NCBI RefSeq assembly: GCF_000622405.1
Contig: NZ_JASF01000005.1
Coordinates: 3,212,863-3,276,862 of the forward strand
Reading direction: 5' to 3'
Length of the DNA: 64,000 bases
Source: Sulfitobacter donghicola DSW-25 = KCTC 12864 = JCM 14565
Lineage (GTDB): Bacteria; Pseudomonadota; Alphaproteobacteria; Rhodobacterales; Rhodobacteraceae
Below the pieces are notes generated by a model that worked only from the letters and a program-made list of their open reading frames with translations, did not search any database and was not told the origin of the DNA. Shown piece after piece: positions 1 through 64,000 of this stretch; the first letter of the stretch is position 1, and each line of letters begins with the position of its first letter. Both the position numbers and the translations under genes were made by a program.

Positions 1-360
1 CCACAGCTTGCGGCAGCAGGCATGCTGACGGCCTCGACGCTGGTGCTGGTACCCGTTGCATGGATTTATGACGGTCCGATCAGCCTTGATCTACAGCCTC
101 GTACACTATGGGCCATTGCCTATTTTGCGCTGGGGGCGACCGCGCTGGCCTATCTGCTGTATTACCGCATTCTGGACCTTTCAGGCAGCGGCAACCTGAT
201 GCTGGTCACCTTGATGATAACGCCAATCGCGATCATCTTAGGTTCAGTGATCTTGGGCGAAACCCTACCCTCAAACGCCTACAAAGGCTTTGCCCTACTG
301 GCCCTCGGGTTAATCGTGATTGACGGACGCCTGATTGACCGAATGCGGCGCACAGGATAG
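1..360 (+). CDS. EamA/DMT-family transporter, C-terminal part
   Basis: The reading frame is open from the first base, so the gene starts left of the window and only its last 119 codons are present. The visible part has about four hydrophobic segments and ends with a short basic tail, and the segment ILGSVILGETLPSNAYKGF with the following ALLALGLIVIDGR matches the typical last two helices of the EamA (drug/metabolite transporter) fold, where a Glu-Pro/Glu-Thr turn joins two helices. Members export amino acids or other metabolites across the inner membrane; the substrate cannot be told from this fragment. A P-loop gene follows 30 bp later on the same strand. Confidence 0.8.
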   Translation, partial: PQLAAAGMLTASTLVLVPVAWIYDGPISLDLQPRTLWAIAYFALGATALAYLLYYRILDLSGSGNLMLVTLMITPIAIILGSVILGETLPSNAYKGFALLALGLIVIDGRLIDRMRRTG

Positions 361-390
361 GGAAGTTCCACCAACCAGCGGAGTCTTTCC

Positions 391-1239
391 ATGCTTTACC
401 CCGATGCCAAAAGCTGGCGCAACGCGCCGCGCAAATCCGTTCTGTTTTTTGGCATGTCGGGTTTGGGAAAAACGCATGTTTCCGACCTGTTGGTGCAACA
501 AGGTGGCTGGTTTCATTATTCAATCGACTACCGGATCGGCACATCGGGCATGTACCGCCATATCAAGGACAACCTGATCGCCCATGCCATGCGCGATCCG
601 TTTCTGGCCGAGATGCTGCGCGCCGATACGATCTATCTAGAGCCGAACGTCCATAACCATGACCTAAGCGCGGTTGCCGCCTATCTGGGAAAACCCGGTG
701 ATCCATCCCGTGGTGGCCTGCCTATGGCCGAATACAAACGCCGTCAGAGCCAGTTCCGCGATGCCGAGATCACAGCCCTGATGGAAACGCACAGCTTTAT
801 GGAGCGAGCGCAATCCCTTTACGGCTACCCGAATTTCATCTGCGATACGGGGGGCTCGATCTGCGAATGGATCAACCCCGAAGACGACAACGACCCATTG
901 CTGGAAAAACTGGCCCAGCAATGCCTGCTGGTCTGGATCAAAGGCGACGAGGCGCACTCGGCCGAGCTGGTCCGCCGTTTTGACCGCGCGCCAAAACCGA
1001 TGGCCTACCAGCCAGAATTCCTTGACCGTGTCTGGGCCGAATACCTAAGCGAAAACAACCTTGAAGAAGGTGATGTTGATCCCGACAGCTTTATTAGATG
1101 GACCTATGCGCAGGCTTTGGCACACCGCCAACCGCGCTACGCGGCTATGGCAAAGCATGGGATAACTGTTACCGCTGATGACATACACGCTGTCAAAAAT
1201 GCTCAGGACTTTGACGATCTGATTGCCTCAAAGCTGTGA
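391..1239 (+). CDS. P-loop ATPase/kinase-like protein of unknown role
   Basis: A 282-residue soluble protein with a clear Walker A loop near the N-terminus (GMSGLGKTH, about residues 25-33). No signal peptide or membrane segment is seen. The rest (for example the CDTGGSICEW stretch in the middle, followed by LLVWIKGDE, which looks like a strand plus a nucleotide-kinase-type core) fits a small-molecule-kinase-like P-loop fold, but I do not recognise a named family or substrate. The start has a GGAG element about 8 bases upstream. It sits just ahead of metA in the same direction, with 78 bp between, so a shared transcript is possible but not shown. Confidence 0.65.
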   Translation: MLYPDAKSWRNAPRKSVLFFGMSGLGKTHVSDLLVQQGGWFHYSIDYRIGTSGMYRHIKDNLIAHAMRDPFLAEMLRADTIYLEPNVHNHDLSAVAAYLGKPGDPSRGGLPMAEYKRRQSQFRDAEITALMETHSFMERAQSLYGYPNFICDTGGSICEWINPEDDNDPLLEKLAQQCLLVWIKGDEAHSAELVRRFDRAPKPMAYQPEFLDRVWAEYLSENNLEEGDVDPDSFIRWTYAQALAHRQPRYAAMAKHGITVTADDIHAVKNAQDFDDLIASKL

Positions 1240-1317
1240 ACACATCCACGTGCATCTACTTGAGCGGCGCGCGCCTGCGTCCTATCTGTGATGTTCGTCT
1301 GTAGAAAAGAATAAACC

Positions 1318-2235
1318 ATGCCTATTAAACTCCCCTCTGCCCTGCCCGCCTATGATGTTCTGGTCCGTGAAGGTGTCAGCGTCATGGATGAAGATCAGGC
1401 GGCCCGTCAGGATATCCGCCCCCTGCGCATCGCGTTGCTGAACCTGATGCCAAAGAAAATCCAGACCGAGAACCAGTTTGCGCGCCTGATCGGCGCAACA
1501 CCATTGCAGATCGAACTGACGTTGATGCGCATGTCTGACCACCAGACACGCAATACAACAGCAGAACATATGGACAGTTTCTACCAGCCTGTATCCGATT
1601 TCTGGGATGAGAAATTTGACGGGCTGATCATTACCGGCGCGCCGGTTGAGCATCTGGATTTCGACAAGGTCGGCTATTACGACGAATTGCAAAAGGTGAT
1701 GGATTGGACGCAAACAAATGTGCAATCCACCATGGCCGTGTGTTGGGGTGGCATGGCCATGATCAACCATTTCCATGGCATCAAAAAACACATTCTAGAG
1801 CAAAAGGCCTTTGGCTGTTTCCGCCACACAAACCTTGCCCCTGCTTCGCCCTATCTGAACGGGTTTTCAGATGATTGCGTCATCCCTGTCTCGCGCTGGA
1901 CCGAAATCCGACAGGATGAGGTAGACGCGGTAGAGGGGCTTCAAACCCTTCTGGGCAGCGAAGAGGTCGGCCCTGCCTTGATCGAGGATCCAGCCCACCG
2001 TGCGGTCTATATCTTTAACCACTTTGAATATGACCGTGACTCGCTCAAACAGGAATATGATCGCGACGTCGACGCAGGCGTGCCGATCAATGTGCCCGTG
2101 AATTACTATACCAATAACGACCCCTCACTGCCGCCGGTCAACCGCTGGCGCAGCCATGCGCATTTGCTTTATGGCAATTGGATTCAGGAAATATATCAAT
2201 CTACCCCTTATGACATCCAGCTCATAGGGAGCTGA
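1318..2235 (+). CDS. metA: Homoserine O-acyltransferase (MetA family), predicted acetyl-CoA type
   Basis: MetA transfers an acyl group from acyl-CoA to the hydroxyl of L-homoserine, the first committed step of methionine synthesis, in the cytoplasm. The 305-residue length is normal for the family. The catalytic cysteine is Cys142 (AVCWGGMAM), and the His235/Glu237 pair lies in YIFNHFEYD, at the same numbers as in Escherichia coli MetA. Residue 111 is Glu (GAPVEHLDF); in this family Gly111 goes with succinyl-CoA and Glu111 with acetyl-CoA, so this enzyme is predicted to make O-acetylhomoserine despite the usual succinyltransferase label. The next gene begins one base after the stop codon. I saw no convincing SAM-II riboswitch in the 78 bp leader. 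Confidence 0.93.
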
Positions 2236-2236
2236 T

Positions 2237-3196
2237 ATGGTCTGGTTTGCGGTATTTCTTTTGGCTTTTGTTTTGGCTCTGCATGGGTGCGCCAGATCAA
2301 GGGAAACAACCGCAAACGCCACCTATCCGCCCCAAGGGCGGGTTGTTGATGTGGATGGAACGCCTGTTCATGTGTTAATTGCGGGCACGGGGCCTGATCT
2401 GGTGCTGCTGCATGGCGCCAGCGGGAATGTCCGCGATTGGACCATGGATTTTGTCGATCGGGTCTCGGATCGCTACCGCGTCATCATGTTTGATCGTCCT
2501 GGGCTTGGATGGACGGGGCGCCTTGCTGGTAAATCGGGCGCGTGGAACGCCCGCGCTGAATCCCCCGCTGAACAAGCCGCATTATTGCAAAAAGCAGCAG
2601 CAATTGTCGGGATCGAACAGCCCGTTGTTGTTGGCCATTCCTTTGGCGGCGCTGTTGCTTTGGCTTGGGCGCTTGGGCAACCGGAAGAAACCGGTGCCCT
2701 TGTTTTATTGGGCGCGGTCTCAAACCCATGGCCCGGTAGTTTGGGGTGGCCCTATACGCTTGGCGGCACTGCTTTGGGCGGTGCGCTTTTGGTTCCTGCG
2801 ATCTCGGCCTTTGTGCCCAAATCATATGTTAACGCGAGTGTCGAAGCGATATTTGCCCCACAGAAAGCACCGCAGGGGTATGCGGAAATGATTGGGGCCG
2901 ATCTGGTGTTGCGCCGTGAAAGCCTGCGCGCAAATTGCCAGCAGGTGAACTCCCTGCGGCCTCATATTGTGAAAATGTCAAAACGATATGAAACACTTAA
3001 CCTACCCGTTGAAATCCTTCACGGAGACGCTGACACGATTGTGCCGCTCACTGTGCATGCCAAACCCTTGGCCGAGCAGATTACAAATGCGCAGCTAACC
3101 ACGCTGCGCGGTATTGGCCATATGCCCCACCATAGCGCCCCCGATGCTGTCGAAGATGCAATCGACCGCGCAACGCAACGTGCGGGTTTGCGTTAA
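2237..3196 (+). CDS. Alpha/beta-fold hydrolase with N-terminal membrane or signal segment
   Basis: A 319-residue alpha/beta hydrolase. The oxyanion-side motif is [10 protein letters not shown] (about residues 55-64), the nucleophile elbow is GHSFGG, a likely catalytic Asp is in [11 protein letters not shown] and the His in GIGHMPHH, so the Ser-Asp-His triad is complete. The N-terminus ([19 protein letters not shown]) is a hydrophobic segment ending in a cysteine; this could be a lipoprotein signal, but His just before Gly-Cys is a poor lipobox, so a membrane anchor is as likely. It starts one base after the metA stop and is probably cotranscribed. The substrate is unknown; homoserine acyl chemistry should not be inferred from position alone. 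Confidence 0.85.
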
Positions 3197-3243
3197 TCGC
3201 ATTAACATCGCATATTGTCTTGAAAACAAACACGAGGTCCCCG

Positions 3244-4113
3244 ATGGAGCTGCCCTTTGACGGTGCAATTAGCACTTTTTACAAAACCCAAGCCCCCGAT
3301 GCCGTGCGCAAGGCCGTTGAGAGCGCCGAGAAAGGCGATATCCTCTCCAAAAGCTACCCTCACAAGGCCCGCAAAAGCCGCAAATCTTATGAACGCGAAA
3401 TGGCTGCGTTGCAGATCGAGCTGGTAAAGCTACAAGCATGGGTGCGCGAAACGGGCACCCGTATCGCCATGGTTTTTGAGGGCCGCGACGCCGCTGGCAA
3501 GGGTGGCACAATTGGCCGTTTTCGGATGAACCTCAATCCGCGAAACGCCAATGTCATCGCCCTGAGCAAACCCTCCGAAGAGGAAAGCAGCCAGTGGTAT
3601 TTTCAGCGCTATATCAAACACCTACCATCTGCAGGGCACATCAACTTTTTCGACCGCTCATGGTACAACCGCGGTGTGGTTGAACCTGTTTTCGGCTTTT
3701 GCACCCCCGAGCAGAACGCCCAGTTCTTTACCCAAGTGCAACCCTTTGAGCAGATGCTGGCAGAAGACGGCATCCACCTGTTCAAATTCTGGCTGAACGT
3801 CGGGCGCGAAGAGCAGCTGCGCCGCATGTTGCAGCGCGAGCAAGATCCGCTAAAGCAATGGAAACTATCCAGCATCGACGTAAAAGGCCTGAGCCTGTGG
3901 GACGCATATTCAGCCGCGATCAAAGACACGCTAGAGCGCAGCCACACCGATATTGCGCCATGGACCGTGGTGCGCTCTGACGACAAACGCCGCGCGCGCC
4001 TTAACGCCATTCGCACAATCCTGCATCACTTTGATTACACACGCAAAGACGTCGATGCCATTGGCGAAATCGACGACAGCATTTGTGGCGGGCCTGATAT
4101 CTGGGATGTCTAA
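3244..4113 (+). CDS. ppk2: Polyphosphate kinase 2
   Basis: PPK2 moves phosphate between polyphosphate and nucleotides (usually making GTP or ATP from the diphosphate). The protein has the Walker A loop [10 protein letters not shown] (residues 79-88), the Walker B-like [11 protein letters not shown] segment and the basic lid that follow it in the family; length (289 residues) is that of a single-domain PPK2. I start at 3244 rather than at an upstream ATG at 3220 because a GAGGT Shine-Dalgarno element lies 6-10 bases before 3244 and family members begin near this point. The 3' end overlaps the following TetR-type regulator by 8 bp, which suggests translational coupling. Confidence 0.92.
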
Positions 4114-4723
4114 ACGCGGCTATCATCACGGCAACTTGCGCCAAGCATTGGTCGATGCGGCCCTGCAATTGATCGAGCTGCGCGGCCCGACTGGTTTCAC
4201 CCTTTCCGAGGCTGCCAAGCAGGCTGGCGTGACGCCTGCCGCTGTTTATCGACACTTTGAAGGTCGCGAAGACCTGATCGCCGAGGCGGCCCTACAGGGG
4301 TATGAGATTTTCGGCGATCTGATGCAATTTGCATATGAAAGCGGCCAGCCCTCGGCGCTTCAGGCGTTTGAGGCCACGGGCCGCGCCTATTTGGCCTTTG
4401 CCCGCAAATACCCCGGCCACTACATCGCGATGTTTGAAAGCGGCGTACAGGTGAACCGTACAGCCGCGCTGGCAACCGTCGCAAACCGCGCCAACGGGGT
4501 GCTGGAAAAGGCCGCAACCGACCTTAGCCAACACATCCCCGAAGACAAACGCCCCCCCGCCTCTATGTTTTCAGCGCATATTTGGGCGCTTAGCCACGGG
4601 GTGGTCGAATTATTTGCGCGTAACTCCCCCGGTCGCGCCTCGCCTTTCCCACCAGAAGACCTACTGGAAACTGGGATCGGCATTTATCTGCGCGGCTTGG
4701 GCCTGATTGCGCCAGACGAATAA
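4106..4723 (+). CDS. TetR/AcrR-family transcriptional regulator
   Basis: A 205-residue one-component regulator. Residues 3-60 hold the TetR DNA-binding domain: [19 protein letters not shown], then the helix-turn-helix [20 protein letters not shown], followed by a longer all-helical ligand-binding domain (WHG-type: the [11 protein letters not shown] stretch). The start at 4106 is inside the last codons of ppk2; a longer reading frame goes back to 3953 but that part is only the ppk2 sequence in another frame. Overlap with ppk2 implies co-expression. The ligand and target genes are not known; autoregulation of the ppk2 operon is a reasonable guess only. Confidence 0.9.
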
Positions 4724-4926
4724 TCGCGGATCATCCAAAGGTCGCAAGCCCCCTGCGCCTATCTGCCAGACCCATCGCATTTTCGGATTGACGGCCCTAT
4801 TCCGCCGATAGATTTCGCAGGCGGTGTTTACGCCTTGTACTCCCCCTCATGTTTCTGATAATTTTAATCAGGTTTAAGGCATTTCAGATGCTTGCCCAAA
4901 ATTTTCATGATATTCAAGGACCTAAG

Positions 4927-5613
4927 ATGATCCCCTCCTTTCGCATTCTATGCGTCACAACATTTGCATTGGCGCAATCAGCCCATGCAGAAAACACCAA
5001 CCCTTTGAAGGATGAATTCACTTCAAGCACTTTTGGGGCACCAAAATTCACCTATTCCGCTGGCGTTCTGGCAACAACGCGCCTCAACCCTTCCGACAGT
5101 TTGGATCACGTCGAGGATGAATTGGAGCTATTTTATGAGATCGGGTTTGGCGGCGGCTTCCATGCGGGTATTACCCTAACCACGTTGGATGGCGATCCGG
5201 CCGATAACTACGAATACGAGATCACCTTTGGCTATGGCTCTGAGTTCGCCAATGGTATGACGTGGGACCTGACCTATGGGTATATCGGTCTTGATAACTC
5301 TGATGAAACGTCGGAAGAAATCACCGCGACGCTCGGCTTTCCGCTGGGCGAAACGATTGAAGGGTCATTTGCCGTCATTGTGGATCCCGACACTGGCAAA
5401 TCGGATCAGGAATTCGGATTGGAAACGGCCCTGAACGATCGTTGGACCCTGTTTGGTCTGGCTGGTAACAGCGACCGCGATGACAATGTCTATGGTGAAG
5501 TCGGCGTTTCTTATGCCTTAACAGATTCAGTCGCCCTCGAAGTGCTCTATGAGGACACCAACGACGATGATCCATTGCTTGGCTTCACCATTGGCTATGA
5601 ATTTGGCGGCTAA
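4927..5613 (+). CDS. Outer-membrane beta-barrel protein, TorF/Gcw_chp-like putative porin
   Basis: A 228-residue exported protein. The N-terminus has a Sec signal peptide (positive start, hydrophobic core, ending ...AQSAHA before ENTNPL). The mature chain is a run of alternating amphipathic strands rich in Tyr, Gly, Asp and Glu (YEITFGYGSEF, WDLTYGYIGL, YGEVGVSYALT) and finishes LGFTIGYEFGG, typical of an outer-membrane barrel of the TorF/Gcw_chp type. I choose 4927 over the 26-codon longer form because of an AAGGA element 6-10 bases upstream and because the signal peptide then begins properly. It stands alone; 200 bp of upstream sequence presumably carry its promoter. Function unknown. Confidence 0.75.
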   Translation: MIPSFRILCVTTFALAQSAHAENTNPLKDEFTSSTFGAPKFTYSAGVLATTRLNPSDSLDHVEDELELFYEIGFGGGFHAGITLTTLDGDPADNYEYEITFGYGSEFANGMTWDLTYGYIGLDNSDETSEEITATLGFPLGETIEGSFAVIVDPDTGKSDQEFGLETALNDRWTLFGLAGNSDRDDNVYGEVGVSYALTDSVALEVLYEDTNDDDPLLGFTIGYEFGG

Positions 5614-5674
5614 GCCACACCCAATGTGACACAGAAATCACCTGCTCCAAAGATTTGGTGCAGGTGCCCCTCGC

Positions 5675-6667
5675 CTAGGCCCCTGCAATTTTGGCCAGCG
5701 CATCAGCCGCTATTTCAAATGTTTTCTTGCGGGCATCATGATCGTGAATCTGCCCCGTTAGCATCAACTCATCAGGTTGATATTTTTGAATAATTTCTTC
5801 CAACCGACGATGAACCGTTTGGGGGCTTCCCACGGCATTAAACCGCAAAGACTGATCAATGCTGCGCCGCAACGGAAGGCCCAGCTCTGCGTCGATGTCT
5901 TTTACCGGCGCTGGCAACTTGGCTGGCGTGCCACTTCGCAGCCGCGCGATGGCCTGTTGAAGCGAACTGTAGTGATAGGCCGCCTCTTCGTCCGTATCCG
6001 CCGCCGCAACATTCACACCCAGCATCAGGTAGGGTTTATCCAAAGCTGCTGAGGGTTTGAAATTCTGCCGATAGATATGGGACGCGTCTTCGACGACATT
6101 TGGCGCAAAGTGAGACGCAAATGCATAGGGCAATCCCAGCTGTGCTGCCAGCTGCGCACCATAAAGCGATGATCCCAATATCCACAACGGCACATGGGTG
6201 CCCTGCCCAGGATGGGCCTGCACCACTGCCCCTGGCTTGGCATCATCAAGATACCCCATCAGCTCAAGAACCTCGGCAGGAAAGTTATCATCGTCGTGTT
6301 GATCCCGTCGGAAGGCCTGCCAAACGGCGTGATCCCCCCCTGGCGCGCGGCCAATTCCCAGATCGACCCGATCCCCGAACAGGTTTTGCAACGTGCCAAA
6401 TTGCTCTGCAATGCTGAGAGGAGCATGGTTGGGAAGCATAATTCCCCCCGCGCCGATCCGCATCTTTGTGGTTTGACAACCGACATAGGCTAGCAAAACA
6501 GCAGTGGCAGCCGAGGCAATGCTAGGCATGTTGTGATGTTCTGCCATCCAATAGCGATAAAATCCCAAGTCTTCGGCAAGCTTTGCCATTTCTCCGGTGT
6601 TTTGCATCGCTTCCACTGAAGTAAATCCCTCTCCAACGGGGCATAAATCCAGAACCGAATACTTCAT
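5675..6667 (-). CDS. Luciferase-like (LLM class) flavin-dependent monooxygenase
   Basis: A 330-residue member of the bacterial luciferase-like superfamily, which uses reduced FMN and oxygen to oxidise aldehydes, alkanes or other substrates. The family signature is visible in LGFYRYWMAEHHNMPSIAS near residue 40 and in GIGRAPGGD near residue 105; the C-terminal half has VGSPQTVHRRLEEI, the usual phosphate-binding/dimer helix region. Subfamily resembles MsnO8/YhbW-type oxidoreductases. Substrate unknown. It is a single gene transcribed away from the ribosomal protein operon, whose terminator lies just upstream. Confidence 0.9.
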   Translation of the reverse strand: MKYSVLDLCPVGEGFTSVEAMQNTGEMAKLAEDLGFYRYWMAEHHNMPSIASAATAVLLAYVGCQTTKMRIGAGGIMLPNHAPLSIAEQFGTLQNLFGDRVDLGIGRAPGGDHAVWQAFRRDQHDDDNFPAEVLELMGYLDDAKPGAVVQAHPGQGTHVPLWILGSSLYGAQLAAQLGLPYAFASHFAPNVVEDASHIYRQNFKPSAALDKPYLMLGVNVAAADTDEEAAYHYSSLQQAIARLRSGTPAKLPAPVKDIDAELGLPLRRSIDQSLRFNAVGSPQTVHRRLEEIIQKYQPDELMLTGQIHDHDARKKTFEIAADALAKIAGA

Positions 6668-6736
6668 GAGAAACCCTTACAAAACCGTACCTTAACCTTC
6701 TAATATACCGCCAATCGTTAAGGGCAGCATAATACG

Positions 6737-6766
6737 AAAAAGGCCGCACACATTGGTACGGCCTTT
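6737..6766 (-). terminator. Intrinsic terminator of rplM-rpsI
   Basis: On the minus strand an 8-bp perfect stem (AAAGGCCG at 6739-6746 paired with CGGCCTTT at 6759-6766, 12-base loop) is followed by a T run (the A run at 6737-6741 on the plus strand). It lies 23 bp after the rpsI stop codon, the expected place. Confidence 0.85.
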
Positions 6767-6788
6767 CCCAAAATAGATATAAAACAGC

Positions 6789-7283
6789 TTAACGCTTGGA
6801 GAACTGGAAGCTCTTACGCGCTTTTGCTTTACCGTATTTCTTACGCTCAACAACACGGCTGTCGCGCGTCAGGAAGCCTGCCGCTTTCAGCGCGCCGCGG
6901 TGGGAGGGATCATACAGCTGCAGGGCTTTGGAAACGCCGTGCTTAACCGCACCGGCCTGACCGGAAAGACCGCCACCTTTAACGGTTGCGTAAACGTCGA
7001 ACTGACCTTCTGTGCCTGTCACGCTGAAAGGCTGTGCCAGAACCATCTGCAAAACAGGGCGTGCAAAATAGTCGTTCTGCGCTTTGCCGTTCACGATAAC
7101 CTTGCCGGAGCCAGGCTTGATCCAAACGCGGGCTACCGCGTCTTTACGTTTACCGGTTGCGTAGGAGCGGCCAAATTCGTCACGAACGGGCTCACGTGGT
7201 GTCAGCTCAACTTCTGGAGTGGCTTCAACGCCGGCAACAGATGCGAGATCTTCGAGTGTGTTGATTTCGTCAGACATGCTCAT
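6789..7283 (-). CDS. rpsI: 30S ribosomal protein S9
   Basis: S9 is a small-subunit protein that reaches the P site through its basic C-terminal tail. The conserved core starts at [19 protein letters not shown] and the protein ends with the universal ...[17 protein letters not shown] tail. At 164 residues it is longer than the 130-residue Escherichia coli protein because of an acidic N-terminal extension of about 35 residues, which is common in alphaproteobacteria. The start codon overlaps the rplM stop codon (ATGA); an in-frame ATG two codons later is an alternative start. Cotranscribed with rplM and ended by the hairpin just downstream. Confidence 0.97.
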
Positions 7284-7741
7284 GCGCTCCGTGTGTTTTT
7301 CTTGTTCATGGACGCAACATCCAGAACGGTAGGCTCTTGGGCCTCATGAGGATGCTCACCGCCTGCGTATACGCGCAGGTTGGTCATGATCTGGCGGCTC
7401 AGGCGGTTGCCTGGCAACATGCGCTTAACGGCCAATGTCACGATACGCTCTGGGTGCTTGCCATCCAGAATGTCCGCTTTGGAACGTTCTTTGATGCCGC
7501 CCGGGTGACCAGTGTGCCAGTAGAACATTTCTTCACGCTTTTTGCCGGTCATTTGGATTTTCTCGGCGTTGATTACGATGACGTTGTCGCCGCAATCCAT
7601 GTGAGGTGTGTAGGAAGGCTTGTGCTTGCCACGCAGACGCATAGCAATGATTGACGCCAAACGGCCCAGCACGATGCCTTCAGCATCAATGATGATCCAT
7701 TTTTTATCAATGTCAGCCGGTGTTGCTGAAAAGGTTTTCAT
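7280..7741 (-). CDS. rplM: 50S ribosomal protein L13
   Basis: L13 is an early-assembling large-subunit protein. The chain begins [20 protein letters not shown] and contains [16 protein letters not shown] and the conserved [18 protein letters not shown] block, then [14 protein letters not shown] near the C-terminus; 153 residues is close to the usual 140-155. I start at 7741; a longer frame to 7858 has no homologous sequence. The stop overlaps the rpsI start by four bases, the standard rplM-rpsI arrangement. The 197 bp upstream, up to the MocR gene, must hold the operon promoter. Confidence 0.97.
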
Positions 7742-7938
7742 GTACGGTAATCCCGTTAGATGTGAACTGGGGCGAATGCCCCGATGTGATGGCTGGGTTA
7801 TAAACGTGCCACGGGTCAGGTCAAGAACCGCAAATCGCAATATATCGTTTAAATTCAAGGCTTTACAATTAAGGTATTATTTTACCCCAACTCCAAGCAG
7901 AGATTTGAGCCCCCTTCCACCCCAACAGGCAGAATCCC

Positions 7939-9351
7939 CTATACCGATATCTCGTCCATCGGGTTATCCAGCAAATCCCGCAAGCGCACCATCGCAGCCT
8001 CAAAGCTGTTCAAACTCACACCCGCATTTACCGCCATCCTGACCGCATGGGGCGTTTGGCTATGACGCGCTGCAAATTCCTCGGCGGCGCGAATGCGCAC
8101 GCCGCGCGTTTCGGCAGCACGACAAAACGCGCTGGCCCTCCACCCATCCGGCAAAGTCAGCCAGACAAAAGGCACATCTTCGCGCCAGCTCAGGTCATAG
8201 GCACCTAGAACATTTACAGCGGCCTTGACGTAATCGCTAACCCCTTGGCGCGTGCGTTCCATAATCCCGTCGATCTGGGGGTGCACAAGCAGGCTGGCCA
8301 CCAGATCCGTTATCGGTGTCGCCAATCCGAAATAACCATGCTCGGCTGTGCGATGCAGCGCAGCGGTTTGATCCTTTGGCGCGATGGCACAACCGACCCG
8401 CAAAGCAGGCGTGATCGACTTACTCAGGGACGAAACATACCAGCCCCGCTCAGGCGCTAACTGTCGATACCCCGGTGCTTGGGCTGTTCCGATGCGGTAA
8501 CAGTCATCCTCAAGGATTTGCAGATCAAACTTGCGGGCCACTGCGACAATGTCGATCCGCCGCTCTAGAGAGCTATAGCCGCAGGTGGGGCTGTGCACTT
8601 CGGGTGAGGTACATACAATTTGCGCCTCTGGGTATCTTTCGGACGCTGCCGCCAAGGAGACAGGGCACAGACCGTCCCCATCCATAGCGATCGACACAAC
8701 ATCCGCCCTGAGCCCCGCCGCCGCACGCCGAAAACCAGGATAGCTTAGCTCTTCTACAAAAATAACAGGTCGCCTGCCCTTTAGGATGGTCTGAAACACT
8801 AAGGAAATAGCATTCTGCCCACCGTGAGACAGGACAATATCTGCCTCACTAAAGGGGCCGATGGGCGTATCCCACAGCCAACGGACCATCCCTTCGCGCG
8901 CTGCTTTTGCGCCGCGACGGGATGGGTAATGCATCATGCCCGATGGCGGCTCTTTTGCGACCTCGGCCAAAAGCTGGCGGATCAATCTGGATTGCCCCCC
9001 GTTGGGCAAATGGGGCGAGAAAAGATTAACGTCAAAGTTATCGCCGCCTGTCAGATGTTCGATGACATCCATTTCCATTAGGTTCAGCGGCGGCTCGGCG
9101 GTGGCGGGTGCGGCAACAAACGTTCCACGCCCGACTTCGGCCCGCAAGACCCCCTCATCCGTCAAAACGGTATAGGCCCGCGCAACAGTGCCAGGCGTCA
9201 TACCCAAGGTCCAGCCCAGCTCCCGCACGGGCGGCAGCTTTTCCCCTGCGGATAAAGCACCGGATGCGATTGCCTCACGGATCGCTTGAACGACCGCGCG
9301 GTACTTTGGCTTGATATCAGGATCGAGAGCAGGCGCCCAAATTGTATCCAT
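7939..9351 (-). CDS. MocR-type GntR-family regulator with aminotransferase-like domain
   Basis: A 470-residue fusion of an N-terminal GntR winged helix (residues about 10-75: YRAVVQAIREAIASGALSAG, then LPPVRELGWTLGMTPGTVARAY) to a fold-type I PLP aminotransferase domain. The PLP lysine is in VSSLSKSITPALRVG, so the cofactor site looks intact. Proteins of this type (GabR, PdxR, TauR) act as PLP- or substrate-sensing regulators rather than enzymes, often of a divergent gene. Here the divergent neighbour is a DUF1127 gene, and an inverted repeat of ATTGTA lies right over the start codon, so autoregulation and control of that neighbour are likely. The effector is unknown. Confidence 0.9.
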   Translation of the reverse strand: MDTIWAPALDPDIKPKYRAVVQAIREAIASGALSAGEKLPPVRELGWTLGMTPGTVARAYTVLTDEGVLRAEVGRGTFVAAPATAEPPLNLMEMDVIEHLTGGDNFDVNLFSPHLPNGGQSRLIRQLLAEVAKEPPSGMMHYPSRRGAKAAREGMVRWLWDTPIGPFSEADIVLSHGGQNAISLVFQTILKGRRPVIFVEELSYPGFRRAAAGLRADVVSIAMDGDGLCPVSLAAASERYPEAQIVCTSPEVHSPTCGYSSLERRIDIVAVARKFDLQILEDDCYRIGTAQAPGYRQLAPERGWYVSSLSKSITPALRVGCAIAPKDQTAALHRTAEHGYFGLATPITDLVASLLVHPQIDGIMERTRQGVSDYVKAAVNVLGAYDLSWREDVPFVWLTLPDGWRASAFCRAAETRGVRIRAAEEFAARHSQTPHAVRMAVNAGVSLNSFEAAMVRLRDLLDNPMDEISV

Positions 9352-9431
9352 TACAATATTTCCGTAGATTACTGAGGTCTCTTATTGTACCAAACACTCA
9401 TGGCAAACACGCCACATTGTGTCAATACAAT
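9341..9431. promoter_or_regulatory. Cluster of ATTGTA half-sites between the MocR and DUF1127 genes
   Basis: Five copies of ATTGTA or its complement occur in 91 bp: a perfect inverted repeat ATTGTA-N5-TACAAT at 9341-9357 overlapping the MocR start codon, a single ATTGTA at 9384-9389, and ATTGTG-N4-TACAAT at 9416-9431, about 20 bp before the DUF1127 start codon. MocR regulators bind repeated half-sites in divergent promoters, so this is the probable operator array of the regulator itself. The different spacers in the two dyads are noted; which pairs are used is not known. Confidence 0.65.
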
Positions 9432-9449
9432 TAAATAGGAGATTTTCCC

Positions 9450-9683
9450 ATGACACACGCAGCGATCCTGACAAACGATGCCCTCGCGGTTCTGAACTCT
9501 ACGCGCAGCCTTCCGCTGATCGCAGTTCTTAGCGTCAAGTTTGCAGCCTGCGTGACAAAATGGGCAACCCGACGTCGCACACGCCTGACGCTAGATCAAC
9601 TAGACGCATGGCAATTGGAAGACGTGGGAATAACACCGGCGGCGGCTCGTTCCGAGGCACGCAAGGTGTTCTGGAGGGCGTGA
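9450..9683 (+). CDS. Small DUF1127-domain protein
   Basis: A 77-residue protein. The last 40 residues are a DUF1127 domain (RRTRLTLDQLDAWQLEDVGIT followed by PAAARSEARKVFW), an arginine-rich short domain common in Rhizobiales and Rhodobacterales; members studied elsewhere affect phosphate, RNA turnover or stress responses and are often expressed in stationary phase. The N-terminal half contains a hydrophobic stretch (LPLIAVLSVKFAACV), unlike the shortest family members. AGGAG lies 7-11 bases before the ATG. A strong intrinsic terminator follows, so it is a single-gene transcript, divergent from the MocR gene and likely under its control. Confidence 0.88.
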   Translation: MTHAAILTNDALAVLNSTRSLPLIAVLSVKFAACVTKWATRRRTRLTLDQLDAWQLEDVGITPAAARSEARKVFWRA

Positions 9684-9716
9684 CATCCCCGTGACGCAGT
9701 CCAGACCTCTTCACTT

Positions 9717-9742
9717 GGGCAGGGTTTTCCCTGCCCTTTTTT
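9717..9742 (+). terminator. Intrinsic terminator of the DUF1127 gene
   Basis: Perfect 8-bp stem GGGCAGGG/CCCTGCCC with a TTTT loop (9717-9736) followed by six T bases. It lies 33 bp after the stop codon and is one of the strongest-looking terminators in the window. Confidence 0.93.
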
Positions 9743-9814
9743 GATACAATGCCGAAACAATTCTGAAATAATTCAGAAACATTTCGACACAATCTGGAAA
9801 TTAGGGCCGAACCC

Positions 9815-10255
9815 CTAGCTCACCTTTTGAGGCGGGATCGCATAGGTCATTGTGGCCTGCGCAACGGGGTCTTCCTGCCCTTCGGAATAGACCAAAACAT
9901 GAGACACCGACAACTGGCGGCCCAGCTTTAGCAGCTTTGCAGTTGCGATCAGGTCAACGCCGGAAACCGGCTTGCGCATAAAGTCCATGGAACAACTTGT
10001 TGTAACCGCCAAGGCCTTTGGCCCGATCATGGCCAAGGTCACAATATAGGCCGAAACATCCGCCAGCGCGAACATAGACGGGCCAGATACGGTGCCTCCC
10101 GGACGTAGGTGTTGTTCCTTGATTTTCATCCGCATGGTCACCTCATTGGGTTTGACCTCTTCTACGTTGAAATCATCAGCGACCTGTTCAAACACTTGTC
10201 GCATAAACGCCATCAGCTCTGGCGCCTGCATTACCACTTCACGTGATCCAGCCAT
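9815..10255 (-). CDS. PaaI-family hot-dog thioesterase
   Basis: A 146-residue single hot-dog-fold protein, the size of PaaI/DUF4442-type acyl-CoA thioesterases. The stretch HLRPGGTVSGPSMFALADVSAY matches the hot-dog active-site region (a helix preceded by Gly-rich turn), and SCSMDFMRKPVSG is the usual second strand pattern. I start at 10255 because GGGAGGA lies directly upstream; a longer frame to 10354 runs through the promoter into the divergent gene. It is divergent from an enoyl-CoA hydratase gene, so both probably serve acyl-CoA breakdown. Substrate unknown. Confidence 0.85.
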   Translation of the reverse strand: MAGSREVVMQAPELMAFMRQVFEQVADDFNVEEVKPNEVTMRMKIKEQHLRPGGTVSGPSMFALADVSAYIVTLAMIGPKALAVTTSCSMDFMRKPVSGVDLIATAKLLKLGRQLSVSHVLVYSEGQEDPVAQATMTYAIPPQKVS

Positions 10256-10312
10256 ACTTGTCCTCCCTATCCTCTTGCGACTAGAGTTGCTGGAACAGGG
10301 GGAGCGCGCAAG

Positions 10313-11098
10313 ATGGCAATTTTGGAAGTAACGCAACGGGACGCAGTCACACATCTGACGATGAACAGCCCCGAACGGTTGAACGCGCTCAGCGATGAAA
10401 TGCTGGCCGCGCTTCAGGAAACGCTGGACCAGCTGGCCGATGACCCGACGTGCCGTGTCATTACCCTATCGGGTGAAGGCAAGGCATTCTGCGCAGGCCA
10501 CGATCTGCGCCAGATGCAGGCCATGCGCCAAAACGAAGATGCAGGTGCCGCCGGATTTGCGGATCTGTTTGCCCGTTGCACCAATGTGATGACCCGCATC
10601 CAAACCATGCCCCAGCCAGTGATCGCCCAGATCCACGGCATCGCAACTGCCGCCGGTTGCCAGCTGGTTGCGACCTGCGACATGGCTGTCGCCGCCGAGG
10701 GCACGCGGTTTGGGGTGAACGGCGTCAACATTGGCCTTTTCTGCTCGACCCCGATGGTCGCCCTTAGCCGCAACATTGCGCCCAAAAAAGCGTTTGAAAT
10801 GCTAACCACAGGTGATTTCATTTCTGCTGAACGCGCCGAAGAGCTTGGCCTGATCAACCGTGTGGTCGCACCAGAAGACCTCGCCAAAGAAACCGCCGCC
10901 CTCGCGGATCAAATCGCCGGAAAACTGGGCGCTGCGGTCAAAATCGGCAAACGCGCCTTTTACGAACAACTAGGCATGCCCACCCAAGAGGCCTACGATT
11001 ACACAGGCCAGATCATGGTTGAAAACCTCGGCTATGGTGACACCCAAGAAGGCATGCAGGCATTCATCGAAAAGCGCGCACCTGATTGGAAACAATGA
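10313..11098 (+). CDS. Enoyl-CoA hydratase/isomerase-family protein
   Basis: A 261-residue crotonase-fold protein. The CoA-binding and oxyanion-hole pattern appears as GKAFCAGHDLRQM (about residues 57-69) and IHGIATAAGCQLVATCD (about 105-121). The family's first catalytic Glu position is Cys/Gln (AAGCQLV) instead of Glu, and the second is in NIGLFCST, so the acid pair of true hydratases is not obvious and another crotonase reaction is possible. The enzyme acts on acyl-CoA in the cytoplasm. It is divergent from a thioesterase gene and has a GGGGGAG element before the start. Confidence 0.88.
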   Translation: MAILEVTQRDAVTHLTMNSPERLNALSDEMLAALQETLDQLADDPTCRVITLSGEGKAFCAGHDLRQMQAMRQNEDAGAAGFADLFARCTNVMTRIQTMPQPVIAQIHGIATAAGCQLVATCDMAVAAEGTRFGVNGVNIGLFCSTPMVALSRNIAPKKAFEMLTTGDFISAERAEELGLINRVVAPEDLAKETAALADQIAGKLGAAVKIGKRAFYEQLGMPTQEAYDYTGQIMVENLGYGDTQEGMQAFIEKRAPDWKQ

Positions 11099-11167
11099 CT
11101 GTTTCGCCTTTCACAACGGTGTTTTTCCATTCGGATAGTCGATTGAATTCATAAAATGCGATACGAA

Positions 11168-11194
11168 CCTCACGAAATCGTGAGGAGTCGTGAG
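11168..11194 (+). promoter_or_regulatory. Perfect 18-bp palindrome over the ribosome-binding site of the peroxidase gene
   Basis: CCTCACGAAATCGTGAGG (11168-11185) is a perfect dyad of 8-bp arms around AA; its right arm is the Shine-Dalgarno sequence, and a third copy of TCGTGAG follows at 11188-11194 directly before the start codon at 11195. As DNA this could be a repressor operator; as RNA it would hide the ribosome-binding site. Either would allow regulation of the peroxidase gene. Confidence 0.5.
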
Positions 11195-12517
11195 ATGATG
11201 AAACTGTCGCTGGGAACCCTTTGTGCCGGACTGCTTGGCAGTGCGGCTGTTTTTGCCGGCCCGCTGCCCTCGCCGGTTCAAGATGATGATTTTCATCAGT
11301 TCCCTACCGAGCTGATCGAACTGGGTCGCGATCTATTCTTTGACCCGATCCTGTCAGGCAACAAGAACATCGCCTGCGCTACCTGCCACCACCCGACCCT
11401 TGGGACGTCTGATGCCATGTCATTGTCCGTTGGCGAAGGGGGCCTTGGTCTGGGTGAGGAACGGCAGGTTGTCAAAAGCAACATGCCCAAAGGGCGCATT
11501 CCGCGAAATGCTCCGGCCCTATTCAACCTAGGCGCACGTGAGTTTTCCGTCATGTTCCATGATGGCCGCACCGCCAAGGACCGCAAGGCGATGTTTGGCA
11601 TCCGCATGCCCGATGGGCGCACGCTGGAGCGTCCGATGCCCTCTGCATTGGCTGCCCAAAACATTCTGCCCATCCTTTCACCAGATGAGATGGCCGGCCA
11701 CCCCGGCGAAAACCCTATTGCCGACGCCGTCGAAGCCGAACGCATCCTAGGGCCCAACGGCGCTTGGGATCTTTTGGCGAAACGCGTCAAAGGCATTCCC
11801 GAATATACCGAGCGTTTTGAGGATCTTGGCACCAAGGATATCCACATCACCGACATTGGCACCGCCTTGTCTGCCTTTATCGGATCTGAGTTTCGCGCAA
11901 CGAACAGCCCGTTCGACCGTTACCTTCAGGGCGAAGAATCCCTAACGCAAGCCGAACTAGAAGGGATGGACCTGTTTTACGGAAAGGCGCGTTGTTCGAC
12001 CTGCCACTCTGGCGCGTTCCAAACCGATCATGACTTTCACGCGATTGGCCTTCCCCAGCTTGGGCCAGGAAAAGACACCCATGCCGCCTATGCCGACACC
12101 GGCCTTGGTATGGTGACGGGCATTGCGGATGACATGTACCGCTTTCGCACCCCGACCCTTAGGAATGTGACCCAATCCGGCCCATATGGCCACAACGGCG
12201 CTTATGCTGATCTAGAAGATATCGTGCGCCACCATTTGGACGCTGTTAAAGGTCTGGCGAAATATGATCGCAACAAACCGGTTCTGACAGAAAATGTGGA
12301 TGTAAACGACTGGGACGCAATGGACGACTTTGAAGAGGTCATGCGCATCGCCGAAGCGATCGAGATCAGTGACGTCGCCCTTGAGCAAGCCGAAATTGAC
12401 AAGATTATGGCGTTCCTTGGCGCGTTAACGGATGAAACCGTTGGCCAGAATGGCCTTGGCGTGCCCGCCTCGGTGCCCTCTGGTTTGCCCATGGATATTG
12501 TGTCGCCACCGTCCTAA
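11195..12517 (+). CDS. Periplasmic di-haem cytochrome c peroxidase (CcpA/MauG family)
   Basis: A 440-residue exported di-haem protein. A Sec signal peptide (MMKLSLGTLCAGLLGSAAVF then AG) precedes the first haem site CATCH (residues 61-65); the second is CSTCH (267-271). The His/Met/Tyr ligand region FRTPTLRNVTQSGPYGHNGA near residue 330 is typical of the family. Such enzymes either reduce hydrogen peroxide with electrons from cytochrome c or oxidise protein side chains (MauG). I start at 11195, where GAGGAG is well placed; the upstream ATG at 11156 lies before the palindrome. A terminator follows; the gene is monocistronic. Confidence 0.9.
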   Translation: MMKLSLGTLCAGLLGSAAVFAGPLPSPVQDDDFHQFPTELIELGRDLFFDPILSGNKNIACATCHHPTLGTSDAMSLSVGEGGLGLGEERQVVKSNMPKGRIPRNAPALFNLGAREFSVMFHDGRTAKDRKAMFGIRMPDGRTLERPMPSALAAQNILPILSPDEMAGHPGENPIADAVEAERILGPNGAWDLLAKRVKGIPEYTERFEDLGTKDIHITDIGTALSAFIGSEFRATNSPFDRYLQGEESLTQAELEGMDLFYGKARCSTCHSGAFQTDHDFHAIGLPQLGPGKDTHAAYADTGLGMVTGIADDMYRFRTPTLRNVTQSGPYGHNGAYADLEDIVRHHLDAVKGLAKYDRNKPVLTENVDVNDWDAMDDFEEVMRIAEAIEISDVALEQAEIDKIMAFLGALTDETVGQNGLGVPASVPSGLPMDIVSPPS

Positions 12518-12544
12518 CCACCTTTAAAATATGAACGAAACAAA

Positions 12545-12576
12545 ACCTCGGCGCCATCGGTAGCCGAGGTTTTTTT
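12545..12576 (+). terminator. Intrinsic terminator of the peroxidase gene
   Basis: ACCTCGGC (12545-12552) pairs with GCCGAGGT (12563-12570) around a 10-base loop and is followed by seven T bases, 28 bp after the stop codon. Confidence 0.9.
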
Positions 12577-12633
12577 ATGGCTGAGGATACTGTTGCGAAT
12601 TCGGAACCTCACTGTTGCAAAACTACGTCTGGC

Positions 12634-12767
12634 AAATTGGGCAGCAATAAGGCATAAATAGGACATGGCACATAGAGCTGCCCAATTTTGGGTCGCCGCC
12701 GGCGGAAGGTCCCTCCAGATCAGACTCTCATCTGATCCCCCTATTCCCGCAGCGGCGACCCCAAAAT
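12634..12767. repeat. Two adjacent long inverted repeats, possible structured RNA, ahead of trmFO
   Basis: The 281-bp stretch between the peroxidase terminator and trmFO has no convincing gene. It contains a perfect 12-bp inverted repeat (AAATTGGGCAGC at 12634-12645 with its complement at 12677-12688), and overlapping its right edge a second stem of 15 bp (ATTTTGGGTCGCCGC at 12685-12699 with 12752-12767, one bulged C) that encloses a 7-bp hairpin (GATCAGA 12718-12724 / TCTGATC 12731-12737). The two long stems share bases 12685-12688, so they could exclude each other at the junction. No known RNA family was recognised. It could be a small RNA, a leader of trmFO or a mobile palindromic repeat. 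Confidence 0.5.
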
Positions 12768-12857
12768 CCCCCGACATTTGAGTGAGAAACGGGCATTTGC
12801 CCGCCCCCCGAACAGCAAGCTGTTGCACCACTGCGCCTGCTGGCTTATCTGCGCTGC

Positions 12858-14207
12858 ATGGATAAAACATTACACATCATCGGCGGCGGCATGGCCGGAT
12901 CAGAGGCTGCTTGGCAGGCTGCACATCTTGGCATTCAGGTCGTCATTCACGAAATGCGCCCCAAAGTGGAAACCTTTGCCCACCAAACCGGCCTTTTGGG
13001 TGAAATGGTGTGTTCCAATTCATTTCGCTCGGACGATTCCGAGCAAAACGCCGTTGGCTTGCTGCATTGGGAAATGCGCCAAGCAAATGGGTTGATCATG
13101 CAGACGGCCGAAAAACACCGCCTGCCAGCGGGTGGCGCATTGGCCGTGGATCGCGACCCTTTTGCGCAATCCGTGACGGATGCCTTGATGGCACATCCCA
13201 ACATCAGCGTCGAATACGGCGAAATCACCACCCTGCCCGACGACGGCCATTGGATCATCGCAACTGGTCCGTTGACCTCTGGTGATCTGGGGGCTGCAAT
13301 TGCTGCCGAAACAGGGGCCGAGGCCCTCGCCTTTTTCGACGCTATCGCGCCCATCGTGTATCACGAGAGCATCGATATGAGCAAAGCGTGGATGCAATCG
13401 CGCTATGACAAAGGCGAGACCGAGGAAGAGCGCACGGCCTACCTCAACTGCCCCATGGATGAGACCCAATATTACGATTTCATCGACGCGCTTGAGGCCG
13501 CAGAAAAAACCGAGTTTCACGAGAATGAAACCGCAGGCTATTTTGACGGCTGTCTGCCGATCGAGGTCATGGCCGAACGTGGCCGAGAGACCTTGCGCTT
13601 TGGTCCGATGAAGCCTGTGGGCCTGACCAACCCCCACCAACCCGATGTAAAACCCTATGCTGTTGTGCAGCTGCGCCGCGATAACAAACTCGGCACGCTA
13701 TACAACATCGTCGGCTTTCAAACCAAAATGAAATACGGCGCGCAAACCGAGGTTTTCAAACGGATTCCTGGGCTGGAGAATGCCAGCTTTGCCCGTTTGG
13801 GGGGCATCCACCGCAACACTTTCCTGAACTCTCCGACTTTGCTGGATGGTCAGATGCGCCTGAAATCACGTCCTAACCTACGCTTTGCTGGCCAGATCAC
13901 CGGCGTTGAAGGCTATGTTGAAAGCGCTGCCATGGGGCTGCTTGCTGGGCGTCTGGCTGCGGCGGAAATTATGGGCGGGTCATTGGATACGCCCCCCGCC
14001 ACAACGGCAACTGGCGCCTTGATCACCCATATTTCTGGTGGCGCTGATGCCAAAACCTTCCAGCCGATGAACGTGAATTTTGGGCTTTTCCCACCTGTTG
14101 AAGGGCAAAAAGGCGGACGCCGCGGCCGCAAAGACCGCTACAAAGCCTATACCGACCGCGCCAAAGTTGACTGGCAGGCGTGGCTATCCGCTGGACAAGA
14201 AGGTTAA
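12858..14207 (+). CDS. trmFO: Methylenetetrahydrofolate-tRNA-(uracil-54-C5)-methyltransferase
   Basis: TrmFO makes ribothymidine at position 54 of tRNA, using methylene-tetrahydrofolate as carbon donor and FADH2 as reductant. The 449-residue protein starts with the FAD-binding motif [17 protein letters not shown] (residues 6-22) and has the family block [16 protein letters not shown] (about 49-64), whose Cys lies in the conserved VCSNS sequence, and [16 protein letters not shown] near residue 350. The length is normal. Two reading-frame neighbours follow closely. The structured 134-bp element lies 90 bp upstream. Confidence 0.96.
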
Positions 14208-14225
14208 TGGCCCTATCATAACAGC

Positions 14226-14831
14226 ATGACCGAGACGTTTCTGGACAAAGCCTATACCGCCCGCGACACAGACAGTACGCGACAGCTATATGATGATTGG
14301 TCTGCTTCCTACGAAGTTGAAATCGGCGAAAACGGCTATGCGACCCCCAAACGTTGCGCCGAAGCTTTGGCCGAATTTGCCCCCGATAAATCGCTGCCCC
14401 TGCTGGATTTCGGCTGTGGTACGGGGCTGGCTGGCTTGGCCCTCAGAAACGCGGGTTTTGAAACCATCGACGGTGTGGATCTTTCCTCGGAAATGATCAA
14501 CCAAGCGAAAAGCAAAAACATATACCGCACCCTCACCCAGATTGAACCTGACACAGACATCGGCGAAAACCACATGCTGATGAGCGCGGTCGGCGTTATC
14601 GGCGCAGGCGCGGCCCCGATCTCGACCTTGGACAAATTGCTGCACGCCCTGCCAAGCAAAGGTCTGTTGGTATTTTCCTTTAACGATCACGCGCTGGCGG
14701 AAAGCGAAAACATCGGCCGATTGAACGAATGGCTTGATTGCGGCGCAGCTGTGCTATTGTTTAGCGAATATGGCGATCATCTACCGGGTCAGGGCATAAA
14801 CTCAACCGTATATGTGGTTGAAAAAGCTTGA
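14226..14831 (+). CDS. Class I SAM-dependent methyltransferase
   Basis: A 201-residue Rossmann-fold methyltransferase. Motif I is LLDFGCGTGLAGLALRNAGF (about residues 57-76) with the acidic GVDLSSEMINQAK as motif II, then a beta-strand-rich C-terminal half ending LLVFSFNDHA. The N-terminal sequence YTARDTDSTRQLYDDWSASY resembles small-molecule methyltransferases of the UbiE/Williams-Beuren type. Substrate unknown. It starts 18 bp after trmFO and its stop codon overlaps the start of gluQRS, so the three genes may form one transcript. Confidence 0.85.
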   Translation: MTETFLDKAYTARDTDSTRQLYDDWSASYEVEIGENGYATPKRCAEALAEFAPDKSLPLLDFGCGTGLAGLALRNAGFETIDGVDLSSEMINQAKSKNIYRTLTQIEPDTDIGENHMLMSAVGVIGAGAAPISTLDKLLHALPSKGLLVFSFNDHALAESENIGRLNEWLDCGAAVLLFSEYGDHLPGQGINSTVYVVEKA

Positions 14832-15676
14832 GCTTCATCACCAGATTTGCACCATCCCCTACGGGTCCGCTGCACCTTGGCCATGCCTATTCTGCGTTGC
14901 TGGCCTATGACATGGCGCAAAAGGCTGATGGGGCCTTTTTACTACGGATCGAAGATATCGACCGCTCGCGCGCGCGGGAGCATTGGGAAAACCAAATCTA
15001 CGATGATCTGGCGTGGCTTGGCATTCGATGGCAAGAACCAGTGATGCGCCAATCAGAGCGCCAGCCAGATTACACCGCCGCATTGGATGATCTTTGGGCG
15101 CGCGGCCTTATTTATCCCTGCAGCTGCACCCGCGCAGATATCGCCGCAGCCGCCAGCGCCCCCCAAGAAGGCGCGCCGCTGCTTGGGCCTGACGGGGTGA
15201 TTTACCCCGGCACCTGCCGCGATTTTCCGCTAGAGGGCGCAACCCCGCCCCAAAATGTAGCCTTGCGCCTAAACATGCGCAAAGCCTGCGACGCGCTGCA
15301 AAAGGATTTATCCTTTTCAGACAGCGGCATGGCGCGGGAAACGACCGTCAGCGCGGATGAGCTGATCCATGGTGTCGGTGACATCGTTATCGCGCGGCGG
15401 GACATGGGAACCTCCTATCACCTTTCCGTCGTTCTGGATGACGCCGCCCAAGAGGTCACCCACGTGATCCGTGGTGAAGACCTGTTTGATGCCACCAAAA
15501 TTCACATCTTACTGCAATCATTATTGGGGCTGGAACAGCCGCAGTACCATCACCATCGCCTGATCCGCGACGAGGCTGGTAAACGTCTGGCCAAGCGCGA
15601 CGATGCAAGAGCCATCTCGCTTTTTCGGGCTGAGGGCGCAACGCCGCAAGATATTCGTGAAATGGTCGGCCTTTAG
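14828..15676 (+). CDS. gluQ: Glutamyl-Q tRNA(Asp) synthetase
   Basis: This glutamyl-tRNA synthetase-like enzyme (also called YadB/GluQRS) attaches glutamate to queuosine-34 of tRNA(Asp) and lacks the anticodon-binding domain, which fits the 282-residue length. The HIGH-like signature is [15 protein letters not shown] (residues 6-20); the KMSKS-like loop is KRLAKRDDA near residue 255. A zinc-type cysteine cluster is visible in YPCSCTRAD and a later TCRDFP. The start is a TTG that shares bases with the preceding methyltransferase stop (TTGA), so translation is probably coupled; no other good start gives the complete N-terminus. Confidence 0.93.
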
Positions 15677-16029
15677 TCAAGCGGGTCCAGATCGGTTTCG
15701 CCTTCCACGTCAAACCCCGTGAAAAAGCAACTCCGGCGGCCTGTGTGGCAGGCTGCGCCAATCTGATCTACCTGCATCAACAGGCAATCACGGTCGCAAT
15801 CCAGACGAATCTCTTTCAACGTCTGAACGTGACCCGATGTCGCGCCCTTGGCCCAAAATTCCTGACGCGAGCGGCTCCAATAGGTCACCTGCCCTGTCTC
15901 AAGCGTGCGCATCAGGCTTTCGGCGTTCATCCACGCCATCATAAGGACTTCTCCCGTCGCATGATCCTGCGCAATCGCCGGTATCAGACCTGCTTCGTTA
16001 TACTTTAGGGTCGTCGGGTCGAAGGGCAT
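15673..16029 (-). CDS. hisI: Phosphoribosyl-AMP cyclohydrolase
   Basis: HisI opens the purine ring of phosphoribosyl-AMP in histidine biosynthesis. The 118-residue stand-alone protein has the Mg-binding DCDRDCLL motif and the zinc/active-site block [11 protein letters not shown], with the substrate motif [14 protein letters not shown] before them. No HisE part is fused. It is convergent with gluQRS and overlaps it by four bases. Upstream on the plus strand is an IscU-like gene. Length is normal for the single-domain form. Confidence 0.95.
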
Positions 16030-16104
16030 GTTTGTCCACCTTGTTCAAAAGTTTTTGCATCCGCTCAGTAACTGCTTATGTAGAGGTCAAGCAAAGGAAA
16101 TACC

Positions 16105-16548
16105 ATGTCCAACGATAGTGATCTGATCAAGCTGTATTCGGGGCGCATTTTGGCGCTTGCTGCTGATATTCCGCATTTGGGCCGTTTGGATTCCCCCGAC
16201 GCAAGCGTTACGCGCCGCTCCCCATTGTGCGGGTCGAGCGTGACAGTTGACGTTCAGATGGAGGACGGAAAGCTGGTTGCCATGGGCCAAGATGTAAAAG
16301 CCTGCGCCTTGGGACAGGCAGCAGCAGCGGTTACCGGCGCGGCCGCGCTCGGGGCTTCGTTGGAAACCATCCAGCAAGGGCGCGATCAGTTAAAGGCAAT
16401 GCTAAAGGGCAAAGGCGGCACACCGGAAGCACCATTTGACGGTTTTGAGGTGCTCACCCCCGCCGTGGATTACAAAAACCGCCATGCCTCGATCATGCTG
16501 AGCCTCGAAGCCCTAGCCGAGGCGATGGAAACCGCCCAAGCAGGCTAA
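16105..16548 (+). CDS. IscU/NifU-like protein lacking canonical scaffold residues
   Basis: A 147-residue protein similar to the IscU/NifU N-terminal scaffold that carries Fe-S clusters. Two of the three scaffold cysteines are present: Cys42 (SPLCGSS) and Cys67 (VKACALGQAAA). The third, which follows the conserved His in IscU (HCSIL), is Ala128 here (NRHASIML), and the Asp after the first Cys is Ser (CGS instead of CGD). Such changes would be expected to weaken cluster building; it may be an assembly-related carrier or have another metal role. The 76 bp upstream holds its promoter; the gene is followed by a hairpin whose T tract faces the other strand. Confidence 0.85.
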   Translation: MSNDSDLIKLYSGRILALAADIPHLGRLDSPDASVTRRSPLCGSSVTVDVQMEDGKLVAMGQDVKACALGQAAAAVTGAAALGASLETIQQGRDQLKAMLKGKGGTPEAPFDGFEVLTPAVDYKNRHASIMLSLEALAEAMETAQAG

Positions 16549-16561
16549 CGCCCCCTGCTAG

Positions 16562-16599
16562 ACAAAAAAGACGCCGCACATCGGGACAGATGTGCGGCG
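16562..16599 (-). terminator. Intrinsic terminator facing minus-strand transcription
   Basis: Perfect 11-bp stem (16572-16582 with 16589-16599, loop GGGACA). On the minus strand it is followed by CTTTTTTGTC, so it serves transcripts coming from the right: the 42-residue gene (156 bp earlier) and read-through from recG. On the plus strand no T tract follows, but it may also protect the 3' end of the IscU-like mRNA. Confidence 0.75.
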
Positions 16600-16755
16600 C
16601 AAGAAAAGCGTATCTTATGTGGGACCCGATGGTTCGTTTTGGGGAAGGCAACCCCGAACATGTCATGGACAGGCAGAACGTGACATGGATGGTGCATCAA
16701 TTTGGGACAGAGGCACCGTTAAAACAAACCCCGGCATAAGAGCGCAGGCAGAAAA

Positions 16756-16884
16756 TCAGACAAGTACAGGAAGATGCAAACCGACCACCAGCATCACAAC
16801 CAAGGCAGCAGCCCCTACGGCATCTTGCACCAATGTATCTTGCGATCGGGCGGCAATGGCTTTGACTGTGCGATAGAAGGTCAT
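16756..16884 (-). CDS. 42-residue single-span membrane protein behind a LexA-type promoter
   Basis: Read directly from the sequence: ATG at 16884, TGA at 16758-16756, 42 codons. The N-terminal half is basic and polar (MTFYRTVKAIAARSQDT), the C-terminal half is a transmembrane helix (DAVGAAALVVMLVVGLHLP then VLV). GGAGAG lies 5-10 bases before the ATG. The promoter region has a GAAC repeat array including GAAC-N7-GAAC, the alphaproteobacterial LexA box. The orientation is the same as recG, 97 bp upstream. No named family was recognised. Known SOS-induced small inner-membrane proteins (Caulobacter SidA, Escherichia coli TisB) make a division inhibitor or a toxin possible, but this is inference. 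Too short for usual gene calling. Confidence 0.7.
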   Translation of the reverse strand: MTFYRTVKAIAARSQDTLVQDAVGAAALVVMLVVGLHLPVLV

Positions 16885-16938
16885 GTGTCTCTCCGTTCTT
16901 GTTGCCTCTTTGTTCTCACGTTAACCAAGGACAAGCAA

Positions 16939-16973
16939 GAACTTTTTGAGAACATTTGTGAACTTTTTAGAAC
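16939..16973 (-). promoter_or_regulatory. LexA-type GAAC array
   Basis: Four GAAC tetramers occur at 16939, 16950, 16960 and 16970. The first pair is GAACTTTTTGAGAAC, an exact GAAC-N7-GAAC (same as GTTC-N7-GTTC read on the minus strand), the known alphaproteobacterial LexA recognition pattern; the following pairs have N6. The array lies 55-90 bp upstream of the 42-residue ORF, in its likely promoter, and just after the recG stop codon. The run of near-helical spacing is stronger than a lone chance match. Confidence 0.7.
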
Positions 16974-16981
16974 AAAACAGG

Positions 16982-21259
<4,278 letters not shown>

Positions 21260-21292
21260 GTCTAGGTTCTTTCATACAATCAAGTCGCCCAT

Positions 21293-22000
21293 TCAGGCGC
21301 TAACGGCCAAATCCATATCGGCCGGTTCCGGATCACGCAGGACATAGCCACGGCCCCAAACTGTTTCGATATTGCTAGAACCGCCAGTGGCGTTTGTGAG
21401 TTTCTTGCGCAACTTACAGATAAACACGTCGATAATCTTTAACTCTGGTTCATCCATGCCGCCATACAGGTGGTTCAAGAACATTTCTTTGGTGAGAGTT
21501 GTCCCCTTACGCAGGCTCAACAATTCCAGCATCTGGTATTCTTTGCCCGTCAGATGAACTGGTTTATTTTCAACGCTCACCGTTTTGGCATCCAAGTTAA
21601 CCGAGATCAGGCCAGTATTGATGATAGACTGGGAATGCCCTTTTGAGCGGCGGATAATTGCGTGAATGCGCGCAACCAGTTCTTCGCGGTGGAATGGTTT
21701 GGTCAGATAATCGTCGGCGCCAAATCCAAAGCCACGGATTTTGCTCTCGGTATCATCTGCACCGGACAGGATCAAAATTGGTGTTTCAATACGGCTAAGT
21801 CGCAGTTGCCGCAGCACCTCGTGCCCTGTCATGTCCGGCAAACCGAGGTCTAACAAAATGATATCATAGTCATATAACTTTGCCAGATCGATCCCCTCTT
21901 CCCCTAGGTCCGTTGCATAAACGTTCAGGTTCGCATGGGTAAGCATCAATTCAATGCTTTTGGACGTGGTAGGATCATCTTCGACAAGCAGCACGCGCAT
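21293..22000 (-). CDS. ctrA: Cell-cycle response regulator CtrA
   Basis: CtrA is the OmpR-type master regulator of Alphaproteobacteria; in Rhodobacterales it is usually non-essential and controls motility, gene-transfer-agent release and differentiation genes. The 235-residue protein has the receiver domain with phospho-acceptor Asp51 ([11 protein letters not shown]), Thr and Lys at the switch (LSGAD, then [11 protein letters not shown]), and the winged-helix output ending [11 protein letters not shown]. The helix [20 protein letters not shown] is the recognition helix region. Length is normal. An upstream TTAA-N7-TAAA fits self-binding. A DUF1153/SciP-like gene lies 101 bp upstream in the same direction. 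Confidence 0.97.
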
Positions 22001-22059
22001 TTTCGTTTTTCTCCGCCAGAGTTAGGTCAATCTATAGAAACAAACGTGAACAAAAATAG

Positions 22060-22074
22060 TTAACCACTCGTAAA
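22060..22074. promoter_or_regulatory. CtrA-like box upstream of ctrA
   Basis: TTAA (22060-22063), seven bases, then TAAA (22071-22074), one mismatch from the TTAA-N7-TTAA CtrA consensus. It is about 60 bp upstream of the ctrA start codon, between ctrA and the sciP-type gene, and would allow autoregulation. The AT-rich context makes this moderately likely by chance as well. Confidence 0.45.
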
Positions 22075-22101
22075 TGTTGGCTACGTTTATGGCAGAACAA
22101 C

Positions 22102-22380
22102 TTAAAGTTGTCTATATTTTTGCACCATTGTTGTTTTCAAGGCAGCTTCACCGTGGGTCGAGACCGCGCGCACCCACTCAATAAACTCATCATCACTCAG
22201 GCTATAGCGCTTTAGCGCGTCATCTTTGGTGATCAAACCATAGACAACCCCCCGCACAACAGCTGCTTTTCGCGATGCCACCCATCGCCTTGTCTTTGTC
22301 GGGGGTAAATCTGCACTGGTCATTACCGTTCCATCCGCGAGGGTTACCGCGCGCGGGCCGTCTACTTTCTTAAGATACAT
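22102..22380 (-). CDS. sciP: SciP-like DUF1153 protein, CtrA inhibitor family
   Basis: A 92-residue protein of the DUF1153 family. In Caulobacter, the family member SciP binds CtrA and blocks activation of CtrA target promoters. The sequence MYLKKVDGPRAVTLADGTVM at the N-terminus and TRRWVASRKAAVVRGVVYGL followed by a helix-turn-helix-like YSLSDDEFIEWVRAV and the ending KYRQL match the family throughout. I start at ATG 22380, where family members begin, rather than at a TTG six codons earlier. It reads the same way as ctrA and lies directly upstream, an arrangement that fits a regulatory pair. Confidence 0.87.
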   Translation of the reverse strand: MYLKKVDGPRAVTLADGTVMTSADLPPTKTRRWVASRKAAVVRGVVYGLITKDDALKRYSLSDDEFIEWVRAVSTHGEAALKTTMVQKYRQL

Positions 22381-22510
22381 AGTTCCATACCGCCTCAATT
22401 ACCCTTACTGGAATGCTCTGAACGGTATTAAAGACAGATGAAGCGCCCCCTTGTGAGTAGTTCGCATTTTCCTATATTCCATGACAACGCCCTAAAACGG
22501 ATACCTCCCC

Positions 22511-23653
22511 ATGCCGCTTGATCACACGCCGCCTCTAAACTCGCTTGGCTTTGCCAAGGCCCCTGCCGATACGCGCGTGGTTGTCGCAATGTCTGGCGGT
22601 GTGGATAGCTCAGTCGTGGCTGCGATGCTGGCCGAAGAAGGCTATGACGTTGTTGGTGTGACGCTACAGTTATATGATCATGGTGCTGCGCTGGCCAAAA
22701 AAGGGGCTTGCTGTGCGGGGATTGATATTCACGACGCGCGCCGCGTGGCCGAAGATATGGGCTTTCCGCATTATGTTCTGGATTACGAGAACGTCTTTAA
22801 GGATGCGGTCATCGACGAATTCGCTGACAGCTACCTTGGCGGCGCGACTCCTGTGCCCTGCATTCGCTGTAATGAACGTGTAAAATTCAAAGATCTTTTA
22901 GAGACCGCAAAAGATCTAGAGGCCGACTGCATGGCCACGGGCCACTACATTCAGCGCATGATGGGTGAAAACGGCGCCGAATTGCACGCCGCTGCAGACG
23001 CGAATCGTGATCAAAGCTATTTCCTCTTTTCGACCACGCCTGAGCAGCTGGATTACCTGCGCTTCCCCCTTGGCCATTTGCCGTCCAAAGACGCCACGCG
23101 CGCCTTGGCCGAGAAATACGGCCTGCGGGTCGCGAACAAGCCTGATAGCATGGACATCTGCTTTGTTCCCGATGGCGACTATGCCTCTGTCATTCGCAAA
23201 TTGCGCCCCGAGGCCGCCGATCCGGGTAATATCGTGGATCACGAGGGGACGGTTTTGGCCAAACATGACGGGGTCATTAACTATACCATCGGACAGCGCC
23301 GTGGCCTTGGCATTGGCGGGCTTGCAGAGCCCTTGTATGTTGTGCGCCTTGATCCCGATCGCAAAGAAGTTGTCGTAGGCCCCAAACACATGCTGGCCAC
23401 GCGGACTGTGCCGATCAAGGAAGTGAACTGGCTGGGTGATGAGCCGTTTAATTCGCGCAGCGAATGGCATGTTTCGGTGCGGGTGCGGTCAACACGTCCG
23501 CCAACGGATGCGATCCTGCGCCCCCTCTCGGAGACTACGGCCGAAGTCGAACTGATGGTCGCCGAAGAAGGGGTCAGCCCCGGACAGGCCTGCGTGTTTT
23601 ATGATCCCGATAGCAGCCGTATCTTTGGCGGCGGCTGGATTCACCGCGGTTAA
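22511..23653 (+). CDS. mnmA: tRNA-specific 2-thiouridylase MnmA
   Basis: MnmA makes 2-thiouridine at wobble position 34 of Lys, Glu and Gln tRNAs. The PP-loop ([15 protein letters not shown]) begins near residue 29; the catalytic cysteines are in [10 protein letters not shown] (about residue 117-120) and [10 protein letters not shown] (about 215), the usual pair. Length 380 is normal. The 130 bp upstream, shared with the divergent sciP-type gene, holds its promoter. The stop overlaps the end of lpxB on the other strand by four bases. Confidence 0.96.
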
Positions 23654-24816
23654 TCTGCTGCCAGCCCATCCAAAACAGCGCGGGCGGCACGTAGGCCCGG
23701 TGCTTCGCCGCCCTGCCCTAAACGCTGCATCGTCAACGCCATCGCTGCGCGCTGATCCTGCGGCGCGGCCAAGACATCCGCGATGCTGGCGACAATCCGA
23801 TCGGGCTGACAATCCTTGCCGATGAATTCGGGCACCGCGCGGGTATCGGAGACCAGATTAACCAGAGTGACCGTATCCACCTTGACCATTCGGCTAATGA
23901 TAAACCGGCTCAGGGGGCTCATGTCATAGGCGATGACCATGGGCGTATTGGCCGCGGCAAGTTCTAGCGAAACAGTGCCAGAGGCGGCGAGCGCCACGTC
24001 AGCGGCGCGAAAGGCTGCCCGTTTCTCGGCCATTGCGGCGGCGTATTCCCCCTGTCTGGGATCCAGCACCAGCGTATCAGGCCAATCTTTGGTGAGTTCG
24101 CAAACCGCATCTGCCACAGGTGCGGCGGCAGGCACCACAATCTGCGCATCGGGTATCTGCGCCTTTAGCTGCTTGGCAACTTGCGAAAACCGCTCTCCCA
24201 GCCGTGCAACCTCTGAACGCCGCGATCCGGGCAAGAGAAGTACCACGGGCCCTTTGGATAGGTTTCGCTTGGCTTTAAAGGCGTTGGCCTCGTGATCCGT
24301 TGCAACAGGTTCGGCGACGACAGGGTGGCCAACGAAATCGCATCGCATGCCAGCGGCTTGCATATACGGTGGCTCAAACGGGAGGAGCGCAAGCACCTGA
24401 TCAATGTGGCGCGCCATTTTAGCCGCGCGCCCTGCCCGCCATGCCCAAACCGTAGGTGCAACATAGTGAACAGTGCGGATATCACTGCCCGCCTTGACCA
24501 ATTTGGCAACGCGCAGCGAGAAATCAGGGCTGTCTATCGTGATCAGCACATCAGGTTGCATGTCGATCACAGCTTGGGCTGTTTCGGCAATCCGGCGCTT
24601 TAGGTGAAAGTATTTTGGCAGAATTTCCGCCAAACCCATCACGCTGAGTTCGCTCATGTCAAAGCGGCTGTTGAGGCCCTCAGCCTGCATCAGCACGCCT
24701 CCGATCCCCTCAAAGGACACATCGGGATGCAGCGATTTGAGCCCCGCCATCAACGCGCCGCCCAGTTTATCGCCAGATGGCTCACCCGCCAGAATGAAGA
24801 CGCGCAGAGGTTTCAT
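23650..24816 (-). CDS. lpxB: Lipid-A-disaccharide synthase
   Basis: LpxB, a peripheral inner-membrane GT-B-fold glycosyltransferase, joins UDP-diacylglucosamine and lipid X into the tetra-acyl disaccharide core of lipid A. The protein has [13 protein letters not shown] at the N-terminus, [14 protein letters not shown], and the later [14 protein letters not shown] (about residue 195) and [20 protein letters not shown] (about 290) signature blocks. Length 388 is normal. It is the last gene of the envelope cluster, overlapping lpxI by four bases. Confidence 0.96.
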
Positions 24817-25607
24817 TCGCCAGTGCGCGCCCAGAACACCAGACCCAGCTCATCCGCCAAATCAGCGCATCGTTGGGGGTAAAGCACCAGAACATCACCC
24901 GCATCCACCACAACACCTGCCAAGCCCGCGTTATGAGCAGCACGCATCGTCTCTGGCCCTACGGTGGGCAAATCGATCAAACGCGATTGGTTTTCTTTCG
25001 GGCCTTTGAACAGGATCGCCTGCTTTTTCTTTGTGTTGGCAGGCAAACCAGCCAGCAGCGCATCGGTCCCTGCGGCATCTTCCATGCCCAAAACCCGTTC
25101 ATCGCCCACAACACAGGCCTGACCGAGATCTTGTGCAGAGATTTTCAGGACATGCGCGGCGGCAACTTCCGCATCCGCGCGCATCTGCGCGTCAGGCCAG
25201 TGTTCGCCGTAAACGCCACCCTTTGCCAAAAGATCTGGCGCAACCTGATGGGCGGCAAGAACCTCAAACCCCGTCTTTTCAAACAGCTCAACCACCACAC
25301 GTAACGCGCCGTCATCTCCCTGTTGAAGGGCTTGCATGAACATCGGGACCAAGGGGGCGGTTTCCGCATCCAGCTTGGTCGGGTCCAAGGCAGGCCGATC
25401 CAGCCCGCCCGCAAAGCAAACCTGAGTAACACCGCGATTGCCAAGCTCAAGCAGCAAGCTGCCCAAAGTCTCTAGGCGATAGGTGATGTCGGCACTCAGG
25501 CCAGACAGCTCGACACCTTCATAGCCGCAGATAAGCGGTTGGACCTCGCAGGACCCTGCAACCAGCGCAGGCAAATCACCGCGCCCCGCTATCACCGCCA
25601 GCGTCAT
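24813..25607 (-). CDS. lpxI: UDP-2,3-diacylglucosamine pyrophosphatase LpxI
   Basis: LpxI splits UDP-2,3-diacylglucosamine into lipid X and UMP and replaces LpxH in most alphaproteobacteria. The 264-residue DUF1009-type protein begins MTLAVIAGRGDLPALVAGSC, has a conserved GGLDRPALDPTKLD block in the first third, and the C-terminal GPKENQSRLIDLPTVGPETM with the metal/substrate-binding acidic residues. It lies exactly where lpxI occurs in the order lpxA-lpxI-lpxB, overlapping both neighbours by four bases. Confidence 0.92.
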   Translation of the reverse strand: MTLAVIAGRGDLPALVAGSCEVQPLICGYEGVELSGLSADITYRLETLGSLLLELGNRGVTQVCFAGGLDRPALDPTKLDAETAPLVPMFMQALQQGDDGALRVVVELFEKTGFEVLAAHQVAPDLLAKGGVYGEHWPDAQMRADAEVAAAHVLKISAQDLGQACVVGDERVLGMEDAAGTDALLAGLPANTKKKQAILFKGPKENQSRLIDLPTVGPETMRAAHNAGLAGVVVDAGDVLVLYPQRCADLADELGLVFWARTGE

Positions 25608-26383
25608 GACGGCGTCAGGAAGTGGCGACCGCTATCGGCCAAAACAAATTCGACAATCTCGCGGACATATTCGCTCTCGGTTTCGGCCCCTAGGCGCTCC
25701 GCGCGATCATGGAAGGTTCCCTCACCCTGCGCCAACATCTGAAAGGCTGCCCGCAGTGCGGTAATGTCGCTGCGGGCAACGCCGCTGCGTTTGAGCCCCA
25801 CAAGGTTCAACCCATCAAGATGCCCACGAGAGGCCTGTACCAACCCATAGGGGATCACATCATTGGTCACCATCGTCACCGCGCCAATGATCGCGCCACG
25901 CCCGATGCGAACCCACTGATGAATGCCCGACAGGCCGCCGATGATCACGTGATCCTCAATAACGCAATGACCCGCAACGGCGGCATTGTTCACCACAACC
26001 ACATTGTTACCAACGATGGCATCATGGGCGATGTGACACCCTGCCATAAACAGGTTGTCATCCCCCACGCTGGTCAGCCCACCGCCCCCTTCGGTGCCGC
26101 AGTTCATGGTCACATGTTCGCGGATGCGATTGCGTTTACCGATCTCCAGACGACTGGCTTCGCCCTTGAATTTGAGGTCTTGAGGGATTTCGCCAATCAC
26201 TGCGAACGAAAAGATAACAGTCCCTTCGCCAACCGTCGTCTGCCCTGTCACAACCACATGGGATTTCAGAACAACATCAGCGCCAAGGGTTACCTCTGCA
26301 CCGACAATGCAAAACGGCCCGACAGTCGCTGATGGATCAATGGTAGCACCGTCTTCGATGACCGCACTGGGATGGATGGCCAT
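25604..26383 (-). CDS. lpxA: UDP-N-acetylglucosamine O-acyltransferase LpxA
   Basis: LpxA adds a 3-hydroxyacyl chain from acyl-ACP to UDP-GlcNAc, the first step of lipid A synthesis. The 259-residue protein is a left-handed parallel beta-helix made of hexapeptide repeats (for example IHPSAVIEDGATIDPSATVG at the start) with the catalytic His in the HIAHDAIVGNN segment and a C-terminal helical tail. The chain-length ruler region and number of repeats are normal. Start overlaps the fabZ stop by one base (TAATG) and the end overlaps lpxI by four. Confidence 0.95.
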   Translation of the reverse strand: MAIHPSAVIEDGATIDPSATVGPFCIVGAEVTLGADVVLKSHVVVTGQTTVGEGTVIFSFAVIGEIPQDLKFKGEASRLEIGKRNRIREHVTMNCGTEGGGGLTSVGDDNLFMAGCHIAHDAIVGNNVVVVNNAAVAGHCVIEDHVIIGGLSGIHQWVRIGRGAIIGAVTMVTNDVIPYGLVQASRGHLDGLNLVGLKRSGVARSDITALRAAFQMLAQGEGTFHDRAERLGAETESEYVREIVEFVLADSGRHFLTPS

Positions 26384-26853
26384 TACGCATCCCCTTTGGG
26401 CAAGTCCAGCATCGCCATGAATTCAGCCTCAGCCGCCATTTCACCCTCAACCGTAGCAACACCAGAGAATTTCCAGATTTTGCCACCCGGCTTGCCGCGA
26501 ACCGTTTTAACGTCCATCCGCAGAACATCACCTGGAATGACCTTGCGGCGGAATTTGCAGTTATCAATCGACATGAAATAGATCAGCATGTCGCGATCCA
26601 ACTGATCCAGCGCCACACCAATCATCACACCCGCAGTCTGGGCCATAGCCTCGACGATTGTCACACCTGGCATAATCGGCGTTCCAGGAAAGTGGCCCTG
26701 AAAATGCGGCTCGTTCATGGTGACGTTTTTGTAACCGACAGCCGATTGCGTGCCGTCGATCTCTTCGACCTTATCAACCAGCAAAAACGGATAGCGGTGC
26801 GGCAGAATGCGTTGGATCGTTTGAATATCGGCACGCTTGAGGTCTTGGGTCAT
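26383..26853 (-). CDS. fabZ: 3-hydroxyacyl-ACP dehydratase FabZ
   Basis: FabZ dehydrates 3-hydroxyacyl-ACP in fatty acid elongation; its hot-dog fold is shown by the central helix motif [16 protein letters not shown], the catalytic His in [17 protein letters not shown] and the Glu in [12 protein letters not shown]. With 156 residues it is the usual length. I start at 26853, where [10 protein letters not shown] begins with AAGGAC upstream; the longer frame to 26892 has no support. The gene lies between ompH and lpxA; lpxD, found here in many other proteobacteria, is absent. Confidence 0.95.
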
Positions 26854-26921
26854 GGTAGGTCCTTGTGAAATCTTGAGGATAACTGCTAGCAATTGCGCCG
26901 CTCAGGAGCAAGCGCGCTGCA

Positions 26922-27485
26922 TTAGTCTTGGCTTTCGCCTTGGGAAGGGGTCGTGCCCTCGCCCAATCTATTGTTTAGCCGATCTATCGCCGTTGAGGTG
27001 ATGTCGCTGCTGTTTGAACTGATAAAAACGGTTCTGCGCTCCAAAATCACAGTTGCCCCGACTTCGCTCATCAGTTCCTGCAACACGGGGCCTGCGGCGT
27101 TCAGGAACACTTCGCGTTCTTGATCCAACATCGCACTTAATTCGCGCGATTTGGCAGCCTGCGCCGCCCTTGTCTCTTGGACGCGCGCATCAAAATCATC
27201 GGCCAGCGGGCGGAACTCTTCCGGTGTCATGGTAGACCTTCGATCCGTGAGTTCCTGCTCGACTGCGGCGAGCTCTGCTTCAATCTGGCGGTTTTCAGCA
27301 GCCAATTCGTTTCCGCGTGCCTCTACGGCACGCGCAACACGTTTGCCAAAATTGCTGTTCAGAAACAGACGTTCACTATCAATCGTCAAGATCGAGGTAA
27401 TCGGTGTTCCCAAATCCTGCGAAACCACTGGCGCAGCGGTTAACAACGCCAGTGAGAACCCGATACAGTGTACCGCGCGCCGCAC
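26922..27485 (-). CDS. ompH: Periplasmic chaperone of the OmpH/Skp family
   Basis: Skp/OmpH trimers hold unfolded outer-membrane proteins in the periplasm and hand them to BamA. The 187-residue protein has a signal peptide (MRRAVHCIGFSLALLTAAPV then VSQD) and, after a short strand region, long charged helices (residues 50-130: VARAVEARGNELAAENRQIE onward) that form the typical coiled-coil legs. The C-terminal tail GEGTTPSQGESQD is loose. The start is a GTG; it follows the bamA stop by 3 bases. The cluster position, directly after bamA, agrees with the role. Confidence 0.85.
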   Translation of the reverse strand: MRRAVHCIGFSLALLTAAPVVSQDLGTPITSILTIDSERLFLNSNFGKRVARAVEARGNELAAENRQIEAELAAVEQELTDRRSTMTPEEFRPLADDFDARVQETRAAQAAKSRELSAMLDQEREVFLNAAGPVLQELMSEVGATVILERRTVFISSNSSDITSTAIDRLNNRLGEGTTPSQGESQD

Positions 27486-27488
27486 AGC

Positions 27489-29864
27489 TTAGAATTGAGT
27501 TTGCAGAGTGATTTCGAACTTCTGCTCTCGGTCAAACTCTTCTTTGCGGATTGCGTCCGATATGTTGAACTGAAGCGGACCAACAGGGGTATCCCAAAAG
27601 ATCGAAACCCCGATAACATGGCGGAAAGAACCGCTTTCGCCCAAGGCCGTTCCACCGTTCAAATTAACGTCGGAAAGATCCCAAAGGTTGCCCACATCAT
27701 AGAACACACCCCCGCGGATGCCGTATTCTTCGGGCAGACCCAGCGGGAATTCCGCTTCGAGGCGGCCAACAACATACAAGTTCCCGCCCAGAGAATCCCC
27801 TTCGGTGGCATTCCCGTCCCGTGGACCAATGCCGCCGGGTTCAAAACCACGCAATTGCGAGGAAGACAGCAGGAAGCGATCAACCGAGCGGTTTGTGCCA
27901 CCGCGCCATGCCAATGCACCACCTTCCAACGTCGCCCGCAGGGTTACTTCTTCGTTGAAGATCTTCTTTTCACCAACCAGCTTAGCAACGGTTCGGATAT
28001 ATTCCTGATCGCCACCGATACCTGCAAAATCTTGGCTAAAGCGGAACAAGACACCTGCATTTGGGTCAAGGCCCGTGCGGCGGGTATCATAGCTGTATTC
28101 ATAGCCGATCGACGAGGAGATCAAAGACCCCGCATCAATATCGCCCTGAATGATTGTGCCGTGGAAATCGGACCCGTCATCGGTTTCATCCTCACGCGCA
28201 GTCACCTCAGTCTGCTCGGCCGTATAGCGAAGCTGCAAGCGGCCGTTTTCGGAAACAGGGAACGTCAGGGTTGGGCGGAAGCGCAAACGGTTGCTGTCAT
28301 AGGTTGAGAAAGACGAGTTTTCCTCAGAGTAATCCAGCTCTAGGCCAAAGCTCACGTCACGCCCCAACAAAGACGGCTCGACAAAGCGAAAACCATAACG
28401 GCGCGCGTCGGATGCGGTTGAGAGGTTCAAAAACAGCTTTTGACCACGACCGATAAAGTTTTCCTCGGCAAAACTGATCGCAACCCCAAGACCATCCGAA
28501 GAGGAGAACGACCCCCCAAAGTTCAAGGACCCTGTTGGCTTCTCTTCGACGTCAACATCGATCACAACCTGCTCGGGGCTGGACCCTTCGCGTGCGTTCA
28601 CCTCAGCGGTTTCAAAAAAGCCCAAGGCGCGAATGCGTTCGGCGGATTGGCGGATTTCGCGGGGGTTGAACGGATCGCCCTCAACGCTGTCAAACTGGTG
28701 GCGCACAACACGGTCCAACGTGGTTGTGTTGCCTTCAATGTCGATACGTTCAACAAAAATACGCGGCCCGCGAGACAGGACAAATTCCACATCCAGTGTC
28801 AAATCACGGTCATTGCGCGTCACACGCGGCTCAACGCGCATAAAGTCGACACCATCACGGATCGCCTGACGTTCCAAACGGGCGATATCGGCCTCAACCA
28901 ATGTCGGGGAATAAACCACGCCTGGCTTAACCTTTACGAAACCAGAATAAACATCGCCGTCCACATTGTTCAGTTCCGATGTCACGGTGATTTCACCGAA
29001 TTTAAACTGCTGGCCCTCTTGGACGTTAAAGCCAACAAAATAACCGTCGCGTTCTTCTGTCAGCTCGGCGTTGACCGAGTTCACGCGCATATCAACGTAA
29101 CCGCGCGAGAAATAGAAATCGCGCAGCACCTGTTTGTCAAACTCTACGCGGTCTTCGACGAATGTGTCACGGCGCACCAAGCGGCGGAAAATGCCTGCCT
29201 GTTTGGTGCCCAAGACGCGGCGCAAGCGGCGGTCTGAAAATTTACGGTTCCCGACAAAGCTGAGGCGCTCGATCTCGACGTTGTCGCCCTCAAAGACTTC
29301 AAACACCAGATCAACACGGTTCTGGCTGCGTTTGATAACTTTTGGCTGCACACGTGCGGAAAGGCGGCCATCACTGGAATAGGCCTGAGCAATCGAATTG
29401 GCGTCCTTTTCCGCTTGGGCGGGGTTGAACACACGGCGGGCTGTTGAATCGATTACAGATTCCAGCGCATCGTCTTTGATCCGGCGGTTACCCTCAAAGG
29501 AAATCCGGTTGATCGTTGGCAGCTCGACAACCGTGATCTTTAGGGTGTTCCCCTGCGGGGTGATCGAAACGCTTTCAAATAAGCCTGAGTTATTTAGCTT
29601 TTGAAAGGCGTCATTCAGCTCACCTGCGCTTACAGCCTGCCCTCGGGCGATTCCAGCCTGAGACAGGATCGCGCTGTCGCCGATACGTTGGTTCCCGTCG
29701 ATACGAACCGTATTAAACGTATACTGCTGCGCGGCCGCTTGTGGCGCGGGAAGCATATATGCTGTTGAAATCAATAAAGAAAAAGCAAGTCCCTTAAGGC
29801 CCGCTCGAAAAAATCTGTGCTGCTCAAACGCGACAGTTGTGCGTTTCAAAGACCCCAGGCTCAT
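27489..29864 (-). CDS. bamA: Outer-membrane protein assembly factor BamA
   Basis: BamA is the barrel that folds and inserts outer-membrane proteins. The 791-residue protein has a signal region (basic start, hydrophobic GLKGLAFSLLISTAYMLPA, then APQAAAQQ), five POTRA domains (about residues 50-440, for example FNTVRIDGNQRIGD and VDVEEKPTGSLNFGG at the end) and a C-terminal beta-barrel whose L6 loop motif is VDRFLLSSSQLRGFEPGGIG and whose last strand ends FEITLQTQF. Length is normal. A 41-codon ORF and a 0.4-kb gap separate it from rseP. Confidence 0.96.
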   Translation of the reverse strand: MSLGSLKRTTVAFEQHRFFRAGLKGLAFSLLISTAYMLPAPQAAAQQYTFNTVRIDGNQRIGDSAILSQAGIARGQAVSAGELNDAFQKLNNSGLFESVSITPQGNTLKITVVELPTINRISFEGNRRIKDDALESVIDSTARRVFNPAQAEKDANSIAQAYSSDGRLSARVQPKVIKRSQNRVDLVFEVFEGDNVEIERLSFVGNRKFSDRRLRRVLGTKQAGIFRRLVRRDTFVEDRVEFDKQVLRDFYFSRGYVDMRVNSVNAELTEERDGYFVGFNVQEGQQFKFGEITVTSELNNVDGDVYSGFVKVKPGVVYSPTLVEADIARLERQAIRDGVDFMRVEPRVTRNDRDLTLDVEFVLSRGPRIFVERIDIEGNTTTLDRVVRHQFDSVEGDPFNPREIRQSAERIRALGFFETAEVNAREGSSPEQVVIDVDVEEKPTGSLNFGGSFSSSDGLGVAISFAEENFIGRGQKLFLNLSTASDARRYGFRFVEPSLLGRDVSFGLELDYSEENSSFSTYDSNRLRFRPTLTFPVSENGRLQLRYTAEQTEVTAREDETDDGSDFHGTIIQGDIDAGSLISSSIGYEYSYDTRRTGLDPNAGVLFRFSQDFAGIGGDQEYIRTVAKLVGEKKIFNEEVTLRATLEGGALAWRGGTNRSVDRFLLSSSQLRGFEPGGIGPRDGNATEGDSLGGNLYVVGRLEAEFPLGLPEEYGIRGGVFYDVGNLWDLSDVNLNGGTALGESGSFRHVIGVSIFWDTPVGPLQFNISDAIRKEEFDREQKFEITLQTQF

Positions 29865-30009
29865 GGTTATTACCCAATTTTATAAACACCGTTCCGACCT
29901 GACTACCCTTAGGGCGCGTGGTTGTCAAAACCAAGAGCCCCTCTTTTTAGCAGGAAAAGGCCCACGCAAGGCGCAGACCTATGGAATTTTGCCAAATCAG
30001 AGCAATCTC

Positions 30010-30135
30010 TTAGAGGGTGCCGACAAACGCTCCTGCGCAAAGCGCAAAAATGATTGTGCACAAATACAATGCCAGATCCCAGTTCAGATCCATGAGAACA
30101 CTAAGTCCACGGTCGTCTTTTGTAATCGTCTGCAT
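30010..30135 (-). CDS. 41-residue single-span membrane protein between rseP and bamA
   Basis: Read directly: ATG at 30135, TAA at 30012-30010. The N-terminal third is polar and charged (MQTITKDDRGLSVLMDLNWD), the rest is a single hydrophobic helix (LALYLCTIIFALCAGAFVG) ending TL. A GGCGG element lies about 8 bases upstream. It occupies the only long gap in the envelope cluster and reads in the cluster direction, which together with the polar-then-membrane layout makes it credible as a gene. No family is recognised. A role in outer-membrane assembly is possible from position alone and not otherwise shown. Two copies of a TTTGCCACATT repeat lie 50-85 bp upstream. Confidence 0.55.
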   Translation of the reverse strand: MQTITKDDRGLSVLMDLNWDLALYLCTIIFALCAGAFVGTL

Positions 30136-30186
30136 GGGTGCCGCCTATCTTTCGGTTGAAACCTTAGGGCATCTTTGTGCATGCAG

Positions 30187-30219
30187 AATGTGGCAAAGAC
30201 AGGCGCCAAATGTGGCAAA
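30187..30219 (-). promoter_or_regulatory. Direct repeat AATGTGGCAAA ahead of the 41-residue ORF
   Basis: AATGTGGCAAA occurs at 30187-30197 and again at 30209-30219 (22-bp period, so two helical turns), about 50-85 bp upstream of the small ORF on the minus strand and just after the rseP stop. Two exact 11-mers at helical spacing suggest a regulator binding site or promoter element. No known motif was recognised. Confidence 0.35.
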
Positions 30220-30269
30220 AGCAAGGCATTCGCCCTGCTTTTGCATGTTTTCAAACTGTTTTATCAGTT

Positions 30270-31622
30270 TTACGGGCAGAAGAGGTCGTTGAACAACGCA
30301 AACAACATCAAGCTAAGCACCAATGTAATCCCGATGGTCATCAGCACCCGCAAGGCACCATCGCTGGGCGGTTTTCCGGTGACCGCCTCATAGGCGTAAA
30401 ACGTCAGGTGCCCACCATCCAGCGCTGGAATAGGGAAAAGATTCAGCAGACCAACTGCTGTGCTTAAAACGGCGATAAAGTTGATAAAGCTCATCGCGCC
30501 CTGACTGGCCATCGCGCCCGACACTTTTGCGATCCCTACCGGACCGGACATGTTACAGCTGCTAATCGCCCCTGTCGCCATATGCCACAGGCCCGAAACA
30601 GAGCCCTTCATAATGCGCCATGTACCTGCAAAGCCACGGTTTACCGCTTCGCCGATACTTGGTGTGTCCGTGGCGGGGGTGATCGCGCTGTCGCTGGAAA
30701 TGCCAATCCGCAGCACATTGATAAAGCTGCCATCGGCCTGTGGTTCATCCGTTGACTTGGGCACAAGCGTAAAGGCAAGCGCCTCACCATCGCGCCAGAC
30801 ATCCAAGGCCAAGGGCCGCCCTTCCGAGCTTTCCACCGCGTTTTTCAGCTGCTGGAAGGCAAATGTTGGCGTCCCGTCAATGCCGGTAATCACATCGCCG
30901 CTTTTCAATCCCGCCGCTAGGGCCGCTGTTTCAGCGCCAACAGACCCTACAAGCGCCGGCAGAGGGTATGGTCCAGAAACGGTCACAGGCGCATCATCGC
31001 GCAACACGGTATATTCCAACACAGGTTCCAGCGGCAAAGCATCCAGATAGTCGCGGTATTCTGGCGTATTGATACTGGCGGGCATCTCGCGGCCTGCAAT
31101 CGATTGAATTACATCCCCTTTTTCCAATCCGACAATCGGGTTAGGCATGGGTTTAATCGCTTCAACAGTCAGCGGGTCACGCGCAGTGCCGATGCTCATG
31201 GCGATGGCTGCGAAAATGATAATGGACATGGCAAAGTTGAAAACAGGCCCTGCGGCAACGGTCAACGCGCGCGCCCAAAGCGGCGCACCATGCATGGTTT
31301 CACGCAGTCGCACCGGATCGGTGGCCACTTCTTCCATGGCCTCTTCGTCTTTGCCAGAGGCCGCATTCGCATCCCCTGCAAATTTCACATAGCCGCCGAA
31401 CGGCAGGGCCGCGATCTGCCAGCGCGTGCCGTGTTTGTCGTTTCGCGCATATAGCACAGGCCCGAAACCTAACGAAAAGACATCCGCCTTGATCCCACAC
31501 CAACGGCCAACGATGTAGTGACCATATTCATGGATCGCGACGATCACCGACAGCGCGATCACAAATGCTGCGATCGTCCAGATGAAGCCGCCGAATTGCG
31601 GGAGGAGTGTTGTAATATCCAA
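30270..31622 (-). CDS. rseP: RIP metalloprotease RseP
   Basis: RseP is a membrane-embedded zinc protease that cuts signal peptides and anti-sigma factors in the membrane. The 450-residue protein has the HEXXH motif IHEYGHYIVGRWCGIKAD starting near residue 30, two PDZ domains (near 140-220 and 225-310, for example LVGSVGAETAALAAGLKSGD), and the NPDG-like loop LFPIPALDGGHLTFY near residue 390. About four membrane helices are visible. It starts four bases after the dxr stop, in the envelope cluster. Confidence 0.95.
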   Translation of the reverse strand: MDITTLLPQFGGFIWTIAAFVIALSVIVAIHEYGHYIVGRWCGIKADVFSLGFGPVLYARNDKHGTRWQIAALPFGGYVKFAGDANAASGKDEEAMEEVATDPVRLRETMHGAPLWARALTVAAGPVFNFAMSIIIFAAIAMSIGTARDPLTVEAIKPMPNPIVGLEKGDVIQSIAGREMPASINTPEYRDYLDALPLEPVLEYTVLRDDAPVTVSGPYPLPALVGSVGAETAALAAGLKSGDVITGIDGTPTFAFQQLKNAVESSEGRPLALDVWRDGEALAFTLVPKSTDEPQADGSFINVLRIGISSDSAITPATDTPSIGEAVNRGFAGTWRIMKGSVSGLWHMATGAISSCNMSGPVGIAKVSGAMASQGAMSFINFIAVLSTAVGLLNLFPIPALDGGHLTFYAYEAVTGKPPSDGALRVLMTIGITLVLSLMLFALFNDLFCP

Positions 31623-31626
31623 TGCT

Positions 31627-32799
31627 CTACCTTGCTCTTTGTTCTGTGGCAGCTTTTGCTACCTTGCGTGCCAGATGATCTGTTTTCAGCACGTTATCAA
31701 GGGTCATGGTGGCATCAATATGGCCTCCATGGGTATCCATCTGCTCTAATGTCTGTTCAACAACATCAGACATCTGGGTAAATTTCAGATGACCTGCGAT
31801 AAACCCGTCTAATGCCGTTTCTTTGGCCGCGTTGAAAACAGCCCCCGCCAATCCGCCGCGGGCCATGACTTCGCGCGCGATCCGCAATGCGGGCCAGCGT
31901 TGATCATCAGGGGCGCGGAATTCGAATGTGCCGATCTTGGCGAGGTCCAGCCGCTCAACCGGCAAATGCCGCCGCGCTGGGTGATGGAGTGCATATCCAA
32001 TGGCATGGCGCATATCTGGCGGACCTACATGCGCCATCAGCGCGCCATCGTTAAAACCGACAAGCGCGTGGATCATGCTTTGGGGGTGGATCAACACTTC
32101 GATCTGGTCGGGCGAGATGCCAAAGAACTCACGGGTTTCAATGACTTCCATCGCCTTGTTAAACATTGACGCACTGTCAATCGTGATCCGCTGGCCCATG
32201 TCCCAATTCGGATGGCTTGAGGCCTGATCCAGCGTTGCCTTGGGCAGATCCTCGATTGGCCAATCACGGAATGCACCACCTGAGGCGGTGATGATGATGC
32301 GCTCGACAGCCTCCATCGGTTCACCAACCAGCGCCTGAAACACGGCAGAATGTTCACTATCAACGGGGAGGATTTCTGCGCCATGCGCCCTGCCCGTTTC
32401 CAACAGCAGCTTACCCGCGCAAACCAGCGATTCCTTATTGGCCAGCGCCAAGGTCGTCCCCTGCTTTAGCGCCGCCATACCGGGCGCCAAGCCTGCCGCG
32501 CCGACAATCGCCGACATCACCCAATCCGCGGGACGATCTGCTGCCTCGGCAATCGCCTGAGCACCAGCAGCCGCCTCGATCCCCGTTCCAGCCAGCCCTG
32601 CCTGTAGATCGCCCAAACGGGTTTCATCCGCCGTCACAGCGATCTCGGCTTTTAGGGCAATGGCATCCTCAACCAATTGCGCAATGTTGCCCGCGCCTGT
32701 CAGCGCGATCACATCATATGCGTCAGGCGCACGTTTGATCAGGTCAATTGTGTTTTGCCCGATCGACCCCGTCGCCCCGAAAATACTGACCCTACGCAT
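31627..32799 (-). CDS. dxr: 1-deoxy-D-xylulose 5-phosphate reductoisomerase
   Basis: Dxr makes 2-C-methyl-D-erythritol 4-phosphate from deoxyxylulose phosphate in the non-mevalonate isoprenoid pathway, using NADPH. The protein begins MRRVSIFGATGSIGQNT (nucleotide-binding loop) and has the metal-binding ILPVDSEHSAVFQAL block and the flexible loop ASGGAFRDWP. Length 390 is normal. I start at 32799 because the family starts with this motif; the 27-codon longer frame runs into cdsA. It sits between cdsA and rseP with four-base gaps. Confidence 0.96.
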   Translation of the reverse strand: MRRVSIFGATGSIGQNTIDLIKRAPDAYDVIALTGAGNIAQLVEDAIALKAEIAVTADETRLGDLQAGLAGTGIEAAAGAQAIAEAADRPADWVMSAIVGAAGLAPGMAALKQGTTLALANKESLVCAGKLLLETGRAHGAEILPVDSEHSAVFQALVGEPMEAVERIIITASGGAFRDWPIEDLPKATLDQASSHPNWDMGQRITIDSASMFNKAMEVIETREFFGISPDQIEVLIHPQSMIHALVGFNDGALMAHVGPPDMRHAIGYALHHPARRHLPVERLDLAKIGTFEFRAPDDQRWPALRIAREVMARGGLAGAVFNAAKETALDGFIAGHLKFTQMSDVVEQTLEQMDTHGGHIDATMTLDNVLKTDHLARKVAKAATEQRAR

Positions 32800-32803
32800 G
32801 CGC

Positions 32804-33595
32804 TCAGCCCAATCCGGCAGGGAAACCGATGACTTGGACAACCAGCAACAGGAACACAGACGCCCCCAGCATCCCGTCAAAGCGGTCCATCAGACCACCA
32901 TGCCCAGGGATGAGGTTTGAGCTGTCCTTGATCCCCATCTTACGCTTTAGCGCGGATTCAATAATGTCTCCCATCTGGGAAGCCATTGAAACCGCGATGG
33001 AAATCCAGACGAGCGACAGGCCAGAACCTGTATTCAGCGAGAACGCAAAACCAACGATCGCCGCGCCAACCCATCCTGCGGCCGTTCCCGACCATGTCTT
33101 TTTGGGGCTGATCGCAGGCCAGAATTTCGGGCCGCCAAAGGCCCGCCCTGCAAAATAGCCCACCACATCGGTAATCACGACAACAAAGGCCAGCCACAGC
33201 ATCCACCCAACGCCCATCGTGTCACGGATCAACATCAGACTAATCCCCGATAAGATGATCAGAACCGCAAAAACCGCATAAAGGGCCCGCTGTTGGGGGA
33301 CCAAACCAAGCCCAACAAGAACCGGAACCGCCAAAACCAGCATGCCAATGCTGGCCGGAATATAAGCTGACGAAAGGAGGACAACGCCGGTTAACAAGCC
33401 CAGCAACAGCTGCTGGCTTGCCACGTTTGGCCGCAACATGCCCACCAGTTCCCAGACCATCAACCCGCAGATCACCGCCACCAACAGATGAAAGGTCAGC
33501 CCTCCCATCCAAATACACAGGGCGCCAACAAAAACCATCGCAAGGCCAGACCCTACGCGTGTTGCCAGATCAGACCATTTTTCACTACTGCTCAT
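32804..33595 (-). CDS. cdsA: Phosphatidate cytidylyltransferase
   Basis: CdsA makes CDP-diacylglycerol, the precursor of bacterial phospholipids, in the inner membrane. The 263-residue integral protein has about eight hydrophobic helices and ends with the family signature KDSSNLIPGHGGLMDRFDG (near residue 230), which holds the metal-binding Asp. I choose 33595 since MSSSEKWSDLATRVG has a good preceding element; the longer frame to 33655 is not supported. It lies between uppS and dxr. Confidence 0.95.
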   Translation of the reverse strand: MSSSEKWSDLATRVGSGLAMVFVGALCIWMGGLTFHLLVAVICGLMVWELVGMLRPNVASQQLLLGLLTGVVLLSSAYIPASIGMLVLAVPVLVGLGLVPQQRALYAVFAVLIILSGISLMLIRDTMGVGWMLWLAFVVVITDVVGYFAGRAFGGPKFWPAISPKKTWSGTAAGWVGAAIVGFAFSLNTGSGLSLVWISIAVSMASQMGDIIESALKRKMGIKDSSNLIPGHGGLMDRFDGMLGASVFLLLVVQVIGFPAGLG

Positions 33596-33603
33596 GGAGT
33601 TCC

Positions 33604-34356
33604 TCAGGTTTTGACCGCGCCAAAACGTCGATCCCGTCCGCCATATGACGCACACAGCTTGGCAAACTCTTCGCGCGTAAAGTCAGGCCACAGCGTGTCG
33701 ATAAATTCATATTCTGCATAGGCTGATTGCCACAGCAAAAAGTTTGAAATCCGCGCCTCACCGCTGGTGCGGATCACGAGGTCAGGATCAGGAAGAACAT
33801 ATGTATCCAAATACTTTGGCAGTGTTTCTTCATCCACTGATTCAGGGTCCAAATGCCCATCAGCCACATCCTGCGCCAAACGTTTGGTGGCGCGCGCCAC
33901 CTCATCACGGCCACCATAGTTCAGGGCGATGGTCAGGTGCACACGGGTGTTATGGGCGGTTGCCTCTTCGAGGTCATTCATCAGCTTGATCAGCTTGTCG
34001 TCCAACCGGACGCGATCCCCGATAAAGCGAACCCGCACGCCAAACTCGCTGAGACTACGGGTTTCTTTGGTGATGTAACGGCGGAACAGGCTCATCAGCC
34101 CTGCCACTTCAACCTGCGTCCGCTTCCAGTTTTCGGTCGAGAAGGCAAAGATGGTGAGGTATTCAACGCCAACATCTGGGCAGGCTTCGACAACTTCACG
34201 CACACGCTTTGCGCCTGCATGGTGGCCGAACAAACGAGGGCGCCCGCGCTGGGTCGCCCACCTGCCGTTACCATCCATGATAATCGCCACATGTCGCGGC
34301 CCCCCCTCAAGAGGTTCCGGCGGAATTTCAACTTTTGCTGTGGCGCGTTTAATCAT
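33604..34356 (-). CDS. uppS: Undecaprenyl diphosphate synthase (isoprenyl transferase)
   Basis: UppS extends farnesyl diphosphate to undecaprenyl diphosphate, the lipid carrier of cell wall and O-antigen synthesis. The chain has the cis-prenyltransferase signatures IIMDGNGRWATQRGRPRLFGH (starts near residue 25, catalytic Asp in MDGNGRWA), YLTIFAFSTENWKR, and the C-terminal DLVIRTSGEARISNFLLWQ with the SAYAEYEF stretch. Length 250 is normal. First gene of the core after frr, eight bases before cdsA. Confidence 0.96.
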   Translation of the reverse strand: MIKRATAKVEIPPEPLEGGPRHVAIIMDGNGRWATQRGRPRLFGHHAGAKRVREVVEACPDVGVEYLTIFAFSTENWKRTQVEVAGLMSLFRRYITKETRSLSEFGVRVRFIGDRVRLDDKLIKLMNDLEEATAHNTRVHLTIALNYGGRDEVARATKRLAQDVADGHLDPESVDEETLPKYLDTYVLPDPDLVIRTSGEARISNFLLWQSAYAEYEFIDTLWPDFTREEFAKLCASYGGRDRRFGAVKT

Positions 34357-34443
34357 GAAATTTGACGCATTCTATAAGGCCTGTTTTTGGGTCGGGTATC
34401 ACCTGTTAGAACGGTGACCCGCCCATAATAAGGCAAAAGCCTG

Positions 34444-35007
34444 TTAAACTTGCATAATTTCTGCTTGTTTTGCCTCAAGCTGATCATCAATGGCTTTGAT
34501 CTGCTTGTTGGTCAGGTCCTGAACTTCGCTTTCCCAGATCTTTTGGTCATCTTCTGACATGCCGTCAGCTTTGGCTTTTTTGATCTGGTCCATGCCGTCA
34601 CGACGGATGTTGCGGATGCTCACCCGCGCGTTTTCGGCATAGCCGCCAGCAACTTTGGTCAGCTCGGTGCGACGCTCTTCGTTCAGCTCGGGGATAGGCA
34701 GCATGATGATGGTGCCGTTCAGCTGCGGGTTAATCCCCAAACCACTTTCGCGGATTGCTTTTTCAACCTTACCCACCAGCGCCTTGTCCCAGACGTTGAT
34801 CGTGACCATACGTGGCTCTGGCACGTTAACGGTGCCCACTTGGTTGATCGGCGTCATCGAGCCATAGGCATCAACCATCACAGGCTCTAGCATGGAAGCA
34901 GATCCGCGACCGGTACGCAGAGATGAAAACTCGGTTCTCAAGGATGCAATTGCGCCCAGCATCCGACGCTCTAGGTCGTCCGTATCAAGCATAAAATCTT
35001 CAGACAT
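34444..35007 (-). CDS. frr: Ribosome recycling factor
   Basis: Frr splits the post-termination ribosome together with EF-G. The 187-residue protein has the long three-helix bundle and the small alpha/beta domain: [20 protein letters not shown] near the start, [40 protein letters not shown] and the final INDQLEAKQ-like helix [22 protein letters not shown] lies before the ATG. It follows pyrH, the usual pyrH-frr-uppS order. Confidence 0.97.
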
Positions 35008-35144
35008 GCTTTGTCCTCCTGTTAGTTAACCGTCTTTCGGCCTTTTGAGAGGGTTTAATGCCCCGTCATACAAAAGGCCAGAAGGCTTTGGCTTTGCAGG
35101 ACAGGTATCGCCGATTGTAACCGGCGCCGCCCTACCTGCTGAAA

Positions 35145-35870
35145 TTAACCCTGAACGCGGGTATATGTGCCTTCACCCGCCAGAATACCTTTGAACCCGC
35201 CCGGTTCATCCAGCGAAAAGACGATGATCGGCAGATTGTTGTCGCGCGCCAATGCGATAGCCGAGGCATCCATAACGCCTAGGCGTTTGGCCAGCACATC
35301 GTCATAGCTGACATTGTCATAGCGCACAGCATCATCATGTTTTGCTGGGTCTTTATCATAAACACCGTCAACTTTGGTGCCCTTAAAGATCGCCTCACAG
35401 GACATTTCGTTTGCGCGCAGGGTCGCGGCCGTATCTGTGGTGAAATACGGGTTGCCTGTTCCCGCTGCAAAGATGCAGACGCGCTTTTTCTCTAGGTGGC
35501 GCACGGCGCGGCGGCGGATATAGGGTTCGGCCACTTCGTTCATCGTAATCGCCGAAATAACGCGGGTGTGGATGCCTTCGGCCTCTAGCGCGGATTGCAT
35601 CGCCAATGCGTTCATCACTGTGGCCAGCATCCCCATATAGTCGGCCGTGGTCCGCTCCATCCCCTGCGCCGAGCCTTGCAGCCCGCGAAAGATGTTGCCG
35701 CCACCGATGACCATACAAATCTCGACGCCCATATCGTGAACGGTCTTTACTTCTTTTGCGATCCGCTCAACCGTGGGCGGATGAAGGCCAAACCCCTGAT
35801 CTCCCATCAACGCCTCCCCCGAAATCTTGAGCATGACCCGATTAAAGGATGTTTGAGAGGAATCTGACAT
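35145..35870 (-). CDS. pyrH: UMP kinase
   Basis: PyrH phosphorylates UMP to UDP, feeding pyrimidine nucleotide and UDP-sugar synthesis. The 241-residue protein is an amino-acid-kinase-fold enzyme: [13 protein letters not shown] at the N-terminus, [27 protein letters not shown], and [20 protein letters not shown] in the middle; C-terminal [12 protein letters not shown]. All catalytic Lys and Gly-rich parts are present. First gene of the envelope cluster on this strand; the 107-bp region to miaA contains both divergent promoters. Confidence 0.97.
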
Positions 35871-35976
35871 GAGGGGGAACCTTTCGAAGGTGTTTTAACG
35901 TGAGGCTTTCGCTTTGGCGTAAAATGTCGCAAATAGCGCAAACATTCAATGCAGCGCAGCAACTCGGAGCAAAGAA

Positions 35977-36858
35977 ATGTCGCAAAATGCAACGGCCGCG
36001 CTGCTCGCGTCTATTCCCCCGACCCGTCCGGTTCTGATTGCGGGGCCAACGGCCTCGGGCAAGTCGGCTCTGGCTTTGGAGATCGCCAAAGAGGGTGGCG
36101 TTATCGTAAATGCGGATGCGAGTCAGGTTTATGGCTGCTGGCGGGTTATTTCCGCGCGCCCCTCAGCAGAGGAAGAGGCACAGGCCCCGCACCGCCTTTA
36201 TGGTCACCTCGCCGAGGATGCCCCCTATTCCACGGGCCATTGGCTGCGTGAGGTTGCCGAAATCATCGCACAAGGGCAGCGCCCCATTCTGGTGGGGGGC
36301 ACTGGTTTGTATTTTCAGGCGTTGACCGAAGGGCTGGCCGATATTCCACAGACTCCTGTGGAATTGAGGGAGCATGCCAATACCCTGCCCCTGCAAGAGC
36401 TCATTCAGGGGTTGGATGCAGCAACAGCGGCGGGGATAGATTTGGCCAATCGCGCAAGGGTGCAGCGCGCTTGGGAAGTCCTAGAGGCGACAGGCAAGGG
36501 GCTGTCGCAGTGGCAATCCGAAACCCCAGCCCCCCTGTTAAACCTGTCAGACTGCACGCCAATCGCATTGGATGTAGATCGCGATTGGTTGGCCGAACGG
36601 ATCGAAAGGCGGTTTGATCTGATGATCGCGGGCGGCGCATTGGACGAGGTGCGCGCGATCGCGCCCCATTACAACCCCAGATTGCCCGCCCATAAGGCCA
36701 TTGGCGTTCCTGAATTGCTGGCCTATTTGCGTGGTACATTCACTTTGGAAGAAGCGCGAGACGCTGCAATTATCGCCACACGCCAATATGCAAAGAGACA
36801 GCGCACGTGGATCAGAAGTAAAATGGGTGCTTGGCAAAAGTTAATTTTGCCTGAATAA
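35977..36858 (+). CDS. miaA: tRNA dimethylallyltransferase
   Basis: MiaA adds a dimethylallyl group to A37 of tRNAs that read codons starting with U. The Walker A loop is [19 protein letters not shown] (residues about 20-38), [17 protein letters not shown] holds the substrate-binding region, [18 protein letters not shown] and the C-terminal [16 protein letters not shown] block match the family. Length 293 is normal. The gene is divergent from pyrH; a GGAG element precedes the ATG. An AraC gene follows 95 bp later. Confidence 0.94.
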
Positions 36859-36953
36859 ACGCTTCCGATACAGATTGCGTTTCTGTGAAATTTGAAATTT
36901 AATCCCGCTAGGGTTGTACGACCTCCCCTCCAGACGCAAGAGATGACCTCCTG

Positions 36954-37769
36954 ATGATTGCGACAGAACTTGCGATAAAAACACTTTTGCAATTGGGGGG
37001 GAATACCCAATGGCGGCTGGGGCTGGCGCATGATCGGCCGCATCACACGCTGCTTTGGTTCACCCGCGGTCAGGGCCGTATTCTTCTTGATGGGCGCAGG
37101 CGCGGATTGGGCACCCATAACGCCGTTTTCATCCCTGCGGACACGCTGTTTTCGGTTGATCTGGGGCCTCAAAGTTTGGGTCAGGCGGTTACCATTCCTG
37201 TTGGCACACCGCTGCGCCTGCCCGATATGGCGCGCCACCTCAGGATACGTGACGTCCATATTCAGGCCGAACTGACCGCGCTGATCGAGGTCGCCCAGCG
37301 GGAGCAAAGCCAATCGCGACCTTTGGCGCAGGATGCGTTGGAGGCGCATGTGGCGCTTATGTCTGTCTGGCTGCGGCGCCAGATTCTGGAAGATGAGCAC
37401 ATACCCGAGCGCCGCACAGCAGGCGAACGCCTGTCCGCGCGTTTTGCCCAAATGATTCCGAAACACTATACATCTGGCGCCTCAATGGCGTTTTATGCAA
37501 CCGAACTGGGGGTCACCCCGACCCATCTAACAAGGGCGGTAAAGACGGCAACGGGCAAAACCGCAGCCGAGCTATTGACCGAACGCGTGGTTCACGCCGC
37601 CCGCGATCTGTTGGAAACAACAAACCACCCTGCCCGCAACATCGCCCAACATCTGGGATTTAGCAGCGCTGCCTATTTCACCCGTTTTATGCAGCAACAT
37701 GCAGGTCATTCCCCTAGCCAATTGCGCGCTCCGGCAAATTCGAACAGGGTGAAACAGCTGAGCGGTTAA
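36954..37769 (+). CDS. AraC-family transcriptional regulator
   Basis: A 271-residue AraC-type protein. The N-terminal half is a cupin-like sensing domain (HTLLWFTRGQGRILLDGRRR near residue 26, then the VFIPADTLFSVDLG strands); the C-terminal third has the two helix-turn-helix motifs (ASMAFYATELGVTPTHLTRA and NIAQHLGFSSAAYFTRFMQQ), ending with the usual GHSPSQLR tail. It is separate from miaA by 95 bp. A peptide-transporter-type ABC operon begins 344 bp downstream on the same strand, so this could control that transporter; that is inference. Ligand unknown. Confidence 0.87.
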   Translation: MIATELAIKTLLQLGGNTQWRLGLAHDRPHHTLLWFTRGQGRILLDGRRRGLGTHNAVFIPADTLFSVDLGPQSLGQAVTIPVGTPLRLPDMARHLRIRDVHIQAELTALIEVAQREQSQSRPLAQDALEAHVALMSVWLRRQILEDEHIPERRTAGERLSARFAQMIPKHYTSGASMAFYATELGVTPTHLTRAVKTATGKTAAELLTERVVHAARDLLETTNHPARNIAQHLGFSSAAYFTRFMQQHAGHSPSQLRAPANSNRVKQLSG

Positions 37770-38113
37770 GCAGATCATGACAAAGTCACGGCGAAATCTT
37801 TTAACCTATCCCTTTGTCATTTCATGATAATTCAATTTCATGGCACCCTTTATCGCTGATCTGCACGGAAAATCCCCATGCTGACATTGACGCGCTGCGC
37901 ATAGTCGTGCCTCATGTCGCTTAGGGTCGGCCCATAAAGGGACCAATCAAATCAATAGGTCTGACAAACAGATCAGGGGAAACATATGCCGCGTAGAATA
38001 GCCTGCGCGTTATGACCATCGGCGAACGCCATTCCCTCTCCTAACAATGGGCAAATGCTCAACGCCATAGGCAGGATCAACCTGCTCTCAGCCAACAACA
38101 GGGGCTAACATAC
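37770..38113 (+). other. 344-bp gap without a gene, ahead of ABC operon
   Basis: No reading frame with a plausible product was found here. It holds a 9-bp inverted repeat ATGACAAAG/CTTTGTCAT (37777-37785 and 37812-37820, 26-base loop) just after the AraC gene, which may be a terminator-like hairpin or an operator, and near 37980 a GGGGAAACATATG that opens only a 9-codon frame. A solute-binding-protein gene would normally be expected here in such operons and is not present. Confidence 0.5.
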
Positions 38114-39160
38114 ATGGGACTATTCATTCTCAGACGTCTGGGTGTGATGATACTAACGGCGCTTTGCCTGACCTTCATCGTATTCTGGCTGACGAATCTT
38201 TATCCGAACCTCGAAAAGCTCGCCAAAACCCAAGGTAACTTCCGGATGAGCGACGAGGCCGTGAGCTCTTATTTAGGGGATCGCGGATATCTTGATCCAC
38301 TTCCCGTTAAATTTGCCCAATGGATGGGCATCGCACCTGGTTGGGTGACGGAAAAGGAAGATGGCACAACGATTGGCCGCTGCTTTACCGAAAGCACCCC
38401 AGCCGAAGAACGCCGCAGGTTTTGTGGCGTGTTACAGGGCGATTGGGGGTTTTCCACGGTTTTCAAGGATGACGTTGGCAGCATTGTTGCCACGCGTCTG
38501 GCCCTGACAGGCAAGCTGATGTTCTGGGTTCTGGTTTTGATGGTCCCTATGGCGCTAACCATTGGCGTTCTGGCAGGGATGAAAGAAGGCTCCAAGGTTG
38601 ACCGCTCTCTTTCCACTGTTTCAATTGTGAGCACGGCAACACCTGAATATGTGTCTGGCGTTATCTTTATCGCGGTCTTTGCCTCTTCGGCTTTTGGGCT
38701 GAAATGGTTCAAAGGCTCTGCCACCAGTGCGATGGAGAATGCCAATTTTGAGAACTTCTTCCTGCCGGTCCTCACCATCTCGCTTTATGGGATGGGATAT
38801 ATCGCGCGGATGACACGGGCCTCGATGACCGAAGTCATGACGGCACAGTATATCCGCACCGCCCGCCTGAAGGGGGTCAAGTTTCGCGACATCGTCCTAA
38901 AACACGCGCTACGCAACGCGTTGATTGCCCCGTTTACGGTGATCATGTTGCAAATCCCGTGGCTGTTGAACGGCGTTGTGATTGTTGAGACGCTGTTCAA
39001 CTACAAAGGCTTTGGTTGGGTGCTGGTACAAGCCGCTGGTAACAACGACATCGAGCTTTTGCTGGCCGTTTCGGTTGTATCTGTTGTGGTGGTCCTGCTG
39101 ACGCAGCTGATCTCTGACATCGGGTATGTCTTCCTCAACCCACGCATCCGCATTTCATAA
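38114..39160 (+). CDS. ABC transporter permease, DppB/OppB type
   Basis: A 348-residue inner-membrane permease of the peptide/nickel transporter class. Six hydrophobic segments are visible; the EAA-type loop is ATARLKGVKFRDIVLKHALRNA-like (RTARLKGVKFRDIVLKHALR, near residue 255) where it contacts the ATPase. The periplasmic insert between helices 1 and 2 has extra residues (a Cys-containing CFTESTPAEERRRFCG segment), longer than in typical DppB. It precedes the second permease by 14 bp and forms an operon with it and the fused ATPase. No binding-protein gene is in view, so the substrate is unknown. Confidence 0.88.
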   Translation: MGLFILRRLGVMILTALCLTFIVFWLTNLYPNLEKLAKTQGNFRMSDEAVSSYLGDRGYLDPLPVKFAQWMGIAPGWVTEKEDGTTIGRCFTESTPAEERRRFCGVLQGDWGFSTVFKDDVGSIVATRLALTGKLMFWVLVLMVPMALTIGVLAGMKEGSKVDRSLSTVSIVSTATPEYVSGVIFIAVFASSAFGLKWFKGSATSAMENANFENFFLPVLTISLYGMGYIARMTRASMTEVMTAQYIRTARLKGVKFRDIVLKHALRNALIAPFTVIMLQIPWLLNGVVIVETLFNYKGFGWVLVQAAGNNDIELLLAVSVVSVVVVLLTQLISDIGYVFLNPRIRIS

Positions 39161-39174
39161 GGGAGGGCATAGTC

Positions 39175-40641
39175 ATGGAACAACTCACTTGGACCGGAGC
39201 GCTTTCGCCGCTTAATCTTTTCCTCTCACTGGCTGTTGGCGTGCTGGTGGTTTCGATCATCGCCCAGATATTGGTTAGCCTTGTACCATCCGAGGGCAGC
39301 CGCGCTGTTTATGCTGATGGCTCAATGGCCGCAGATAAAGGCCTGTCTGGCTTTATCGCGATGATTGTGCGCTATGCGCTGATCGCAACGATCGGGGTGC
39401 TTTTGCTGTATATCATCATTGGCGTCTTTATGGGGACGAACGCGGGTATCCTTGGCGGTATGGCTAAACAGCTGCTGCCCGTCTGGATTGCGCTTGTTGT
39501 AACATACGCCTTGTCGATCACGTTCAAACGCAAGCTGGGCCTTTATGGCAAGCTATTCGACAGCACCGTGGGCATGATCGGCTTTGGCCTTGTCATGTTT
39601 TGGGTGTTTGCGGGATTCTTTGGCGGCGTGATGGATATGATCATCACGCATGATACGCTTAGCCAGTTTTCAGGCATGAAAAACAAAGCACCGGGAACAC
39701 CGTTGCGCGGTGCTGAGGACGGCGATTTTCAGTGGTTCCTACTGGGCGGCGATAATCTGGCGCGGGACGTGTTCAGCCGCCTGTTTGACGGCGCGTGGAT
39801 TGTTGTTCTGATTGCGCCGCTGGCGACATTGTTTGCCTTTATGGTTGGGATCACGCTGGGCCTGCCTGCGGGGTATTACGGTGGCAAGCTGGATACGTTC
39901 CTGAGCTTCCTTGCCAACCTGATCCTCGCTTTTCCGGTTATCTTGCTGTTCTTTCTGCTGGTTACGCCAGAGATCGTCCAGACAGGTATTCCGAACTATA
40001 TGGCGGCTGTTCTGTTCTTCTTCCCGATCATCTTTGCCTGTGTTTTGCTGAACTCACGTTATTACACGCAGCCGACGTTCCGCACACCGCTGCTGATCGT
40101 GGTCTTGGGCGGGTTGTTCTGGGCCTATATGTCGCTGATCAGTAATGATGGCGCGATTGTAGACAATGACAAATTCACCCTTCCCGGTATTCCTGCCTTC
40201 CTAGACTGGATCGCGATGCCCAAGGAAATCCTTGTGGTGTTTGTATCGGTTGTGTTTGTGAACTCGCCCACGGTGTTCCGTATCGTGCGCGGCTTGGCGC
40301 TGGACATCAAAACCCGCGACTATGTTGCGGCGGCACAGACGCGCGGTGAAGGTCCGTGGTACATCATGCTGTGGGAGATCCTGCCCAATGCGCGTGGCCC
40401 GCTGATCGTCGATTTCTGCCTGCGCATCGGCTATACCACCATCCTGCTGGGAACCTTGGGTTTCTTTGGCTTGGGTCTGGCATCGGAAAGCCCTGATTGG
40501 GGCACCACGATCAACGCTGGCCGTCGCCTACTGTCGATCTACCCCCATGCGGCTATCGCTCCTGCCTTGTCCTTGCTGACACTGGTGCTGGGGCTGAACC
40601 TGCTGGCGGATGGTCTACGCGAAGAAAGCCTGCGCGACTAA
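39175..40641 (+). CDS. ABC transporter permease, DppC/OppC type with extended N-terminus
   Basis: A 488-residue permease; normal DppC is about 290-300 residues. The C-terminal 290 residues form the standard permease domain, with the EAA loop YVAAAQTRGEGPWYIMLWEI near residue 382. The first 190 residues add about four extra membrane helices (for example LFLSLAVGVLVVSIIAQILV and YALIATIGVLLLYIIIGVF) with no known domain. Such long forms are frequent in some Rhodobacterales operons, but their purpose is unclear. It lies between the DppB-like permease and the fused ATPase, in the same operon. Confidence 0.85.
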   Translation: MEQLTWTGALSPLNLFLSLAVGVLVVSIIAQILVSLVPSEGSRAVYADGSMAADKGLSGFIAMIVRYALIATIGVLLLYIIIGVFMGTNAGILGGMAKQLLPVWIALVVTYALSITFKRKLGLYGKLFDSTVGMIGFGLVMFWVFAGFFGGVMDMIITHDTLSQFSGMKNKAPGTPLRGAEDGDFQWFLLGGDNLARDVFSRLFDGAWIVVLIAPLATLFAFMVGITLGLPAGYYGGKLDTFLSFLANLILAFPVILLFFLLVTPEIVQTGIPNYMAAVLFFFPIIFACVLLNSRYYTQPTFRTPLLIVVLGGLFWAYMSLISNDGAIVDNDKFTLPGIPAFLDWIAMPKEILVVFVSVVFVNSPTVFRIVRGLALDIKTRDYVAAAQTRGEGPWYIMLWEILPNARGPLIVDFCLRIGYTTILLGTLGFFGLGLASESPDWGTTINAGRRLLSIYPHAAIAPALSLLTLVLGLNLLADGLREESLRD

Positions 40642-40740
40642 GTTGAGAACGGGGGACTGGGGCCGCGCCCACGGTCCCCCACGACATTTATGGCCAAAGA
40701 AACACCCTGTTTTGCGGCCCTCCCCCAAAGGAGACACACA

Positions 40741-42834
40741 ATGACAAAGACCGATTATGATGGTCCCATTCTAGAGATCGACAAGCTTTCGATTTCCTTC
40801 TTTACACGGTTGCGCGAAATCCCTGCGGTGATGGATTTTTCTGTCTCTATCAAACCCGGTGAAGCGGTTGGCGTGGTCGGCGAATCCGGCTGTGGCAAAT
40901 CAACTGTGGCGCTGGGCGTGATGCAGGATTTGGGCAAAAACGGCCGCATTGTTGGTGGTTCGATCAAATTCAAAGGCCGCGATCTGGGCGAGATGAGCGA
41001 TGCCGAGCTGCGCGATGTGCGCGGCAGTGAAATCGCCATGATCTACCAAGAGCCGATGGCCTCGCTAAACCCAGCCATGAAGATCGGCAAACAATTGGCC
41101 GAAGTTCCGATGATCCACGGTGGAATGTCCGAAAAAGAAGCCAACGAACGCGCGCTTCAGGTGGTCACGGATGTGAAACTGCCTGACCCGAAACGCATTC
41201 TCAACTCATACCCTCACCAGCTATCAGGGGGGCAGCAGCAGCGGATCGTCATCGCCATGGCGCTGATGTCTGAGCCGTCCTTGCTGATTTTGGATGAACC
41301 TACCACTGCGTTAGACGTGACCGTTGAGGCGGCTGTGGTTGAGCTGGTCAAAGACCTTGGCAAGAAATACGGCACCTCGATGCTGTTTATCTCACATAAC
41401 CTCGGGCTGGTTCTGGAAACCTGTGACCGCATTTGCGTGATGTATTCCGGCGAAGCGGTTGAGCGCGGATCAATCGAAGATGTCTTTGACGAGATGCAGC
41501 ACCCCTATACGCAGGCGCTGTTCCGCTCGATCCCCCTGCCCGGTGCGGATAAAAACGCCCGCCCACTGGTCGCGATCCCTGGAAACTTTCCCCTGCCGCA
41601 CGAACGCCCGAACGGCTGTAACTTTGGTCCGCGCTGCGATTATTTCGAGGCTGGCCGCTGTGATCAGGGCCCAATTCAAATGGCTGACGTTGAAGGCAAC
41701 GACCGCCATGCAACCCGCTGCCTGAAGTTCCAAGAAATCGACTGGCAGGCGCCGCTGGAAGTTGGCGAAGTCAAAGAAAAAGGCGAAGTGGGCGATGTTG
41801 TCCTGAAAATGGATAACCTCAAGAAATACTATCAGGTCGCGGCCAACGCCATGTTTGGCGGAGGCAATACCAAGGTGGTAAAGGCCAACGAAACCCTCAG
41901 CTTTGAGGCCCGCGAAAGCGAAACCCTTGCCATTGTGGGGGAAAGTGGCTGTGGTAAATCCACCTTTGCCAAAGTGTTGATGGGGCTAGAAACAGCCACA
42001 GACGGCACCATTTTGCTGGACAACGAAAGCATCGGCAGCGTGCCGATTGAAAACCGCAGCACCCAAAATGTCGCGGATGTTCAGATGGTTTTCCAAAACC
42101 CGTTTGATACGCTGAACCCGTCCATGACGGTTGGCCGTCAGATCGTTCGCGCGCTCGAGATTTTCAAAATCGGCAACAGCGAAAGCGACCGTTGGCAGCG
42201 GATGCTAGAGCTGCTGGACCTTGTGAAACTACCGCGTGAGTTTGCCACCCGTATGCCACGCCAGCTGTCTGGCGGGCAAAAGCAACGTGTGGGCATTGCG
42301 CGCGCCTTTGCGGGGGATGCGCGGATTGTGGTCGCGGATGAACCTGTCTCGGCCTTGGATGTATCGGTTCAGGCGGCGGTGACCGACCTGTTGATGGAAA
42401 TTCAACGCGAGCAGAAAACCACGCTGTTGTTCATTTCCCACGATCTCAGCATTGTGCGTTATCTTAGCGATCGTGTGATGGTGATGTATCTGGGCCATGT
42501 TGTTGAATTGGGCAGCACCGATCAAGTCTTTGCGCCCCCCTATCACCCCTATACCGAGGCCTTGCTATCTGCGGTGCCGATTGCGGACACTAAGGTAAAG
42601 AAAAAGCACATCGTTCTGGATGGCGATATTCCCTCTGCCATGAACCCGCCAACGGGTTGCCCGTTCCAGACGCGCTGCCGCTGGAAATCCAAGGTTGCTG
42701 GCAATCTGTGTGAAACCGAAGTGCCATCCGTGCGGATGTTAAACGGGGATCACCAGATCAAATGCCACCTGAGCCAAGAAGAGTTCGACGGCATGGAACC
42801 TGTCATTGAAATGGGCGACGTTGCGGCTGAATGA
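40741..42834 (+). CDS. ABC transporter, two fused ATP-binding domains (DppD-DppF type)
   Basis: A 697-residue protein with two complete ATPase halves: Walker A VGVVGESGCGKSTVALGVM (about residue 40) and AIVGESGCGKSTFAKVLM (about residue 400), ABC signatures LSGGQQQRIVIA and LSGGQKQRVGIA, Walker B LLILDEPTTALDVT and IVVADEPVSALDVS. Each half ends with the oligopeptide-type C-terminal domain with conserved Cys (GCNFGPRCDYF and GCPFQTRCRW). I start at 40741 because AAGGAG stands directly upstream; the longer frame to 40690 lies in the intergenic region. Energises the transporter made by the two permeases. Confidence 0.92.
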   Translation: MTKTDYDGPILEIDKLSISFFTRLREIPAVMDFSVSIKPGEAVGVVGESGCGKSTVALGVMQDLGKNGRIVGGSIKFKGRDLGEMSDAELRDVRGSEIAMIYQEPMASLNPAMKIGKQLAEVPMIHGGMSEKEANERALQVVTDVKLPDPKRILNSYPHQLSGGQQQRIVIAMALMSEPSLLILDEPTTALDVTVEAAVVELVKDLGKKYGTSMLFISHNLGLVLETCDRICVMYSGEAVERGSIEDVFDEMQHPYTQALFRSIPLPGADKNARPLVAIPGNFPLPHERPNGCNFGPRCDYFEAGRCDQGPIQMADVEGNDRHATRCLKFQEIDWQAPLEVGEVKEKGEVGDVVLKMDNLKKYYQVAANAMFGGGNTKVVKANETLSFEARESETLAIVGESGCGKSTFAKVLMGLETATDGTILLDNESIGSVPIENRSTQNVADVQMVFQNPFDTLNPSMTVGRQIVRALEIFKIGNSESDRWQRMLELLDLVKLPREFATRMPRQLSGGQKQRVGIARAFAGDARIVVADEPVSALDVSVQAAVTDLLMEIQREQKTTLLFISHDLSIVRYLSDRVMVMYLGHVVELGSTDQVFAPPYHPYTEALLSAVPIADTKVKKKHIVLDGDIPSAMNPPTGCPFQTRCRWKSKVAGNLCETEVPSVRMLNGDHQIKCHLSQEEFDGMEPVIEMGDVAAE

Positions 42835-43019
42835 TCCTGACGCCAACATCATAAAAGGGGCCGTTTTCTCTGCCTATCCTTGGAAAACAACAGCTTATCA
42901 AAGCTGAAAGGCGCCTTGGTTTTTTTGAATGAGCTGCCGATAAATCGATATTGAACTGATCTGGATCGGTCATCTTTTGCGGCAGCTATCTATTCGGCGC
43001 GGCCTTATCCCTGAAACGC

Positions 43020-43049
43020 AAAAAGGCGGCCGATGAGGGCCGCCTTTTT
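43020..43049. terminator. Bidirectional intrinsic terminator
   Basis: Stem GGCGGCC (43025-43031) / GGCCGCC (43038-43044) with flanking A run on the left (43020-43024) and T run on the right (43045-43049), so it works for both strands. It lies 186 bp after the ABC operon and 19 bp before the end of the minus-strand gene at 43068-43484, and ends transcription of both. Confidence 0.85.
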
Positions 43050-43067
43050 AGCATTTAGTCTAATCAA

Positions 43068-43484
43068 TTAGAACAATGGAAGCTCGAGCAGCGCCATTGC
43101 GATCACGCAGGGGAAATAGGCCGCTGCGAAAAAGAAGAACGACGGGAAGCGGCCGCGCATTGCGCTGCCTGCAATCGCCATAACCGGCCCCGCACATAGC
43201 GCCAATAGCGTTGGGATTGTGATCATCTCGTTATATTCAAATCCAGGCCCCCAAGGCATTGCCGCGTTTTCCAAACCAGCAGCAATGGTGCCTACAACCA
43301 TCCCCAACACGGCGCCCAGCAACATCGGTTTGACGTTCCGGCGCGCCGTGGGAGTGGAACTGGAAAGAGATGGAGAACTGAACATCGACGTTGCCGTGCC
43401 CTCACCCGTTGCCATTTCAGATTTGCCATAGCCCGCATGATTGTTGATCCGTGCGATACGCTGGTTAAAAATGTCTTGGCTCAT
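43068..43484 (-). CDS. Membrane protein of unknown function
   Basis: A 138-residue protein. The first 55 residues are polar (Ser/Thr-rich, soluble), then three hydrophobic segments (PMLLGAVLGMVVGTIAAGL; MITIPTLLALCAGPVMAIAG; SFFFFAAAYFPCVIAMALLE) follow. I start at MSQDIFNQRI (43484), as a TTAACC-containing element overlaps the ribosome-binding region of this start; the frame starting at 43502 is longer by six codons. No family is recognised. The promoter region carries a CtrA-like site, so cell-cycle control by CtrA is possible. Confidence 0.6.
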   Translation of the reverse strand: MSQDIFNQRIARINNHAGYGKSEMATGEGTATSMFSSPSLSSSTPTARRNVKPMLLGAVLGMVVGTIAAGLENAAMPWGPGFEYNEMITIPTLLALCAGPVMAIAGSAMRGRFPSFFFFAAAYFPCVIAMALLELPLF

Positions 43485-43522
43485 GTGGTTAACTCTCATC
43501 AAAACTCGTTACTCGGTACTCG

Positions 43523-43537
43523 TTAACCTATCGTTGA
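43523..43537 (-). promoter_or_regulatory. CtrA-like box upstream of the membrane protein gene
   Basis: TTAA (43523-43526), seven bases, TTGA (43534-43537): one mismatch from the TTAA-N7-TTAA consensus, 38 bp upstream of the start codon. It also overlaps TTAACC, the usual half-site. ctrA itself is in the window. Supports regulation but does not prove it. Confidence 0.4.
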
Positions 43538-43714
43538 GGAATTGGGCCAGAATTGGGCGCAAACTGGATGCCATTAAGACAGATCAGGCCTTGGTCACAG
43601 GGAAGTTTCCAAGATACACCAATAAAACAAAGAGGTTTTGGCCCTATCTGAGGCCATTTTGACGGGCGAGGTTACGCCCGAAAAATCGAAAATAACCGTA
43701 AAAAAATAAATGAA

Positions 43715-44317
43715 TCAGCTTCCCGCGATGATCCGAACGTAGTTTTTCGTCTCTCTATAGGGGGGAATTCCGCCGTACTTCTTAACCGCACCCGGACCTG
43801 CGTTATAGGCGGCCAATGCCAGACGCCATGATCCAAACGTATCATACTGTTGCTTAAGATACCGTGCGCCACCCTCTAGGTTTTGCGATGGAACTGTTGG
43901 GTCAACCCGCAACAAGGCCGCTGTGCCCGGCATCAACTGCGCAAGCCCGATCGCCCCAGCATGGGAAACCGCCTTGTGGTTCCAACGGCTTTCTTGATGC
44001 ACCAGACGCAGGAAAAGATCCTGTGGAATACCATGTTTATCTGCCGCAGCCCGCGCCATGGCCAAAAACGGCCCCTTATAGCGGCCCCGATATTTCTTGA
44101 CCTTGGCACCGCTGCCATCATCCCATTTCGTCGGTGTAACCACCTTTGGCGGCTGCAACCGGACCGAGCTGTTATATTGTGCGGTCGCACGCGTATCGAG
44201 CAGCTTTTTCTGTGTCGCAAACAGCTTGCTGCGGCTTTTTGATGAGAAAATATCGGCGGAAACGGGCGCGCCCATTCCGATTGATCCAGCTATCAATGCT
44301 ACTAGTGCTATGCGCAT
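43715..44317 (-). CDS. Lytic transglycosylase (SLT family)
   Basis: A 200-residue exported protein with a signal peptide ([20 protein letters not shown] then ADIFSS). The SLT domain covers about residues 90-200: catalytic Glu in [20 protein letters not shown] (about residue 105), then [14 protein letters not shown] and [20 protein letters not shown], the standard motif series. It cleaves peptidoglycan glycan strands to anhydromuropeptides. I start at 44317 for the signal peptide; an ATG seven codons earlier is possible. It faces ssb across a 209-bp gap. Confidence 0.9.
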
Positions 44318-44526
44318 ACTGCTCTTTGCCCTCAACATCGTGTTTGGCCGCCACTATATCAAACGCTACCGCCATGACCAGACCTTGCTGGTCTAGTTGT
44401 TCCGTCAAGACGATAAAGCATGTGTCCCTGCCTTGCGATACCGTTATAAAGACGCCGGACAGGTACGGCGAGATTCGGCCGATACCAGCGATCAATAGAC
44501 ATAATGAGACCAACAAGGAGAGCAGC

Positions 44527-45057
44527 ATGGCCGGCTCAGTGAACAAAGTTATCCTTATCGGCAATCTGGGCCGTGACCCAGAGGTCCGTAGTTTTCAGAA
44601 TGGCGGCAAAGTTTGCAACCTGCGCATTGCGACCTCTGAAACCTGGAAAGACAAAAACACGGGCGAGCGCCGTGAACGGACGGAATGGCACTCGGTTGCG
44701 ATTTTTAACGACGGGTTGGTGCGTATTGCCGAACAATACCTGCGCAAAGGCTCAAAGGTTTATATCGAAGGCCAGCTGCAAACCCGCAAATGGCAGGACC
44801 AATCCGGCGCAGACCGCTATTCGACCGAAGTTGTCCTTCAGGGCTTTGGCGGCACGCTGACCATGCTTGACGGTCGCGATGGCGGCGGCGGCGGTGGTTC
44901 TATGGGCGGCGGCGGTGGCGGCGGCGCGATGGGCGGCGGTGGCTATGACCAAGGCGGCGGCGGTTACGATCAGGGCGGTGGCTTTGGCGGTGGCGGCGGT
45001 GGCCAATCCTCTGGTGGTGGCGGTGCACGCGATCTGGATGACGAAATCCCGTTCTAA
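44527..45057 (+). CDS. ssb: Single-stranded DNA-binding protein
   Basis: SSB coats single-stranded DNA in replication and repair. The OB-fold domain is residues 1-110 ([20 protein letters not shown], then [20 protein letters not shown] and [20 protein letters not shown]); a glycine-rich linker of about 50 residues with GGGGGG tracts and a DDEIPF tip follow, the tip that binds partner proteins. Length 176 is normal. The ATG at 44527 has AAGGAG 7 bases upstream; the longer open frame before it is not coding. A terminator follows. Confidence 0.97.
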
Positions 45058-45093
45058 GATTTTGGTCCGGTTTTCCCCGTGAAAACAGGACAT

Positions 45094-45124
45094 AAGAAGG
45101 GCTAGCAGATTGTTAGCCCTTCTT
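45094..45124 (+). terminator. Intrinsic terminator of ssb
   Basis: Perfect 11-bp stem AAGAAGGGCTA (45094-45104) / TAGCCCTTCTT (45114-45124), 9-base loop, followed by CTTTCT. It lies 37 bp after the ssb stop codon. The T tract is short, so some read-through may occur. Confidence 0.75.
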
Positions 45125-45220
45125 CTTTCTCAGCACGCTGAATTGTTGAAACCCGCCCAACGGCCCTTTGGCCGCGATTGACACGCCCCCCTTCAATGCC
45201 AAAGACGCAAAGGTGTTTTG

Positions 45221-45526
45221 ATGGACCACGAACTAAAAGTATTCATTTTCGCTGCTGCGGTGATCGCTTTCGCCTATGTCGCGATTTACCCGCGCATGAC
45301 TGAAAAGACGCTGAACCGGATGATGGTTCTGGATCTTGGGTTATCCGCGGTTTTGGTCGTTATTGTGGGCCTGCTGTATTATGGCAGCGGCATACGGTTT
45401 TCGATGGTGCTGTTTACGGTGCCTTGGTGGGTGTTCACCTTGCTCAGCGCGGCAATTGTGGAAATCCCGTTTTTCATCTGGTTTTGCAAAAAATGGGATA
45501 TCGATCTTAGCCCGCCGTCAGACTAA
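45221..45526 (+). CDS. Small membrane protein, unknown function
   Basis: A 101-residue inner-membrane protein with about three hydrophobic helices (VFIFAAAVIAFAYVAIYP; MVLDLGLSAVLVVIVGLLYYG; MVLFTVPWWVFTLLSAAIVE) and a short polar tail CKKWDIDLSPPSD. I start at ATG 45221 with AGGTG upstream. No family is recognised. It lies between ssb and aroB and reads toward aroB; it ends only 5 bp from the aroB stop on the other strand. Confidence 0.6.
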   Translation: MDHELKVFIFAAAVIAFAYVAIYPRMTEKTLNRMMVLDLGLSAVLVVIVGLLYYGSGIRFSMVLFTVPWWVFTLLSAAIVEIPFFIWFCKKWDIDLSPPSD

Positions 45527-45530
45527 CCTG

Positions 45531-46643
45531 TCACCGTTGGGCCAAAGCGTCCGACAGGACCGATAGAACATCTGCCTTGGCAACATCACCCGTCACAAAA
45601 GACGTGCCGATATCGCTGGCCAGAATGAAACGAAGCTGCCCTTCGACAACCTTTTTATCCTGCCCCATCAGCCCCAGCAAAGCCTCGGCATCGGGTAAAT
45701 CACCTGGAATATCAGCCAGATCAACTTTCATCCCCATCGCCCGCAAATGCGCGCGCACACGGCTTGGCGCCTCTTGCGAACACAGGCCCATGCGGGAAGA
45801 CAGCTCAAACGCCAGCGCACAGCCAATCGCGACGCCCTCGCCATGCAATAGCCGATCAGAATAGCCCGTCGCGGCCTCCAGCGCGTGCCCGAAAGTATGA
45901 CCAAGGTTCAGCAAGGCGCGATCCCCCTGCTCTGTCTCGTCCCGCTCGACGATATCGGCTTTCATCTGGACCGAGCGGCGGACGGCTTCGACCCGTGCAG
46001 GCCCATCGCCATCGGCCAAGGCTGGCCCTTGTTGTTCGAGCCAGTCAAAGAATGCCGCATCGCCAAGCAGGCCGTATTTAACGACCTCACCATATCCTGC
46101 CAAAAAATCACGCGGCGTTAGCGTGCCCAGCACAGCCGTATCCGCCAAAACCAATGAGGGCTGGTGAAACGCGCCGACAAGGTTTTTGCCATGTGAGGTG
46201 TTGATCCCTGTTTTACCCCCGACCGAGCTATCAACCTGAGCCAGCAAAGACGTCGGGATTTGCACAAACCGTACACCACGGCGCAGCACAGCAGCCGCAA
46301 ACCCCACCAGATCCCCAATCACGCCGCCACCAAAGGCCACAACGATATCGCCCCGCTCGACCTGTTGCTCGAGCAGCCATTCAACGCAGCGCGTCAGCTC
46401 TGCCCAGCATTTTGTCGCCTCACCTGCGGGCAGTACGAGGGCCTCCATGCGAATGCCATCAGCCGCCAAACCGGCCCGCAAGGTATCCATATGCAATGCG
46501 GCCACGTTTTCATCGCTGATCACAGCCACCCGAGGGCGGCGCAGCAGCGGCGCAACATGCGCGCCCGCTTGGGCCAGCAAGCCAGGGCCGATCTCTACGT
46601 TATATTCGCGCCCCGGAAGCGCGACATGCACACGTTCATTCAT
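45531..46643 (-). CDS. aroB: 3-dehydroquinate synthase
   Basis: AroB makes 3-dehydroquinate from DAHP in the shikimate pathway, using NAD and a metal. The 370-residue protein has the NAD-binding FGGGVIGDLVGFAAAVLRRGV, the QIPTSLLAQVDSSVGGKTGIN active-site block near residue 120-145, and metal ligands in NLGHTFGHALE and HGEGVAIG. I start at 46643; the longer frame to 46685 runs inside aroK. aroK lies directly upstream and overlaps the start by eight bases, a standard aroKB pair. Confidence 0.96.
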   Translation of the reverse strand: MNERVHVALPGREYNVEIGPGLLAQAGAHVAPLLRRPRVAVISDENVAALHMDTLRAGLAADGIRMEALVLPAGEATKCWAELTRCVEWLLEQQVERGDIVVAFGGGVIGDLVGFAAAVLRRGVRFVQIPTSLLAQVDSSVGGKTGINTSHGKNLVGAFHQPSLVLADTAVLGTLTPRDFLAGYGEVVKYGLLGDAAFFDWLEQQGPALADGDGPARVEAVRRSVQMKADIVERDETEQGDRALLNLGHTFGHALEAATGYSDRLLHGEGVAIGCALAFELSSRMGLCSQEAPSRVRAHLRAMGMKVDLADIPGDLPDAEALLGLMGQDKKVVEGQLRFILASDIGTSFVTGDVAKADVLSVLSDALAQR

Positions 46644-47232
46644 CAATTTTCTCCAGAACGTCAGGACGGGATAAAAGCGTTTCAATCACCCGTTCGGCCA
46701 TATCATCAATAGACAGGTCATCGCCGCAGGTTACACAAAGCTCGGACAGGCGATAGATTGGCGTGCGTTTGGCAAATATCTCGGACAATGTTGCACGCGG
46801 ATCAGCGGTGCGCAGCAAGGGCCGTGTGTCTTTGTGTTTCACACGGTTCCATAACAGGTCCAGATCGGCGTCCAACCACAAGGCGACGCCTTTTTCCGCG
46901 ATATTGTTTCGGTTCACTTCGGCCAGATAGGCACCACCACCCGTGGACAGGATGCCGCTTTGGGTTTCCAGCAACCTTCGGATCACTTCGGTTTCGCGTT
47001 TGCGAAAGAAGGGTTCACCGTCGCGCTGGAAAATTTCAGGCACCGAAAGATTCGCAGCCGTTTCGATTTCTGCGTCGCTATCCAGAAACGGCACATCAAG
47101 TTTTGCAGCAACAGCGCGCCCCACTGCCGTCTTGCCAGCCCCCATCATACCGACCAAAGCCACCGTCTTTTTCAGACGAAAGCGTCGGGGAGGTCGGCGG
47201 ATGTCAGCCATGGATTGATCAATTTCACTCAT
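46636..47232 (-). CDS. aroK: Shikimate kinase
   Basis: AroK phosphorylates shikimate. Walker A GMMGAGKTAVGRAVAAKL begins near residue 28; the shikimate-binding DSDAEIETAANLSVPEIFQR and GGGAYLAEVNR segments are present, and the LID region has RPLL near residue 140. Length 198 is longer than 170-175 because of a basic N-terminal stretch (PPRRFRLKK). The ATG at 47232 is used here, with an alternative Met seven codons later. Overlaps aroB, so the two are likely made together. Confidence 0.94.
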   Translation of the reverse strand: MSEIDQSMADIRRPPRRFRLKKTVALVGMMGAGKTAVGRAVAAKLDVPFLDSDAEIETAANLSVPEIFQRDGEPFFRKRETEVIRRLLETQSGILSTGGGAYLAEVNRNNIAEKGVALWLDADLDLLWNRVKHKDTRPLLRTADPRATLSEIFAKRTPIYRLSELCVTCGDDLSIDDMAERVIETLLSRPDVLEKIDE

Positions 47233-47309
47233 TTGTACCTGAATGACGTGATCTTACCGGAAAGGCCATATATAGTTTAGGAAAATATTGGCAAATCAGG
47301 CAGAATTCC

Positions 47310-47462
47310 ATGTTAGGCAAACTCTTCAAGCTTCTGTTTATCCTAGCGATTATTGGATTCATCGCCCTTGTCGGCTTTGCATATGTTGGTCCCGAATTAG
47401 GAATCGACTTTGCGCCAACGACTCAGGAAATACATTTGCCCGTTACCCTGCAAGGGCAGTAA
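47310..47462 (+). CDS. 50-residue membrane protein
   Basis: Read directly: ATG 47310, TAA 47460-47462. The protein has a very short basic start (MLGKLFK), one hydrophobic helix (LLFILAIIGFIALVGFAYVG) and a polar tail rich in Pro, Thr and Glu (PELGIDFAPTTQEIHLPVTL). AGGCAG lies about 6 bases before the ATG. Its stop is four bases from the next gene's start, so an operon with the exported protein and xerD is likely. No named family is recognised; its layout and position look like a conserved gene. Confidence 0.65.
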   Translation: MLGKLFKLLFILAIIGFIALVGFAYVGPELGIDFAPTTQEIHLPVTLQGQ

Positions 47463-47466
47463 CGTG

Positions 47467-49071
47467 ATGACCGTCCCTGTACGGACCCTATTACGCGGCG
47501 CAATTTTTGGGCTATCGGTGCCCTTTTGCAGTTTAGCTATCGCAGAAACCGCAGCACCTTTATCCGTCATTGATTGGCTGGACAAACCCGCGCCACAGGC
47601 CCGCCTGCCCCGCGCGCCGATTATCACAACGCCAAAACCGCTCCAAACGCCCAAACCGATTGACGAGCCTGCCGTCACCAAAAGCGGCAGCGCGCCACAG
47701 GTGACAACCCGCCCCTTGGGCGCTGCCGTGCCGCGCAACGTTGGTCTGGTTCCGGCCTCGGTAACAGGTATGAAGCCCGATTTGTGGGCTGGCAGCCCTG
47801 TTGCGGCCCTTACGCGCAGGATCGATGCACTGCCAGAGCTGGGCTTGCCCGCCGCGAACGCCCTGCTGTTTTCATTGCTCCTTGCCGAAACCGCCCCACC
47901 AAAAGAAGGCGCGCAGGCGTTAGACACGCTCACCCTTGCGCGGGTGAAAAAGCTTGAGGCCCTTGGCGCGGTTGACCCTGCTATGGCTTTGGCCGAGCAG
48001 GCAGGCGCGATGACCTCGCGCCGCTTGTTTGATGTCTGGGCACAGTTAAACATGCTGGTAGGTACTGAAGATACCGCATGTGATGCTTTGGCCAAAGCAC
48101 CCTATCTGACCCAAGATTCCGCGATCAAAATTTTCTGCGCCGCGCGCGGCGGGGATTGGGACACAGCCATGCTGACTTTTGGCTCTGCCAAGGCGCTATC
48201 GCTTATTCCCATGGAAAAGCTGAATGTTCTGGATCGTTTCCTGAATCCTGATCTGTTTGAAGATGCCCCTCCTTTGGCCACCCCGCGCGAAATGGACCCG
48301 CTGACGTTTCGCCTGTTTGAAACCATCGGAGAGCCGCTCCCGACACGGCCGCTGCCCTATGCCTATGCCGTTGCCGATCTTCGCGATGTTGCGGGATGGA
48401 AGGCGCAACTGGAAGCCGCCGAACGCCTGACGCGAACGGGGGCCCTCCCCGATAACCGATTGCTTGGCCTGTTAACCGATCGCAAAGCGGCGGCATCGGG
48501 CGGGGTTTGGGACCATGTTCGCGCCGTTCAGCGGTTTGACACGGCGCTAAACACCCGTAGCGTCGATGCGATTTCAAAAACACTCCCCCCCGCGTGGCGC
48601 GAAATGCAAAGCGCCGAGTTGGAGGTGAGCTTCTCAACCTCGTTTCAAGAGCGCAGTAACGGGCTGGCCTTGAGCGGTTCATCCGCACGCATTCTAGCCT
48701 ATATGGGGCTTTTGTCTCCGTCCTATGAAACGGTCGCGGCGACCCTGCCCCAAGATCTGGATCTAGGGCCAAACGACGCCTTGTTGCGCGCCATTGCACG
48801 GGGGGAAGCCCCAGAAACCGCGCCCACAGCCGCCCTGCCGCGCGCCATATATGATGCCTTTGAAACGCCAACACCCAATCTGGCGTGGATGGCCATGGCA
48901 AAATCCCATCGGCTGGGCGAGGCCTTGCTGTTCACCCTAGACGATTTACGTGATGGCGCGCAGGGCGATAGCCAGTCTTTGCGCCGCGCGCTCAGCACTT
49001 TGCGTGCTTTGGGGCTGGAAGACACAGCGCGCCGCGCCGCGTTGCAAATCCTGCTACTGGAGCGCAGCTAA
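47467..49071 (+). CDS. Large exported protein of unknown function upstream of xerD
   Basis: A 534-residue protein with a signal-type N-terminus (basic start, hydrophobic GAIFGLSVPFCSLAIAETA). After a proline-rich stretch (residues about 45-80: PAPQARLPRAPIITTPKP) the rest is mainly alpha-helical, rich in Ala, Leu and Asp, with a repeat-like spacing of helices (LFSLLLAETAPP and LDTLTLARVKKLEALGAVD), suggestive of a TPR-like or solenoid fold. I recognise no catalytic motif. I start at 47467, the first ATG after the previous stop. It overlaps xerD by one base, so the three genes probably form an operon. Confidence 0.7.
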   Translation: MTVPVRTLLRGAIFGLSVPFCSLAIAETAAPLSVIDWLDKPAPQARLPRAPIITTPKPLQTPKPIDEPAVTKSGSAPQVTTRPLGAAVPRNVGLVPASVTGMKPDLWAGSPVAALTRRIDALPELGLPAANALLFSLLLAETAPPKEGAQALDTLTLARVKKLEALGAVDPAMALAEQAGAMTSRRLFDVWAQLNMLVGTEDTACDALAKAPYLTQDSAIKIFCAARGGDWDTAMLTFGSAKALSLIPMEKLNVLDRFLNPDLFEDAPPLATPREMDPLTFRLFETIGEPLPTRPLPYAYAVADLRDVAGWKAQLEAAERLTRTGALPDNRLLGLLTDRKAAASGGVWDHVRAVQRFDTALNTRSVDAISKTLPPAWREMQSAELEVSFSTSFQERSNGLALSGSSARILAYMGLLSPSYETVAATLPQDLDLGPNDALLRAIARGEAPETAPTAALPRAIYDAFETPTPNLAWMAMAKSHRLGEALLFTLDDLRDGAQGDSQSLRRALSTLRALGLEDTARRAALQILLLERS

Positions 49072-50048
49072 TGTCGCCCCGTACGCCCTCTTCTTGGATT
49101 TCGATGTTCCTAGAGGCTCAGGCCGCAGAACTAGGTGCGGCCACAAACACGCTGCTGGCCTATGGCCGTGACCTAAAAGATTTTGACGGTTGGTTGGCCC
49201 ATAAAAACAACACGTTCGAACAGGCCAGCCGCGCCGACGTTGAGGCCTATCTGGTGCATTGTGATGCGCAAGGATTGGCCAAATCCACCCGCGCACGGCG
49301 GCTTTCGGCAGTTAAACAGCTGTATCGTTTCGCCTTTGAGGAAGGTCTGCGCAGCGATAATCCCGCGATCCAGATCAACGGACCAGGACAAGAGAAACGT
49401 CTGCCCAAAGTTCTTTCGATTGAAGAGGTCGACGGGCTGCTGGCCGCTGCTCGGACCTTGGGACGTACTGAAGCCGATCGCATTCGCAACACCTGCCTGA
49501 TGGAGCTGCTTTATGCGACGGGCATGCGGGTGAGCGAACTGGTTGGGTTGCCTGTCAGCGCCACCCGCGGCGATCCGCGCCTGCTGCTGATCATGGGCAA
49601 AGGCGGCAAAGAGCGTATGGTGCCGCTGTCCCCCGATGCCCGCGATGCATTGGCTCTTTGGATCAAGCTTAGGGATGAAAACGAGGCCGAGCGCGCCGCC
49701 AAAAAGCTACCCGCCTCGCGGTTTCTCTTTCCCTCACGCGGCAAGGAAGGGCATCTCACCCGCCATTGGTTTTACATGTTGATCAAAGACATTGCCGTTG
49801 CGGCGGGTGTTTCCCCCGCCAAGGTCACGCCGCACACGTTGCGCCATGCCTTTGCCACCCACCTGCTGGCGGGGGGCGCTGATCTGCGCGCGATCCAGAC
49901 CATGCTGGGCCATGCAGATGTCGCCACCACCGAGATTTACACACATGTTTTGGAAGAGCGTCTGTCAGAGCTGGTGCTAGACCATCACCCCCTGTCAGAA
50001 ATCGCAACCCGCAAGACCTCTGGCAAAACATCCTCGGATGGCCAATAG
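49071..50048 (+). CDS. xerD: Tyrosine recombinase XerD
   Basis: XerD, with XerC, resolves chromosome dimers at dif. The 325-residue protein has the N-terminal core-binding domain (residues 1-110) and the catalytic set Arg153 (GMRVSELVGL), Lys180 region (GKGGKERM), His255 and Arg258 (PHTLRHAFATHLL), His281 (MLGHADVATTEIY) and Tyr290. All are intact. The start overlaps the previous stop by one base. The 3' end overlaps the convergent metallophosphoesterase gene by 64 bp, so both proteins' last parts share DNA. Confidence 0.94.
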   Translation: MSPRTPSSWISMFLEAQAAELGAATNTLLAYGRDLKDFDGWLAHKNNTFEQASRADVEAYLVHCDAQGLAKSTRARRLSAVKQLYRFAFEEGLRSDNPAIQINGPGQEKRLPKVLSIEEVDGLLAAARTLGRTEADRIRNTCLMELLYATGMRVSELVGLPVSATRGDPRLLLIMGKGGKERMVPLSPDARDALALWIKLRDENEAERAAKKLPASRFLFPSRGKEGHLTRHWFYMLIKDIAVAAGVSPAKVTPHTLRHAFATHLLAGGADLRAIQTMLGHADVATTEIYTHVLEERLSELVLDHHPLSEIATRKTSGKTSSDGQ

Positions 50049-50803
50049 CCGCTGCTGAGCGCGCGCCGATAGTCATCGGGAAGGCCCGCGGCCTGCATAT
50101 CCTGCATTGCACCAGCGGTGTCGTAATCAAGCGTTTCGATTTGTGCACACCCCTTACGAAGGACCGCGTAGCGCGTTTGCGGCTTTCCATCATGGGGGGG
50201 CATGCCGACCACCCCTGCGTTAATCCAGCGGCCTTTCGACGCCTCACGCACAAAGGGCAAGCCGCTGTGGCCTGACAAAATGGCATCTATCGGCCCGATC
50301 AACGCCTCCAACACCTCCCATTCGGTTGTAAAGACCGCGTCTTTGTCCGTCTCCCAAATAAACTGGGCCACGTCGCGCACGCCGCCGTGGATCACGGCGT
50401 ACCGCTGTCCGTGATGGGTAAAGGTTGCCACATCAGGCAAGGCACCCATCCATTTCGCCTCGGCCTCTCCCAGCTGGGATTTGGCAAAAGCATACCACGC
50501 CGCGCTCAGACGGTCACAGGTTGTGCCTTGTTCAAAGCCACATCCGCAATCATCTGCCTGCTGCGCCAGCTGAATTTCGCAGTTTCCCGCCACAACCACA
50601 CAGCCCGATTCCCGTATCACCTGCACAGTTTCCATGGGCGATCCGCAATAGGCCACCACATCGCCTGTGCAAATCACATGATCTGGCGCGATCCCTTTGG
50701 CTTTGGCCTGCTCCAGAACGGCCAAAGAGGCCTGCAAATTGCTGTAAGGGCCACCAAACACCAGCAGATCGCCATCCAACACACCCAAATCAACATGTTT
50801 CAT
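49985..50803 (-). CDS. Calcineurin-like metallophosphoesterase family protein
   Basis: A 272-residue phosphoesterase of the YfcE/MJ0936-like group. Motifs: CTGDVVAYCGSP (GDxxxYG), VVAGNCEIQLA (GNxE/H), IHGGVRDV and the SGHSGLPF (GH-type) block, so most metal ligands are present; the first GDxHG motif is instead FGGPYSNLQASL near residue 17, so a canonical start motif is altered (Pro-Tyr-Ser-Asn in place of Asp-His). Many such proteins act on cyclic or linear nucleotides or phosphoproteins. I start at 50803 with AAGGAG upstream. Function unknown. It overlaps xerD by 64 bp at the 3' ends. Confidence 0.8.
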   Translation of the reverse strand: MKHVDLGVLDGDLLVFGGPYSNLQASLAVLEQAKAKGIAPDHVICTGDVVAYCGSPMETVQVIRESGCVVVAGNCEIQLAQQADDCGCGFEQGTTCDRLSAAWYAFAKSQLGEAEAKWMGALPDVATFTHHGQRYAVIHGGVRDVAQFIWETDKDAVFTTEWEVLEALIGPIDAILSGHSGLPFVREASKGRWINAGVVGMPPHDGKPQTRYAVLRKGCAQIETLDYDTAGAMQDMQAAGLPDDYRRALSSGYWPSEDVLPEVLRVAISDRG

Positions 50804-50873
50804 GGGCTCTTCTCCTTGAATGCGCCATGGCCTCAGCCCATAACAGAACAACTTACCCAAGAGAGGTTCCCAC

Positions 50874-52181
50874 ATGGACATGCCACAGGCAACGGGCGAT
50901 ACGGCGTTCTGGATTTCAGTTGCGATAATTCTGTTTCTTTTGATCCTTTCCGGCTTCTTTTCCGGTTCGGAAACCGCGCTGACGGCCGCCTCGCGCGGCA
51001 AGCTGCGCACCCAAGCAGACAAGGGCTCTGCGGGGGCTCAGCGCGCGTTGAACATCACCGAAGATAACGAGCGGCTGATCGGGTCGGTTTTGCTGGGTAA
51101 TAACTTGGTGAATATTCTTGCAGCCTCGCTGGCCACGGCCCTGTTTACGCGGCTGTTTGGCGAAAGCGGTGTCGCGCTGGCGACGTTGGTGATGACGCTG
51201 CTGGTGCTTGTCTTTGCCGAGGTTCTGCCGAAAACCTATGCCATTACCAATGCCGAACGCGCCGCGGCGCTGGTGTCTGGTCCGATCAGCGTGGTTGTGT
51301 TGGTCTTTGCCCCTGTGGTGCGGATTGTTCGTTTGGTGGTGCGTGGCATGCTGCGCATCTTGGGCGTATCGGTTGACCCTGACAGCAACATCCTTGCCGT
51401 GCGTGAAGAGATCGCAGGCGCGCTGCAGTTGGGCCATTCCGAAGGGGTTGTCGAAAAAGAGGACCGTGACCGCATCCTTGGCGCGCTGGACCTGCGCGAA
51501 CGCGCGGTAGAAGAGATCATGCTTCACCGTTCTGGCATCGAGATGATTGATGCCAGCAACACCCCCGCCGATATCCTAGAGCAATGCCTGCAATCCAACC
51601 ACACCCGCCTGCCCGTCTTTCGCGATGATCCTGAAAACATCATCGGCGTGATCCACGCCAAAGACCTGCTGCGCGCCATGTACAAACTGATCGGCGGCCC
51701 TGAAGGCGATGCAGCAGCTTTGAAACAATTCGACATCGCCGAGGTTGCGATGGAGCCGTATTTTGTTCCCGAGACATCGACACTGGACGAACAGATGCGC
51801 CAGTTCCTGCACCGCCGCACCCATTTTGCGCTGGTGGTGGATGAATACGGCACGCTACAGGGGTTGATCACGCTTGAGGATATTCTCGAAGAGATCGTCG
51901 GCGAGATCACGGATGAATTTGACCCGCTGGCTGAACACGCCGTAAAAACCGACAGTGACGGCCAGTATCTGGTGGACGGCGCAATGACGATCCGCGACCT
52001 GAATCGCGCCAACGATTGGAACCTACCCGATGACGAGGCAAACACCGTTGCGGGGCTGGTTATTCACGAGGCACAGATGATCCCCACCGCTGGGCAAGTG
52101 TTCTTGTTCCACGGTTTCCGGTTTGAGGTTCTAGCCCGTGAAGGCAACCGCATCACCGATCTGAAAATTCGCCCCCTTTAA
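50874..52181 (+). CDS. CNNM/CBS-domain membrane protein of the HlyC/CorC family
   Basis: A 435-residue protein in three parts: a DUF21/CNNM domain with about four membrane helices (SVAIILFLLILSGFFSGSET at the start), a pair of CBS domains (about residues 210-330), and a C-terminal CorC_HlyC transporter-associated domain (ending GFRFEVLAREGNRITDLKIR). Related proteins take part in magnesium or cobalt resistance, or in ion transport at the cell membrane. Length is normal for the family. It is divergent from the metallophosphoesterase gene across 70 bp. The substrate ion is not known. Confidence 0.88.
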   Translation: MDMPQATGDTAFWISVAIILFLLILSGFFSGSETALTAASRGKLRTQADKGSAGAQRALNITEDNERLIGSVLLGNNLVNILAASLATALFTRLFGESGVALATLVMTLLVLVFAEVLPKTYAITNAERAAALVSGPISVVVLVFAPVVRIVRLVVRGMLRILGVSVDPDSNILAVREEIAGALQLGHSEGVVEKEDRDRILGALDLRERAVEEIMLHRSGIEMIDASNTPADILEQCLQSNHTRLPVFRDDPENIIGVIHAKDLLRAMYKLIGGPEGDAAALKQFDIAEVAMEPYFVPETSTLDEQMRQFLHRRTHFALVVDEYGTLQGLITLEDILEEIVGEITDEFDPLAEHAVKTDSDGQYLVDGAMTIRDLNRANDWNLPDDEANTVAGLVIHEAQMIPTAGQVFLFHGFRFEVLAREGNRITDLKIRPL

Positions 52182-52220
52182 CAGTTTCGGGTTTGGCCGA
52201 TCGCGGCCAAGCCCCCCCCT

Positions 52221-54644
52221 TTAGGCCCGCAGACGCTGGCCTTTGGGGTCAAAGGGCGGCTCGGCCAGAATGGTTGCCTTGTGCGGCGCGCCCAGCACCA
52301 TCACGTCGACCACATCCCCAGCAGAGGCGCCTTTGACATATCCCAGCGCCAGCGATTTCCCAACGGTATAGCCATACGCGCCCGAGGTCACACGACCGAT
52401 GCCTTTACCGTCTTTAAAGATCGGCTCGCCCCCTGTTGCATCTGCGTTTGACGCATCGGTTTGCGCGCCGTCCAATTCCAGCAAAACCAGCTCTTCGCGC
52501 GCAGGTATGCCCATGTTTTCAAGGGCGGCGTCACGGTTGAGGAATTCTTTCTCAACCTTGCAAAGACGATCAAGGCCAACTTCCTGCGGCCAGTATTCGG
52601 GGCTGTATTCGCGCCCCCATGATCCATAGCCCTTTTCAACCCGCAGCGACATCAACGCACGGCTGCCAACGGGGCCCGCGCCCACGTCTTTGCCTGCCGC
52701 AATCAGTGCCTCGAACAAGGCGGGTTGATCTGCCTCGGCGCAGTGCAGCTCCCACCCTAGATCGCCCGTAAAGGACACCCGCAGCGCAAGGCAGCGCACG
52801 CCGCCCAGCTCGATCCATTTTGACCGCATGAAGGGGAAATCAGACGTCTCCAGCGACGTGTTTGTCAGGCGCTGCAACATCTCGCGCGATTTGGGCCCAG
52901 CCACGTTGAACCCGCACATGTCATTGGTGTGGCTTTCAAATGTGGTGCCTTCGGGCAATGGGATCTCGTTGAAAAAGCGCTGGTGATAGCGTTCAGCCAT
53001 GCCGGAGCCGATGATCCAGAACTCATCCTCGGCCAGACGCGTGACGGTGAAATCCCCCGCGATGCCGCCGCGTTTGCCGATCAGCGGCGTCAGACAAGAC
53101 CGCCCAACCGCGCGCGGCATGTTATTGGCAAAGAGACTGTTAAGCCACGCCTCGGCCCCTGCCCCTTTGCAGGTGTATTTGGCAAAATTCGAGATATCGA
53201 TGATGCCCGCCGTGTCGCGCAGCATGGTGCATTCGCGGCCAACGACATCCCACCATGGCTGGCGGGTGAACCCGTGGGTCTGGTCCTCGGCGCCGATTTC
53301 ATCCCCGAAATACAGCGGATGCTCCCAGCCATAGTTCAGGCCAAACACCGCGCCCATATCGCGCTGGGTTTCATAGATCGGGCGCACGCGTGCGGGGCGC
53401 CCTGCGCTGCGTTCCTCATTGGGGAAGTGGATTTTGAAGCGGTTGGCGTATTGGTCGCCCACCCGCGCCTTGGTAAAGGCCTTATCCGCCCAATCGCCAA
53501 ACCGCGCCACATCCCACGCGAACATGTCATAGCGCGTCTCGCCCGTAACAATCCAATCAGCTGCCAACAGCCCCATGCCGCCCGATTGGCTAAACCCTGG
53601 AATAATACCGTTACAACAGAAATAGTTACGCAGCTCTGGCACAGGGCCGAACAGCACGTTGCTATCGGGTGTCCAGATCATCGGGCCGTTGATGACGCGT
53701 TTGATGCCTGATGTCCCGATCACCGGCACACGGTCAATCGCGCGCATCATGTTATCCTCGATCCGCTCCAGATCATCGGCAAACAGCTCATGGCCAAAAC
53801 CCTGCGGCGTGCCGTCTTCGGCCCAGAACACCATGTCTTTTTCATAGGCCCCAACCAGCAGGCCTTTGCCCTCTTGGCGCAGGTAGTATTCGCCATCACG
53901 GTCGGCGACGGACGGCAGGCGGCGGTCCAGCCCGTCGATCTCGGCGATGGTTTCTGTGACGAAATACTGGTGTTCGGTCGGTTGCAGCGGCAGCGTGATC
54001 CCTGCCAGCGCGGCAACCTCGCGCCCCCAGAGGCCAGCGGCATTCACCACCCATTGCGTGTGAATATCGCCCTTTTCGGTGCGCACAATCCACGATCCGT
54101 CTGGCTGTTGTTCGGTTCCTGTAACGGGGCAAAACCGCACAATCTCGGCCCCGTTCTGGCGCGCGCCAGCGGCATAGGCGTTGGTCACGCCCGAGGGGTC
54201 AACATTGCCACCGTTTTCCTCAAACATGATGCAGCGAATACCGTCGTAATCGACCAGCGGATGCAGCGCCTCTGCTTCGGCGCGGTCCACCTCGCGAAAC
54301 GGCAAGCCATAGTATTTTGCCTTGGCCGCTTGCAGGCGCAACTGGTGTTCGCGCGCTTCGGTCTGGGCCAGATACAGCGATCCGGGTTGGAAGACGCCAC
54401 AGCTTTGGCCTGTCTCTTCCTCCAGCGCGTTATACAGATCCATGGTGTAGTTCTGGATGCGCGTGATGTTGTTGTTATCGTGCAGCCCGTGGATATTGGC
54501 CGCCGCGTGCCACGTCGACCCTGACGTCAGCTCGTCCCGCTCCAGCAGCATCACATCGCTCCACCCCAGTTTCGTCAGGTGATAGAGGATAGAGCAGCCG
54601 ATAACGCCCCCCCCGATGATAACGGCCTGAGCATGGGTTCGCAT
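52221..54644 (-). CDS. FAD-dependent oxidoreductase/GcvT fusion, dimethylglycine or sarcosine dehydrogenase-like
   Basis: An 807-residue protein: an N-terminal DAO-type FAD domain (GxGxxG in AVIIGGGVIGCSILYHL, residues 8-24), a linker (about 370-430), GCV_T (about 430-720) and GCV_T_C (to 800). His46 in SGSTWHAA is at the position of the covalent FAD histidine in dimethylglycine dehydrogenase. It probably oxidises an N-methylated glycine (dimethylglycine or sarcosine) and passes the methyl carbon to tetrahydrofolate; the exact substrate is not certain. I start at 54644 with AAGGAG upstream. Its divergent neighbour is a paralogue. Confidence 0.85.
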   Translation of the reverse strand: MRTHAQAVIIGGGVIGCSILYHLTKLGWSDVMLLERDELTSGSTWHAAANIHGLHDNNNITRIQNYTMDLYNALEEETGQSCGVFQPGSLYLAQTEAREHQLRLQAAKAKYYGLPFREVDRAEAEALHPLVDYDGIRCIMFEENGGNVDPSGVTNAYAAGARQNGAEIVRFCPVTGTEQQPDGSWIVRTEKGDIHTQWVVNAAGLWGREVAALAGITLPLQPTEHQYFVTETIAEIDGLDRRLPSVADRDGEYYLRQEGKGLLVGAYEKDMVFWAEDGTPQGFGHELFADDLERIEDNMMRAIDRVPVIGTSGIKRVINGPMIWTPDSNVLFGPVPELRNYFCCNGIIPGFSQSGGMGLLAADWIVTGETRYDMFAWDVARFGDWADKAFTKARVGDQYANRFKIHFPNEERSAGRPARVRPIYETQRDMGAVFGLNYGWEHPLYFGDEIGAEDQTHGFTRQPWWDVVGRECTMLRDTAGIIDISNFAKYTCKGAGAEAWLNSLFANNMPRAVGRSCLTPLIGKRGGIAGDFTVTRLAEDEFWIIGSGMAERYHQRFFNEIPLPEGTTFESHTNDMCGFNVAGPKSREMLQRLTNTSLETSDFPFMRSKWIELGGVRCLALRVSFTGDLGWELHCAEADQPALFEALIAAGKDVGAGPVGSRALMSLRVEKGYGSWGREYSPEYWPQEVGLDRLCKVEKEFLNRDAALENMGIPAREELVLLELDGAQTDASNADATGGEPIFKDGKGIGRVTSGAYGYTVGKSLALGYVKGASAGDVVDVMVLGAPHKATILAEPPFDPKGQRLRA

Positions 54645-54711
54645 ATGAAGGCTCCTTCGCGGTTGCACTGCATGCACCAACCTGCCGCCAAGCGCGCCCC
54701 CTCGTTCGCCC

Positions 54712-54736
54712 GTTTGCGACAGATTTTGTCGCGAAC
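54712..54736. promoter_or_regulatory. Dyad operator between the two divergent dehydrogenase genes
   Basis: GCGACAGATTTTGTCGC (54716-54732) is a perfect 6-bp dyad around GATTT, extended to GTTT...GAAC at the edges (three of four bases paired). It lies in the 152-bp region between the two paralogous, divergently transcribed genes, 60-85 bp from each start codon, a good place for a shared regulator binding site. No regulator gene is adjacent. Confidence 0.6.
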
Positions 54737-54796
54737 GGCCTTGGCAGCCCCCGACATCTGCTTAATCTGAGCAAAGGTCATAGATGGAGCAGCTAA

Positions 54797-57217
54797 ATGA
54801 AAACATCGTCTCGCGTTGTCATTATCGGAGGTGGGGTTGTTGGGGCATCGGTCTTGTACCACCTGACCAAACTCGGCTGGTCAGATGTCATGCTGCTGGA
54901 ACGCTCCGAGCTGACTTCGGGATCAACATGGCATGCGGCAGGTGGTTTTCATACGCTGAACGGCGATACCAATATGGCCGCGCTTCAGGGTTATACGATC
55001 AAACTGTATAAAGAGCTGGAAGAAATCACCGGCATGTCCTGCGGATTGCACCATGTGGGCGGCGTGACCCTTGCGGATAACCAAGACCGCTTTGACATGC
55101 TGCTGGCCGAACGGGCCAAGCACCGTTTTATGGGGCTGGAGACCGAAATCGTCAGCCCCGAAGAGATCGCCAAGATTGCGCCTGTGACCAACCTCGACGG
55201 GGTATTGGGCGGGCTTTATGATCCACTAGATGGGCACCTTGACCCATCCGGCACCACCCACGCCTATGCCAAGGCCGCGCGTATGGGCGGCGCAACCATC
55301 GAAACCCATTGTATGGTGAGCGAGACAAACCAACGCCCCGATGGCAGCTGGGATGTTGTCACGGATAAAGGCACCATTCATGCTGAACATATCGTCAACG
55401 CAGGTGGCCTTTGGGCGCGCGAAGTGGGGGCTATGGCGGGCGTGTATCTGCCCCTGCACCCGATGGAGCACCAATACCTCGTCACCGAAGAAGTCCCTCT
55501 TATCAAAGAGATGATGGCAGACGGGCGCGAACACCCCCATGTGATGGACCCCGCCGGCGAAAGCTATCTGCGCCAAGAAGGCATGGGCCTTTGCATCGGG
55601 TTTTATGAACAAACCTGCCGCCCTTGGGCGGTGAACGGCACGCCATGGAGCTTTGGCCAAGACTTGCTGGCCGATGATTTTGACAAGATCGAAGAGAGCA
55701 TCAATTTTGCCTATCGCCGCTTTCCCGATCTGGAACGCGCGGGTGTGAAAAACGTGATCCACGGGCCGTTCACCTTTGCCCCCGATGGCAACCCGCTGGT
55801 CGGCCCTGTGCCGGGTTTGCGCAACTATTGGTCCGCTTGCGGTGTCATGGCTGGCTTTAGCCAAGGCGGCGGCGTTGGCCTGACGTTGGCACAATGGATG
55901 ATCGAAGGCGAGCCCGAGCGCGATGTCTTTGCCATGGATGTGGCGCGTTTTGGCAAATGGATTTCACCGGGTTACACGCTGCCAAAGGTCATCGAAAACT
56001 ATCAAAAGCGTTTCTCGGTCGCCTACCCGAACGAAGAGCTTCCCGCCGCGCGCCCGCATCAGACAACCCCGATGTATGACATCTTTAGCGATATGGGCGC
56101 AGTCTGGGGCCAGCAATACGGGCTAGAGGTGGCCAATTATTTCGCCCAAGGCGATGAGCCGACCTATGAAACCCCCTCCTTCCGCCGCTCCGACGCCTTT
56201 GACGCCACCGCACGCGAGGTACGCGCCGTGCGTGAAGGCGTGGGGATCAACGAGGTGCAGAATTTTGGTAAATATCTGATATCAGGCCCAAATGCCCGCG
56301 CGTGGCTGGATCGGATCATGGCGGGGCGTGTCCCTGCACAGGGGCGTTTGTCGTTAACGCCGATGCTCTCTCCCAAGGGCAAGCTGATTGGCGATTTCAC
56401 AATCTCCTGCCTTGGCCCCGAGCTGTTCCAGCTTACTGCATCTTATGGGGCGCAGGCCTATCACAGCCGTTGGTTCGAGATGAACGCGCAGGATGGCGTG
56501 AGCGTGGAAAACATCTCGGATCGGCGCACGGGGTTCCAGATCGCAGGGCCATTGGCGCGCCAAGTTTTGCAGGAATGCACGCGCGACGATGTTGCCTCGA
56601 TGAAGTTCTTGGACGTGCGTGAGATGACGATCGGCATGACAAATTGTCTGGTTCAGCGCGTCAGCTTTACCGGTGATCTGGGCTATGAAATCTATTGCGA
56701 CCCCATGGCGCAGCGCCAGCTGTGGTGGACATTGTGGAGCGCGGGCGAACCGCTGGGCATGACCCCGTTTGGCATGCGCGCAATGATGTCGCTGCGGCTG
56801 GACAAGTTCTTTGGCGGTTGGCTGTTAGAGTTCGGGCCGGATTATACAGCCGCCGAAACGGGGCTGGATCGCTTTATCAGCTTTAAGAAAAATACTGATT
56901 TCATTGGCCGCGCCGCCGCCGAGAAAGAACAAAGCGAAGGCACCGCGCGCAAGTTGGTCGCTTTTGAAGTGGATGCGGATGGCGCTGATGTTCAAGGGTA
57001 TGAACCGATCTGGCTGGATGGCAACGTGATCGGGTTCTGCACCTCTGGGGGCTATTCCCACTATGCGGAAAAATCTGTGGCGCAGGGGTTTGTTCCCACG
57101 GCTCTGTCCCAAGATGGTTTGGAGGTCGAGATTGAAATCCTTGGCAAAATGCGCCCTGCAACCCTGATCACCACCGCGCTGTTTGATGCGGATGGTGCGC
57201 GGATGCGCGGCCTATGA
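54797..57217 (+). CDS. FAD-dependent oxidoreductase/GcvT fusion, second paralogue
   Basis: An 806-residue paralogue of the gene on the other side of the promoter, with the same order: FAD domain (VVIIGGGVVGASVLYHL, residues 7-23; His46 in SGSTWHAAGG), linker, GCV_T domain (about 430-720: RVSFTGDLGYEIYCDP) and GCV_T_C (WLDGNVIGFCTSGGYSHYAE). It has the same N-terminal flavin histidine. Sequence differences in the substrate pocket (for example the AAGGFHTLNGD stretch against AANIHGLHDNN) suggest different methylated substrates. The gene overlaps the next by four bases (ATGA). Confidence 0.85.
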   Translation: MKTSSRVVIIGGGVVGASVLYHLTKLGWSDVMLLERSELTSGSTWHAAGGFHTLNGDTNMAALQGYTIKLYKELEEITGMSCGLHHVGGVTLADNQDRFDMLLAERAKHRFMGLETEIVSPEEIAKIAPVTNLDGVLGGLYDPLDGHLDPSGTTHAYAKAARMGGATIETHCMVSETNQRPDGSWDVVTDKGTIHAEHIVNAGGLWAREVGAMAGVYLPLHPMEHQYLVTEEVPLIKEMMADGREHPHVMDPAGESYLRQEGMGLCIGFYEQTCRPWAVNGTPWSFGQDLLADDFDKIEESINFAYRRFPDLERAGVKNVIHGPFTFAPDGNPLVGPVPGLRNYWSACGVMAGFSQGGGVGLTLAQWMIEGEPERDVFAMDVARFGKWISPGYTLPKVIENYQKRFSVAYPNEELPAARPHQTTPMYDIFSDMGAVWGQQYGLEVANYFAQGDEPTYETPSFRRSDAFDATAREVRAVREGVGINEVQNFGKYLISGPNARAWLDRIMAGRVPAQGRLSLTPMLSPKGKLIGDFTISCLGPELFQLTASYGAQAYHSRWFEMNAQDGVSVENISDRRTGFQIAGPLARQVLQECTRDDVASMKFLDVREMTIGMTNCLVQRVSFTGDLGYEIYCDPMAQRQLWWTLWSAGEPLGMTPFGMRAMMSLRLDKFFGGWLLEFGPDYTAAETGLDRFISFKKNTDFIGRAAAEKEQSEGTARKLVAFEVDADGADVQGYEPIWLDGNVIGFCTSGGYSHYAEKSVAQGFVPTALSQDGLEVEIEILGKMRPATLITTALFDADGARMRGL

Positions 57218-57813
57218 TTAGCATTCTGATCCTTGCCGCTGGGGCCTCTAGCAGGATGCGCGGCAGGGATAAATTGCTAGAACAGATCGACGGCGAGCCC
57301 TTGCTACGCCGTCAGGTGAAACGCGCCTTGGCAACGGGATGCAACGTGGTCGTCACGCTGCCCCCATCCCCCCATCCACGCTATGAGCTGTTCGACGGAT
57401 TAGAGGCCCATCTTGTCGCTGTCGCAGATGCGGATGAAGGGATGAATGCCAGCCTGCGTGCTGGGGTGGCTGCTTTGCCCCCCACAACAAAAGCGGTCAT
57501 GGTGCTGCTGGCGGATATGCCCAACATCACCTTGAACGACCTAAACACCATGCTGGAAGCTGTTGATTTAAAATCTGAAACCAAGATTTACCGCGCCACT
57601 ACCCAAGGCGGAAAATTTGGCCATCCCATCCTGTTCCACCACAGTCTTTTTCCTGACCTCATCGCCTTAGTGGGTGATCAGGGTGGCAAAGCTGTTGCGC
57701 AAAGGTACCTGAAGGAAACCACAGCTGTCCCCCTGCCCGATGAACACGCGTTGACAGACCTAGACACACCCGAAGATTGGGACCGCTGGCGAAACCTATT
57801 GCCGAACCAATAG
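57214..57813 (+). CDS. MocA-like nucleotidyltransferase
   Basis: A 199-residue NTP-transferase similar to molybdenum cofactor cytidylyltransferase MocA. The nucleotide-binding signature is LILAAGASSRMRGRDKLLEQ (residues 5-24), followed by VLLADMPNITLNDL (about 95-108) and LADMPN Asp for metal binding, and GKFGHPILFHHSLFPDLIAL in the substrate region. MocA joins CTP to molybdopterin for xanthine-dehydrogenase-type enzymes, but related family members act on other substrates; no Mo-hydroxylase gene is nearby. Its start overlaps the upstream gene, and its 3' end overlaps the opposite Hint-protein gene by 18 bp. Confidence 0.8.
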   Translation: MISILILAAGASSRMRGRDKLLEQIDGEPLLRRQVKRALATGCNVVVTLPPSPHPRYELFDGLEAHLVAVADADEGMNASLRAGVAALPPTTKAVMVLLADMPNITLNDLNTMLEAVDLKSETKIYRATTQGGKFGHPILFHHSLFPDLIALVGDQGGKAVAQRYLKETTAVPLPDEHALTDLDTPEDWDRWRNLLPNQ

Positions 57814-58902
57814 GGCCGCCTCATGCGCCTTTAGGCTTCGACGCGCCGAAGAATAGCTTTCGACGCCGCTATGGGTCTTCAAATGTGGGAAAATCTCTAA
57901 TAGTTCGAGGCGTTGCGCGTTACCAACCCCAGCAAGAGACTGCACTCCAGGCTGAAAGCTCTCGCTCCAGGCGCCATCGGATAAGATCACCTCGTGTTGG
58001 TCGAACATCAGGTGGATATAGGTGGTTTCTGCGCCTTCAACCACGGATACCCCCGGTAATCCCGTCAGATGTTTCGCGGCGACCAAGACTTCGCTTTCTT
58101 CAAAATAAAGCGCTGATTTATCGTTCGCCACTAAAATCCGGTGGTTTGGGGACACCATCAAATCGCGTTCAGGCAGATCATTTCCCAAAGCACCCTGAGA
58201 AATCTTAACGGGGCACAGATGAAGCGCGGACCCAAGTTCATCCGCGCTTAGGGTGCGTGTACCAACCCAGCGGATCACCTGAAGGCCATTGTCGCGGGTG
58301 ATGACACGGTCGCCGACGGTTAGGTCTTCGATCGCAACCTCGCCACGAGGGGTCGCGATGCGCGTTCCCGGGGTAAAACAAGGCACAACCTTTTCGATGT
58401 TCTTAAAATCGATTGTACCTGCGTTGTTTCCCTCGGCATCAAAATATCGGACGGTGCCGTTTTCAGGGTTTTCGTCATCATATTCGACAACAAAGCTGCC
58501 ACCATCGGGTGCAGAACCAGATAGATCCAGCCGATCAAAATCTCCCTCACCCCCTTCACCGCCATTTACAAAATCACCAGGGTTCACGTTGTAAATAATG
58601 TCCGATCCAGCGCCCCCATCCAACAGGTCGGCCCCGGCCCCTCCATTGATTAGGTCACCCCCTGCACCGCCAGAGATATTGTCGTCACCTTCACCGCCAA
58701 ACAGATCATCAACGCCGTCCTCGCCGAGGATGATGTCGTTTCCCTCGCCGCCAAAAACAAAATCGTTTCCCGCCCCTGCGAGCAAATCATCGTTTCCAGC
58801 GCCCCCCGAGATCGTATCGTCGCCTTCTGCCGAGATGATCAGATCAGCTTCCTTTGTGCCCGTGATACTGTCTGGTTGGTCCGTTCCGTGAATATTCGCC
58901 AT
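57796..58902 (-). CDS. RTX repeat protein with C-terminal Hint domain
   Basis: A 368-residue protein. Residues about 28-120 hold a series of RTX calcium-binding nonapeptides (for example GGAGNDDLLAGAGNDFVFGG and GGEGDDNISGGAGGDLINGG), then a short linker, then a Hint (hedgehog/intein-type) module from Cys175 (CFTPGTRIATPRGE) with an inner His in MVSPNHRILV and a tail SLKAHEAALLVRQ. Without a signal peptide, it probably leaves the cell by a type I system. The Hint domain may cleave or join itself, but that is not shown. Its last 194 residues align without gaps to the neighbouring adhesin's end, about two thirds identical by hand count. Confidence 0.85.
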   Translation of the reverse strand: MANIHGTDQPDSITGTKEADLIISAEGDDTISGGAGNDDLLAGAGNDFVFGGEGNDIILGEDGVDDLFGGEGDDNISGGAGGDLINGGAGADLLDGGAGSDIIYNVNPGDFVNGGEGGEGDFDRLDLSGSAPDGGSFVVEYDDENPENGTVRYFDAEGNNAGTIDFKNIEKVVPCFTPGTRIATPRGEVAIEDLTVGDRVITRDNGLQVIRWVGTRTLSADELGSALHLCPVKISQGALGNDLPERDLMVSPNHRILVANDKSALYFEESEVLVAAKHLTGLPGVSVVEGAETTYIHLMFDQHEVILSDGAWSESFQPGVQSLAGVGNAQRLELLEIFPHLKTHSGVESYSSARRSLKAHEAALLVRQ

Positions 58903-59176
58903 GTCGATCTCCCTTGCCCCAAACCAAGGCCCCCCTCAGCACAAGGATTACCTTACGGAATTTTTCAAAAATTTCAAGAAAATGCCAAATATTAACCTTG
59001 TTTTACAATAAGTTAGAAACAATCAACGTAAAAGACGGCGATCATACATAAATTCGGAAACGGTTTTTCACCCAGAAATTGAATCCACCAAATCACTCGT
59101 TTGACAGGGCAACCCCCTTTCTTTGGATTAAAGCCAAACAGGCACAGGCCGTTTGTCACATAGGCCTTTGCACAAA

Positions 59177-59206
59177 TAAAAACGGAGCCGAGTACGGCTC
59201 CGTTTT
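59177..59206 (-). terminator. Intrinsic terminator after the adhesin gene
   Basis: Perfect 11-bp stem AAAACGGAGCC (59179-59189) / GGCTCCGTTTT (59196-59206), 6-base loop. On the minus strand it is followed by TTTTTATTT-like sequence. It is about 100 bp after the adhesin stop codon. Confidence 0.85.
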
Positions 59207-59253
59207 CACTCACTCAAGGTCACTACTCCCGAATGAAGCTGCATATCTGTGCA

Positions 59254-59288
59254 CCCCAAGGCGCAGCCCTTGCGGGCCCGCCTTGGGG
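59254..59288 (-). repeat. GC-rich hairpin directly after the adhesin gene
   Basis: CCCCAAGGCG (59254-59263) pairs with CGCCTTGGGG (59279-59288), with further GCCC/GGGC pairing inside the 15-base loop. It has no T tract on either side, so it is not a terminator alone; it lies 16 bases after the adhesin stop codon and may stabilise the 3' end of the mRNA. Confidence 0.5.
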
Positions 59289-59304
59289 AATTCTGTTTAA
59301 GGAG

Positions 59305-62300
59305 TTAGTTCTTTTTGGTAACCAGTTTGGCTTCGTGCTTTTTCAGCGACTTGCGTGCAGCTGTATAAGCCTCGAGACCTGTTTCTGTCGCCAACTCTGG
59401 GAAGAGTTCGAGAATTTCCTCGCGGGCTGCATCGCCCACACCTGCCAGCGATAGATCGCCAGGCTGGAAGCTCTCGGTCCATGTCCCGTCAGATAGAACA
59501 ACCTCGTGCTGGTCGAACATGATGTGGATATAGGTGGTGTGCGACACGTCAACCACGTCGATCCCTTCCATATCCGTCAGGTGTTTCGCCGCGACCAAGA
59601 CTTCGCGTTCCTCAAAGTAGAGGGCCGTTTTGTCGTTGGCGATCAGCACACGGTGCTGAGGCGATACCATCATGTCACGTTCCGGCAGACCGTTACCCAG
59701 CGCACCTTCGCGGATCAGAACCGGACGCAGGTGTTCTTTTGCGGCCAATTCGTCACCAGACATGTCACGCGAGCCAATCCAGCGGATTTCTTGCATGCCG
59801 TTGTCACGGGTGATGATCCGATCGCCCACTTCCAGCTCTTCGACTTTGCGCTCACCTTTCGGTGTGGCGATCAATGTACCCGGCGTGAAGCAAGGAATGG
59901 TTACCGCAACATTGGCAGAGGCTTCGCCGCCGTTACCGTCAGAAACGGTATAGGAAACATCAGCCGGACCAGTATAGCCGTCATCCGGTGTAAAGGTGAT
60001 CGTGCCATCGTCGTTGATCACAACGTCGCCATTGTCACTGGTTGCCGATGTGATGATCAGCGGATCACCATCCGGATCACTGTCGTTGGCCAGAACATCA
60101 ATCGTCACAGGTGTGTTGATCGGTGTTTCCGCGACATCATCCGCAGTAACAGGTGCATCGTTAACCGGCGTTACAGTGATATCAACCGTGGCGGTATCTT
60201 CGTTGCCGTCAGGATCGCAGATTGTGTAAGTGATTGTTGTATCACCGTTAAAGTCTGCCTCTGGCGTGAACTCGATTGTCCCGTCATCGTTGATGGTAAC
60301 CGTGCCGTTTGGCGATGTTGCCTCTTTGATTTCCAGAGGATCACCGTTTGGATCTGTATCGTTCTCCAATACATCGATCACAATTGACGTGTCTTCTGGC
60401 GTCTCAGCCACATCATCTACAGCAACCGGATTCTCGGCTGGATCAGTTACAGTCACAAACAGAACCGCAGGGTCCGTCAGCTCACCATCAGAGATGGTAT
60501 AGTTGACCTGAGCTTCGCCTGTGAACCCTTCGTTTGGTGTGAAGGTGATTGTGCCGTCATCGTTGATGACAACCTCACCATCGGGGCTGGACGCCTCGAC
60601 CACCTCGATTGGGTCACCTTCTGGGTCACTATCGTTCGCCAGAACATCCGTTGTTACAGGCTCACCGATATCCGTGTCAGCAACGTCATCCTCGGCCAGC
60701 GGACCATCGTTTACAGGGTTAACTGTAACAACAACCTCGGCCGTATCTTCGCCGCCGTTGCCATCTGTGACCGTGTACTCAATCGTGGCTTCACCGTTGA
60801 AGTCAGGGTTCGGCGTGAACTCAATCGTGCCATCGTCGTTGATGGTAACCGTGCCGTCTGGCGAGGTCGCCTCGGTGATTTCCAGTGGATCACCATCTGG
60901 ATCGCTATCGTTTTCGAGCACGTCGATGACAACTGGTGTGTCCTCGTCGGTTTCAGCTGTGTCATCAACCGCAACTGGTGGATCAGTTTCTTCACCAACA
61001 GAGACCTTGGCGATTGCAGTGTCTTCACCGCCGTTACCATCAGAGATCGTATATTCGATTTCCGCATCACCCGTGAAACCAGGGTTTGGCGTGAATTCGA
61101 TTGTACCATCGTCGTTGATCACAACTGTACCATCTGGCGAAGTCGCCTCGGTCACAGTCAGCGGATCGCCGTCTGGATCACTGTCATTGGCCAGAACCGG
61201 AATGGTCACAGGCGTATCCAGATCGGTCGAGACACAATCATCGGTCGCGACAGGCGCATCGTTGACGTTTTCGACTGTTACAGTAACACGCGCGTCATCA
61301 AAGCCGCCCTCGCCGTCTGTTACAGTGTAGTCGATCACCGCTTCACCAATGAAGTCTGGGTTCGGCGTGAATTCGATCGTGCCGTCGTCGTTGATCACAA
61401 CTGTGCCGTCTGGCGATGTTGCCTCGGTAATGGTCAGCGGATCGTCTTCTGGATCCGTGTCATTCTCAAGAACATCAATCGTGACAGGCGTTTCTTCCTC
61501 TGTCGTCGCTGTGTCATCTGTTGCAACTGGCGCAAAGTTCTCATCGTCTTCGTTCACAGTCACAAACAGAACCGCAGGATCCGTCAGCTCACCATCAGAG
61601 ATGGTATAGTTGACCTGAGCTTCGCCTGTGAACCCTTCGTTTGGTGTGAAGGTGATTGTGCCGTCATCGTTGATGACAACTTCACCATCGGGGCTGGACG
61701 CCTCGACCACCTCGATTGGGTCACCTTCCGGATCGCTGTCATTGTCGAGGACAGACACCGTAACAGGCGTGTTTTCGTCTGTTTCAGCTGCGTCATCCTC
61801 GGCCAATGGGCCATCGTTAACTGGGTTCACAGTTACAATGACTTCTGCGGTGTCTTCGCCGCCATTGCCATCTGTTATTGTGTACTCAATTGTGGCTTCA
61901 CCGTTGAAGTCTGGGTTCGGCGTGAACTCGATGGTGCCATCGTCGTTGATCGTAACCGTGCCATCCGGCGAGGTCGCCTCGGTGATTTCAAGTGGATCAC
62001 CATCTGGATCGCTATCGTTTTCGAGCACGTCGATGACAACTGGTGTGTCCTCGTCGGTTTCAGCTGTGTCATCAACCGCAACTGGTGGATCAGTTTCCTC
62101 ACCAACAGAGACTTTCGCGATTGCCGTGTCTTCACCGCCGTTACCATCAGAGATCGTATATTCGATTTCCGCATCACCCGTGAAACCAGGGTTTGGCGTG
62201 AATTCGATTGTACCATCGTCGTTGATCACAACTGTACCATCTGGCGAAGTCGCCTCGGTCACAGTCAGCGGATCGCCGTCAGGATCACTGTCATTGGCCA

Positions 62301-64000
62301 GAACCGGAATGGTCACAGGCGTATCCAGATCGGTCGAGACACAATCATCGGTCGCGACAGGCGCATCGTTGACGTTTTCGACTGTCACAGTGACACGCGC
62401 GTCATCAAAGCCGCCCTCGCCATCGGTGATGGTGTAGTCGATCACCGCTTCACCAATGAAGTCTGGGTTCGGCGTGAATTCGATCGTGCCGTCGTCGTTG
62501 ATCACAACTGTGCCGTCTGGCGATGTTGCCTCGGTAATGGTCAGCGGATCGTCTTCTGGATCCGTGTCATTCTCCAAGACAGCAATCGTGACAGGCGTTT
62601 CTTCCTCTGTCGTCGCTGTGTCATCTGTAGCAACTGGCGCGAAGTTCTCATCGTCTTCGTTCACAGTAATAAAGACAACCGCCGGGTCCGTCAGATCGCC
62701 ATCAGAGATGGTGTAGTTCACAACAGCTTCACCCGTGAAGCCTTCGTCAGGCGTAAAGGTGATGGTGCCATCGTCGTTGATGACAACTTCGCCATTGGGG
62801 CTGGTTGCTTCAACAACTTCGATTGGGTCACCTTCCGGATCGCTATCGTTGTCCAGAACAGACACCGTAACAGGCGTGTTTTCGTCTGTTTCAGCTGCGT
62901 CATCCTCGGCCAGCGGACCATCGTTTACAGGGTTAACTGTAACAACAACCTCTGCAGTGTCGAACCCGCCGTTACCATCGGTAATGGTGTATTCGATTGT
63001 CGCATCCCCGTTAAAGTCTGGGTTCGGCGTGAACTCAATCGTGCCATCATCGTTGATCGTGACAGTCCCGTCTGGCGAAGTTGCCTCGGTCACGGTCAGC
63101 GGATCGCTGTCTGGATCACTGTCGTTGTCCAATACAGAGATGGTGACAGGTGTGTCTTCGTCTGTCTCGGCTGTATCGTCCTCTGCAACCGGTGGGTCGG
63201 AGACCTCACCAACAGAAACAGTCACTTCAGCAGTGTCAAAGCCGCCGTTGCCGTCGGTAATTGTGTACTCAATCACCGCATCCCCGTTAAAGTCAGGGTT
63301 TGGCGTGAACTCGATCGTACCGTCGTCGTTGATCGTGACAGTCCCGTCTGGCGACGTCGCCTCGGTTACAGTCAGCGGATCACCATCAGGATCAGAGTCG
63401 TTGTCCAGCACAGAGATGGTGACAGGCGTGTCCTCATCCGTTGCCGCAGTATCGTTTTCCGCAACTGGTGGATCCTGAAGTGGGTTCACCGTTACAAAGA
63501 CGCGGCTGTCATCAAATCCACCGTTACCGTCCGTAATTGTATAGTCAATTACAGCTTCACCCGCGAAATCTGGGTTCGGCGTGAACTCGATTGTGCCATC
63601 GTCGTTGATCACAACAGTCCCGTCTGGCGAAGTCGCCTCGGTTACTGTCAGCGGATCGCCATCAGGATCGCTATCGTTATCCAGGATAGAGATCGTTACA
63701 GGTGTTTCTTCGTCTGTTTCGTCAAAGTCGTCCGTTGCAACTGGCGCATCCTGCACCGGCGCAACTTCAACTGTAACAACAGCAGAGTCCAAACCGCCCT
63801 GACCATCTTCGATGGTATAGTTGATCGTAGCCTCACCGTTAAAGTCAGGGTTCGGCGTGAAGGTGATGGTGCCGTCGTCGTTGATCTCGACCGTGCCATC
63901 CTCAGATGTGGCCGCCGTAACTGTCAGCGGATCACCGTCTGGATCTTCGTCATTGTCGAGAACCGCAATCGTAACAGGCGTGTCTTCATCCGTTTCGGCC
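59305..64000 (-). CDS. Giant tandem-repeat adhesin with C-terminal Hint domain, 5' end outside window
   Basis: The reading frame is open to the right edge (at least 1565 residues here); the start codon lies outside the window, and the Met at 63792 is internal. The visible part has 14-15 tandem Ig/cadherin-like domains of about 90 residues, each with the pattern DNDSDPDGDPLTVTEATSPD and a C-terminal TDGNGG strand, typical of calcium-binding surface adhesins. The last 195 residues are a Hint module starting CFTPGTLIATPKGE, with MVSPQHRVLI, followed by a lysine-rich tail ending KLVTKKN. No signal peptide or anchor is seen. Likely a secreted or surface-attached protein, with self-processing by the Hint domain as inference. 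The neighbouring RTX protein has the same C-terminal module. Confidence 0.85.
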   Translation of the reverse strand, partial: AETDEDTPVTIAVLDNDEDPDGDPLTVTAATSEDGTVEINDDGTITFTPNPDFNGEATINYTIEDGQGGLDSAVVTVEVAPVQDAPVATDDFDETDEETPVTISILDNDSDPDGDPLTVTEATSPDGTVVINDDGTIEFTPNPDFAGEAVIDYTITDGNGGFDDSRVFVTVNPLQDPPVAENDTAATDEDTPVTISVLDNDSDPDGDPLTVTEATSPDGTVTINDDGTIEFTPNPDFNGDAVIEYTITDGNGGFDTAEVTVSVGEVSDPPVAEDDTAETDEDTPVTISVLDNDSDPDSDPLTVTEATSPDGTVTINDDGTIEFTPNPDFNGDATIEYTITDGNGGFDTAEVVVTVNPVNDGPLAEDDAAETDENTPVTVSVLDNDSDPEGDPIEVVEATSPNGEVVINDDGTITFTPDEGFTGEAVVNYTISDGDLTDPAVVFITVNEDDENFAPVATDDTATTEEETPVTIAVLENDTDPEDDPLTITEATSPDGTVVINDDGTIEFTPNPDFIGEAVIDYTITDGEGGFDDARVTVTVENVNDAPVATDDCVSTDLDTPVTIPVLANDSDPDGDPLTVTEATSPDGTVVINDDGTIEFTPNPGFTGDAEIEYTISDGNGGEDTAIAKVSVGEETDPPVAVDDTAETDEDTPVVIDVLENDSDPDGDPLEITEATSPDGTVTINDDGTIEFTPNPDFNGEATIEYTITDGNGGEDTAEVIVTVNPVNDGPLAEDDAAETDENTPVTVSVLDNDSDPEGDPIEVVEASSPDGEVVINDDGTITFTPNEGFTGEAQVNYTISDGELTDPAVLFVTVNEDDENFAPVATDDTATTEEETPVTIDVLENDTDPEDDPLTITEATSPDGTVVINDDGTIEFTPNPDFIGEAVIDYTVTDGEGGFDDARVTVTVENVNDAPVATDDCVSTDLDTPVTIPVLANDSDPDGDPLTVTEATSPDGTVVINDDGTIEFTPNPGFTGDAEIEYTISDGNGGEDTAIAKVSVGEETDPPVAVDDTAETDEDTPVVIDVLENDSDPDGDPLEITEATSPDGTVTINDDGTIEFTPNPDFNGEATIEYTVTDGNGGEDTAEVVVTVNPVNDGPLAEDDVADTDIGEPVTTDVLANDSDPEGDPIEVVEASSPDGEVVINDDGTITFTPNEGFTGEAQVNYTISDGELTDPAVLFVTVTDPAENPVAVDDVAETPEDTSIVIDVLENDTDPNGDPLEIKEATSPNGTVTINDDGTIEFTPEADFNGDTTITYTICDPDGNEDTATVDITVTPVNDAPVTADDVAETPINTPVTIDVLANDSDPDGDPLIITSATSDNGDVVINDDGTITFTPDDGYTGPADVSYTVSDGNGGEASANVAVTIPCFTPGTLIATPKGERKVEELEVGDRIITRDNGMQEIRWIGSRDMSGDELAAKEHLRPVLIREGALGNGLPERDMMVSPQHRVLIANDKTALYFEEREVLVAAKHLTDMEGIDVVDVSHTTYIHIMFDQHEVVLSDGTWTESFQPGDLSLAGVGDAAREEILELFPELATETGLEAYTAARKSLKKHEAKLVTKKN
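59893..64000 (-). repeat. Tandem 90-residue domain array of the adhesin
   Basis: About 15 copies of a domain of 85-100 residues follow each other without gaps. Domain starts are seen at the repeated PVAxDD or PLAEDD sequences. The copies are very similar at DNA level, with the same 60-base segments around TTCACGCCGAACCCTGACTT-type sequences, which makes recombination between copies likely and could confuse short-read assembly. Confidence 0.9.
60521..62734 (-). repeat. Higher-order duplication, 1107-bp unit
   Basis: A block of four adhesin domains (369 codons, 1107 bp) is repeated: positions 60521-61627 and 61628-62734 are nearly identical with scattered mismatches, and the first part of a third copy begins at 62735. 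The four-domain order (PLAEDD, PVATDD-TATTEEE, PVATDD-CVSTDLD, PVAVDD) is the same in both copies. This is a duplication above the level of the single domain. Confidence 0.85.

Follow-up and report, generated by a model that had tools for sequence, protein, structure and literature searches.

Is the short reading frame directly behind recG in Sulfitobacter donghicola a gene of the SOS response, and what would its transcript deliver to the cell? The locus is part of a stretch of 64,000 nucleotides (the window), for which the first-pass annotation had proposed a 42-codon ORF with a GGAGAG ribosome-binding site, recG directly upstream and a terminator downstream. All of these parts were recovered. 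The ORF runs from 16884 to 16756 on the minus strand with an ATG start, the GGAGAG site occupies 16894..16889, the recG stop is located at 16982 and the terminator stem (16600..16571) lies about 155 bp past the stop codon. The locus contains the following features.

16105..16548, plus strand: convergent Fe-S scaffold-like gene, SufU-like, matched below the curated cut-off
16564..16600, minus strand: intrinsic terminator, with the stem at 16600..16571 and a T run; relatives repeat both the hairpin and the T run
16608..16745, minus strand: core of a structured 3'-UTR RNA, with a closing stem and three arms with C-rich loops, based on fold z, covariance model and covariation
16745..16751, minus strand: leader CTGCCTG, just before the RNA core and one base into it; the motif follows the stop codon in 131/147 loci
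16756..16884, minus strand: small ORF of 42 codons for a predicted one-helix membrane protein, based on the ORF list, relatives, codon-position bias and the predicted helix
16889..16894, minus strand: ribosome-binding site GGAGAG, read from the sequence; an SD-like motif stands near the start in 140/144 relatives
16901..16915, minus strand: box B, GAAC-N7-CAAC, which departs from the LexA pattern in one base and lies 38 bp from box A
16939..16953, minus strand: box A, LexA-type GTTC-N7-GTTC, read from the sequence and upstream in 143/146 relatives
16960..16973, minus strand: two extra GTTC half-sites with 10-bp spacing, read from the sequence; GTTC-N6-GTTC in 125/150 loci
16982..19096, minus strand: recG, the upstream neighbor, identified by NCBIfam RecG

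NCBIfam matches gave the gene order ctrA, ligA, recG and small gene in the window. The recG gene preceded the small gene, in the same orientation, in 145 of the 150 fetched loci, some of the other five being cut by a contig end, and it was upstream of the small gene in 80/80 named loci. The convergent Fe-S scaffold-like gene followed by hisI was found downstream in 78/80 named loci. Terminator-like sites taken alone were at chance level, one in 700 bp being equal to the shuffled mean of 1.0. The cell-cycle regulator gene ctrA is near the small gene, beyond recG and ligA (16982..22000). In Frigidibacter L123 and L135, about 600 bp separated the end of the recG match from the small gene, compared with the usual distance of about 100 bp, which suggests that the extra DNA between the two genes is an insertion.

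The window's family was sampled with 198 genomes from across its genera. A single-protein query detected relatives of the small protein in 122 of them and a 28-row profile in 164/198, the latter with one match in each genome listed. Compared with 49 close relatives (the out-of-register rows L106 and L107 were left out), substitutions at codon positions 1, 2 and 3 numbered 556, 296 and 1071, which is a coding-like pattern. In the comparison that the first-pass annotation had proposed as a check, the frame is conserved in relatives next to recG with GTTC-N7-GTTC upstream. Because of the conserved box (143/146 loci vs 0/144) and the coding-like substitutions, the ORF is, on comparative evidence, a genuine gene. 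The statement that it had been missed by length cut-offs was only partly right, since several relatives stand in NCBI as 'hypothetical protein'. The closest database proteins, all annotated in this way, were from Sulfitobacter. A 40-row profile recovered 129 proteins from a large protein database, and among the best 120 of these 129 the names, where given, were 'hypothetical' or 'uncharacterized', except for two JGI labels that look accidental. No significant family match was obtained for three members compared with Pfam, NCBIfam, PADLOC and PHROGs.

Class-wide profile searches (385 and 372 genomes) gave five strong matches each, all in the window's family. The matches outside the family (one in one search and 26 genomes at E<=0.05 in the other) were weak, mostly inside long frames, and were rejected as chance. 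Among the 34 family genomes without a profile match, 32 matched the RecG query, some only via Mfd-like proteins, and the inspection covered 28 recG loci. Box A was present in 12 of the 28 loci and a short hydrophobic ORF in 19 including all 12, the ORF count standing without a control set. Neither was found in nine of the 28 loci, therefore some members of the family lack the gene.

The region before the gene had been read as an SOS promoter, with GAAC-N7-GAAC and two more GAAC copies. All of these were present (GAAC-N7-GAAC in plus-strand reading at 16939..16953, the other copies at 16960 and 16970), and the LexA reading gained strong comparative support. After the mis-extracted rows L052, L162 and L345 were dropped, 147 rows were left, of which 146 had enough upstream DNA. 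The GTTC-N7-GTTC typical of alphaproteobacterial LexA regulons was found within 220 bp upstream of the start in 143/146 loci vs 0/144 in each of three control stretches. The bare box was not enriched in the window (1 observed vs 1.69 expected) or in the genome (44+31=75 matches vs 81+57=138 for the backwards pattern), so that conservation was used as the test instead. A comparison was also made in 30 genomes encoding the small gene, in which 29 recA and 29 lexA loci were found. GAAC-N7-GAAC precedes recA in 27/29 and lexA in 29/29 of these, including the window's own genome. Two overlapping LexA boxes (three half-sites) were observed before lexA in 5/29 genomes (L203, L208, L209, L210 and L212).

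The 144 loci aligned on box A shared a 62-bp element, arranged as GTTC, box A, a TTTACA-like hexamer and then TGAGAACAAAG-N-GGCAACA, which contains box B. The window copy displayed TTGCTT where most loci have TTTACA. The starts of box A and box B were 38 bp apart in 117/128 pairs. Box B was GAAC-N7-CAAC in 122/150 loci and GAAC-N7-GAAC in 8/150. It keeps this CAAC-for-GAAC departure as if selected as a weaker operator. The extra half-sites are spaced at 10 bp from box A rather than at 11 bp, and may belong to the promoter or provide added LexA contacts. A scan of the small-gene promoter found no sigma-70 consensus.

These comparisons strongly support LexA control of the small gene, about as well as the corresponding boxes support it for recA and lexA. 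Since the box is about as regular as at recA and lexA, the gene probably belongs to the core SOS response of the window's family rather than being an accessory toxin. In the available text of a 2012 survey, recG of some α-Proteobacteria appears to be LexA regulated (PMC3323433). The exact box occurs in the window only after recG, and we therefore conjecture that part of the recG signal in that survey may belong to the small gene.

Protein statistics were based on 144 rows (L052, L162, L320, L326, L336 and L345 were left out). The usual length was 40 residues (115/144 relatives), in a range of about 40-42. The part N-terminal to the conserved D carried a net charge of about +1, the hydropathy maximum was at least 1.6 in 144/144 relatives and AlphaFold2 predicted a single helix covering residues 2-41 (mean pLDDT 89.6). 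This fits the basic N-terminus and single membrane helix noted previously. Conserved residues in the aligned rows were D21 (100%), G24 (98%), L36 (99%) and P39 (91%), and only 4/142 relatives had a charged residue within 19 residues after the conserved D. The product looks like a one-helix membrane protein with a tail ending right past the membrane. A one-sided conserved docking face on the helix was rejected, the peak near 100 degrees being not significant (p 0.22).

In the available text of two sources, the known inhibitors of division in the SOS response are described as small membrane proteins with a single helix that act on FtsW/FtsN (PMC4211646, PMC13396833). SidA from Caulobacter, compared here by description, is likewise a short protein of the inner membrane, SOS-controlled and found in an alphaproteobacterium. 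It has 29 residues vs 40-42 here, and the available text on SidA mentions no 3' RNA, in contrast to the conserved one at the present locus (PMC4211646). The short one-helix form of SidA is also what hydropathy and AlphaFold2 predict for the present protein. YneA (Bacillus), SosA and ChiZ are likewise described as SOS-induced small membrane proteins, and the YneA helix binds FtsW TM7. However, inhibition by YneA also requires an additional LysM domain, while the present protein has almost nothing beyond its helix (PMC13396833, available text). By this analogy, we consider the chances that the small protein is a division inhibitor to be about even.

TisB is a LexA-controlled short membrane peptide with an amphipathic helix carrying charged residues, and toxins of its type have an antisense RNA as antitoxin. 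A toxin of this type would insert its helix, lower the proton motive force and cause dormancy, and a structured RNA would tune its output. The LexA-type promoter and the short one-helix membrane protein are in common with the TisB-type toxins. However, their charged helix face was not found here, where a charge followed the conserved D in only 4/142 relatives, and the gene is single copy in a fixed place in 164/198 genus-spread genomes. The structured RNA modelled here is on the gene's own strand, and its pairing with the own gene start (-29.5 kcal/mol over 143 loci) was rejected as no better than with swapped (-29.4 kcal/mol) or shuffled (about -30.2 kcal/mol) controls. A TisB-like toxin is possible but unlikely, and the division inhibitor fits better because of the single copy per genome, the fixed place across genera and the nearly uncharged helix.

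The terminator had been seen in the first-pass annotation, but the interval before it was missed as a conserved structured RNA. In the window, the interval from stop codon to terminator folded at -71.1 kcal/mol (z -4.6), and only one of 200 shuffles was as good. The single folds listed for relatives displayed one plan, namely GCG-UCUCAUG...CAUGAGA-CGC as a long closing stem, arms whose loops are rich in C and then the terminator. Only the terminator and one short stem emerged from a first MAFFT/RNAalifold run with 124 UTRs, and the structure was subsequently built manually, using single folds together with 20 relatives. A covariance model of these 20 relatives gave 56 matches at E<=1 over 100 loci (371 kb), all on the gene strand. 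Fifty-five of them were located directly after the ORF and one (L256, E 0.11) overlapped the ORF end.

Among the 56 sequences, 33/33 modelled pairs had changes on both sides, and 84.1% of the cells could pair vs 65.9% in shuffled and 36-45% in slid controls. The alignment had been fitted to the structure, therefore these controls weigh more than the raw covariation count. G-U cells exceeded A-C cells (103 vs 42), which together with the terminator indicates that the RNA is read from the gene strand. A second model trained on the 56 sequences detected the RNA at E<=0.1 in 71/100 of the same loci and in 19/78 untrained loci, that is in only 90/178 loci overall. All 19 untrained matches were just past the ORF (18 by coordinate check and L350 by hand). 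The out-of-place match of the first model among the 78 loci was located elsewhere on the other strand (L325, E 0.49). The RNA is single copy in the window's genome (E 1.5e-15, next-best 4.8), and 142 genomes of the class gave only two matches, both in the window's family. No Rfam covariance model matched at E<=1 in 16300..17100, and the RNA seems to represent a family not described so far.

The loops of this RNA carry repeated motifs. CTGYC had a density of 3.8 per 150 nt vs 0.69 in shuffled sequences and 0.22 in recG. Loop 1 contained GTCCC in 48/56 sequences and loop 2 contained TGCC in 51/56; a C-rich motif was seen in 38/56 sequences for loop 3 and in 39/56 for the 3' bulge. Within the 42 nt that follow the stop codon, 131/147 loci had CTGCC or TGCCTGC; for comparison, 10/147 had CTGCC within the 42 nt at the beginning of the ORF. 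The repetition of the GUCCC and UGCC loop motifs suggests repeated contact with mRNAs or a protein.

Rhodobacter sphaeroides belongs to the same bacterial order as the window organism. Between its stop codon and its terminator, the present locus has the conserved structured RNA that is expected of an sRNA derived from a 3' UTR. In the available text on R. sphaeroides, CcsR1-4 are 3'-UTR-derived sRNAs from the mRNA of the small-protein gene ccaF1, which is thus also a small-protein mRNA with a regulatory 3' UTR, although its protein differs from the present one (PMC8625941). Neither recG nor LexA occurs in the main text of that paper. The present RNA could even be identical with one of the R. 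sphaeroides 3'-UTR sRNAs such as UdsD, as far as these are covered by the available text.

With such a precedent (PMC8625941, available text), the RNA might itself be the main product, an SOS-induced regulatory RNA, and the small protein a minor product or helper from its precursor. The covariation of 33/33 pairs and the repeated loop motifs would agree with this, but selection on the protein is clear and the protein profile reaches 164/198 genomes vs 90/178 loci for the RNA model (E<=0.1), so that we regard it as improbable. It is quite improbable that the protein is an SOS membrane protein with another job, such as transport, respiration or envelope repair, and that the RNA only stabilizes the 3' end of the mRNA. 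None of the three members scanned had a family match that reveals a function, and a structured 3' UTR could simply shield the message; however, the repeated unpaired loop motifs exceed the needs of protection. A conserved promoter element bound by a regulator other than LexA is very improbable, as the half-site and N7 spacing are the same as before recA and lexA in the same genomes, although the element exceeds a LexA box in length, includes half-sites at 10-bp spacing and has a bare pattern that shows no enrichment across the genome.

The preferred reading is that of a LexA-controlled transcript encoding a small membrane division inhibitor, SidA-like in action, and carrying a 3'-UTR regulatory RNA; we give it about an even chance. 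From the conserved gene, its place, the boxes and the RNA fold, we infer a course leading from LexA binding and induction through co-transcription and membrane insertion to division inhibition and a role of the RNA. LexA would repress through boxes A and B, which are predicted to overlap the promoter. After DNA damage, LexA would be cleaved and the promoter would open for a transcript of roughly 340 nt ending in the conserved multi-arm RNA. One transcript would span ORF and RNA, because the scan found no other terminator-like site between them. The protein of 40-42 residues is predicted to insert in the inner membrane via its one helix. It would then delay division, most likely at a divisome component such as FtsW (FtsW/I/N), by analogy with SidA, DidA and YneA as described in the available text of PMC4211646 and PMC13396833. 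The 3' RNA would most likely act as a regulatory RNA through its GUCCC/UGCC loops, either while still attached to the mRNA or after release as an sRNA, a type of 3'-UTR product that is established in R. sphaeroides (PMC8625941, available text); alternatively it may be a stabilizing element.

A more specific version is a dual-function SOS transcript, in which a membrane checkpoint protein is joined with a trans-acting RNA of a new family, the loops regulating target mRNAs or titrating an RNA-binding protein. We propose this version tentatively, as having somewhat less than an even chance. Both parts are short and single copy, so the hypothesis is open to direct testing.

Small SOS membrane effectors are already known, and what is new here is the protein family and the conserved RNA behind the same promoter. 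To our knowledge, few LexA-controlled regulatory RNAs have been reported. In the open-access literature (titles, abstract openings and some text passages), neither this gene and RNA nor an SOS division inhibitor for these bacteria was found described. The small gene is kept beside the DNA-repair gene recG in most genera of this large and mainly marine family, and the locus is a good candidate for a connection by which DNA damage leads to growth arrest in its members. If the dual-function transcript is true, growth arrest and post-transcriptional reprogramming would be switched together across a bacterial family.
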